Positions 1-34,914 of a stretch of DNA of 34,914 nt are shown piece after piece. The stretch is from a virus. The position numbers were made by a program, and so were the translations under genes. The first letter of the stretch is position 1. Every line of letters begins with the position of its first letter. The stretch covers positions 1-34,914 of IMG/VR virus record IMGVR_UViG_3300007765_000020; one strand, given 5' to 3'. The notes beneath the pieces were generated by a model that made no database searches, was not told the origin of the DNA, and saw only the letters and a list, made by a program, of their open reading frames with translations.

Positions 1-2
1 AT

Positions 3-215
3 GTTAAATATGAGGAATCTTATGACCCTGGTAGTGGTGGTAGTGCTTCACTTACTACAAACTACATTTTACAAGATACTGATTCTTTAAATGAATTTGA
101 TGGTTCAACAGCATTTACTTATACACCTCAAGTTGCTATTTGGTCTGGTTCATCTATCCCTTTTAATGCTACTTATGGCGATAGTTCACTAGTTGTATGG
201 GAGGTATTATCGTGA
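3..215 (+). CDS. C-terminal end of a tail fibre-like or other virion protein (5' partial)
   Basis: An open frame runs in from the left edge and gives the last 70 residues of a protein ending in VVWEVLS. The visible part is rich in Gly, Ser, Thr and Asn and has no charged helices, as is usual for the distal beta-rich parts of phage fibre or tail proteins. Its TGA stop overlaps the GTG start of the next gene (GTGA), so the two are probably translationally coupled. The next gene resembles small proteins that follow tail genes, which supports a tail role. I recognise no specific family, and the function is inferred from composition and context only. Confidence 0.5.
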   Translation, partial: VKYEESYDPGSGGSASLTTNYILQDTDSLNEFDGSTAFTYTPQVAIWSGSSIPFNATYGDSSLVVWEVLS

Positions 216-523
216 TTACAACAGCACAAGCAATTAAATCATTAAACTCAACAGCAGAATTTTCTATTATGCACGAAGCAGATGGTGATGTCATAACTTG
301 GATAACAGCCGAGATTCCACAAGCTGAAATACAAGCAGAAATCACAAGACTACAAGCAGAATACGACTCCAATCAATACCAACGAGACAGAGCAAAGGAC
401 TACGCACCAATAGCAGACCAGTTAGATATGCTATGGCACGCTATTGACCAAGGTATTGACTTGAAACAATCTGACTTCTACACAGGTAATAAGGCTGTGA
501 AAGACGCTAATCCAAAAGGATAA
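212..523 (+). CDS. Small phage tail-associated protein (XkdW-like, tail fibre neighbour)
   Basis: This is a 103-residue soluble protein. I place the start at the GTG at 212, because GGGAGGT lies 6 bases upstream and the GTG overlaps the previous stop. An in-frame ATG at 197 lies upstream of that ribosome-binding site. The C-terminal half carries YAPIADQLDMLWHAIDQG followed by AVKDANPK, a pattern common in small proteins encoded next to tail fibre genes in many tailed phages. Its biochemical role is unknown; fibre assembly or a minor tail component is likely. An alpha-helical stretch rich in Gln and Glu (about residues 30-50) precedes the motif. Confidence 0.6.
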   Translation: MITTAQAIKSLNSTAEFSIMHEADGDVITWITAEIPQAEIQAEITRLQAEYDSNQYQRDRAKDYAPIADQLDMLWHAIDQGIDLKQSDFYTGNKAVKDANPKG

Positions 524-526
524 TAT

Positions 527-613
527 ATGGAAGATAGAGTTAAGAGACTAGAGGATACTACAGCTAGGCACGATGAACAGATAGCTAAGTGTGATGAAGT
601 TATCAAAAAATAA
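527..613 (+). CDS. Very short coiled-coil ORF (28 aa)
   Basis: A 28-residue frame begins MEDRVKRLEDTTARHDEQIA, with heptad-like spacing of hydrophobic residues that suggests a short coiled coil. An AAAAGGA site lies about 7 bases before the ATG, and the start is 3 bases after the previous stop. Such sequences resemble the N-terminus of XhlA-type or spanin-neighbour proteins, but there is no membrane segment. The stop lies just upstream of the -35 box of the following promoter, so the gene may be a remnant cut short by acquisition of the promoter and radical SAM cassette. Whether it is expressed is uncertain. Confidence 0.4.
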   Translation: MEDRVKRLEDTTARHDEQIAKCDEVIKK

Positions 614-616
614 TTC

Positions 617-645
617 TTGACAAAATGGTCAGAGTCGGGTATAAT
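617..645 (+). promoter_or_regulatory. Consensus sigma70-type promoter (P1) for the plus-strand radical SAM operon
   Basis: TTGACA at 617-622 and TATAAT at 640-645 are separated by exactly 17 bases. The flanks (ATTCTTGACAAAATGGT and TATAATATAC) match the minus-strand promoters elsewhere in the window. It is the only plus-strand member of the family. The expected transcription start, about 7 bases past the -10 box, falls at 652-653, on the ATG of the next gene, so the mRNA would be leaderless. Confidence 0.9.
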
Positions 646-652
646 ATACCGT

Positions 653-2509
653 ATGACCAAATCAATTTCGTACATCAATTATAACCCCTTAGACAAAGGT
701 AAGGCTTTTCCCTATCTTTGGCTATCTTTTCAGGCTTATATACAAGATAATTATTCTGAGTCTAATTGGGTATGGAATGATGCTTTGAATTTTTCAGAGT
801 GTACTTTACAAACTATTTTAGATACTAAACCTGCACTAATACTTACGTCTTTATATACTTGGAACTACGATAAACTAGTAAAGTTTTTACAAGATGTAAA
901 AGAGAGTTTGCCTAATACTATAATTGTAGTAGGTGGGCCTCATCAAATGTATAAGGTAAATCCAGCTTGGTTTAAAGATCATCCATATATTGACTACGTT
1001 TGTAGAGAGGATGGATATGGGGAAGTTTTCTTAACAGAATTACTTAGAGCTTTAGACAATAATCTGAGTTTAGATACTGTACCTTTTTGTATTTATCCTA
1101 CAGAAAATAGATTAAATTATAAGGAATCTACTTCTGACTTCTATAAAAGAGATTTTAAGTGGCCTTCTAAAGTATTTGAAAGGTTTGCAGATAAGTTAGA
1201 TAATAATTATACTACTATATACTATGAAAGCTCTAGAGGCTGCCCCTATCGTTGTACTTATTGTGAATGGAGTGGTGGCACGGGAGCTAAAGTAAGTTTT
1301 AAACCTACTGAATTAATTCTAGAAGATGTTAAATTTATTTTAGATAATTTCGATTTAGAAGCTTTTGAGATTATAGATGCTAACTTCGGTATAATCCCTA
1401 GAGATGTAGAGATTATACAAGAAATTATATCCCGCAACCCTAACTTAAAAGTTAATGTAATGGGGCCAACAAAAACTAATTCGAAGTATTTGTTGGAAAT
1501 TTATAGATTATTAACTTCTTATGGTATGCTAGATACACAAACTATAGCTATACAAGAAACCAATTTAGAGGCTTTAAAGAATATAAAACGTAAAAATCTT
1601 CCTATTGAAGATCATATATCTATACATGAAGCTTTAACAAAAGAATTCCCTAATAATCATTTAGCGGAATTCGAATTAATTTTAGGATTACCTGGAGCAA
1701 CTCTAGAGTCTTTCTTTGATATATTTACTTTATGTAATAAATATCATATGGCGTACTCTAGGCATATTTGGAAGTTATTACCTACTACTCCTGCTGCTAG
1801 GCAAGATTATGTAGATAAATATAAGATAAAAACTTTAAATATTATATTACCAGAAGATAATACAAACTATCGTTTTAATGAGATAGGAACTGAAATACCT
1901 ATTAGTTCTGTAGATATTGTAGTAGAAACTTATAGTTATACTAAGGCAGAATGGACATCAATGTATTTAATCGACTGTATGGCTCAATCTTATTATAATA
2001 GTGATATATTGGATACACTAACACAGTATTTAGGTAGAGATATTATCAAAGATATTTACTATGATATTATCCCTAATTTAGGGGGTATTCAAACCGAATT
2101 ATTTAATATACTACTAAATCACACTAAAAATGTTGTTGAACTAGAAACTAGTAAAGACTTAAATAGGGTGGATATATCCTCAACTAAATTTAAGGTCCAA
2201 ATAGCTCCTAGTGCGCTATTTAGTTTGATAGTAATGATAAATCCAGCTAATTTTTTCTTAACTTTACATAAAGTATTGGATATTAAAGATTCCAAATTAC
2301 TAGACTTATGCCAATATTTAATACAACGAATAAAAGGTATAGATAGTAAAGATACTTTAGTATCTAAATATAAGTGGGAGGATAAAGCAATTTTTAAGGA
2401 TGGTTTATATATTTATAATGTAGTAGATTCTAAAACTTATACGCTTCAGGAATATTTTTCTAATATTATGACTAATTATACTGGAAGTAAGTTAGAGGTA
2501 TTAAAGTGA
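653..2509 (+). CDS. Radical SAM enzyme with N-terminal cobalamin-binding-like domain
   Basis: The protein has 618 residues. Residues about 50-155 look like a B12-binding Rossmann-type domain (IIVVGGPH, then DYVCREDGYGE). The radical SAM core carries CPYRCTYC with cluster ligands Cys197, Cys201 and Cys204. The long C-terminal part (about 420-618) matches nothing I know and has no SPASM cysteines. Cobalamin-dependent radical SAM enzymes commonly methylate unreactive carbons or rearrange natural products; no reaction can be assigned here. The ATG at 653 is preferred because an upstream in-frame TTG at 617 is part of the promoter. There is no Shine-Dalgarno site, and the mRNA should start at or next to this ATG. 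The stop overlaps the next GTG (GTGA). It is the first gene of a four-gene overlapping operon and probably acts with the proteins that follow. Confidence 0.85.
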   Translation: MTKSISYINYNPLDKGKAFPYLWLSFQAYIQDNYSESNWVWNDALNFSECTLQTILDTKPALILTSLYTWNYDKLVKFLQDVKESLPNTIIVVGGPHQMYKVNPAWFKDHPYIDYVCREDGYGEVFLTELLRALDNNLSLDTVPFCIYPTENRLNYKESTSDFYKRDFKWPSKVFERFADKLDNNYTTIYYESSRGCPYRCTYCEWSGGTGAKVSFKPTELILEDVKFILDNFDLEAFEIIDANFGIIPRDVEIIQEIISRNPNLKVNVMGPTKTNSKYLLEIYRLLTSYGMLDTQTIAIQETNLEALKNIKRKNLPIEDHISIHEALTKEFPNNHLAEFELILGLPGATLESFFDIFTLCNKYHMAYSRHIWKLLPTTPAARQDYVDKYKIKTLNIILPEDNTNYRFNEIGTEIPISSVDIVVETYSYTKAEWTSMYLIDCMAQSYYNSDILDTLTQYLGRDIIKDIYYDIIPNLGGIQTELFNILLNHTKNVVELETSKDLNRVDISSTKFKVQIAPSALFSLIVMINPANFFLTLHKVLDIKDSKLLDLCQYLIQRIKGIDSKDTLVSKYKWEDKAIFKDGLYIYNVVDSKTYTLQEYFSNIMTNYTGSKLEVLK

Positions 2510-3213
2510 AAGTTCCTAAGTTTAATTTAACTACATTTGCTCTTGTTCACCAAGAACTTAATAATATACCTTTTAAAAAGTATAGTCTATTATCAGAATC
2601 TCATAATAATAATTTAATAGGCTTAGAAGGGAGTTTAGAGGTTGCTCCTATATTAGGAGATTATATTTGTTTAAACGAACCTAATACTACTTTTATTGAT
2701 ATAAATTATTATTTTATTATTTATGATTACTTAAAAAGTACTCACAGAGAGCAAGATATAGAGGAATACTTTAAATTAATTGATTGGAATTTTAAAGACT
2801 TCCAGTTATTTATAGATAGATTACAAGGTAGAGGCACAGGTTCAGATGATTTATTAAATGGATTTGATGTTAATATCTTATGTGAATTACATAGTAAGAT
2901 TATATACCCTTACATAATAAAGCCTATTTTAATAGATAATAGAGATAATATAAAGGGAGATATTATAGTTGCTTTACCTGCAGGAACTCCTTTTAGAGGA
3001 GCTATTTGGGTAGAAGCAGATGAAAAAATAATAGAAAACTATTATTTAGCTATGAAAACTTTAACCCCCAGATTGCCCCCATATATTATTCAAAGTAGGG
3101 AATTCGCCCAACAGTTAAATATTTTAACTTATATAGGGCAGTCAAAATATACCTTAACTTTAGATAATACTAAAGAGGTAGTTGATTTAATAAAGGAGAA
3201 ATTAAATGGGTAG
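2506..3213 (+). CDS. Unknown protein, partner of the radical SAM cassette
   Basis: This 235-residue protein matches no family I recognise. It begins at GTG (GTGA overlap with the radical SAM gene) and its end overlaps the next ATG by 8 bases, so it is embedded in the operon. No signal peptide, membrane helix or cysteine pair is obvious; it is acidic and rich in Asn, Ile and Tyr. The hydrophobic middle (about 60-75, INYYFIIYDYL) looks like a buried strand. By position it could be a leader-binding or scaffold partner of the radical SAM enzyme, or a virion protein. That is inference from gene order only. Confidence 0.7.
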   Translation: MKVPKFNLTTFALVHQELNNIPFKKYSLLSESHNNNLIGLEGSLEVAPILGDYICLNEPNTTFIDINYYFIIYDYLKSTHREQDIEEYFKLIDWNFKDFQLFIDRLQGRGTGSDDLLNGFDVNILCELHSKIIYPYIIKPILIDNRDNIKGDIIVALPAGTPFRGAIWVEADEKIIENYYLAMKTLTPRLPPYIIQSREFAQQLNILTYIGQSKYTLTLDNTKEVVDLIKEKLNG

Positions 3214-3610
3214 TGCTCAAAGAACTGTTAATCCTAATAGCGTTACATTCCCTTCTGGAGGAGATGCAGCTATTAACTCTACCAATGTTAATGATTTAAA
3301 TACTAAATTTAGTCCTGGTAACAGTGTAGAAGCAGGACATATTAATAAGCTAAGGAGTATGTTAAATAATGCTTTAGCTCATTATCATAACTATACTGAT
3401 AGGTATAGTTCTAAAACTTATGGTAATACAGGACATAGCGGAAACAGAGAAGAATCTAAAAATACTGGAAGCCCTAATTCCAAACCAGGAGACGTAACCG
3501 CAGTAAGTATTGGAGAAGTTATCGAGGCTTCTAGATTTAATCAATACGCTAATGTAGCTAGGTTTATTCACTCACATAAACATACAATTAACGATAGGAC
3601 GGCACAATAA
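3206..3610 (+). CDS. Small HxH-repeat protein, candidate fibre-tip protein or modification substrate
   Basis: This 134-residue protein is rich in Ser, Asn, Gly and His. It holds two copies of a loose motif: a short helix with Asn, about 12 residues, then HxHxxxxD. The copies are HYHNYTD near residue 60 and HKHTIND near residue 127. Between them is a Gly/Ser/Asn-rich, disordered-looking stretch. HxH motifs of this kind bind iron in trimeric phage fibre and spike tips such as T4 gp37, so a metal-binding virion protein is a reasonable reading. The ATG lies inside the end of the previous gene and the stop overlaps the next start (TAATG). It may be a structural protein acted on by the adjacent radical SAM enzymes; there is no direct evidence. 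Confidence 0.65.
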   Translation: MGSAQRTVNPNSVTFPSGGDAAINSTNVNDLNTKFSPGNSVEAGHINKLRSMLNNALAHYHNYTDRYSSKTYGNTGHSGNREESKNTGSPNSKPGDVTAVSIGEVIEASRFNQYANVARFIHSHKHTINDRTAQ

Positions 3611-3816
3611 TGGGATCAGAAAACGTTTCAACTCATACAACTTCTAATACTGGCCCTAGTGATACTTCTTCGGGTAATACTATTGATGCAAATAAGTATG
3701 AACAAATGGTTGCGGTATTAAATAATTTAATATCTCACAACCACTCATTCTATGACGATTATACTACTGTATGCGATTGTCAATGTCAATGCGACTGTGG
3801 TAGAGGAGCTTTATAG
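3610..3816 (+). CDS. 68-aa HxH protein with C-terminal CxCxCxCxC tail, candidate RiPP-like substrate
   Basis: The first half is Ser/Thr/Asn-rich. Residues about 25-50 repeat the helix-HxH motif of the upstream protein (ANKYEQM...SHNHSFYDD). The last 15 residues are VCDCQCQCDCGRGAL, with five cysteines alternating with Asp or Gln. All cysteines in the protein lie in this tail, like a core region behind a leader. A Cys-rich C-terminus next to SPASM-type radical SAM enzymes recalls sactipeptide and ranthipeptide precursors. Alternatively the tail and HxH motif may bind metal at a fibre tip. The start overlaps the previous stop by one base. The last 31 bases overlap, on the opposite strand, the end of a radical SAM gene. 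The substrate role is inference. Confidence 0.65.
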   Translation: MGSENVSTHTTSNTGPSDTSSGNTIDANKYEQMVAVLNNLISHNHSFYDDYTTVCDCQCQCDCGRGAL

Positions 3817-5066
3817 CATCTCTCTCCAAATAATAAAGCAAAAGCGCCTAATTGTATAGCGCCATACCAAATCTTCTCTGCCCTACAATTTTTTAAGAAA
3901 GTTTTACTTGGAAAGTTGATAGGGCAAGAACTTTTACAGAGTCTCTTCACAGAGCAATTCCCACAATGACTTATTTTCTTAGTCAAATCCATTCCCCCCA
4001 CTTCAAAACTATTTAAAGATGTAATATTTCCACTAATATACTCTGTATGTGGACATAATCTAATATTTCCTTGAGTGTCTAAAGATAACACATCTTTAGC
4101 ATCTGCTCCACAATTGGAAGTCATTGTAATAGGTATAATACTACGCATTAACTGCGCATACTTAATACTTCCCGCACTCCCATTAAATATATTAGACTGT
4201 AAGATAGGTAAAGATTTACTTAAGCCCTCTTCTTTTAGTTGTCTAATACATTTATCTATGTAGTCATTACATAATTCTTCGAATCCTTGTAAGTCTTCGA
4301 CTACGCAATCAAAACTATTTTTAGAGTCAGTTTTATCATAACTTCTACCTAAAGTGAAACTTAAAGTAGTATTTTTTAATCCTAACTCTCTGACAAACTT
4401 ATAAAAGAAAGCATTTATCTTAAATAAGTTCCAATTAGTATTACTAATAACCGTATTAAATGAGAATTGAACTTTAGGGTATAAATTGTCCAGTTGTTTT
4501 AGTACTTTTTGTATATGAGGCTTATTTAATATTTCTTCCCCTCTAAGGGCTTCTTGCCCAGGTCCATCATGACTAATACCTAAAGCTATTGTAGCTTTTA
4601 AAGTTTTAAAGAAGTCTATATGTTTCTGTCTTAAAGGTGAGCCATTGGTAGATATAAAAAAGTGCAGACCTTCTTTATCTAATTGAGTCATTACTTCTTT
4701 AATATCATTCCAGTATAGAAAAGGCTCTCCTCCCCACAATTCTACTCGTTCCAAATTATCTAAGTTTAATAGTTTTACATTGTTAATAAAAGAGTCTATA
4801 TGAATACTTTTAGCTCTTTCATTAGGATTGCCAATATCTTTTTGCATACAATAACTACAAGAATAATTACAAGCATGCCCAAATAAGATTCTTAAAGCTA
4901 CTGGATTTCTAGTCTTAATAATAGTATTATGATTTTTAGCTAAATCTTTATAATCAATCTCTGGGTCTTGTGGAGCACTAATTAGCTCTTTTTTATTATT
5001 ATACATAGAATTATTACTACTATCATAATAAAATTCTATACCACTTTCGGTTATAAACTTATTCAT
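3786..5066 (-). CDS. Radical SAM/SPASM peptide-maturase-type enzyme
   Basis: The protein has 426 residues. The radical SAM motif CNYSCSYC gives Cys66, Cys70 and Cys73, and WGGEPFLYW is the SAM-binding GGE motif. The C-terminal third has a full SPASM-like set: CGAD, GNIRLC, then CGNCSVKRLCKSSC and a final NC, seven cysteines suited to two auxiliary 4Fe-4S clusters. This layout is typical of anSME and of RiPP maturases that make thioether, carbon-carbon or epimerised products. The start follows TGGAGAAAAA and overlaps the preceding stop (ATGA). Its 3' end overlaps the Cys-rich small gene on the plus strand by 31 bases, and no terminator separates them. The substrate is unknown; that small protein or its neighbour is the nearest candidate. 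Confidence 0.88.
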   Translation of the reverse strand: MNKFITESGIEFYYDSSNNSMYNNKKELISAPQDPEIDYKDLAKNHNTIIKTRNPVALRILFGHACNYSCSYCMQKDIGNPNERAKSIHIDSFINNVKLLNLDNLERVELWGGEPFLYWNDIKEVMTQLDKEGLHFFISTNGSPLRQKHIDFFKTLKATIALGISHDGPGQEALRGEEILNKPHIQKVLKQLDNLYPKVQFSFNTVISNTNWNLFKINAFFYKFVRELGLKNTTLSFTLGRSYDKTDSKNSFDCVVEDLQGFEELCNDYIDKCIRQLKEEGLSKSLPILQSNIFNGSAGSIKYAQLMRSIIPITMTSNCGADAKDVLSLDTQGNIRLCPHTEYISGNITSLNSFEVGGMDLTKKISHCGNCSVKRLCKSSCPINFPSKTFLKNCRAEKIWYGAIQLGAFALLFGERCYKAPLPQSH

Positions 5067-6106
5067 TTTTTCTCCATAATAGATACTATCGTATCTCCTT
5101 CCTTATACAAGCCTTGTGGTACTCTAATCCAACCTCTATCTATTAATTTAGCACAAAATTTAGAGTATGAAGGTAACATAACTCCAGGTATAAAGTTAAA
5201 AGGATAATTAACTTTATAGTTTAAAGTAGTGTTAATATAATCTGTAAAGTCTAATTTTACCCATTTTTTATAAATTTCTTGCTTTCCTTTAATTAAGTCA
5301 TAACAAAACTGTTCTGGGTTAAACTCATTCTTAATAATATGGAAAGGTTTAACTCCAAAGTCTGACGCAGCGTCATTAGAGAAATAGAACCTATCATAAT
5401 AAAAATGAGGAGCTGTTGTCGAACCTCTACTATTAGCATATAGATGTACTACTTCACCGTCTTTAGTAGAAATCCAATCACTTTGTTCAGTAGCCCACTC
5501 ATCTAAAACTTGTGCTCTTTCATCTCTAAAATCATGATGGGCTATAATATCTATGTTTAATTTTTTCGCAAAATCAGCAAAAGGTTGTAGATTTTTGGAT
5601 TTTTCGCTAGTTGTATTTATAAGTTTGAAGTGTTTTATAGGGGAAATTGATTGAATTTTATTTAAGATTTTAAGTAATTTATTAGTATTTATTTTATCTA
5701 CAAAGGTAGAAGAAATAGTTATAGATCCCATACTTTTAAACTGTACTTCATCAATAATCCTATGATACCTTATAATAGCGTTATCCGTAATACAATACTC
5801 TAGTTTGCTAGCGTTATCTTTGAACCAATTATATGCTTCAGGGTACTCCTTTTTATAGTAGTAAATATCATCATCTGTCCTAATAACTGAAAAGTAATCG
5901 AATACTGAATCCCATAACTTAATTATTTTTGAAGATATCGGAGGGTAAACTCCTGTAGTATTATGAACTATATCTAATTGATCTTTAATATAACATACCT
6001 CACAATTTGCTGCGCAATAGTATCTTCTACCTACTGAGAAGTATAGGTCATACTCTAATGATTTAAGGGTATCATAATTTACCCATTGCTCCTCATATTT
6101 ATTCAT
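5063..6106 (-). CDS. Divergent radical SAM enzyme without SPASM domain
   Basis: The protein has 347 residues with CAANCEVC near the N-terminus (Cys31, Cys35, Cys38), matching CxxxCxxC. The canonical GGE motif is not visible and there is no C-terminal cysteine cluster; the remaining cysteines (EYC, QFC, KFC) are scattered. This is a minimal, divergent family member. It overlaps both neighbours by ATGA and so is made together with the other radical SAM proteins. The missing auxiliary-cluster domain suggests a different reaction or a partner role beside the SPASM enzymes. I cannot name a closer family. The three-cysteine motif is clear; the product is unknown. Confidence 0.72.
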   Translation of the reverse strand: MNKYEEQWVNYDTLKSLEYDLYFSVGRRYYCAANCEVCYIKDQLDIVHNTTGVYPPISSKIIKLWDSVFDYFSVIRTDDDIYYYKKEYPEAYNWFKDNASKLEYCITDNAIIRYHRIIDEVQFKSMGSITISSTFVDKINTNKLLKILNKIQSISPIKHFKLINTTSEKSKNLQPFADFAKKLNIDIIAHHDFRDERAQVLDEWATEQSDWISTKDGEVVHLYANSRGSTTAPHFYYDRFYFSNDAASDFGVKPFHIIKNEFNPEQFCYDLIKGKQEIYKKWVKLDFTDYINTTLNYKVNYPFNFIPGVMLPSYSKFCAKLIDRGWIRVPQGLYKEGDTIVSIMEKK

Positions 6107-7251
6107 TTTTTTATCTCAAAATTTTCTGAAATTCCCACTAATTCTAATAAATTTTTGTGAGTTTTTAGTTGCGTTAAATGTAGTGTTACAAAGTCAATAA
6201 TTTGATAGAACTGCACACAAGAGCCTTCTGGTTTAACATCAAATAGGAAATATAAGTATTTCAATCCACAAGACGCCCGTGAAGGACATTCTAAACAATC
6301 TTTTCTTATCTTGTCATCGTCGCCCTCACTATCCCATATCTTGGGTTCACTATTATCCCATTTACCTATACGAGCATAATCGGTCTTATACTCAAGGAAA
6401 TCGAACTCCGGATATATGAAGCCGTTCGGCGCAAGGATTAACTTACTGTGTCCATTGAAATAAGCTTTATCGATATTATGATATTGCCCATCAATAAATA
6501 CGTTTAATTTCTTAATATAGAGAATTTGGACAAATTCCATAAAAGCATCAAGAAATTGTGGTAAGTTAATTTTATCAATAATTACATCAAATTTGTCCTT
6601 CCCTCGATGGTGTCTTAGTGGGATAAGATTAATTGTTTTACACCCTGTCGCATAGCAGGTTTTAGTTATAGCACTAAGATTCTTAAAGGATAAAGAGTCT
6701 GGTTTATCAATAGGCATAACATACTGAAACTTCCACTCTGAGCAGTGCTTATTTAAAACTTCGCTCATTTCTATAACATTAGGTAAGTCTGACTCACATA
6801 CATCTATACAATTACATTCTCCACACTTAATACCATTAGGAGCTTTCTTTACTCTATTAATACCCTGATACATAAAATCGTAACTGACTGTTGCAGTTAG
6901 TAGCCCAGAATATTGCTCAAAAAAGTCCTCATTCTTCTTTACTAGTGAGCCGTTAGTTGTGAACGATATTTTCCAATCGTTGCGCGCCGCGATAGCGGCC
7001 AACCACTGCATTGCTCGTTTAATTTTAGGCATAAATAAAAAGGGTTCCCCTCCGTGGAAAGAAACCCTCTTTATTTGATTCTCCTGCTTTTCAGCCCAAA
7101 GAAAGAACTCTTCCATTCTATCGACTTCATCGATTTGAAGAGTTCTCCCTCCGATCTTGTTCTCAATATATTGCCTATCACAATAAACGCAATCAAAATT
7201 GCATTTATTGCCTAGGTATATAATGACTAATTCTACATTTTTAAGGCTCAT
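6103..7251 (-). CDS. Radical SAM enzyme with partial SPASM-like C-terminus
   Basis: The protein has 382 residues with CNFDCVYC (Cys17, Cys21, Cys24) right at the N-terminus and SFHGGEPFLF as the GGE motif. An insertion near residue 145 carries CGECNCIDVC, which could hold an extra cluster or zinc. The C-terminus has CLECPSRASCGLKYL and a later GSC, a shortened SPASM or twitch pattern. It overlaps the upstream gene by 11 bases and the downstream gene by ATGA. Codon use is richer in G+C than in its neighbours (for example the GC-rich run around 6980-7005), which suggests a separate origin. By family resemblance it is a peptide-modifying or anSME-like enzyme. Confidence 0.85.
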   Translation of the reverse strand: MSLKNVELVIIYLGNKCNFDCVYCDRQYIENKIGGRTLQIDEVDRMEEFFLWAEKQENQIKRVSFHGGEPFLFMPKIKRAMQWLAAIAARNDWKISFTTNGSLVKKNEDFFEQYSGLLTATVSYDFMYQGINRVKKAPNGIKCGECNCIDVCESDLPNVIEMSEVLNKHCSEWKFQYVMPIDKPDSLSFKNLSAITKTCYATGCKTINLIPLRHHRGKDKFDVIIDKINLPQFLDAFMEFVQILYIKKLNVFIDGQYHNIDKAYFNGHSKLILAPNGFIYPEFDFLEYKTDYARIGKWDNSEPKIWDSEGDDDKIRKDCLECPSRASCGLKYLYFLFDVKPEGSCVQFYQIIDFVTLHLTQLKTHKNLLELVGISENFEIKK

Positions 7252-8902
7252 GAGTAAACATCGTTGTAAAAGCGTTAGCTGTTGGTACTAAGATAACGAA
7301 ATGTAATAGGGTTAAATAAAACACTCTACTATAATCCTCATCAGATACCATTAGTTTATAAGGAGCGTCAGGGTTGGCGATATAGTAAATAGTTGATATA
7401 TTTACAGCATCACTACTCTTAGTATTATTAAGAAAATTTATAAAACCATCGGGAGTAGGAACTTTTAGCTTCTTATTAATAATATCATTCCATAATCCTG
7501 CAATTTCCATATGATTAGCAGTTAACCCTTTATGCACTTGTTGTGTAGTAGGGTGATATTTATATAGATAATAGAATAATAAATAACTCAATCCTTTAGC
7601 TAAAGCAATATCTCCTTCCTTAGCTAGAGCAGCTTCGATTCTCTTTCTTTTAACATCGAACTGTTTTCTAGACATATCTTCGTGTAGCTGAATATAAAGT
7701 TTAACAATATTCTGACACATATCATCAGGACGGAATAGCTTTCCGTCTACATCTAAATTACCTGCAGGACATTGATAGCATAAACTTTTATAGTTACAAG
7801 ACTTACACTGATCTTCTTCTTCAAACATTGCTAGATATGCATCTTGGAAAATTTTATATCTATTCTTGTATAAAGTATCATCAAAAATATTTCCTAGTAT
7901 AGCAATATCTGCTCCATTATCTTTTAGATTAGTAAAGAAGTGGCATCCAGAAATATCTCCAGAAGCATCAATTGCTAACATATCTGAACCTATTAAACAG
8001 TTATTTTCCTCTTTTTTGCCAACTCCCTCTGAAAATTGGAATATAAGATCATCATATTTATCTAAGATATTAGTTATATCCTCGTAAAGTTTATTCCAAG
8101 TATCTTTATTCCATTGAATAAATCCTCTACCTGAATCTAATACTAAAGGATGTAGTACCATATGTTTAACTCCGCGCTTATGAATTTCTTCTGCGAAGTC
8201 TAATAGATGTGGTAGGTGTTCTTCTGCTAAAGTGGTTCTGACTACTACTCTATGTTGGTCTTTAATCTCTTGTGGGATATAAGAAATAAAATTAAGAATT
8301 TTATTTAAGTCCTCTTGCCCTATTTGTCTATGATCTAAATCAGCTTCAATAGTATCTAAAGATATAACTAAAGAAGTCCCTTCATAAGAGAAATATTCAT
8401 CGATAAATTCCTCTGTTAGTAAAACTCCATTAGTACATACTGAAACCGCAGTACTAAATTGTCCTCTAGAATTTTCAGCGATTTCATCTTTATACTTAGC
8501 TAAAAAGTCTAGTATTAGTTTTTTATGGATTAAAGGCTCGCCTCCAAATAATTGGAAGTTTTTAGTTTGTTGAGTTCCTTTAAGTCTAGCTAAGAACTTA
8601 TATACTTTGTATAATTTATCTACTGTAAACTTACCGAAATCTTTATTATGTTGCTCATAACAATAAGTACAAGATAAATTACAGGCATTTGTTAGAATTA
8701 CATTAATTTGATGTAAGTCTTTAAATAACTGTAAATTATACTTTAAAGTAACTGGAGTTTCCGGTGAGGGAACCTTTGCTAAAGTATTTAGTTTGGAACT
8801 TCCAAATGGGGTAATAATATTTTCAGTAGTAAACTCTAAATTACCTATATTATCTACTAATACTGTTGCTGCGTGGTTTTTTACCCTTTCTTCTCTACTC
8901 AT
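7241..8902 (-). CDS. Large radical SAM/SPASM enzyme with extra C-terminal domain
   Basis: The protein has 553 residues. After about 60 N-terminal residues of unclear fold, CNLSCTYC gives Cys74, Cys78 and Cys81, followed by LFGGEPLI. The SPASM region (about 300-390) shows CLIGSDMLAIDASGDISGC and then CKSCNYKSLCYQC and a later MC, matching anaerobic sulfatase-maturase-like enzymes. A helical C-terminal extension (about 395-553) without cysteines is unusual and may bind substrate or a partner. The ATG overlaps the end of nrdB (ATGA), so this four-gene set is transcribed as a continuation of the nucleotide-metabolism operon. No sulfatase gene is nearby, so a sulfatase-maturing role is not supported by context. 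Confidence 0.87.
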   Translation of the reverse strand: MSREERVKNHAATVLVDNIGNLEFTTENIITPFGSSKLNTLAKVPSPETPVTLKYNLQLFKDLHQINVILTNACNLSCTYCYEQHNKDFGKFTVDKLYKVYKFLARLKGTQQTKNFQLFGGEPLIHKKLILDFLAKYKDEIAENSRGQFSTAVSVCTNGVLLTEEFIDEYFSYEGTSLVISLDTIEADLDHRQIGQEDLNKILNFISYIPQEIKDQHRVVVRTTLAEEHLPHLLDFAEEIHKRGVKHMVLHPLVLDSGRGFIQWNKDTWNKLYEDITNILDKYDDLIFQFSEGVGKKEENNCLIGSDMLAIDASGDISGCHFFTNLKDNGADIAILGNIFDDTLYKNRYKIFQDAYLAMFEEEDQCKSCNYKSLCYQCPAGNLDVDGKLFRPDDMCQNIVKLYIQLHEDMSRKQFDVKRKRIEAALAKEGDIALAKGLSYLLFYYLYKYHPTTQQVHKGLTANHMEIAGLWNDIINKKLKVPTPDGFINFLNNTKSSDAVNISTIYYIANPDAPYKLMVSDEDYSRVFYLTLLHFVILVPTANAFTTMFTHEP

Positions 8903-10083
8903 AGGTCGTCCAAATCAAATTCTTCATCTACTGAATTATCAATAGCTGCTACATAGTTTACAGACTCAATCTCTTGAGGAGCAGACTTAATATGACTACT
9001 ATCTAAATAATTATCTACCCAAGGAAGAGGATTGTTTCCTAGTGTTAGCCCTAATCTGGAAGGGTCAAGTCCAATATTAGTGATACGAACAGCAAAAATA
9101 TAATCCATATACTCTTTAAGAATTGCAGCGTTCATACCAATAAGTGGAGATCCTTTACTAAATAGAAACTCAATCCATTCCATTTCTTCATTATATGCAG
9201 TTTGGTACATATCATAAGTTTCATCTTCCAAGTCAGCAGCAACTCTAGTAAACCCTTCACTAGGGTCTTCTCTAAGCATTTTAATCACTCGTTGGAATAC
9301 ATCTAAGTGAATCATCTCATCTCTAGCGATTAACTTAAAGATATTACTAGACCCAGGCATTAATTTATCAGGTTGTTCACTGAAGCTCCAAGCTGTTACG
9401 AAGGTTGCAAAGAATCTAATACCTTCAAACATATTAAGTACTAAAGCAGCTTTAAATATTGCTTCTTTAACTACTCGCTCATCTATTTCTGGAAAAGGCA
9501 CTAGTAATGTACCATCCATTGAAGAAGCTCCATTATCTCTAGCAATTCTATTAGCATCCATCTTATCAAATACAGAGGTCGCCCAATCAAATGCTGCTAA
9601 GATACTGGTTGCTCGTTTCTGAATATGTTCGTCATCAATTATAGATTCGATGAATACGTCCACATCATTATATATAGCACGAACCATCTCAGTATAAGAC
9701 TCACTATGCAAAAGTTCGTTATTTTGGTGGTTTGTAATGTATAACTCCCACTCAGGATTATTACTAATGCCACCATTATTAAAAAGCTGTAAGGGAGCAC
9801 GCCCTGCACAGCTATCAAGAGTAATAGCAAACTTAAGCCCAGATTCATAGATGTGCTTGCCAGCTTCATCCAGACTGTCGAAGTGTACCTTTTCTTTAGA
9901 TAAGTCGATTTCATTTTTACTCCAATTACCTATGGCTCGCATTTCTTCTGCAAATTCCATAATCCAAGGGTACTTTGGGTCGTGATAAGTTTGAATATTT
10001 CGGTTACAAGAATCCTCACCTAGAAATAGTCTAGTTCTTTTACTATTTACTGTTTCGCCTAAGTTAAAAATCTTACAACTCAT
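8899..10083 (-). CDS. nrdB: Ribonucleotide reductase class Ia, small (radical) subunit
   Basis: The protein has 394 residues and houses the di-iron tyrosyl radical that NrdA needs to reduce ribonucleoside diphosphates. Iron ligands match E. coli NrdB: Asp90, Glu123, His126, then Glu in FEGIRFF and Glu/His in ARDEMIH. Tyr130 in HSESYT corresponds to radical Tyr122. The C-terminus ends EEFDLDDL, the usual tail that docks on NrdA. I start at the ATG at 10083: GGAGG lies just upstream and ATGA overlaps the thyX stop. A longer in-frame reading from 10128 would run through thyX. It supplies deoxynucleotides for phage replication with thyX and nrdA. Confidence 0.95.
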   Translation of the reverse strand: MSCKIFNLGETVNSKRTRLFLGEDSCNRNIQTYHDPKYPWIMEFAEEMRAIGNWSKNEIDLSKEKVHFDSLDEAGKHIYESGLKFAITLDSCAGRAPLQLFNNGGISNNPEWELYITNHQNNELLHSESYTEMVRAIYNDVDVFIESIIDDEHIQKRATSILAAFDWATSVFDKMDANRIARDNGASSMDGTLLVPFPEIDERVVKEAIFKAALVLNMFEGIRFFATFVTAWSFSEQPDKLMPGSSNIFKLIARDEMIHLDVFQRVIKMLREDPSEGFTRVAADLEDETYDMYQTAYNEEMEWIEFLFSKGSPLIGMNAAILKEYMDYIFAVRITNIGLDPSRLGLTLGNNPLPWVDNYLDSSHIKSAPQEIESVNYVAAIDNSVDEEFDLDDL

Positions 10084-10793
10084 AATGCCTCCATAAGAGG
10101 GAATATCCCTGCGATTACTTGTGCACATTTTTGTGCAATTTCCATATGCTCCAATTGAGTACCATTAGCACTTCTGAGTTCAATATAGTGTACCCAACTT
10201 CTAAGAGTGCCATTCATATACATTCTGCTCATTGTACACCCTTCTGGCAGTACAGAACGAGCCTGCTCTTTAGCAATTCCATTGTCTATAGCAAACTGAT
10301 AAGCCTTTTTAGCTTCTTTAATTACTTTCTCTTGTTGGATTCTCCACATAGCTGAAAGTTTCTCATCATCTACTTTAATAGAATTTTGTCTATTTTTTGT
10401 GTCTTGCAGTCTAGCTTCACGCAACATAAATTCCATATCCTTAGTAGGATCTGCATAACGCTGACTAAATTCTTGAAAGCTAAAACTTCTATGGCGAAGA
10501 ATCTGTCTTCCAATATCCCTAGTAGTTTCGATTTCCAAGCAAGCAGACACAGTTTCCAAAGGAGACCAATGCTTATGCTTAATAAGATACTTAATTAATT
10601 TTTCAGAAGTTTCTTTATTTAGCTGGTTACTTGGATTCGATACTCTAGCACAATACGCAATTAAATCTTGTACATTTTCTAACCCTAGACCTTCCATTTC
10701 TGTGGAAGGCATTGAGTATGAAATTAGTCTAACTTTACTAGTTGTATCCCCTGTATATAGGCTTTCTTGTTTATTAATTGTTTTAGTTTCCAT
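10080..10793 (-). CDS. thyX: FAD-dependent thymidylate synthase
   Basis: The protein has 237 residues and makes dTMP from dUMP using methylene-tetrahydrofolate and FAD/NADPH. The diagnostic ThyX motif RHRx7S is present as RHRSFSFQEFS (Arg100 to Ser110), and the C-terminal part keeps LRSWVHYIELR, typical of the substrate-binding end. The start follows TAAGGAAT. It lies between nrdA (9 bases upstream) and nrdB (4-base overlap), forming a compact nucleotide synthesis cluster. Length and motif order fit the family with nothing missing. Confidence 0.96.
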   Translation of the reverse strand: METKTINKQESLYTGDTTSKVRLISYSMPSTEMEGLGLENVQDLIAYCARVSNPSNQLNKETSEKLIKYLIKHKHWSPLETVSACLEIETTRDIGRQILRHRSFSFQEFSQRYADPTKDMEFMLREARLQDTKNRQNSIKVDDEKLSAMWRIQQEKVIKEAKKAYQFAIDNGIAKEQARSVLPEGCTMSRMYMNGTLRSWVHYIELRSANGTQLEHMEIAQKCAQVIAGIFPLMEAL

Positions 10794-10802
10794 TATTATT
10801 CC

Positions 10803-13082
10803 TTAAATACTACAAGCGCCGCTTTCACAGCCCTCGATAATTGTTTCACTTTTATTCTCTTTGTCTTTGGTTCTAATATAGTATAAACTCTTTAAACCAT
10901 ACTTCCAGGCAGTAAATATATCTCGTTTAACTCTATTAGCGTCTAAAATTTTATTAGGCATTTTTGTTAAGTCATACCATTGGTTGGTACTCATACCTTG
11001 ATCTATAAACTTCTGTAAGATAGCCATTAATTTTAAATACTCAGCAGAGTTATTTTCAGGCAACTCCCAAGATTTCATATAATAAGGTTCTTTATCAAAG
11101 TCAGGTACTAAAGATTTAACTGTGAAATTAGAAGCTTCAAAAGTATCAGTAGTAGACTGAATTGGGTCAATTCCTTGTGTTGAGTTACTAACTAAAGAAC
11201 TACTAGCAGTTGGAGGAATAGCACTAAGTGCCATATTTCTGATTCCATACTTTCTAGCTTTGATTCTTAATAAATCCCAATCACATAATAACTCATCTGG
11301 GTAAATTTGATCTATATTAGTATTATAGGTATCTACAGGCATAACTCCTCTAGAGTATGCACTTCTGTCTGAATACTCACAAGCTCCACGCTCCTCTGCA
11401 AGATTAATAGAAGCTCTAATAAGTCCAAATTGGAAGCGTTCCGCCCACTCATGAGTTAAACGCTTCGCCTTTGTTGTGCCAAGTACAGCTTCATTCTTAG
11501 CTAAGAAATGTGCGAAATCACTAATTCCAATACCTAAGAAACGATAACCTTTTGTAGGCCATTCTGCTGCATCTAATGGGTAGTTTTGAACATCAATAAG
11601 ATTATCTAAGAACCTTACCATAATTTCTGTCAACCCATCTAATTCGTGTATATCTTCTAGTTTACCAAAGTTTACGCACCCAAGAATACATAAACTAATC
11701 ATTCCATTATCTAAATTATACCCATCTACATCAATAAACTCATTTTGGCGAAGTCCTTCAAATTTCATCTCCTTTGTAGGTAAGAAAATCTCACTACAAA
11801 GGTTAGTTTGAGTTACTGGTTCATCAAATAAGCCTTGATTATTAACGTTATCAATAAAATGTATGTAAATACGCCCAGTGCCAACCCGTTCTTTAACGAG
11901 TTTATTAAACATTTCATTAGCGGGCAAGGTCTTTTTTCTAATCCCACTCTTTCTTTCGTAAGCTTCATAAGATTCCTTAAATTTAACAGGATCCCCATAG
12001 TGCTCAAATAGTTGTGGAACATCCTCGGAACTAAAAAGTGTAAAGTCCTGCTTCTTTAGCACTCTTTCGAAGAAGATGTTTGGGATGCCTATAGAGTAAT
12101 CAATAAATCTAGCACGGTTAGTATTAGAACCTTGATTATTTTTATACTCTAAAATATCCATAATTTCCCAATTAAATATTGGGTAGTTTACTACTGTCGC
12201 TCCAGTACGCAAACTATTTTGTGTAAATTGTTTACTAGCGGCCTCTACTGCTTTTAGTAATGGAAGTGCTCCAGTATGTTTTACTGTATTACTTTTAACT
12301 GGAGCAAGTATACCTCGTACTGGCCCCATATCTACTCCAATACCTGCCCTATTAGCAGTCATTAGAGATAATGCATATTCTGAAGATAGGATAGACTCTG
12401 AAGTATCCCCCACCTTAATTTTACAACAAGAGCTAAACATTTTAAGTTTAGTTCTAACTCCACTAATAATTGGAGTAGGTAAACTAATCTTATCATCTTT
12501 TAGAGCCATATAAAAGTCTCTAATATAAATCATACGGTGTTCTTCTTCTGCGAAGATAACCATAGGAATTAACATAAAGGTTTCTTGAATCATCTCTAAA
12601 CGACGATCTGTTTTAGCATCTTTAATTAAATACTTACTATCCATCTGTACAATTGAAGAATATGGGCGATGTAGGTCATTCTCATAATCTAACAAATCGC
12701 CTAAAATTTCAATTTCTTCATCTGAGTAGTATTCTAAAATTTCTGGGTCGTATAACCCATGCTCTACATTCAAATGTATATAGTCCAAGAATGGTAGAGG
12801 TTCGAAACTACCATATACTTCTTTTCGCATTTCAGTTACTAATAGTCTAGCTGCGAAAATAGAGTAATCAGGAGTTTTGGTAGTAATTTTTTCAGCAGCA
12901 GACTTAATAATTGTTTGTTGAATATCAGAGGTAGACATACCTTCCGCAAATTTAATATGAGCATTAATTGCGGTATCTGATACTGAAACGTCTAAGTCAT
13001 CACGCTTGCAGGCTTCTAACATTCTATGAATGTTATCAATATTAAGTTCTTCTAGTTTTCCATTCCTTTTCTTAATTAGCAC
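10803..13082 (-). CDS. nrdA: Ribonucleotide reductase class Ia, large (catalytic) subunit
   Basis: The protein has 759 residues, about the length of E. coli NrdA (761). Residues 1-90 form an ATP-cone (LIKKRNGKLEEL...), the allosteric activity domain. Active-site cysteines are seen in SSCCKI, TNLCSEI and LGCVNF. The C-terminus GCESGACSI has the swinging pair Cys752/Cys757 that passes electrons from thioredoxin or glutaredoxin; no such donor gene is visible here, so a host donor is likely. The start is GTG at 13082, with AGGGGGG about 8 bases upstream, and it overlaps the exonuclease gene by 11 bases. Confidence 0.96.
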   Translation of the reverse strand: MLIKKRNGKLEELNIDNIHRMLEACKRDDLDVSVSDTAINAHIKFAEGMSTSDIQQTIIKSAAEKITTKTPDYSIFAARLLVTEMRKEVYGSFEPLPFLDYIHLNVEHGLYDPEILEYYSDEEIEILGDLLDYENDLHRPYSSIVQMDSKYLIKDAKTDRRLEMIQETFMLIPMVIFAEEEHRMIYIRDFYMALKDDKISLPTPIISGVRTKLKMFSSCCKIKVGDTSESILSSEYALSLMTANRAGIGVDMGPVRGILAPVKSNTVKHTGALPLLKAVEAASKQFTQNSLRTGATVVNYPIFNWEIMDILEYKNNQGSNTNRARFIDYSIGIPNIFFERVLKKQDFTLFSSEDVPQLFEHYGDPVKFKESYEAYERKSGIRKKTLPANEMFNKLVKERVGTGRIYIHFIDNVNNQGLFDEPVTQTNLCSEIFLPTKEMKFEGLRQNEFIDVDGYNLDNGMISLCILGCVNFGKLEDIHELDGLTEIMVRFLDNLIDVQNYPLDAAEWPTKGYRFLGIGISDFAHFLAKNEAVLGTTKAKRLTHEWAERFQFGLIRASINLAEERGACEYSDRSAYSRGVMPVDTYNTNIDQIYPDELLCDWDLLRIKARKYGIRNMALSAIPPTASSSLVSNSTQGIDPIQSTTDTFEASNFTVKSLVPDFDKEPYYMKSWELPENNSAEYLKLMAILQKFIDQGMSTNQWYDLTKMPNKILDANRVKRDIFTAWKYGLKSLYYIRTKDKENKSETIIEGCESGACSI

Positions 13083-13917
13083 CTATATACCCCCCTAAAG
13101 TTTTATCAAGTTCTTTTAAATTATCCTCACCTATAGCTTCTTCACAGTAACTTAAAAGATCCATTAATTTATAATTATCTAAAATAAGATCGCCCGATTG
13201 ATTTACATTTTTAATATATACATAGTTTCCAGGTAGAGGAATCTGATCCCATATATCAAAAGCAGAACCATATTCTCTTATCAGGCAATATGCGCGTTTA
13301 GCGCCAACTCCTGCAATTCCCTTAACATTATCTCCAGAATCCCCCATTAAACACTTCATACTAATAAATTCTTCTGGGGTACAACTATGAATTTCTTCAA
13401 AGTTCTCACTAGTAGTTTCTTTTCTAGTTACATAAGAAAACCTAGATATATTATCGTTTATTAATAGATCCCAGTCTTTATCTGAGGAAACTAACCAACA
13501 ATGCTCTAGGTCTGATTTAGGGAACTTTTTAGAAATATATGCGGCAATATCATCCGCTTCTACCCCCTTAAATTTAACTACTGGATATACCTCTCCAACT
13601 AGTTCCATAGTTCTGTTAAATTCTTCCATAAAGGCTATAAAGGCGTTCTTTTCTTCTTCTGTTTGAGTTTCTCTCAATTTAGCTCTATTGCCTTTATAAT
13701 CTTCATCTACACTTAATCTATAAGATGATTTTCCCCAATCTGTAGCAATTATTACTTTACCTGCTTGGTAGGACTGTGCTAGACTTTGCACTAGTCTAAG
13801 ATAATCTGCTGCAAAATTAGTAGACCCGTTATGCTTATATCTGAAAGCAAGGTTTAATCCGTCAACTACTAATAAATTATTTCTATCTCCATTTGCCTTT
13901 AAATCTTCCCACTTCAT
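13072..13917 (-). CDS. 5'-3' exonuclease / flap endonuclease (FEN family, T5 D15-like)
   Basis: The protein has 281 residues, close to T5 D15 (291). Metal-binding acidic residues are in place: Asp19 in VVDG, Glu120/Asp122/Asp123 in GVEADD, Asp146/Asp148 in SSDKDWD, and Asp193/Asp196 in MGDSGDN. These are followed by a helix-hairpin-helix-like GIAGVGAKRA. Enzymes of this family remove 5' flaps and RNA primers. The separate PolA gene here lacks a 5' nuclease domain, and this protein would supply it. The ATG overlaps the previous stop (ATGA). Confidence 0.92.
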   Translation of the reverse strand: MKWEDLKANGDRNNLLVVDGLNLAFRYKHNGSTNFAADYLRLVQSLAQSYQAGKVIIATDWGKSSYRLSVDEDYKGNRAKLRETQTEEEKNAFIAFMEEFNRTMELVGEVYPVVKFKGVEADDIAAYISKKFPKSDLEHCWLVSSDKDWDLLINDNISRFSYVTRKETTSENFEEIHSCTPEEFISMKCLMGDSGDNVKGIAGVGAKRAYCLIREYGSAFDIWDQIPLPGNYVYIKNVNQSGDLILDNYKLMDLLSYCEEAIGEDNLKELDKTLGGYIGAN

Positions 13918-14357
13918 TTAATCCACTCCTCTATTGATTGAATATAATCATCCAATAAAGCAGTATAAGTACCATTTGAAAACTTAAAATATTCAATATC
14001 CCCAACTGGTTCAATTAAAGCAGTCATAAACCACTTTGATCTATCATATTTAAAGATTAAAATAGGTTCTTTACCTACTTGGTCTGATTCTCTAATAGTT
14101 TGTGCCCACCATTGTCGCCAATTATTACTTTTAGCAGCAGTCAAAATCTTACTATTAAAGTGGTCATCTTTATATGCTTTTACTTCTACACAATATAAAT
14201 TGTGTTCTCCTGGAATGTATAAATCCCCTTTTAGTTTATGTTGTTCCCCGAGAGCTCCTGAACTTGGGACTCTTTCCCAAGATAATCCAGTTAAACTTCT
14301 CATTTGGTTTCTACATACTAATTCGTTTCTTGCTCCTTTAGCTCGACTATCAACCAT
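13914..14357 (-). CDS. PDDEXK-type nuclease, possible Holliday junction resolvase
   Basis: This 147-residue protein has an N-terminal basic helix (KGARNEL), then VPSSGAL, KGDLY and YCVEVKAYK. The last two supply the Asp and ExK of a PD-(D/E)xK nuclease core (about residues 46 and 60-62). The layout resembles archaeal-type Holliday junction resolvases and small phage resolvases. It lies between the SbcC-like and FEN genes, overlapping both, so it probably trims or resolves branched DNA during recombination-dependent replication. Branched-DNA specificity is inferred. Confidence 0.72.
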   Translation of the reverse strand: MVDSRAKGARNELVCRNQMRSLTGLSWERVPSSGALGEQHKLKGDLYIPGEHNLYCVEVKAYKDDHFNSKILTAAKSNNWRQWWAQTIRESDQVGKEPILIFKYDRSKWFMTALIEPVGDIEYFKFSNGTYTALLDDYIQSIEEWIK

Positions 14358-16149
14358 TTTCTAACCTCGATATATTATTCTCCTTTATGACATTAATTTT
14401 ATTAATTAAAGGATGTGTGTATTCATGCGACACAATAAATGTGTTTATATTTTGTTCTTGTAGTAGAATCTCTACTAGTTTTTCTTTTCCTTCATCATCT
14501 AACACACCCATAACCTCATCTAAGATTAGCAAATTCAATTTAGATTTAGAAAGAATATTCATTATCTTTCTTATTCCAAGTAATGTAGCCGTATTCACTC
14601 GGCCAAATTCCCCACTAGAAAGAGCCTCGATTTCAACTTCTCTACCTTCATCTATTATTTGAATGTTTAATTTTTCGCCTTTCAAATTAAAATTCAACTG
14701 AAATCTTCCGCTAGAAAGTTCAGATAGGTATGTGTTAATTTGTTCTTCTAAGTCTTTTACCAACGACTCAATCTTGAACGCTATAAGACCATTTGTACTG
14801 AAAGACTTACGAAGTATAGTAATAATACCCATAATCTCTTTAGCATTTTCTAATTCTTTAGCCTTTTGTTCTAATTTTTCTTGAAATTCTTCGGTTTGTT
14901 GTAAAATAACATCAACTTTAGTATTCCAAGCAGTAGCTTGTTCATTATATTGAATAGCTTTTTTAATCTTGCCTCTAATTTCTGTAATTGTAGTTTTTAA
15001 TTGATCTAGTTTAGCTTTTACACTTTCTCTATCAACTAACTCTGAAGTCATATCTTTATCTACTAAGCTGTTTAAGTTTTCAAACTCAGAAACTAATTTC
15101 TGATGGTTTCTATACTTTAACAGCTTGTTTTTAGTTTCAGAAATAACTTCATCAATTCCATCAATTTTATCCGAGTTAGCTTCAATAACTTTAGTTGCCC
15201 TATCTATTAAATCTGATACAAATTCTTCATCCACAGACTGCATACAAGTAGGACATTGCCCACTAAGTTTAGATAGTTTAGTTACTAACGCTTTTCTAGA
15301 AGTTATCTCCGATTCTAGTGATCCCTTCTCTTTGACCAGAGAGTCCGTAGACTCCGGCTTGTCCACTTGCTTTACTACTTCGACAATATCGATTTGAGAA
15401 AGTAATTCTTTATACTGATTATTAGTATTTACATCTTTATTAATTTTATCAGAATTTTCTAGTTTTGTTTTAAGTTTAGTAAACTCTTCAACACTATCAG
15501 AAGGATCATCTGGAACTATTACAATTCGTTTTTTCTTAGAATCTTCTAAAGTATTTTTATCTAACCACTCTTCAATAGTATTACAACTAGATTCAATAGC
15601 GATTAATTCAGAATTATACTCTTTATATTTATCTTTAAAAAGTTCAAATAACTCTATATACTTATCTAATCCTAATAAACCTATAAGAAATTTCTTTCTA
15701 TTAGTATCTGTAGCTCTAAGAAACTCTAAGTTGGAGGAGGCACTTTGATAGAATAATTGTGAAAAAGTTTTATAGTTTAAACCTAATACATTTTCAATAG
15801 TTTTGTAAGTGGCAGTAGTAGTATGACTACTAATATCTTTTCCATCTTTTAATAGCTTTAAAGATATACTGCTCTTTCGATCTAATACTACTTTATAGTT
15901 AGTATTATCTACAGCAAAGTCAACCTCAATATAATAACCTTTGCCTATATGCCTATTAGCAATAGCTTGCTTCTTAATCCCTTTATTATTTTTTCCAAAT
16001 AACACTTCTTCAAGAATTAAAGGAATACTACTTTTACCTGTACCATTTGTACCTAATAACTGAGTTACTGGAGCTTCTGTAAAATTAATTGAATTATTTT
16101 CTCCGTATGAAAAGCAATTGCTCCATTTAAGCGTCTGAATATAAATCAT
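14350..16149 (-). CDS. SbcC/Rad50-like recombination ATPase (T4 gp46, T5 D13 type)
   Basis: The protein has 599 residues. Walker A GTNGTGKSS is at about 33-41, followed by a coiled coil interrupted near residue 300 by the zinc hook CPTC, a second coiled coil, the ABC signature LSSGEFG near 508, Walker B LLILDEVMG near 540 and the H-loop VSHEYTH. With the SbcD-like partner just upstream it forms a nuclease-ATPase that processes DNA ends. It is shorter than bacterial SbcC (about 1,000) but normal for phage versions. The ATG follows a GGAG site and overlaps the sbcD-like gene by 23 bases. Confidence 0.93.
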   Translation of the reverse strand: MIYIQTLKWSNCFSYGENNSINFTEAPVTQLLGTNGTGKSSIPLILEEVLFGKNNKGIKKQAIANRHIGKGYYIEVDFAVDNTNYKVVLDRKSSISLKLLKDGKDISSHTTTATYKTIENVLGLNYKTFSQLFYQSASSNLEFLRATDTNRKKFLIGLLGLDKYIELFELFKDKYKEYNSELIAIESSCNTIEEWLDKNTLEDSKKKRIVIVPDDPSDSVEEFTKLKTKLENSDKINKDVNTNNQYKELLSQIDIVEVVKQVDKPESTDSLVKEKGSLESEITSRKALVTKLSKLSGQCPTCMQSVDEEFVSDLIDRATKVIEANSDKIDGIDEVISETKNKLLKYRNHQKLVSEFENLNSLVDKDMTSELVDRESVKAKLDQLKTTITEIRGKIKKAIQYNEQATAWNTKVDVILQQTEEFQEKLEQKAKELENAKEIMGIITILRKSFSTNGLIAFKIESLVKDLEEQINTYLSELSSGRFQLNFNLKGEKLNIQIIDEGREVEIEALSSGEFGRVNTATLLGIRKIMNILSKSKLNLLILDEVMGVLDDEGKEKLVEILLQEQNINTFIVSHEYTHPLINKINVIKENNISRLENG

Positions 16150-17068
16150 TAAAAACTCCTAAAATATTTTCGATACTACCCGCATCTAAGTTTTGTACAT
16201 TTTGTAAATATTCAAACAGTTCCTCCTCGATAGTCATATCTTTTAGGTTTAATACTGCTTCAGTATTTTTATTTACAATCTTTTTATCTAACAGTTCATT
16301 ATCAATATCTACTCCTGATAGAGCTAATAAATCTCCTGTGATCTCGTATATTGTATGATGAAAATCAGTCTTCACCATTTCTTCTTCTGTTTCTACTGTT
16401 TTACGAATTAATTGAGGTAAATCCAAAGGTATCCAATCATACTCCAAGTCTTTAGAGTCTAGAATTACTACTCCAGTTTTTACTTCATTCCTATGAAATG
16501 ATACTGTCATAGGACTGCCTGGGTATAGAATATTTCTCTGACTATTAGAATGAGCGTGTAAATCTCCAGCAACTACTAAATCCCAATGATTTAATTTATC
16601 TAAATTAATTTCAGGAGTTACGTGTGGAGGAATCTCGCCCCTAACATGGGTGAATAGAATCTTATTGGAGAACTGTTCTGGTTTAAATGTTTTTAAGTCT
16701 GTATAAGGCAGAAAATCTAAACCATGAATAGAAGTACTACTAGTTATAATAGAAACTTTACTATTTAAACCATTCACTACTTTCTGTAGTTGAGTTAAGA
16801 AAGTATGTCCTTTCTTAGTTGCTTCATGGTTTCCATCGTATATAATTGTTTCTACATTACATCCTTTTACATAATCAAAGAATAACTCTAACTCTTCTAA
16901 AGAAGGTACTTTGTCAAATACATCTCCGCCAATAACATTCAAATCTACACTTTTCTCTAATTCGTGTAGTTTTTCGAAGAACATATGAAATCTATCTTTC
17001 TGCCATTCTCTAGGAACATTTTTCTGTCCTAGCTTAATATGCCAGTCAGCACTAAATAATATCTTCAT
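16127..17068 (-). CDS. SbcD/Mre11-like nuclease (T4 gp47, T5 D12 type)
   Basis: This 313-residue calcineurin-like phosphoesterase has Asp8/His10 in ADWH, then GGDVFDK, YDGNHE, FTHVRGE and AGDLHAHSN, the conserved metal-binding blocks of Mre11-type nucleases in the usual order. It works with the overlapping SbcC-like ATPase to process double-strand ends and hairpins. A hairpin terminator lies between it and the upstream SSB gene, and I find no new promoter there, so its expression probably depends on read-through. Confidence 0.92.
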   Translation of the reverse strand: MKILFSADWHIKLGQKNVPREWQKDRFHMFFEKLHELEKSVDLNVIGGDVFDKVPSLEELELFFDYVKGCNVETIIYDGNHEATKKGHTFLTQLQKVVNGLNSKVSIITSSTSIHGLDFLPYTDLKTFKPEQFSNKILFTHVRGEIPPHVTPEINLDKLNHWDLVVAGDLHAHSNSQRNILYPGSPMTVSFHRNEVKTGVVILDSKDLEYDWIPLDLPQLIRKTVETEEEMVKTDFHHTIYEITGDLLALSGVDIDNELLDKKIVNKNTEAVLNLKDMTIEEELFEYLQNVQNLDAGSIENILGVFNDLYSDA

Positions 17069-17080
17069 AATGTTTTCCTA

Positions 17081-17109
17081 TAAAATAAGGGGGCATAAAG
17101 CCCCCTTAT
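17081..17109 (-). terminator. Hairpin terminator between SSB and sbcD-like genes
   Basis: A perfect 10-base stem (ATAAGGGGGC pairing with GCCCCCTTAT, 17085-17094 with 17100-17109) has a 5-base loop. On the minus strand only four T residues follow, so it is probably leaky. No promoter follows before the next gene, which suggests attenuation below the SSB gene rather than full stop. Confidence 0.75.
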
Positions 17110-17124
17110 AGAAATATAACTTAA

Positions 17125-17775
17125 TTAAGCTGGAATATCTTCTGCAGTTTCGAACTCATCAAGTACATCAGCACTTGCTGTATCATCATTACCACCTAAA
17201 ATATTGCTTTCGATGAAAGTCTTTTGATCGTCTGCTATTGGACGAGGTACGATCTCGTCAATTGGCTTAAGATCCTTAATAAGCTCCAAATCTTCCTCAG
17301 AAAGAGGTGAAGCCTTAATCTTCATCTGTTTAACTGTGTACTCTACATTAAATGCAAGAGGTCCAGTCTTTTTACGACTAACTGTAATATCCCAACCAGT
17401 CTTAGTATCGGTTGGATCGCCCAGCTCTTCGGCTACAGTTAGAATTTGCTCAAACATCTTCTTCTTAAGATTTAGAAGTTTAAGCTTACCATCAGAACGG
17501 TCAATAGCCATTACAGCATATGCCCAAGAACATTTCAGGTCAGGGAAGTAGTGGCGAACCCAATCCTTCTCTAGATTTTTAAAGGACTCAGTCTCACGGT
17601 CAAACCCTAGACACTCGATAGGCATATTCTTGCCCTCAGAGTTCTTTACCCAGTAGTTATATCGTGCTACGATATCACCAACCATACGGAAAGTGTTATC
17701 CCCATCAACCAAAGCTAGCAGATCTGCACCGCCCTTCTTTGCCTTACCATTAATTTTATCAAATGAAATTGCCAT
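17125..17775 (-). CDS. Probable single-stranded DNA-binding protein (gp32-like role)
   Basis: The protein has 216 residues with a basic N-terminus (KINGKAKKGG), a mixed beta core (about 30-155) and a strongly acidic C-terminal tail (residues about 195-216, with DEFETAEDIPA). This build is typical of phage SSBs, whose acidic tail contacts other replication proteins. Parts such as KKKMFEQILTVAEELGD and the late strand EYTVKQMKIKASPL are familiar from gp32-like proteins of T4-type and other phages. The zinc-binding cysteines of T4 gp32 are absent. It is followed by a terminator and its codon use is GC-richer than its neighbours, consistent with high expression. Confidence 0.7.
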   Translation of the reverse strand: MAISFDKINGKAKKGGADLLALVDGDNTFRMVGDIVARYNYWVKNSEGKNMPIECLGFDRETESFKNLEKDWVRHYFPDLKCSWAYAVMAIDRSDGKLKLLNLKKKMFEQILTVAEELGDPTDTKTGWDITVSRKKTGPLAFNVEYTVKQMKIKASPLSEEDLELIKDLKPIDEIVPRPIADDQKTFIESNILGGNDDTASADVLDEFETAEDIPA

Positions 17776-18157
17776 TTTTATTATCCTCGTGTTTAAAGTG
17801 TATTTTATCGTTTACTATTGCTAGTAGTCTATTTTGTGTCATATATTTTTCATGTATGTCAGCATGTATAAGCGGTAAAGAGACTTCACCATTTAAGTTA
17901 TAAAACATAATATTTCTCAAACTTGCTAGATGGAGATATAAAAGAATCTCACTTTCTGAAGCAGACTTATCTGCCCACAAAGCTTCTGGATTTCTTAAAA
18001 AAGAATCTCCCGAAATTTCTCTTAAATCCTTACCCTTAAGGTACTTCTTTGTACTCCTTGTACATAACCCTGTGGTTAAATACTTTAGAATAGCAATTAT
18101 ACCTTTTGGATTGCCATTTGCGCGTTGTTTAATTTTTTCCCAATCATATTTTATCAT
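17759..18157 (-). CDS. Unknown protein (132 aa) directly at promoter P2
   Basis: The protein begins MIKYDWEKIKQRANGNPKGI, a pattern I associate with small replication-region proteins of phages, but I cannot assign a function. It is basic at the N-terminus and has no membrane segment. The in-frame reading from 18181 would start inside the -35 box and is rejected. The ATG at 18157 lies only 3 bases past the -10 box, upstream of the predicted transcription start, and has no Shine-Dalgarno site. It may therefore be translated only from read-through of the upstream helicase transcript. It overlaps the SSB gene by 17 bases. Confidence 0.65.
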   Translation of the reverse strand: MIKYDWEKIKQRANGNPKGIIAILKYLTTGLCTRSTKKYLKGKDLREISGDSFLRNPEALWADKSASESEILLYLHLASLRNIMFYNLNGEVSLPLIHADIHEKYMTQNRLLAIVNDKIHFKHEDNKNGNFI

Positions 18158-18160
18158 TAT

Positions 18161-18189
18161 ATTATACCAAAGATTAACCATTTTGTCAA
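18161..18189 (-). promoter_or_regulatory. Sigma70-type promoter P2 (minus strand)
   Basis: On the minus strand TTGACA (18184-18189) and TATAAT (18161-18166) are separated by exactly 17 bases, with the family flanks AATTCTTGACAAAATGGT and TATAATATA. It should drive the SSB gene and, by read-through, the recombination and nucleotide genes. Confidence 0.88.
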
Positions 18190-18198
18190 GAATTATTT

Positions 18199-19485
18199 TT
18201 AGGTTATGTTATGAACTTTATATCCTAACTTCATATATAAACCCACTCTAGCAGTTGCTTGGTTATTAGCTGTAGAACCTTTCAAATTAATATCAATAAC
18301 TTCAGGGTCTAGTTTATCTTCGTCTATTCGTATAACTCTACCTATTAACTGTGTTAGCATAGGCTCATTGTTAATAGGAGTTGCTAAAACTAAAGAAGAT
18401 AAAGCATTTAAAGAAATGCCCTCAGAAAAAATACTAATACTTCCACATAGTATATCTTTATCTTCATAAATAGATTGCATAAGTTCATCTCTATTATCTG
18501 TCTTACCTGTGATAACTATTGCATTATCACCACAAATAGCAGCAACATTTTCTAGAAACTGAACTCTATCTGCTACAACTAATACTTTATGCCCTTTTAT
18601 AGCTTGAGTCTGTGCTATATCTGCTACCAAAGTTTGATAGTCAGTTCGTTTAACTAAGTCGTTAACTCGTACAGCCCAAGGTATATTACGGTTACTACTA
18701 AAAGGTATATCTGTTTTCATTCTGAAAATAGTTGGAGTTAAAGCATTTTCAACTGGGGGCTGAAAAAGTTTAAAACCAAAATAATCTCTTAGTACAACAT
18801 GTCGGTTATCCTTCCTCTGTAGAGTACCAGATAATCCAATTTTATTAGTAGCCTTAATTTTGTTCAATACATCAGTAAATGTACTCGCAGGAGTATGATG
18901 ACACTCATCTACAATTACAGTACCAAAACTTTCCATTATTTTAGCTACTTGTTTCCTTACGGTTTGGATATTTCCTACGATTATAGGGCTGTCGGTTTCG
19001 AAACGACCAGATCCTATAATACCAGGTTTTATACCAAAACATTTTTCTATTTCTTCTTCCCATTGATCCCTCAACGCAACTGTGTGAACAATAACTAAAG
19101 TTTTCATACTAAGTTTCCCGGCAATAGCAAGACCTACAAAAGTCTTTCCGTAACTTACTGGGGCGTTTATTAAGCATGAGCCCTCTACTTCGTCATAAAT
19201 CGCCTGTTGTGATTCTCTTAGTTTATATTTAAACTTGGGAAATTCTACTATATCATTAACTCGTTTATCTACTAAAGAATAAGTATCAGGAATTAAATCA
19301 GTTCTACCACTAGGGATAGAGTATAGACCTTTTCTTATTTTTGTAGCGTTTCGTATAGTAAGCATTGGAGCATCAAGTGGGTTTACCCCTTTCTGCTCTA
19401 TTTCATATGTTAGAGTTTTTATAAGTAATTCTTCTAAATCGTCATCCGTTTCTAGATAAATTCTATTACTAAGGACAGCTTTCAT
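18199..19485 (-). CDS. SF2 DNA helicase (UvsW-like / T5 D10-like)
   Basis: The protein has 428 residues. A Q-like LRESQQAIYDEV motif precedes APVSYGKT (about 108-115), a variant Walker A; DECHH follows near residue 193, then LSGTLQRKD (motif III), ITGKTD and SEGISL, and QLIGRVIR (motif VI). This is the order of UvsW/RecG-like superfamily 2 helicases that remodel branched DNA and R-loops. The ATG at 19485 is chosen because GGAG lies 6 bases upstream and it overlaps the previous stop (ATGA); a TTG four codons upstream is less likely. Confidence 0.9.
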   Translation of the reverse strand: MKAVLSNRIYLETDDDLEELLIKTLTYEIEQKGVNPLDAPMLTIRNATKIRKGLYSIPSGRTDLIPDTYSLVDKRVNDIVEFPKFKYKLRESQQAIYDEVEGSCLINAPVSYGKTFVGLAIAGKLSMKTLVIVHTVALRDQWEEEIEKCFGIKPGIIGSGRFETDSPIIVGNIQTVRKQVAKIMESFGTVIVDECHHTPASTFTDVLNKIKATNKIGLSGTLQRKDNRHVVLRDYFGFKLFQPPVENALTPTIFRMKTDIPFSSNRNIPWAVRVNDLVKRTDYQTLVADIAQTQAIKGHKVLVVADRVQFLENVAAICGDNAIVITGKTDNRDELMQSIYEDKDILCGSISIFSEGISLNALSSLVLATPINNEPMLTQLIGRVIRIDEDKLDPEVIDINLKGSTANNQATARVGLYMKLGYKVHNIT

Positions 19486-19988
19486 ACTCTTCTCCAACTA
19501 TCTTTTTTCTTCGTTGTAGATACTTCATATAGTATATATCCACCTTGTAGTTTTAGAACTCCTGCATACTTAAAGTTTGGAGGAATTTCTTCGTGCATTA
19601 AAAAGGGAGTGTTTATTCCTTTTACGATAACTTTGGTACTACCAAATCCTGTAGGTATTAACCTAGCTATTTTATGATATTTTAAAGTAGCTTTTTCTAC
19701 TTTATGATACTTAAATATTTGTCCAGTATCATCAATATAGACTCGTGTTTTATTCTTACTAAATAGTAAATCTTTAACACTAGATACACTCGTACGTAAA
19801 GGATATTTGTACTTCTTTATTCGAAGTCGGCGCTCACCAAGATTTTCGCCCTCCAAATTTCGGTCATCTAGGATATACATTTTATAGATAGTATAAACCT
19901 TGACCACCCCATAAATATCCGTTAAACGGTCGTAACTTCTTAACGGATATATGGGGAATTTAATTTCAGGCAGCGTCTTTAGGATCAC
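19482..19988 (-). CDS. Unknown basic protein (168 aa) in the replication operon
   Basis: The protein is rich in Lys, Tyr and Ile, with two half-similar stretches (KYKYPLRT and IFKYHKVEKATLKYHK). There are no cysteine pairs, no signal peptide and no known motif that I can name. It starts at GTG 19988, with GGAAG about 7 bases upstream, and overlaps the DUF3310 gene by 23 bases and the helicase by 4. Its basic character and place between replication genes suggest nucleic acid or protein contacts at the fork; function unknown. Confidence 0.7.
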   Translation of the reverse strand: MILKTLPEIKFPIYPLRSYDRLTDIYGVVKVYTIYKMYILDDRNLEGENLGERRLRIKKYKYPLRTSVSSVKDLLFSKNKTRVYIDDTGQIFKYHKVEKATLKYHKIARLIPTGFGSTKVIVKGINTPFLMHEEIPPNFKYAGVLKLQGGYILYEVSTTKKKDSWRRV

Positions 19989-20337
19989 TAGTTTCTTCCA
20001 CTAATTTATTGAGATACCACTGAGCCTTTTTTAAATCCTCTAAACCATTTTTATATTTGTAACGACTTACATACTTAATAATGTTACCTTCAAGATAACT
20101 AAAATCTTGGTCTAAGATAAAGTCGATAACTTCTATTTCGCCTTGTTTATAATGATTAGGGTTAATTCTGTCTACTACTTTCATTTTCTGCTCTCTTGTA
20201 ATATCAATTAGTTTACCAAATTCATGATTTTCATCACTTTCTTCTCTACCACACCAATTGCAAGGTTGCCCTTTACCTATTAGCATAACATGCCTTTCTA
20301 CTGGACAATCATGTTCCCACATATCTAGCTGCCCCAT
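19966..20337 (-). CDS. DUF3310 protein with N-terminal zinc-ribbon-like motif
   Basis: The C-terminal half (about 58-115) is the DUF3310 domain found in many phages: INPNHYKQGEIEVIDF, then NIIKYVSRYKYKNGLEDLKK and QWYLNKL. The N-terminus carries CNWCGREE preceded by a Cys/His pair (HDCPVERH), suggesting a small zinc site. The domain's role is not known; it is usually found beside replication or nucleotide genes. GAGGAGG sits 7 bases before the ATG, which overlaps the polymerase stop by 13 bases. Confidence 0.85.
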   Translation of the reverse strand: MGQLDMWEHDCPVERHVMLIGKGQPCNWCGREESDENHEFGKLIDITREQKMKVVDRINPNHYKQGEIEVIDFILDQDFSYLEGNIIKYVSRYKYKNGLEDLKKAQWYLNKLVEETSDPKDAA

Positions 20338-22574
20338 ACTTTTTCCTCCTCTGTAAATGAATAATCACCCCCAATTTCTAGATCAATACCTACAGGAGCT
20401 CCTGGGATATTGCAACCTCTATCCATTTTAGTATAATACTCTAATTTCTCACAATATTCATTCATTTCATCATCTGGTACTTCCGCTAAGATAGAGTCAT
20501 GTACCAAACCAAAAATCTTAGCCTTCATTCCTCTAGCCTCAATATAATTCTGCATATCAACCCCTGCTAGCAGATTAATATCAGAAGCTACTGATTGAAT
20601 TAAGAAATTAACTGCACTTCGTACTTCATGTCCTGCAATGCCTCTATCAGTAGAAATAACATTAGGAACTCTACGCTTTCTACCAAAAATACTATAAATG
20701 AACTGATTATCTTTAATTGTTTTCTTAGAAGTATCTAACCACTTCTTCAATTTATGAAAAGTCTCAAAATAATCCGTAATAGCGTCTTTAGCTTCTTCGA
20801 GAGATACTCCAGCAGTTTCAGCTACCTTCTCTGGTCCGGAACCATATAGAATACCAAACGAGATAGCTTTAGCAGCTTGACGTTTTTTCTTGAATTTAGT
20901 ACTAACTTCCTCAACTTTACAAGGTAGCCCAAAGATACGATGCGCCATAGAGCTGTGGAAATCTCCTCCACTTATAAATACATCTTGAAGTACTTTATCT
21001 CCAGATAATACAGCAGCTACATACATCTCTGCTGTTGCCAAATCCTGGGAAACAATCTTGTGTCCTGGTCTAGCTTTAATACAAGACTTAACAATTTTAT
21101 TATCTCTAGGTAATTGCTGCATGTTAAGCTTACCGCTTGAACTCAGCCGCCCTGAAGTTGTAGAAGTTAGATTAAACCCAGTTCTTAGTCTATTATCAGC
21201 ATCAAGAGCTGGAATAATTTTATCCAAGTAAGTATTTTTAATTTTACTAGCCTTTCTAATACCTAAAATAGCTTCAGGCAATGGATGTTCTTTAGACAAA
21301 ATTCCTAAGACTTCCGCATCTGTACTAATTGCTCCAGTCCCAGTTTTCTTACCAGGTACAGGTTTCAATCCTAGTACATCGAACAGAAGAACTCTTAATT
21401 GCATTGGCGAGTTAGGATTAAATACTTTTCCTTGCAACTCTTCAAAAGTATGTACTTCCGAAAAGCTATACAATTCTTGATGAAGCCTATTAATCTCTTC
21501 ATCCATTTTTGTTTGTCCTTTAACCAATCGTTCTGTATCAAAAGGTACTCCATTATCTTCTACTTGTTTAAGGAATCTCATCCCAGGAACTAATAAAGTT
21601 TCATAAACTTTCTTAAGATTAGGGCTTTTATAAATAATTGGCTTAAACTTTCGGTATAGTTCAATAGTTGCAGCTGTATCCATAGCAGCATATTCAGATA
21701 GTACATCGAAAGGAATTAAATCGTATGTAAAATCTGCTTGTTTTATTTTATGAGTTTTACAGTAGTCAGTTCTAAAATCTACTAGAGCTTTATCATAATC
21801 CCCTAATCGTTCACAATACTTCATTGCTAAAGGTTTCAGACCATGAGTACCTGGAGTTTCATCCAAGTCATAGTGCATTAGCATAGTATCATCAATCTTA
21901 GGAAATTTAAAGTTAAAGTGATACTCTAGCATATGTAAATCGAACTTAGCATTATGCATCACAATGTTAAACTTCATAAAGATTTTTTGAAGTAATGCTT
22001 CCAACTCTTCATCAATAATATCAGTTGAAATATATACTCCTTGATTAGGTTTATAAGATAATGAAATTCCTAAAACATAACCATCTCTTGGATATAGCCC
22101 TGTAGTTTCCGTATCCACTGCAATAGTATCAGTCAAATCTGTACTTAGACTCAATAACATTTCGCAATGTTTCTTAGCTACATCTACATCCTCAATACCT
22201 TCATAATCTCCTACTCCCATCTCTTGAATATCACCTTTAATATACTGATGTATCTTTTTTACAGCTTGTTCAAAAGCAGGCTTACCTTCTGGCTTAAACG
22301 CCAACATAGCAGGATTGATAATAGGCATAAACTTATCATCCACTAAGTGTCCCTGATACTGAGTAACAGAAGAAATCTTAGCATAATTTTTAGCGGCTTC
22401 TGAGCCAACTAAGATTACATAGTCATAGTTATCTAAATCAACTTCTAAAGTAATATCTTTCTTTAAAAGTTTCTTTACTTTTACATCAGACATATGTAAG
22501 TTTTCAAACTCAAACTCAAAGTATTTTTCATACTTTAAATTTGAGGGAGCTTTATCAATTATCGCTACTGTCAT
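20325..22574 (-). CDS. Family A DNA polymerase with 3'-5' exonuclease domain
   Basis: This 749-residue PolA-type replicative polymerase lacks a 5' nuclease domain. The proofreading exonuclease begins with VDTETTGLY (Asp154, Glu156) and keeps MHNAKFD and EYAAMDTAAT. The polymerase domain shows SQDLATAEM (motif A), KAISFGILYG (O helix, motif B) and LVHDSILAEV (motif C). The residue equivalent to E. coli Phe762 is Phe573; in viral surveys Phe here is usual for virulent phages. It is the likely replicative polymerase, with the adjacent primase and helicase. The ATG overlaps the primase gene by 20 bases. Confidence 0.95.
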   Translation of the reverse strand: MTVAIIDKAPSNLKYEKYFEFEFENLHMSDVKVKKLLKKDITLEVDLDNYDYVILVGSEAAKNYAKISSVTQYQGHLVDDKFMPIINPAMLAFKPEGKPAFEQAVKKIHQYIKGDIQEMGVGDYEGIEDVDVAKKHCEMLLSLSTDLTDTIAVDTETTGLYPRDGYVLGISLSYKPNQGVYISTDIIDEELEALLQKIFMKFNIVMHNAKFDLHMLEYHFNFKFPKIDDTMLMHYDLDETPGTHGLKPLAMKYCERLGDYDKALVDFRTDYCKTHKIKQADFTYDLIPFDVLSEYAAMDTAATIELYRKFKPIIYKSPNLKKVYETLLVPGMRFLKQVEDNGVPFDTERLVKGQTKMDEEINRLHQELYSFSEVHTFEELQGKVFNPNSPMQLRVLLFDVLGLKPVPGKKTGTGAISTDAEVLGILSKEHPLPEAILGIRKASKIKNTYLDKIIPALDADNRLRTGFNLTSTTSGRLSSSGKLNMQQLPRDNKIVKSCIKARPGHKIVSQDLATAEMYVAAVLSGDKVLQDVFISGGDFHSSMAHRIFGLPCKVEEVSTKFKKKRQAAKAISFGILYGSGPEKVAETAGVSLEEAKDAITDYFETFHKLKKWLDTSKKTIKDNQFIYSIFGRKRRVPNVISTDRGIAGHEVRSAVNFLIQSVASDINLLAGVDMQNYIEARGMKAKIFGLVHDSILAEVPDDEMNEYCEKLEYYTKMDRGCNIPGAPVGIDLEIGGDYSFTEEEKVWGS

Positions 22575-23397
22575 AAACTAATTCCTTTAATGCTTGTACA
22601 TCATCCTTACCTAAGTCTCCTGGATCTACTCCATCAGGTAGTTTGATTATTTCTGTAATATATTGTTCTTGTATTTCTTTTTCTAACTTATTTGCAGCAA
22701 TCTGCCCTGCAGAATCGCCATCAAATAGTATATAAATTTTTGATAAACCTTGTAATTTATATGGAGCTAGTTTTTCTTCCCATTGTTTAATTAAAGTTTG
22801 TGTGCCAAATACACATACTGCGTTTTCCAACCCTTTATCGTGTAGATTCAGCATATCAAATATACCCTCTACTAAAATAATGGAACCTCTAATCATCTTA
22901 GGAGCTGCAGGATGTAAAGGAGGAGATGTCTTAGGTGGAGTAATCATATACTTAGGGTTAACATTACTATGCATATGTCTTCCAATAAATACTATAATAT
23001 CTCCTAAAATATCTCTTACAGGGAATACTATCCTATTCTCGTAATCTTTATGTGTAAATGCTTCAAACTTAGTTAAAGTATCTAAACTAATATCTCTGAA
23101 ATCGTCCCTAAACGGAATAGCCCCTAAAGGCATATCCATAGCTTTAGCTAGTAATTTAGAGATTTTCTTCTTTATTTGCTGTACTCGTATTTCCTTAAAA
23201 TCAGAAGCAATATTAAAATACTTAAAAATACTTCCTTTAAACCCACAACTAAAACAATGATATGCTCCAGTAATTTTATCAATTCTCATTGAAGGGTTAC
23301 TATCATCATGCTCTGGGTTAAGACATTTAATTACTAAGTCGCCCCCTTGCGAAGAATACTGAACCCCTTTCTCTTTTAGTACTTCTTCTGGTATCAT
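22555..23397 (-). CDS. DNA primase (zinc-finger plus Toprim)
   Basis: The protein has 280 residues. The N-terminal zinc-binding domain shows Cys25, His30, Cys48 and Cys51 (CLNPEH and CFSCGFKG), as in DnaG and T7 gp4. The Toprim domain carries ILVEGIFD and LFDGDSAGQ, supplying the catalytic Glu and the DxD-like pair. There is no helicase domain; the next gene upstream encodes it. Together they split the functions of T7 gp4 into two proteins. It lies directly after the helicase stop, with no gap. Confidence 0.92.
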   Translation of the reverse strand: MIPEEVLKEKGVQYSSQGGDLVIKCLNPEHDDSNPSMRIDKITGAYHCFSCGFKGSIFKYFNIASDFKEIRVQQIKKKISKLLAKAMDMPLGAIPFRDDFRDISLDTLTKFEAFTHKDYENRIVFPVRDILGDIIVFIGRHMHSNVNPKYMITPPKTSPPLHPAAPKMIRGSIILVEGIFDMLNLHDKGLENAVCVFGTQTLIKQWEEKLAPYKLQGLSKIYILFDGDSAGQIAANKLEKEIQEQYITEIIKLPDGVDPGDLGKDDVQALKELVYDSSDN

Positions 23398-24774
23398 TTA
23401 AAACTCCAAGTCATCTGACATTTTCTTAAGTTCTTTTACTTTAGGTTCTTTCTTCGTTACTTTCTTTTTAGCTTTTGGGTCTTTATCTTCGTAAGGTACA
23501 TCAACTGGAGAAATCTTTAATGAGTTCCAATTAATTGTACTAGAGAAGTTCATAGGGGTTCCGTTTCTCATCTTAGTAGTTTCGAAACTAAACACTCCTG
23601 TGTCATGATCCTGTGGTTTAAGGATAAATGCTCTATCTGCAGCATCAAGAATACCTTTAGAATATCTTGCCTCTCCAGTAGCATCAATCTGATATGGGGC
23701 AACTACACAAACGTTGTGTTTCCTTGCCAAGTTCTTTAACTCTTTACTTAGCGTTAGCTGTGTTTGCCAGTTGTACATATCTTCTGCTACAATCTGATTA
23801 ACATAATCCACCACTACTAATTTTAGTTTATCTCCAAACTGTGCTTTAAAATTCTGCAAGTGGAGATCAATACTAGGGATAGTAAGCCCTTGGTCATCAA
23901 TAATAACCATTTGGTTATCTGGTTTTAGTATCTTAGTACGATTTAGTTCTTTTTCAAACTTAGTATAATCTTTATGTACTAAATATTCTTCTAATAGGTC
24001 TTGCCCATCTACGAACATATCTGCTCGTTTTTGAGCCAATACCATAACTTCATTATCTGAACTAAGACCTCTAGTCAGATTGGTATTATTCACATCTGCT
24101 AGAATACTCATAGTTCTAGTGAATACTTCTTGTGCTCTCATTTCAATACTAAAGTAAATTGATGAATTACCCATTAAGTATTGATTTACCATCAGGTTTG
24201 TACTTATTACTGACTTACCTGATCCTCGATAACCTCCAAATAGCACTAATTCTTGCGAGGCTGTTCCACCGAGTGTGGCATCGTATTTATTATTTAGTCC
24301 CATAGGGAACAATGTTTCTGATTCATCTATATCAAATAATTGAACATCTGACATAGTTGCAATTTTCTCACTTGTATGCGTCTTTTCATCCAAGTGTAGT
24401 AATATATGCGCAATTTCGTCTTTGACTTCTTGCACATCCATCATAGTAATTCTGTCTACAAATTTATCTATTTGTAGTAACGCCTCATTCTGAGTAAACT
24501 CATTAATCAATGCCTCCATAGCTAGATCAATGTCTACATCAGGGGTTTCTAGGGATTCTAATGCTTTGAGTGCTCGTTTGAGCGGGCCGTCCCTAGTGAT
24601 AAGGAGCAGGTCTTCAAAGTTAGGTATCGCTTGATGTTTAATATAATACTTGTTAATAGCACTATATATTGAGGCGTGCGAAGAGCTGAAAAAAGCTAGT
24701 TTAAGCCTTGTCCACGCTCCTAAACTTCTTTCGTTAAGAAGTTTATGTAATACGACACTTCCAATATCAGCCAT
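23398..24774 (-). CDS. Replicative DnaB-family helicase
   Basis: The protein has 458 residues. A helical N-terminal domain (1-115) is followed by a RecA-fold ATPase: Walker A FGGYRGSGKS near 178-186, IDDQG and VVVDYVNQ (Walker B), and a late arginine-finger-like KMRNGTP. The end is Lys-rich (KAKKKVTKKEPKVKELKK), possibly a contact for primase or polymerase. It would unwind DNA ahead of the family A polymerase. The order helicase, primase, polymerase on one strand is a compact replisome operon. Confidence 0.92.
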   Translation of the reverse strand: MADIGSVVLHKLLNERSLGAWTRLKLAFFSSSHASIYSAINKYYIKHQAIPNFEDLLLITRDGPLKRALKALESLETPDVDIDLAMEALINEFTQNEALLQIDKFVDRITMMDVQEVKDEIAHILLHLDEKTHTSEKIATMSDVQLFDIDESETLFPMGLNNKYDATLGGTASQELVLFGGYRGSGKSVISTNLMVNQYLMGNSSIYFSIEMRAQEVFTRTMSILADVNNTNLTRGLSSDNEVMVLAQKRADMFVDGQDLLEEYLVHKDYTKFEKELNRTKILKPDNQMVIIDDQGLTIPSIDLHLQNFKAQFGDKLKLVVVDYVNQIVAEDMYNWQTQLTLSKELKNLARKHNVCVVAPYQIDATGEARYSKGILDAADRAFILKPQDHDTGVFSFETTKMRNGTPMNFSSTINWNSLKISPVDVPYEDKDPKAKKKVTKKEPKVKELKKMSDDLEF

Positions 24775-24783
24775 AACATGATC

Positions 24784-25083
24784 TTACCTTAATTTTGCCT
24801 CATTATCAATAATAACGCGGTTTAGTTCAATTTCTAATTTATCAAGAATTTCTTCTCTTAGTTGGTTCAAGTGTTGTTTGTACAGCGGCCCCGAATCGTG
24901 AAACAGCTGAATTTGTTCAAATGTAACTAACCCTTGAATTCCGAAATATATGTGTGATAAGGGATCCTCATGTGTAGGACTTATCTTAACTGTAGTGCCT
25001 GGGCCAAAATAGTCTATATTATGGGTAGCAACCTCATCGGGTACTAGACTATCTGTATCTTCATATTCCACAATAACTTTCAT
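24784..25083 (-). CDS. Unknown acidic protein (99 aa)
   Basis: The protein has 99 residues with no recognisable motif. The N-terminal half looks beta-rich (MKVIVEYEDTD, then TTVKIS and YFGIQGLV) and the C-terminal half is a charged amphipathic helix (about 65-98). TGGAGGATGT gives a good ribosome-binding site. It sits between a terminator and the helicase gene. A replication-accessory role is possible but not shown. Confidence 0.7.
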   Translation of the reverse strand: MKVIVEYEDTDSLVPDEVATHNIDYFGPGTTVKISPTHEDPLSHIYFGIQGLVTFEQIQLFHDSGPLYKQHLNQLREEILDKLEIELNRVIIDNEAKLR

Positions 25084-25097
25084 ACATCCTCCAGACG

Positions 25098-25123
25098 AAA
25101 AAAAGGGTAGGCAGTTGCCTACC
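25098..25123 (-). terminator. Hairpin terminator after the helix-repeat DNA-binding gene
   Basis: GGTAGGCA (25106-25113) pairs with TGCCTACC (25116-25123) around a 2-base turn (in practice the inner pairs open into a larger loop). On the minus strand a run of T residues follows (A residues at 25098-25104). The next gene has no promoter of its own, so some read-through is implied. Confidence 0.78.
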
Positions 25124-25156
25124 TACCCTCCAAGCTAATAATTAAGCTATCAACTA

Positions 25157-25900
25157 CTACGCAGTAGCAGCTTCGCGCTTAGCAGCAGCTTGAGCCGCCT
25201 TCTTAGCTCCATCATAGTTAGAGCAAAGAAGACCACGGTGTGTCAACATTGTTTTAACGCCACGAACGGTCTTTCCGATAGCATCAGCAATGTCTTCAAC
25301 GGTCATATTGGTGATATCACCAAGAGCTTCTAAAGCGTCGGTCTTCGCTTTAGCGTGTGACTCACGCTGCTTAGGCATAGAAATGCCGTGAGTACGAGAA
25401 AGACTAAGAGCCTTTCCACGGATAGAGTTGATGCTCTTACCAAGTGCATCTGCAATATCCTCAACGAAAGCACCGTCCCCGATCATCTCAAGTACAGTTG
25501 CTTCCTCTTCCTCTGAGTAAGTACGAGCAGCAGCTTCTCGTACAGTTGGTTTAACCTTGCCAGTTAGTTCCATAGACAATAGCTTGCCTTGAATTGACTT
25601 AGGGCTAAACTCGCCATCTAATACCATCGCAGCGATTTCAGCATAAGTGTAACGACCAGAGTTGTCATTTACAAAATCTGCTAACTCAGCTTCCTGAGCT
25701 TCGGTATAAGTGCGCTTGTTAGCTGTTGCAGCTAACTCTACTTCGTAGCCCATCTTGCGTAGCTTTGAAGAAACACTGCGAGCAGTAGTTTCCAAAGATT
25801 CAGCAGCTGATGCTACAGTAGCCTGTGATACTGGTGACTCGTCGCCAACCAGTGATGTAAGAGTTTCAGTTCTTTCGTCTGTCCACTTAGGGATTGCCAT
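25157..25900 (-). CDS. Repeated HTH/Myb-like DNA-binding protein (247 aa)
   Basis: About four diverged repeats of 50 residues each carry a Trp or Tyr-Thr-x-E helix, a second helix and a recognition-like helix: RSVSSKLRKMGY, KSIQGKLLSMEL, NSIRGKALSLSR and RGVKTMLTHRGL. This layout matches SANT/Myb-like or HTH repeats common in marine phage proteins. The C-terminus is Ala/Lys-rich (KKAAQAAAKREA). Codon use is clearly richer in G+C than the surroundings, and a terminator follows, both fitting high expression. It could be a DNA-coating or regulatory protein; targets are unknown. TAGGAGAT precedes the ATG. Confidence 0.75.
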   Translation of the reverse strand: MAIPKWTDERTETLTSLVGDESPVSQATVASAAESLETTARSVSSKLRKMGYEVELAATANKRTYTEAQEAELADFVNDNSGRYTYAEIAAMVLDGEFSPKSIQGKLLSMELTGKVKPTVREAAARTYSEEEEATVLEMIGDGAFVEDIADALGKSINSIRGKALSLSRTHGISMPKQRESHAKAKTDALEALGDITNMTVEDIADAIGKTVRGVKTMLTHRGLLCSNYDGAKKAAQAAAKREAATA

Positions 25901-25901
25901 A

Positions 25902-26672
25902 TTAATTATCTCCTATAAGATTTTTGATTGTATCAATTTTAATGTTTAATTTTTCGGCTTTTGTGCGTTTACTAGATTGTTTTCCTTCTTCGTCTATCAG
26001 AATATCTATGTTCTTGCTAACGCCAGATACAATAGTATATCCTTTAGACTCCAAATATTTGCCCGCTTCAGTTCTGTTCTTAAAGTCTTTTAGCTTTCCT
26101 GTTATACAAACCTTAAGCCCATTACTTACTGTTGGGCTACTTTTTGTTTCAGAAGATTTAAAGCTTAAAGGCAGTTCATTCAAACCTTTGCCGAAATACT
26201 CTTCAGAAATCCAAGTCAAAACAGAATCAATAGTTTTCTGCCCTAACCCAGCTTCCTTACCTTTTTCATTATCGAATTGCTCGATATGTTTAACTACTGA
26301 GGCAATTTTCTTACCAGCAGTAGATCCTACTAAATTAATTGAGAAGCTATGTAGTAGTGTTCCTAATTCAGCACGCTTGCTGATTTGAATATTAGAATAA
26401 ATCTTTAATCCATTTTTTCCTAACACTGACTCCAAATCATGCTCAGTTAATTCGTATAGTTCTTTAACTGTTGTGATACCAAGTTTGTTTATGCTTGCGG
26501 GACCAAGACCTTTAATCTTTAATACCTTAGCAAAATGCTCTAATTTCTTAGAGGACTGAGCCTCACAATCAGTATTTTTACAAAATAATTGGTCTTTTAC
26601 TCTTACCAGTAACCCACCACAAGATGGGCAGTTAGTAGGGGAAACAATTTTTTTATAAATTTCTTTTTTCAT
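25902..26672 (-). CDS. NAD-dependent DNA ligase, C-terminal subunit (zinc finger, HhH, BRCT)
   Basis: This 256-residue protein equals the C-terminal half of bacterial LigA. It has a zinc finger (CPSCGG and CKNTDC), helix-hairpin-helix repeats (IKGLGPASINKLG and a later GLGQKTID), then a BRCT domain beginning GLKVCITGKLKDF. It lacks the adenylation domain, which is on the adjacent gene, so the two proteins should assemble into one ligase, as in T5, where NAD ligase is also split. The ATG at 26672 is used; the longer reading from 26714 starts inside the promoter. There is no clear Shine-Dalgarno site, and the predicted leader is only about 7 bases. Confidence 0.9.
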   Translation of the reverse strand: MKKEIYKKIVSPTNCPSCGGLLVRVKDQLFCKNTDCEAQSSKKLEHFAKVLKIKGLGPASINKLGITTVKELYELTEHDLESVLGKNGLKIYSNIQISKRAELGTLLHSFSINLVGSTAGKKIASVVKHIEQFDNEKGKEAGLGQKTIDSVLTWISEEYFGKGLNELPLSFKSSETKSSPTVSNGLKVCITGKLKDFKNRTEAGKYLESKGYTIVSGVSKNIDILIDEEGKQSSKRTKAEKLNIKIDTIKNLIGDN

Positions 26673-26685
26673 TTTATATATGTAT

Positions 26686-26714
26686 ATTATACTTAATTTT
26701 AACCATTTTGTCAA
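26686..26714 (-). promoter_or_regulatory. Sigma70-type promoter P3 between the ligase halves
   Basis: TTGACA (26709-26714) and TATAAT (26686-26691) on the minus strand are 17 bases apart, with family flanks ATTCTTGACAAAATGGT and TATAATATAC. It separates the two ligase genes and should drive the C-terminal ligase gene, the repeated HTH gene and the replisome genes. Confidence 0.88.
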
Positions 26715-26732
26715 GAATTATTTTTACCGAGG

Positions 26733-27692
26733 TTATAAAATTCTTTTCAAGACTCGCGGTATGATACCACCAGCTCTTTCGACTGCTACAGTACAGCCAA
26801 TTTCTAACCCCAAATCTTCGATATACTTAATATTGTTAAGTGTAGCTTGAGAAATGTTAGCCCCATCAATTTCGATAGGGTCAAGAATAGCTACAGGAGT
26901 AACTTTTCCACTCTTACCTGTTTGCCAAACTACATCTAATAATTTAGTTGGTATACCTTCAGTTCTAGTTTTTAGAGCATAAGCTCCACGAGGGTGTTTA
27001 GCAGTATGACCTAATTCATTAAAGTCTTTATTACTATCTACCCTAAAAACACGACCATCATTAGGAAATATATCCCAAGCAGAATCCAAGACAGTATTGA
27101 AGCCGAACTTCCTAAGATACTCCATATCTTGTCTATAACTGTCCGATTTGTAAGATTGTTCATTTTGCATACCATAAGCGATAAAAGTAATATCCCTACT
27201 ATTAAACTCTACTTGATCTTTCAAGTTTAATGCTCCTGCTGCATAATTTCTAGCATTAGGAATTTCTTTAGGGGCTACTACTTCGCCCGTAATTTGCAGA
27301 ATATCTTCAGCATTAAATCTAATATTTCTAGGTACAACATTACTGTTCAAAAATTTACTAGTAATATCTAACCCCTCAATACCGTCTCCTCTAGTAAGAA
27401 CTCTGTGCAACTTACCGTTAAGGTAAGACACAGCGATTGCTGCTCCATCTAATTTAGTTGTTTCAACAATCTCTTTAGAGTAACTCTCTAAGGGATCTTT
27501 TCCTTCACCAACATAATATTTTTGAAGGGAGAATAGTCTATACGGGTGTTTAACTCTTTCCTCTACTGGAGCACCAACTTCATCAAAGTTAGCGGCTTCA
27601 GCTAAAAGGTCGAATTCTTCATCTGACATAATAGGATTACCTTCATAGTAAGCCTTACTAGCTGTTCGCAGTTTAGTCAAGATGTCCGTCAT
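26733..27692 (-). CDS. NAD-dependent DNA ligase, N-terminal catalytic subunit
   Basis: The protein has 319 residues. An N-terminal Ia-like region (AYYEGNPIMSDEEFD) binds NMN, the adenylation domain contains KLDG with the nucleotide-accepting Lys80, TRGDGIEGLDIT and TGEVV follow, and the protein ends in an OB fold (VERAGGIIPRVLKRIL). It stops exactly where LigA would continue into the zinc finger, which is supplied by the next gene. GGAGGAAATAGTAA precedes the ATG. It overlaps the PC4-like gene by 20 bases. Confidence 0.93.
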   Translation of the reverse strand: MTDILTKLRTASKAYYEGNPIMSDEEFDLLAEAANFDEVGAPVEERVKHPYRLFSLQKYYVGEGKDPLESYSKEIVETTKLDGAAIAVSYLNGKLHRVLTRGDGIEGLDITSKFLNSNVVPRNIRFNAEDILQITGEVVAPKEIPNARNYAAGALNLKDQVEFNSRDITFIAYGMQNEQSYKSDSYRQDMEYLRKFGFNTVLDSAWDIFPNDGRVFRVDSNKDFNELGHTAKHPRGAYALKTRTEGIPTKLLDVVWQTGKSGKVTPVAILDPIEIDGANISQATLNNIKYIEDLGLEIGCTVAVERAGGIIPRVLKRIL

Positions 27693-27981
27693 TTACTATT
27701 TCCTCCAATTCTTTCTTTAGTTCTTTCGCAAATTTAAACTTTACTTCTGTTTCGGATAGTAAATCTACTAGAGCATCGAATAGTTCTGCTACTGTACCGA
27801 TTGTTAACGGTATACAAGCACCTTCTTTTGTGGGAAGATACCCTTCATCAAAACTAAGATAATACTTACGGATATGTAAGTACATCTGCTCTCTAAATTC
27901 ACTAACGGTTAGCCTATATTGTTGTCCTTTTGCTTCATTTTCATATATTATACGATTATAAATATCGTTGTTTTGTTCCAT
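27673..27981 (-). CDS. PC4-like single-stranded DNA-binding protein
   Basis: This 102-residue protein has a core (about 20-75) running YRLTVSEFREQMYLHIRKYY, then LPTKEGACIPLTIGTVAELF, which follows the strand-strand-strand-helix pattern of the transcription coactivator PC4/p15 domain, with the typical Lys-x-Gly turn. PC4-like proteins bind single-stranded DNA as dimers and are known in phage T5. The C-terminal helix is Lys/Glu-rich. It overlaps the ligase gene and so may act in replication, repair or transcription. The assignment rests on pattern recognition. Confidence 0.72.
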   Translation of the reverse strand: MEQNNDIYNRIIYENEAKGQQYRLTVSEFREQMYLHIRKYYLSFDEGYLPTKEGACIPLTIGTVAELFDALVDLLSETEVKFKFAKELKKELEEIVNDGHLD

Positions 27982-27984
27982 TTC

Positions 27985-28668
27985 TTACACCATAGAAGCA
28001 CTATGTTCCGTTAGATTAACGCCAAGTTCTGTTAGATGTTCTAAATTTCCTAGCTCATACCAAGGTTGGTAAGCATAACGACAGTGATCTCCAAATACCC
28101 ATAAACGATATACTTTACCGTGTTCTGGGTGGGTCTCATAAAGTCCGTCACTATTAAAGTGTTCGAACTTCTTTTCAGTCGCTACATGCCCAACCACTTG
28201 AGCCATTGTATTATATCTAGCAGACCAGCAGATTTCATCTTTTGCATAGTCCTCTTTTAGAGCACCATCTGGGATCATTTCTGGATTGAAATAATCGGTA
28301 GCTTTAGAACGCAGAGGCACATTATACTTACGAAGTATGCCTTTGATAAAGCCAGTTGAGCGATAGTTCTGCTTAGAAAGTTCAGTAATAGATTCTCCCT
28401 TAAGATAGTCTACAAGGATACCTTGTAACTCCATAGGAGTAGCAGAAGTTCCACGCTTCTTGGCTCTTATCCTCTTTATCTGTGCTTTTCGTTCCTCATG
28501 CTGTTCCAGAATTTTAGCAAGACGAGTTGTGTTGTAACTAATGTTGAGAATCTTACAAGCTTCCTTCTTAGTGATAGGATCACTTGCGTTCAATAAGGCT
28601 GTTACTTTATCCAGATTCTCATCGTCTAGTAACTCGCCTTCTTTAGTCTTAACACCTCGTGATGCCAT
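27985..28668 (-). CDS. Putative DNA-binding HTH protein (227 aa)
   Basis: The N-terminal part has two HTH-like segments: ITKKEACKILNISYNTTRLAK (about 32-52, a resolvase-like pattern) and ESITELSKQNYRSTGFIKGI, with a very basic linker (KAQIKRIRAKKRG). The C-terminal half (about 125-227) is unrelated, with WSARYNTMAQVVGHV and many His/Tyr residues. Similar proteins occur in large phage replication regions, but I know of no defined function. The start overlaps the previous stop by one base (TAATG). A regulator or replication-initiation role is possible. Confidence 0.68.
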   Translation of the reverse strand: MASRGVKTKEGELLDDENLDKVTALLNASDPITKKEACKILNISYNTTRLAKILEQHEERKAQIKRIRAKKRGTSATPMELQGILVDYLKGESITELSKQNYRSTGFIKGILRKYNVPLRSKATDYFNPEMIPDGALKEDYAKDEICWSARYNTMAQVVGHVATEKKFEHFNSDGLYETHPEHGKVYRLWVFGDHCRYAYQPWYELGNLEHLTELGVNLTEHSASMV

Positions 28669-29027
28669 TAATCGTCCTTAGTAATTTGTGAAACTACATT
28701 GAAAAAGTACAGAGCTGCCTTACCAGTCATCTTCTCGATAATGTCAGAGTCTACTTCAACTCCAGCATCAGTCAAAGCTCCAGTAAGTTTTTCGATCTGC
28801 TCTGCCTTGCTAACTCTAGCAGGCTTATCACCTGAAGAACTAGACTTTGCTGCAGGAGCTTTCTTTACATAAACTCCAGCTTTTGTCAGAATCATACGAA
28901 CACCATTTGGAGTCTGCTCATACTCTTCAGCAAGCTCCTTTACGATATCCATACTATTTTCGGGAGTAGGCTCACGAGCCTCATACTCACCAACTACTTC
29001 TGCTTTCAATTCATCTGTCCAAGCCAT
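28668..29027 (-). CDS. Short Myb/HTH-like protein (119 aa)
   Basis: The first 55 residues (AWTDELKAEVV, then NGVRMILTKAGVYVKK) match one repeat of the 247-residue helix-repeat protein at 25.2-25.9 kb. A Ser/Lys/Ala linker (APAAKSSSSGDKPA) and a second small helical domain (SKAEQIEKLTGALTDAGV) follow. It is probably a DNA-binding or regulatory protein. AAAAGGA precedes the ATG at a good distance and promoter P4 lies about 60 bases upstream, giving a normal leader. It is the first gene of the long early operon. Confidence 0.72.
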   Translation of the reverse strand: MAWTDELKAEVVGEYEAREPTPENSMDIVKELAEEYEQTPNGVRMILTKAGVYVKKAPAAKSSSSGDKPARVSKAEQIEKLTGALTDAGVEVDSDIIEKMTGKAALYFFNVVSQITKDD

Positions 29028-29088
29028 TTTGCGTCCTTTTAGTTGTTATAAAAAATTTTCTTCGTGATTTCTCAATTTCACAAGACAT

Positions 29089-29117
29089 ATTATACTAAAG
29101 TTTTACCATTTTGTCAA
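29089..29117 (-). promoter_or_regulatory. Sigma70-type promoter P4
   Basis: TTGACA (29112-29117) and TATAAT (29089-29094) lie 17 bases apart on the minus strand with the same flanks (ATTCTTGACAAAATGGTAAAA, TATAATATG). It feeds the helix protein at 28.7-29.0 kb and the operon that follows. The untranslated leader is about 55 bases. Confidence 0.88.
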
Positions 29118-29210
29118 GAATTATTTTTTCAAAGGTTAACCCCTGACCAGTCCGCCATATATGCATTAGCATCGAGGGCGGCACTATGGTAAGGGTTGAA
29201 ATAATTTTTG

Positions 29211-29366
29211 TTACCATTGATGTATTGCGTTCGCTATAATAGCCACCATTGCTATCATTTCCATCGCATACCAAAATAGTCTAAAATAGCAACACCTGTC
29301 TGCTATGTCTTTATCTTCGTGGCATTTACCACCAAAAGTTTTACATAAAAGTATTACCCAATTCAT
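29211..29366 (-). CDS. Small hydrophobic Cys-containing protein (51 aa)
   Basis: The frame begins MNWVILLCK and ends with a likely membrane helix (AMEMIAMVAIIANAI). It has four cysteines. It starts after a strong terminator and has only a weak ribosome-binding site, so expression is uncertain. A longer reading through the terminator hairpin (to 29414) is rejected. A different frame overlapping its end also looks coding (see findings), so the region may hold a broken or shifted gene. Confidence 0.4.
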   Translation of the reverse strand: MNWVILLCKTFGGKCHEDKDIADRCCYFRLFWYAMEMIAMVAIIANAIHQW

Positions 29367-29380
29367 AATTTTTCTCAAGG

Positions 29381-29406
29381 AAAAAAGAGGAGGCTTTCGC
29401 CTCCTC
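29381..29406 (-). terminator. Strong hairpin terminator
   Basis: GAGGAGGC (29387-29394) pairs perfectly with GCCTCCTC (29399-29406) around a TTTC-size loop. Six T residues follow on the minus strand (A residues at 29381-29386). It ends the P5 transcript just after the 70-residue gene. Confidence 0.88.
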
Positions 29407-29410
29407 AACA

Positions 29411-29623
29411 TCAATCTATGACTGATTCATAGTTCGCTAATCTTTTCCGATAATCGTCATGTTTTTTCTTTAATTCATAATACGCATCAGCATTTACTCT
29501 TGCTCCCTCTAAAAAAGCATTTAGAACTTTTAAGGATGTGTTCCCCATACTTGTTCGCATATTAGGGTTCATATCAAATAAGCTCATTAGAGCATTTACT
29601 AAACTTTCTTTTTCGGGTGTCAT
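29411..29623 (-). CDS. Unknown small protein (70 aa)
   Basis: This 70-residue helical protein has a predicted amphipathic N-terminal half (LVNALMSLFDM) and a charged C-terminal helix (YYELKKKHDDYRKRLANYES). No signal peptide or known motif is seen. It starts 3 bases after the previous stop and is followed at once by a terminator, so it is the last gene of a two- or four-gene early unit. Confidence 0.6.
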   Translation of the reverse strand: MTPEKESLVNALMSLFDMNPNMRTSMGNTSLKVLNAFLEGARVNADAYYELKKKHDDYRKRLANYESVID

Positions 29624-29626
29624 TCT

Positions 29627-29908
29627 CTATAATTCCTCGGTAATGATTTTTCCCATCTTCTCAGGGCTAAAGTTACGATAATAAGTACCATAACCTTTTT
29701 CTTTTAGCCACTGAGTTCTGTGCTCTAGAGCTTCTTTAATTAAGTCGTCAAACCTAGAAACTCCATACACTACTTCTGCTACCTCTTCATCTTCAAGTTC
29801 TGAAATATCTAACCCAAAATAATTCTTAGTTGGAGTAGTAAGTGCTATGAACTCTCTATGTGAGGTATCATTTGAATTTTTACGATAGTCAAACTGCATT
29901 ATTTTCAT
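29627..29908 (-). CDS. Unknown small protein (93 aa)
   Basis: This 93-residue acidic protein begins MKIMQFDYRKNSNDTSHREF. A short loop ALTTPTKNYFGLDISELEDEE suggests a compact alpha/beta fold. I recognise no family. GGAAAAA precedes the ATG and promoter P5 lies about 35 bases upstream, so it should be strongly expressed early. Many phages place host-takeover proteins in such units; nothing in the sequence proves it here. Confidence 0.65.
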   Translation of the reverse strand: MKIMQFDYRKNSNDTSHREFIALTTPTKNYFGLDISELEDEEVAEVVYGVSRFDDLIKEALEHRTQWLKEKGYGTYYRNFSPEKMGKIITEEL

Positions 29909-29940
29909 TATATTTTTCCTTTTTCGATTTTATAATGTAT

Positions 29941-29969
29941 ATTATACAGAAATTTTACCAAGTTGTCAA
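29941..29969 (-). promoter_or_regulatory. Sigma70-type promoter P5
   Basis: TTGACA (29964-29969) and TATAAT (29941-29946) are separated by 17 bases. The -35 flank is conserved, with one change (TTGACAACTTGGTAAAA). It drives the 93- and 70-residue genes, which end at the hairpin terminator at 29.4 kb. Confidence 0.87.
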
Positions 29970-29980
29970 GAATTATTTTT

Positions 29981-30190
29981 TCAGTCCTCAACCTCTTCGG
30001 TTACAGATGAAGTAATTTCGCGTGTTAAATCTCTTAGCGCTGCTTCAACTTTCGCTACTTCTAGTCTTAACTCGTTAAGTTCTGAAGACCATGATCTATA
30101 AATTCCTACTAAACTTCTTTGCTCGTCTGTCAACTCATCTATAGTGTATTCTTTGTCTTCGATTGTAATTACATTTTTTTCTTCACTCAT
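29981..30190 (-). CDS. Small DUF6447-like protein (69 aa)
   Basis: The protein opens with a short beta hairpin (NVITIEDKEYTIDELTDEQR) followed by one long charged helix to the end. This architecture, with the strand motif plus ELTDEQ, resembles the small DUF6447-type proteins seen in marine phages and bacteria, whose role is unknown. The start overlaps the previous stop by 4 bases. Its end lies just upstream of the P5 -35 box. Confidence 0.6.
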   Translation of the reverse strand: MSEEKNVITIEDKEYTIDELTDEQRSLVGIYRSWSSELNELRLEVAKVEAALRDLTREITSSVTEEVED

Positions 30191-30456
30191 TTTTGTTTTC
30201 TCCTTTCTGCTAATGATTTACCTAGTGTAGCAACAAAGATATATTGCTTACTAGGGATAAGTAATGGTATTATTAAAACGGGTATCACTAAAGCGGATAG
30301 TAATACCCATATAATTGCTGTAAGTATAGGATTAGTTGAACAAACACAACAAGGGTTTAGTTCTAAAGCTATTTGTTTAGCTGGACTAAATAATGCTAAA
30401 TAGGAAGTTATACCTCCTGATATTGCAAATATTAAGTACCAAGTGTACCAATTCAA
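30187..30456 (-). CDS. Small membrane protein with two helices (89 aa)
   Basis: Two strong membrane segments are visible: about 3-24 (TWYLIFAISGGITSYLALF) and about 45-68 (AIIWVLLSALVIPVLIIPLL). Between them lies a cysteine pair (NPCCVC). The C-terminus is basic (SLAERRKQK). The start is TTG, chosen because GGAGG lies 10 bases upstream and no in-frame ATG is near. An inner-membrane location is likely; the function is unknown, with holin-like or superinfection-type roles possible. Confidence 0.62.
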   Translation of the reverse strand: MNWYTWYLIFAISGGITSYLALFSPAKQIALELNPCCVCSTNPILTAIIWVLLSALVIPVLIIPLLIPSKQYIFVATLGKSLAERRKQK

Positions 30457-30505
30457 AACACTCTAACCTCCTTCGCTAATCTAAAAATTTGTCAAATATG
30501 CGTAT

Positions 30506-30534
30506 ATTATACTAGAAATAACCTAATTTGTCAA
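30506..30534 (-). promoter_or_regulatory. Sigma70-type promoter P6
   Basis: TTGACA (30529-30534) and TATAAT (30506-30511) are 17 bases apart, with TTCTTGACAAATTAGGT and TATAATATACG flanks. It drives the membrane protein and the DUF6447-like gene. Confidence 0.86.
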
Positions 30535-30618
30535 GAAATATTTTTTATATACTCATATGTAATATTTGGAACCTATACTGTGATGGTAATAGGCGCAACC
30601 TTGAGAAAATTTGGACAA

Positions 30619-30642
30619 TAAAAAACCCGCACAAGGCGGGTT
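30619..30642 (-). terminator. Hairpin terminator after the porin-like gene
   Basis: AACCCGC (30624-30630) pairs with GCGGGTT (30636-30642) around a 5-base loop. On the minus strand a run of T residues follows. It ends the porin-like transcript. Between it and P6 (30535-30618) I see no gene. Confidence 0.87.
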
Positions 30643-30662
30643 CTCACTACATAGGGTTGAGC

Positions 30663-31502
30663 TTAGAATTTAACGCGGAAACCTAAAGTAGTTGTATCAG
30701 ATTCTACACCAGCATCAGTCTCTGAAGTCTGATAATTGATATAAGCTGAAGTCTGCTTAGAGAAGTCATGAATTCCCTCTACAGTATAAGTTTCCTTAGT
30801 ATTTTCTACATCTTGGAAACCACTTTTCAAAGTGTTTGAACCAGCTGAGACCGCAGCTACGACTGTAGCAGTATCCACCTCTACGCCAGCAGCACTTTCT
30901 TCAGTTTCAAGCGTTCCGCCCAAAGCTACTCCATTGTAGTTTGTTGTAGCACCTAAAATAGTATTCTTAACATCTGCAGAAGTTTCTGCATATGCGCCTA
31001 CTAAATTAATAGCACCTAAATCAAGTGTAGCACCTAATTCATAAGAATCATCCCCAGCAGAAGGAATAGTAGATCCTAGTACTGTGATATTACCTAAATT
31101 GACCTTACCAGTAGCGGCATTATCAATGTTAGATGCATTATTAACATCAAAACTTGGACCTTCAAAGATATCAATTGTAGTATCCCCTACAAAACCTTGA
31201 ACAGATGCTTGCTTACCTAAAGCAACCTGACCTGCTGTATTAGCGATACCTGCGTAAGACTTACGCTCTGTTACTGAACTATCGATATCTACTGATAATT
31301 CACCAATAGCTGAATAGCCATTACCTAAATCTTCATTAATTGTGTAACCTAAATATGTATCTTCAGTGTCTAAAACTTCGGCACTGTTGTTCCAAGTTTT
31401 CTCTACAGATCCGAAAAATCCTGCTTCTGCATCATTTGCTCCACAGCCTACTAAACCTAATGTAGTAGCTACTAAACCTGCTGTAATTAACTTTTTATTC
31501 AT
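30663..31502 (-). CDS. Porin-like outer membrane protein with lipoprotein signal
   Basis: This 279-residue protein has a signal peptide ending in the lipobox LVGC (lipidated Cys20). The mature part is rich in short alternating strands: YLGYTINEDLGNGYSAIGEL, then YAGIANTAGQVALGKQ, the classical N-terminal pattern of Gram-negative general porins, and it ends in GFRVKF with the C-terminal Phe used by the BAM complex. It is shorter than typical porins (about 350). Lipidation and a porin barrel together are unusual. A phage-encoded outer membrane protein could change permeability or block receptors against superinfection (T5 uses the lipoprotein Llp for this). P7 and a good ribosome-binding site (TAGGAGTAAAA) precede it, and a terminator follows. 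Confidence 0.78.
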   Translation of the reverse strand: MNKKLITAGLVATTLGLVGCGANDAEAGFFGSVEKTWNNSAEVLDTEDTYLGYTINEDLGNGYSAIGELSVDIDSSVTERKSYAGIANTAGQVALGKQASVQGFVGDTTIDIFEGPSFDVNNASNIDNAATGKVNLGNITVLGSTIPSAGDDSYELGATLDLGAINLVGAYAETSADVKNTILGATTNYNGVALGGTLETEESAAGVEVDTATVVAAVSAGSNTLKSGFQDVENTKETYTVEGIHDFSKQTSAYINYQTSETDAGVESDTTTLGFRVKF

Positions 31503-31549
31503 TTTTACTCCTAATAAAATTATATTAATTTGTCATTTTCGACTCGTAT

Positions 31550-31578
31550 ATTATACACGAAAATAACCTCGATGTCAA
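31550..31578 (-). promoter_or_regulatory. Sigma70-type promoter P7 for the porin-like gene
   Basis: TTGACA (31573-31578) and TATAAT (31550-31555) are 17 bases apart, with TTCTTGACATCGAGGTTA and TATAATATACG flanks. The leader to the ATG is about 40 bases. Confidence 0.87.
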
Positions 31579-31637
31579 GAACTTTTTGTTGTAAAAGTGC
31601 AAATAATTTGTTGCATTTTCGCAACAAATTCGACAAT

Positions 31638-31661
31638 AAAAAACCCCTCCCAAAAGAGGGG
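31638..31661 (-). terminator. Hairpin terminator after the secreted-protein operon
   Basis: CCCCTC (31644-31649) pairs with GAGGGG (31656-31661). A T run follows on the minus strand (A residues at 31638-31643). It ends the unit of secreted and small membrane proteins and insulates P7. Confidence 0.86.
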
Positions 31662-31684
31662 CTAAACTACTCATCCTTAAGTGT

Positions 31685-31798
31685 TTAACTAAGTAGCTCC
31701 AAAACTACTACAATGAAAGTTAATAACATTGCAGCGGCAGGAGGTAGAACTAGTACACCTATGAATAACTTCTGTTTAATTGTTAAGGCTTCGTTCAT
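31685..31798 (-). CDS. Single-helix membrane protein (37 aa)
   Basis: The 37-residue frame begins MNEALTIKQKLFIGVLVLPP and continues as a hydrophobic helix (AAAMLLTFIVVVLELL). AAGGGGAAGG lies about 5 bases before the ATG, a strong ribosome-binding site. It is a likely small inner-membrane protein of the secreted-protein unit; function unknown. It overlaps the end of the preceding 35-residue frame in another reading frame. Confidence 0.6.
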   Translation of the reverse strand: MNEALTIKQKLFIGVLVLPPAAAMLLTFIVVVLELLS

Positions 31799-31883
31799 TA
31801 GCCTTCCCCTTAGTCCATCTATATAGTCTAGGTAAAGGACAATTCATTAGCCAGATTGTGTAAATCGCTCTTAGTGTTTGCAT
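31776..31883 (-). CDS. Short basic ORF coupled to the secreted protein gene (35 aa)
   Basis: The 35-residue frame begins MQTLRAIYTIWLMNCPLPRL and ends basic (RWTKGKANERSLNN). Its ATG overlaps the stop of the preceding secreted protein gene (TAATG), suggesting translational coupling, but it has no strong ribosome-binding site of its own. It may be real or only a coupling device for the membrane protein downstream. Confidence 0.42.
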   Translation of the reverse strand: MQTLRAIYTIWLMNCPLPRLYRWTKGKANERSLNN

Positions 31884-32104
31884 TAGTAATCCCAGTATCC
31901 GTTAGTTTCACGCCAAGCTTCCACTTCAGGATCTGCCTCTATAAGCAGTACTGGTAGAGGCTTATATAGTTCCTCATCAAACATAAGGTAATTCTCTTCC
32001 TCAGTAAGCGGTTCTGGAACAAACCATGCACCATCATAAACATCCATCCAATTAGCTGAAGCAGATGTTACTACAAGAGCGAGTGCTAAAAATAAAGTTT
32101 TCAT
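31883..32104 (-). CDS. Small secreted acidic protein (73 aa)
   Basis: The 73-residue protein has a signal peptide MKTLFLALALVVTSASA with a likely cleavage before NWMDVY. The mature part is acidic and aromatic (Trp, Tyr, Glu; LTEEENYLMFDEEL and a C-terminal NGYWDY) and has no cysteines. The ATG at 32104 has GGAG 7 bases upstream; the longer reading from 32116 does not. It shares its composition style with the two secreted proteins upstream, and the three form one unit. It is probably periplasmic or outer-surface; role unknown. Confidence 0.65.
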   Translation of the reverse strand: MKTLFLALALVVTSASANWMDVYDGAWFVPEPLTEEENYLMFDEELYKPLPVLLIEADPEVEAWRETNGYWDY

Positions 32105-32151
32105 TATATTCTCCATAATAAATTAAAGGGGGTTCCCTCCTCCTTCTTTCT

Positions 32152-32424
32152 TTATTTTTCTACAACACTAAAATTGTGTGTAGAAGCAGGATTCCAATAA
32201 GTGCCACGAGCTGTATGCACTGGATAGTCATTATCATCATCAAACTCATTAATCATATTTGTAAACTCAGTTGAGAACCAACGAGGATCGAAATAGTCAT
32301 AACCGTTAAAGGCGAAAATGCCATTATCTTCGTAACCATAGTTATCGTTGTCCCAAGGCATATCAAATGCATTTGCTGAACCTACAGTTACTAAAAGTGT
32401 TACCATTGCTAAAATTTTCTTCAT
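32152..32424 (-). CDS. Small secreted Asn/Asp/Tyr-rich protein (90 aa)
   Basis: A signal peptide (MKKILAMVTLLVTVGSANA) is followed by a mature part starting FDMPWDNDNYGYED, rich in Asp, Asn, Tyr, Phe and Trp, with no cysteines. This style recalls small secreted proteins of sulfur-oxidising bacteria and sulfur globule envelope proteins, but I see no firm motif. The second ATG (32424) is preferred because AGGAA is at the right distance; the first ATG touches that site. It belongs to the same unit as its two neighbours. Confidence 0.63.
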   Translation of the reverse strand: MKKILAMVTLLVTVGSANAFDMPWDNDNYGYEDNGIFAFNGYDYFDPRWFSTEFTNMINEFDDDNDYPVHTARGTYWNPASTHNFSVVEK

Positions 32425-32451
32425 AATCATTTCCTATATTTTGTTAAAAAA

Positions 32452-32784
32452 TTACTTGGCTGTGCCATAAGGGGCAAGGCCATAGTAGTGTGGAGTAGAT
32501 GCAAATCGTGTATCATTTACTCCATTAAAGCGAGAATTAGTATCCCCGTCAATATCAGCGTTCATCTTAGAACTACCAGAGCCAGAAGCATTGATAGTCA
32601 TAGAAAAATTACCTTCAGCATCAGCGCGTCCATAGCCTTTGCCGCGTCCGCGGCCATCGAATGCTCCATCAGTATTGTTAGCAAAGTAACCATCAGTATT
32701 GTTATCGTCACTTCCAAAGAATGCAGAAGCAGATCCAGCGAAAAGAGCCAGGGCGATAGTAGTGGTAAAAATAGTCTTAGTCAT
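32452..32784 (-). CDS. Secreted sulfur globule family-like protein (110 aa)
   Basis: A signal peptide MTKTIFTTTIALALFAGSASA is followed by a mature start FFGSDDNNTDGYF. A Gly/Arg/Asp-rich stretch (DGRGRGKGYGRA), a Ser/Asn/Asp region (MTINASGSGS) and a C-terminal YYGLAPYGTAK follow. The mature FFG-start with Asn/Asp, the RGRGxGYGR stretch and the final APYG are features I associate with sulfur globule family proteins of gammaproteobacterial sulfur oxidisers, which coat or tether periplasmic sulfur globules. If correct this is a host-derived metabolic gene. No cysteines, no domain of known fold. The start follows GAGGAAT. Confidence 0.58.
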   Translation of the reverse strand: MTKTIFTTTIALALFAGSASAFFGSDDNNTDGYFANNTDGAFDGRGRGKGYGRADAEGNFSMTINASGSGSSKMNADIDGDTNSRFNGVNDTRFASTPHYYGLAPYGTAK

Positions 32785-32806
32785 TTTAAATTCCTCATAA
32801 AAGTAT

Positions 32807-32835
32807 ATTAGCAAATTCTAATATAGTTGTGTCAA
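32807..32835 (-). promoter_or_regulatory. Weak sigma70-like promoter overlapping a terminator (P9)
   Basis: TTGACA (32830-32835) is followed, after 17 bases, by GCTAAT (32807-32812), a 4 of 6 match to the -10 consensus; TAATAT with a 19-base spacer is an alternative. Its -35 box uses the last bases of the T tract of the terminator just upstream. It would drive the three secreted-protein genes. Confidence 0.5.
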
Positions 32836-32895
32836 AAAATAGGAGGGTTTTTACGACCTCCTATAAAAATAAAATTTGGAAATTTCCCAAAATCT
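32833..32895 (-). ncRNA. Candidate short RNA or attenuated leader from promoter P8
   Basis: Promoter P8 should start transcription near 32895. Only about 60 bases later a hairpin (ATAGGAGG at 32839-32846 with CCTCCTAT at 32857-32864) is followed by six T residues, so the expected product is a short untranslated RNA. It also holds a GGGAAATTTCC palindrome (around 32880-32890). It may be a regulatory small RNA, or an attenuator whose read-through reaches the secreted-protein genes. The stem contains AGGAGG, which could mimic or compete as a ribosome-binding site. Confidence 0.55.
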
Positions 32896-32901
32896 GAATA
32901 T

Positions 32902-32930
32902 ATTATATCAAATTTTTACCGATTTGTCAA
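32902..32930 (-). promoter_or_regulatory. Sigma70-type promoter P8
   Basis: TTGACA (32925-32930) and TATAAT (32902-32907) are 17 bases apart, with GTCTTGACAAATCGGTAAAAA and TATAATATATT flanks. Its transcript meets a terminator after about 60 bases. Confidence 0.85.
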
Positions 32931-32990
32931 GACATTATTTAAGGAAACGCTAATATAGTTTTATTGCGACAAGGTCTGTGATCAAAAAAC

Positions 32991-33455
32991 TTATAGCTCT
33001 GCATCACGCTTTCTATGACCTCTCCATGCAATAAATCCTCCAAGTCTAAGAGCATAATATGCGATGTAGTTAATAAGTTTGAACCCATTAATTTCAATAG
33101 CAATATCTCTAAATAACTTATCGAAATATTTTTGATTATTAACTTCTGTAGCTACACCATTATACATCTTCAATTTAGCATGTTTGTAACCATAATCATG
33201 GACTAACCCTGCAATTAACAATACTCCCATTGGAGATAGCCAACTTCTAAAGTATTTAGGAACTGAAGCTCCATCAAATACAAATCCTGCAGGAACTTTA
33301 TATTGTGTTCCATCAATATTGTAAACCCAATCTTCTACTAACTTCCATTTTCTAGTTGTTAGAATCCATAAAATAATAGCCCCAAAAAATCCTTTATCTT
33401 TAGTAGGGATAGGTAAAGGCATCATTGCAGGCATTTTATCATAAGTAAATTTCAT
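32991..33455 (-). CDS. DUF1353 phage protein (154 aa)
   Basis: The central block VPAGFVFDGASVPKYF, then SPMGVLLIAGLVHDYGY, is the DUF1353 signature found in many tailed phages, often near lysis or virion genes. The C-terminal part has a hydrophobic helix (INGFKLINYIAYYALRLGGF) and a basic end. The HDYGY segment resembles a metal site, but no activity is known to me. It follows the MscS-like gene by 8 bases in the same direction. No terminator is seen between it and P8. Confidence 0.85.
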   Translation of the reverse strand: MKFTYDKMPAMMPLPIPTKDKGFFGAIILWILTTRKWKLVEDWVYNIDGTQYKVPAGFVFDGASVPKYFRSWLSPMGVLLIAGLVHDYGYKHAKLKMYNGVATEVNNQKYFDKLFRDIAIEINGFKLINYIAYYALRLGGFIAWRGHRKRDAEL

Positions 33456-33463
33456 TTATACTC

Positions 33464-33802
33464 CTATATCTTTTTACTACTAGAAATTATTTTTCCTAGT
33501 TTTAACATACCAATACGGTCATTTGGAACATACCTCCAAATATAACCTCTTTCTGGGTCATCACACCCAAAGACACTAGTAGTTAAGCCTATTTTAACTA
33601 TAACTGCTTTGTGTCCATCTAGCATAACTTTGTCCCCTTCTTTAAAGGGACCAAAATATTTAAAGGATATTCCATTAGCAATATCCCCTGCTATATCTTT
33701 TACTAGTAACCCTACAATTACTACTGTCATCATAGCAATAAATGGGGTTATTAATTCTCCAATTTGTAAGGAAAATGTACTTACATCTAATGCTTCTTTC
33801 AT
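33464..33802 (-). CDS. MscS-like mechanosensitive channel domain protein (112 aa)
   Basis: One membrane helix (about 13-35, IGELITPFIAMMTVVIVGLLV) leads into a pore-helix-like region (KDIAGDIANGISFKYFGPFKEGDKVMLDG) and a short beta domain with YVPNDRIGMLK. This order copies the last transmembrane segment and beta domain of MscS, where the function is osmotic pressure release. The protein is far shorter than MscS and lacks its first two helices and C-terminal cage. It might form a small pore or modulate a host channel; its place beside DUF1353 and small membrane genes suggests a lysis or membrane role. Confidence 0.7.
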   Translation of the reverse strand: MKEALDVSTFSLQIGELITPFIAMMTVVIVGLLVKDIAGDIANGISFKYFGPFKEGDKVMLDGHKAVIVKIGLTTSVFGCDDPERGYIWRYVPNDRIGMLKLGKIISSSKKI

Positions 33803-33818
33803 TTTCTTAAACTATTCC

Positions 33819-34052
33819 TTAAACTTTTATACAAGAAGGTTGATGGTATATATCCCAAGTAGGCTCACATCTTAAATGTTTACGTTTTTCTTTAGGAAGT
33901 TTATGCTGATATTTTTCTTCTTGTTTTATCTCTTTCGGTCTGACCGGTTTTATGTCATTCTCTACACTGACCGAATTAAGGTAGAGAATACTTGCTACTA
34001 TAAGACCTGACCAAGCCATACTAGTAACACTGTTATTAATAAAAACCAGCAT
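33819..34052 (-). CDS. Small membrane-anchored basic protein (up to 77 aa)
   Basis: A hydrophobic N-terminus (AWSGLIVASILYLNSV) is followed by a strongly basic, Lys/Glu-rich tail (KEIKQEEKYQHKLPKEKRKH) and two late cysteines. The start is unclear: ATG at 34052 or 34019, neither with a good ribosome-binding site. Its first part overlaps the preceding 36-residue gene in another frame, so translation may be coupled. Overlapping small membrane genes of this kind occur among phage spanins, but I cannot confirm that role. Confidence 0.5.
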   Translation of the reverse strand: MLVFINNSVTSMAWSGLIVASILYLNSVSVENDIKPVRPKEIKQEEKYQHKLPKEKRKHLRCEPTWDIYHQPSCIKV

Positions 34053-34108
34053 ACTTTACAACTGGTTAAATTATCTTCGTCCCAAGGACTTTGTTTGCGT
34101 GGAAACAT
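33998..34108 (-). CDS. Tiny membrane protein (36 aa) overlapping the next gene
   Basis: The frame begins MFPRKQSPWDEDNLTSCKVC and ends with a membrane helix (WFLLITVLLVWLGQVL). ACAGGAG lies about 5 bases before the ATG, a strong ribosome-binding site. It overlaps the basic membrane protein gene in another frame by about 55 bases. It is likely an inner-membrane protein of the lysis or virion module; function unknown. Confidence 0.6.
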   Translation of the reverse strand: MFPRKQSPWDEDNLTSCKVCWFLLITVLLVWLGQVL

Positions 34109-34131
34109 ATAATCTCCTGTGTTAGAAGGTA

Positions 34132-34575
34132 CTATGAACCTTCGTTACTCTGCGCATTTTGTTCTCTAGCAAGTTTTGCTTCATACTTATATTGATCGTA
34201 CTTTCTCTTACGTCTAGCTCTACGCTGTACTGCCCAAGGGGCTACTACTGTAGTAAATAGAAGGAAAGCGATAAACCCATATAAAATCATTTCTTGGGTT
34301 TCTTTCCAGATATATGCCCACATTTGCTCCTTGTTTCCAGGATCAATCTCAGGCACTTCTGGTTCAGGCGGTGGTAAAGTTTCATCCACCGCTACAGAAG
34401 TGGCCAAATTCAGCGCAGCTGGAATCGGCCCGGCTACTGCGTAAGTTACCGCAGTAGTTGCTCCTGTTTTAATAAGATTTCTAGGTTTAACTGATTCTAT
34501 ATCTCCCTTTATTACACTTAGTGGGGAGCACCCAGTTAAACCTAGAATTAATAATGCTGATACTAAGATTTTCAT
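34132..34575 (-). CDS. Lipoprotein with C-terminal membrane helix (147 aa)
   Basis: The signal peptide ends in a lipobox (GLTGC, lipidated Cys16). The middle is Ala/Thr-rich (IKTGATTAVTYAVAGPIPAA) and then Pro/Glu-rich (LPPPEPEVPEIDPG). A second hydrophobic helix lies at about 98-118 (ILYGFIAFLLFTTVVAP), and the C-terminus is basic and charged (RRARRKRKYDQYKYEAKLA). Lipid anchor plus helix could bridge two membranes, like a fused spanin, or mark a virion-adjacent membrane protein. The ATG overlaps the stop of the upstream gene (TAATG). Confidence 0.68.
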   Translation of the reverse strand: MKILVSALLILGLTGCSPLSVIKGDIESVKPRNLIKTGATTAVTYAVAGPIPAALNLATSVAVDETLPPPEPEVPEIDPGNKEQMWAYIWKETQEMILYGFIAFLLFTTVVAPWAVQRRARRKRKYDQYKYEAKLAREQNAQSNEGS

Positions 34576-34914
34576 TATGCCTCCTGTGGGAAGAATCGGA
34601 CAATTGCCGCAGCGGCGGCAATCTGCCTCATACTCTTTTTAATTAATAAATTTGGATCGCGTGTAGGGCCTCGATTGTATTGAGCGCCTCCTGGTGCGAA
34701 TGTCTCATATGGATTATTCATATAAGAATAATAAGCCATCGTAGCTCCATCTCTAGTTTGAACAACATTTTTAATATCTACACTATGTGCAAATCTACCT
34801 GTACGATAGTTCAAAACTTTAGTAGCTCTACCCTTACCCATATTCTTTCGTATAGCGTCATGAATAGCAGAGTTTAACAACTGCCTAAGAGCTATAGGAC
34901 TCAATTGGGCTTGT
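34575..34914 (-). CDS. Virion-associated protein, 5' end outside the window (partial)
   Basis: At least 113 residues are visible and the frame stays open to the window edge, so the TTG at 34904 need not be the start. The text shows a helix (LRQLLNSAIHDAIRKNMG), then LNYRTGRFAHSV, a strand-rich part and NPYETFAPGGAQYNRGPTRDP. RTGRFA followed by a Tyr-x5-PYxTF-PGG pattern is familiar from tail or neck proteins of marine phages, where it is annotated only as a structural or tail protein. That assignment is a family-level guess. Confidence 0.62.
   Translation of the reverse strand, partial: QAQLSPIALRQLLNSAIHDAIRKNMGKGRATKVLNYRTGRFAHSVDIKNVVQTRDGATMAYYSYMNNPYETFAPGGAQYNRGPTRDPNLLIKKSMRQIAAAAAIVRFFPQEA

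What the first reader, a model, noticed from the sequence alone, without database searches (positions are those of the whole stretch)
617..8902. Five radical SAM genes in two convergent overlapping operons around a Cys-rich small protein
The plus operon (653-3816) holds a B12-type radical SAM gene, an unknown gene and two small HxH proteins. The minus operon (8902-3786) holds four radical SAM genes, at least two with full SPASM-type cysteines (C66/C70/C73 plus seven later cysteines; C74/C78/C81 plus six or more). All genes overlap their neighbours. Three SPASM or partial-SPASM enzymes, one divergent enzyme and one cobalamin-type enzyme in one phage locus is far outside the usual one or two (for example QueE-like) radical SAM genes of phages. 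The simplest reading is a dedicated peptide or protein modification pathway. Established: the families. Inference: that they act together on the small proteins.
Basis: partly seen in the sequence, partly recalled or inferred. Interest (0 to 1): 0.93.

Follow-up and report, generated by a model that had tools for sequence, protein, structure and literature searches.

The report
Enzyme cassette modifying phage tail-tip proteins
This phage carries five radical enzymes beside a small protein that ends in a row of alternating cysteines, and similar enzymes and cysteine rows recur together in many other phages, often at the very end of tail fibres, so they probably build a chemically hardened tip on the phage tail.

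Summary
In detail: window 617-8902 has five radical SAM (rSAM) genes, four by Pfam and one (R3) by motif and model. They surround two small HxH proteins; the second (3610-3816) ends CDCQCQCDCGRGAL.

It is not peculiar to this phage. Of 57 viral contigs with enzyme R1, 54 encode HxH1 and 54 HxH2, and 47 hold R1-R4 in one order; the shortfalls are contig ends, except L078, where R2 and R1 are fused. The cysteine tail (3-6 Cys, spaced by N, Q, A, E or D) is conserved. A relative of R4 lies near a tail fibre with the same kind of array in the isolated Achromobacter phages JWF and 2-1. A DNA scan for the array and the reverse search from R4-like enzymes repeat the pairing (32/44 versus 4/76; 58/80 versus 0/80 in control).

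Best reading: phage SPASM rSAM enzymes modify a C-terminal cysteine-every-second array on tail-tip proteins, perhaps as Cys-to-Asn/Asp thioethers. The enzyme-substrate link is strong but genomic, the tail location good, the chemistry inferred. Ten searches of an open-access library listed no paper making this link.

The parts
617..645 (+). sigma-70 promoter, TTGACA-17-TATAAT, 12 of 12 matches, 7 bases before ATG 653 (transcript likely leaderless, inference)
   Evidence: (the only 12/12 site of 45 found; the total of 45 equals the shuffle mean of 44.6)
653..2509 (+). B12-binding rSAM enzyme (optional fifth enzyme); listed ORF starts at TTG 617
   Evidence: PF04055 42.6 bits, PF02310 33.2; best NCBIfam KedN5 126 bits, far below cut-off 700; B12 enzyme detected in 12 of 57 R1 contigs
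2506..3213 (+). 235-aa protein of unknown function; no convincing family hit; no detectable relation to the X gene of other cassettes
3206..3610 (+). HxH1: 134-aa protein, two HxHxxxD repeats, no Cys; probable partner of HxH2
   Evidence: H59, H61, D65, H124, H126, D130 invariant in 18; model pLDDT 84.9; one search match Ralstonia phage RP12 protein (E 3.2e-7); phrog_31780
3610..3816 (+). HxH2: 68-aa probable substrate / tail-tip protein, HxHxxxD plus C-terminal CDCQCQCDCGRGAL
   Evidence: H43, H45, D49, C59, C61, C63, R65, G66 invariant in 17
3772..3813 (+). Cys-every-second array plus RGAL end (predicted modification site)
   Evidence: sequence; array found in 43 of 44 distinct relatives
3786..5066 (-). 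R4: SPASM-type rSAM, the member whose relatives occur alone in CNC-tip phages
   Evidence: phrog_1802 144 bits
5063..6106 (-). R3: divergent rSAM
   Evidence: phrog_36229
6103..7251 (-). R2: rSAM with four later invariant Cys
7241..8902 (-). R1: SPASM-type rSAM; best named relatives PapB, QhpD, nif11-type and SCIFF maturases
   Evidence: PDB 5wgg E 3.5e-21 over profile positions 78-392
8899..13082 (-). nrdB, thyX, nrdA: R1-R4 follow directly on a nucleotide-metabolism gene group
   Evidence: nrdA by PHROGs; nrdB and thyX named from their sequence by eye; 4-base overlap with R1

Best explanation
The cassette is a phage-encoded protein-maturation system. HxH2 is a small tail-tip protein: an HxHxxxD module followed by a C-terminal array of alternating cysteines, (C-x)n-C, with x = N, Q, A, E or D, mostly closed by RG and a short hydrophobic end. 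HxH1 (two HxHxxxD modules) is its structural partner. R1-R4 act together on the cysteine array during infection. R4 is the core array enzyme, because in most other phages read here with a CNC-tipped protein only R4-like enzymes were detected. By analogy to PapB, QhpD and SCIFF maturases, the most likely product is thioether bonds between Cys sulphur and side chains of neighbouring Asn, Asp, Gln or Glu, giving a rigid, redox-proof tip for the adsorption apparatus. The B12 rSAM and, in other phages, DUF3050 and further enzymes are optional tailoring steps. Shown: gene content, conservation, enzyme-array pairing, tail-fibre context in relatives. Inferred: that the enzymes act on the array, the bond type, the virion location in this phage, and the function at adsorption.
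For: (1) Linkage: HxH1 and HxH2 each in 54 of 57 R1 contigs; R1-R4 in 47, 43 of them in the plain order R1-R2-R3-R4, three in that order with a split gene (L022, L052) or an extra R1-like gene before R4 (L058), plus L005. Carriers are diverse: gp23 of T4 type in 8 of 17 viral records searched, the T5-like window, jumbo contigs. (2) The array is conserved and its length varies (3-6 Cys) while its grammar does not: x = N57 Q46 A22 E16 D13 T1 over 43 arrays. (3) Where the enzyme set changes the tail changes: L080 (2 R4-like, 3 R1-like) has an HxH2 relative with another Cys-rich tail. (4) In L078 R2 and R1 are one 758-aa protein (R2 profile on residues 30-389, R1 on 378-751). (5) tblastn with a cassette R4 (L061) hit three named phage records, of two isolated phages, each with its R4-like gene two genes after a fibre that holds CNCDCNC followed by a Hint domain. 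(6) DNA scan for CxCxCxCxC: 32 of 44 loci with the array near an ORF's C-terminus have an R4-like enzyme, 4 of 76 others do. (7) Reverse search from R4-like enzymes: 58 of 80 loci have an ORF ending in CxCxCxC, 0 of 80 reversed controls. (8) Array-bearing proteins match tail-fibre PHROGs in 3 of 6 tested. (9) The nearest named relatives include thioether maturases; Asn and Asp are known acceptors (NxxcA, freyrasin; PMC8326336, passages).
Against: No mass, structure or knock-out datum. No enzyme passes a curated NCBIfam cut-off, so the bond type is by distant analogy, and other models score as well: viperin matches 19 of 19 R4-like members, more than PapB (18), and is the best model of the window's R4. 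Ala fills about a seventh of x positions, which a Cys-Asn/Asp bond does not explain. HxH2 has no tail annotation (phrog_31780, unknown), and 3 of 6 array-bearing proteins had no PHROG hit. HxH1 has no PDB fold match. A Bdellovibrio MAG carries the cassette among genes that look chromosomal, so a tail may not be the only setting. Four R4-like loci with at least 4 kb upstream have no array. The 80 loci hold enzymes 55-100% identical to the query and one search's profile was built partly from loci of the same scan, so these counts overstate independence. The X gene, in 33 of 34 cassette loci, is missing from the window.
Confidence: 0.74

Rival explanations
1. A true RiPP: HxH2 is a precursor whose Cys-rich core is modified, cut off and released as a bacteriocin, signal or cofactor.
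For: Precursor-like layout (N-terminal module, C-terminal Cys core) next to SPASM-type maturases; several nearest named relatives are RiPP maturases. The Bdellovibrio copy looks chromosomal.
Against: No peptidase or exporter was recognised by eye among the gene clusters shared by at least 4 of 34 loci (the clusters were not scanned as a whole). Similar arrays end full-length proteins, some of them tail fibres, in other phages.
Confidence: 0.1
2. The CxC tip and HxH modules are metal sites (for example iron or zinc), and the rSAM enzymes assemble or sulphur-modify that site rather than cross-link it.
For: Invariant HxHxxxD and CxCxC; HxH motifs hold iron in the T4 gp37 tip (recalled).
Against: Array length varies from 3 to 6 Cys and x is restricted to N/Q/A/E/D, more like a repeated modification target. 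Some nearest relatives of R1 and R4-like enzymes make sulphur-carbon bonds (function of the families as named or recalled).
Confidence: 0.1
3. Metabolic or host-takeover enzymes unrelated to the small proteins, as was proposed for the rSAM genes of Campylobacter phages.
For: R1-R4 follow nrdA-thyX-nrdB here; the Campylobacter authors suggested metabolic fitness (PMC2853527, passages).
Against: Linkage with HxH1/HxH2 in 54 of 57 contigs; the nrd/thyX neighbours were detected only in L005 and L006, near-identical to the window, within the held DNA.
Confidence: 0.04
4. Nucleotide chemistry of the viperin type, acting on the host or its defences.
For: R1, R2, R4 hit pVip models at 48-69 bits; viperin is the best NCBIfam model of R4 (66.8 bits) and matches 19 of 19 R4-like members.
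Against: The match covers only part of the rSAM core; the NCBIfam cut-off of 180 is not met; R1 and R4 have seven further conserved cysteines; the constant neighbours are small Cys-tailed proteins.
Confidence: 0.02

Closest known systems
Ranthipeptide / SCIFF / QhpD-type SPASM maturases (PapB NF047865; QhpD TIGR03906; PDB 5wgg, CteB by recall)
   Same: rSAM core plus SPASM-type cysteines; best scoring named relatives of R1 and among the frequent matches of R4-like enzymes; Cys-rich target with Asp/Asn neighbours
   Different: scores far below curated cut-offs; the target is a phage protein with Cys at every second residue at its C-terminus; up to four different enzymes; no transporter or peptidase recognised
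Achromobacter phages JWF (NC_029075) and 2-1 (OQ974181): R4-like gene (JWF gp30) with fibre (JWF gp28)
   Same: R4-like rSAM two genes after a tail fibre with a CNCDCNC array
   Different: one enzyme only; array on the fibre itself and followed by a Hint domain; enzyme annotated only as radical SAM or anaerobic sulfatase-maturating
Ralstonia jumbo phages RP12/RP31
   Same: L074 (279,845 bases, the published length of RP12, PMC11530567, passages) has HxH1, HxH2 and R1-R4; the paper lists ORF76 radical SAM, ORF77 Fe-S oxidoreductase, ORF79 MoaA-like, ORF80 MgoB (PMC5468394, section 14 read)
   Different: published as separate functions; phiKZ-related genome; identity of L074 with RP12 rests on length and on an RP12 match of HxH1
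Campylobacter phages CP220/CPt10
   Same: many rSAM genes in one phage (11 and 12)
   Different: no CxCxCxC ORF in the 24.5-kb stretch of CP220 scanned; role proposed as metabolic
Prokaryotic viperins (pVip)
   Same: rSAM core similarity
   Different: cut-off not met; viperins lack a SPASM domain (recalled); different gene context

Membership tests
radical SAM superfamily | CxxxCxxC cluster motif and PF04055 above cut-off | tested here: met
   R1, R2, R4 and the B12 enzyme
radical SAM superfamily | same, for R3 | tested here: inconclusive
   CxxxCxxC in 16 of 16 and rSAM chains as the first six fold matches, but no Pfam hit and TM 0.31-0.41
SPASM maturases | about seven C-terminal Cys for auxiliary clusters | tested here: met
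   R1 and R4 seven invariant each; PF13186 on R1 19.0 bits, under its cut-off of 21.5, and not listed for R4
SPASM maturases | same, for R2 | tested here: not met
   four later invariant Cys only
PapB ranthipeptide maturase (NF047865) | curated score cut-off 340 bits | tested here: not met
   R1 119.1, R4 56.9, R2 40.8; R4-like L124 55.1
QhpD (TIGR03906) | cut-off 453 bits | tested here: not met
   R1 87.9, R4 38.6, R2 37.4
viperin (NF038283) | cut-off 180 bits | tested here: not met
   best 66.8, for R4
B12-dependent rSAM enzyme | PF02310 plus PF04055 | tested here: met
   33.2 and 42.6 bits; none of the 20 NCBIfam models listed reaches its cut-off, so substrate unknown
RiPP gene cluster | small precursor with conserved Cys core beside maturase | tested here: met
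RiPP gene cluster | leader peptidase and/or exporter | tested here: inconclusive
   none recognised by eye among clusters shared by at least 4 of 34 loci; clusters not scanned as a whole
RiPP gene cluster | modified core demonstrated by mass | not testable with these tools
   needs mass spectrometry
phage tail tip / fibre protein | tail annotation of the array-bearing protein | tested here: inconclusive
   tail-fibre PHROG hits for L124, L141 and JWF gp28, none for L144, L168, L195; HxH1/HxH2 only phrog_31780, unknown function

The most novel reading that the evidence does not exclude
The window's four-enzyme cassette, shared by T4-like, T5-like and probably phiKZ-like phages and once found in a Bdellovibrio genome assembly, is its most elaborate form.
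Probability: 0.5. Interest if true: 0.95.

Novelty: new variant of a known kind. Interest (0 to 1): 0.9.

Why it matters
If true, oxygen-sensitive radical chemistry is used to build the part of a virus that touches its host, a kind of virion modification I found no report of. It would give a role to a large family of phage rSAM genes filed as unknown, sulfatase-maturating or metabolic (phrog_1802, phrog_36229) and to their small partner phrog_31780. It would offer a natural set of short gene-encoded Cys arrays of varying length with matched enzymes for peptide engineering, and a testable link between tail-tip chemistry and adsorption in isolated phages.

Tried and rejected
Rejected: a QueE-like or nucleotide role (QueE-like PHROG scores 26-39 bits against 98-162 for phrog_1802); a viperin role; defence genes (PADLOC gave only pVip and PDC-M51A hits for six proteins); the claim that five rSAM genes alone are unprecedented.

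Led nowhere: the window's 235-aa protein has no convincing family hit and no detectable relation to X. tblastn of HxH1 (E<=0.01) and of two R3 proteins (E<=1e-5) against named phages gave no match. R1 of the window and of L042 gave only 14 and 11 weak matches at 21-29% identity; one of them, Thermus phage phiLo, showed no array in the 12.5 kb scanned. Relatives of the B12 enzyme at 27-28% identity (L033-L038) lie in another gene cluster with no HxH1 or HxH2 detected. A plasmid search with an R4-like enzyme gave 19 weak matches, many annotated HxsB. HxH1 has no PDB match. Of 368 genomes of the Bdellovibrio MAG's phylum only that MAG matched R1 at E<=1e-60; at most three candidates per genome were scored in the rows shown. 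Profile comparison of R3 with R2 gave no usable match (3% probability).

Caveats on counts: contigs include near-duplicates (for example L016/L028, L026/L029, L071-L073, L005/window). Profiles were trained on rows from L007-L027; L040 and later loci were not in the training. One search printed 46 complete cassettes; I count 47 because L005's R3 carried another label in that script. Six of the 63 contigs (L080-L085) were dropped before the count for an R1 score of 200 or less. One of the nine gp23 matches is on another contig of a MAG than the cassette, so I give 8 of 17 viral records, one of them the variant L080. In one search (120 loci, of which one search had printed 80), of the 12 terminal arrays without an enzyme at least five look like low-complexity frames by eye (L146, L159, L190, L192, L236) and two lie on loci of 2.0-2.5 kb; all 12 stay in the count. 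Of the 22 misses, 14 have less than 2.5 kb upstream (coordinates), L280 has the array before a Hint-like sequence, three end in a three-Cys array (L264, L283, L322) and four have none (L268, L286, L312, L321).

Full report
What is there. The window is a fragment of what looks like a lytic T5-like phage (my inference from SbcC/SbcD, a D5-like regulator, a split NAD-dependent ligase, DNA polymerase, DnaB-like helicase and primase); it is a virus record of 34,914 bases. At 617-8902 lie eight overlapping genes in two convergent groups: on the plus strand a B12-type rSAM, a 235-aa unknown, HxH1 and HxH2; on the minus strand R1, R2, R3 and R4, which follow nrdA-thyX-nrdB. HxH2 and R4 overlap tail to tail by 31 bases. 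Pfam places four of the five enzymes in the rSAM superfamily above the cut-off. R3 has no Pfam hit but keeps CxxxCxxC in all 16 relatives aligned, and its AlphaFold model (pLDDT 88.4) finds MoaA and SuiB chains as the first six PDB matches (TM 0.31-0.41, so a distant match). R1 and R4 each keep seven further cysteines as in SPASM domains, R2 only four. A 12-of-12 sigma-70 promoter (617-645) ends 7 bases before ATG 653; the TTG start listed at 617 is its -35 box.

It is a conserved cassette. R1 of the window matched 27 viral contigs; an alignment of 17 R1 proteins (A1) brought 63 contigs, of which 57 have an R1 with a profile score above 200. In these 57, HxH1 and HxH2 are each present in 54. 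R1-R4 are all present in 47 (46 as printed plus L005, whose R3 carried another label): 43 in the plain order R1-R2-R3-R4, three in that order with split genes (L022, L052) or an extra R1-like gene before R4 (L058), and L005. R1-R4 were on one strand in all; the HxH genes were on the opposite strand only in L005 and L078. Nine of the ten incomplete contigs run off their end; the three without HxH genes do too (L006, L057, L076). The tenth, L078, has R2 and R1 fused in one 758-aa protein (R2 profile on residues 30-389, 223 bits; R1 on 378-751, 387 bits) and no R3 or R4 in the held DNA. A search with the HxH2 alignment gave 34 contigs, 33 with R1; the other, L100, ends 84 bases after HxH2. Carriers include phages with T4-type gp23 (8 of 17 viral records searched, one of them the variant L080), the window, a 253-kb contig of an Ewingella americana assembly with PAAR-like and baseplate-like genes by eye, a 379-kb contig (L061), and L074, whose length of 279,845 equals that of Ralstonia phage RP12 (PMC11530567, passages). 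The HxH1 model matched an RP12 protein of 125 aa, the length of L074's HxH1.

The substrate. HxH2 relatives (17 aligned) share HxHxxxD and a C-terminal CxCxC-x-RG (one row has a further residue inserted). Across 44 distinct C-termini, 43 show the array, with 3 to 6 cysteines (3 in 8, 4 in 4, 5 in 28, 6 in 3) and x = N57, Q46, A22, E16, D13, T1, mostly followed by one residue, RG and a short end. The exception, L080, has a different enzyme set (two R4-like, three R1-like) and a different Cys-rich tail. In L078 the array is interrupted by an insert that looks like an intein by eye, though Pfam gave no hit. HxH1 (18 aligned) keeps two HxHxxxD motifs and has no cysteine in the window.

The tail-fibre link. 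tblastn with a cassette R4 (L061) in 50,697 named phage records hit three records: Achromobacter phage JWF (twice) and phage 2-1. In both phages the rSAM gene lies two genes after a fibre (JWF gp28, noted by its annotators as T4 gp36-like) whose sequence reads NCNCDCNCNCSC in JWF and NCNCDCNCSC in 2-1, directly followed by a Hint domain (PF05203 47.5 bits in JWF, the only one tested), so the array would become the C-terminus if the Hint domain cleaves (inference). I then scanned viral contigs for the bare DNA pattern of CxCxCxCxC with x of N, K, D, E, H or Q (stopped at 120 loci). With the cassette profiles, which were built without these loci, 27 of the first 80 loci had a hit, and in 22 of these the only profile that won was R4. 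With a profile made from such enzymes (A7) the count is 32 of 44 loci with a terminal array against 4 of 76 others (Fisher 5e-15; the profile comes partly from the same loci). The reverse search from A7 (best 80 of 567) gave 58 of 80 loci with an ORF ending within 25 residues of CxCxCxC, on the enzyme's strand and upstream in every row printed (repeats were not printed), and 0 of 80 in reversed sequence. Of the 22 misses 14 have little upstream sequence, one has a Hint-like sequence, three have a three-Cys end and four have none. In that search x was N79, D31, A17 and 17 others. Array-bearing proteins differ: L124, L141 and JWF gp28 match tail-fibre PHROGs, and L141 is collagen-like; L144, L168 and L195 had no hit. 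The cassettes themselves lie among genes that look like tail-fibre genes by eye; of three such genes tested by Pfam one is a fibre with an S74 chaperone (L007) and two had no hit.

How it most likely works. During infection R1-R4 cleave SAM at their [4Fe-4S] clusters, abstract hydrogens from residues in the HxH2 tail and join them to cysteine sulphurs. The nearest named relatives of R1 are peptide or protein maturases: PapB (119 bits), QhpD (88), nif11-type (81), SCIFF (73), and PDB 5wgg at E 3.5e-21. The R4-like set of 19 matches viperin in 19, PapB and sulfatase maturase in 18, QhpD and geopeptide maturase in 17 at E<=1e-8, so for R4 the family evidence alone does not choose the chemistry. 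No enzyme reaches a curated cut-off in the rows listed, so this is 'works like', not 'is a'. Asn (NxxcA) and Asp (freyrasin) are known thioether acceptors (PMC8326336, passages), which suits x = N/D; the frequent Gln and Ala are not explained. The product would be a stiff C-terminal tip on a tail or fibre protein that also carries HxH modules, a motif type that holds iron in the T4 fibre tip (recalled). Optional helpers: a B12 rSAM in 12 of 57 contigs; a DUF3050 cluster in 19 of 34 loci (one member tested by Pfam); a ketoacyl synthase in L008 with a similar-looking gene in L016. A protein X of about 311 aa is in 33 of 34 loci but not in the window.

Against this reading. There is no chemical datum. 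HxH2 itself is not annotated as a tail protein. A Bdellovibrio MAG contig carries HxH1, HxH2, X and R1-R4 plus a second R3-like gene among genes that look chromosomal (prepilin-like and lipid-enzyme-like, by eye), and no other of 368 genomes of its phylum matched R1 at E<=1e-60: recent gain, a domesticated copy, or a mis-binned contig. Release as a RiPP remains possible; I recognised no recurring peptidase or exporter, but did not scan all neighbours for one.

Known or new. Campylobacter phages CP220 and CPt10 with 11 and 12 rSAM genes were explained as metabolic. RP12/RP31 genes that by their order appear to be this cassette were listed one by one as radical SAM, Fe-S oxidoreductase, MoaA and MgoB (section 14 read). 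Burkholderia phage S13 lists three rSAM proteins (passage). Ten library searches showed no paper in their listings that links phage rSAM enzymes to tail proteins; I saw listings and, for eight papers, passages or a section; the library holds only open-licence PMC papers and no preprints. I rate it a new variant of a known kind (rSAM protein maturation) with a new target, and of high interest.

Noticed in passing
617-645: Perfect sigma-70 promoter with 17-base spacer 7 bases before ATG 653, suggesting a leaderless transcript for the plus-strand operon while R1-R4 follow the nrd genes.
   Followed up: partly
L040, L115, L116 (Bdellovibrio MAG contig): Cassette plus a second R3-like gene among chromosomal-looking genes; the only match in 368 genomes of the phylum at E<=1e-60.
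   Followed up: partly
L078 9793-10416 and 5037-7313: HxH2 with an intein-like insert inside the cysteine array, and an R2-R1 fusion enzyme.
   Followed up: partly
L245 7086-7472 (Erwinia phage EarlPhillipIV gp162): 128-aa protein rich in C-x-x-x-C repeats a few genes upstream of two rSAM genes, gp158 and gp157: a possible second array type.
   Followed up: partly
L080 (543-kb contig): Variant cassette with two R4-like and three R1-like enzymes and an HxH2 relative with a different Cys-rich tail.
   Followed up: no
L008 5209-8730; L016 5877-8659: Ketoacyl synthase (Pfam, L008) and a gene that looks like a hotdog dehydratase by eye (no Pfam hit) between HxH1 and HxH2; possibly a lipid step.
   Followed up: partly
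L120 2275-3549: S-adenosylmethionine synthetase on the Ewingella-assembly contig that carries the cassette.
   Followed up: no
L173 335-709: Glycine-rich protein with an N-terminal CQCQCQC near a close R4 relative (profile score 440); the array is N-terminal here.
   Followed up: no
L042 9614-11704: R1 of the Ewingella-assembly contig has a long N-terminal extension that is itself Cys- and Gly-rich.
   Followed up: no
19 of 34 cassette loci: DUF3050 gene cluster near the cassette; RP12's ORF80 near its rSAM genes is called MgoB in print.
   Followed up: partly
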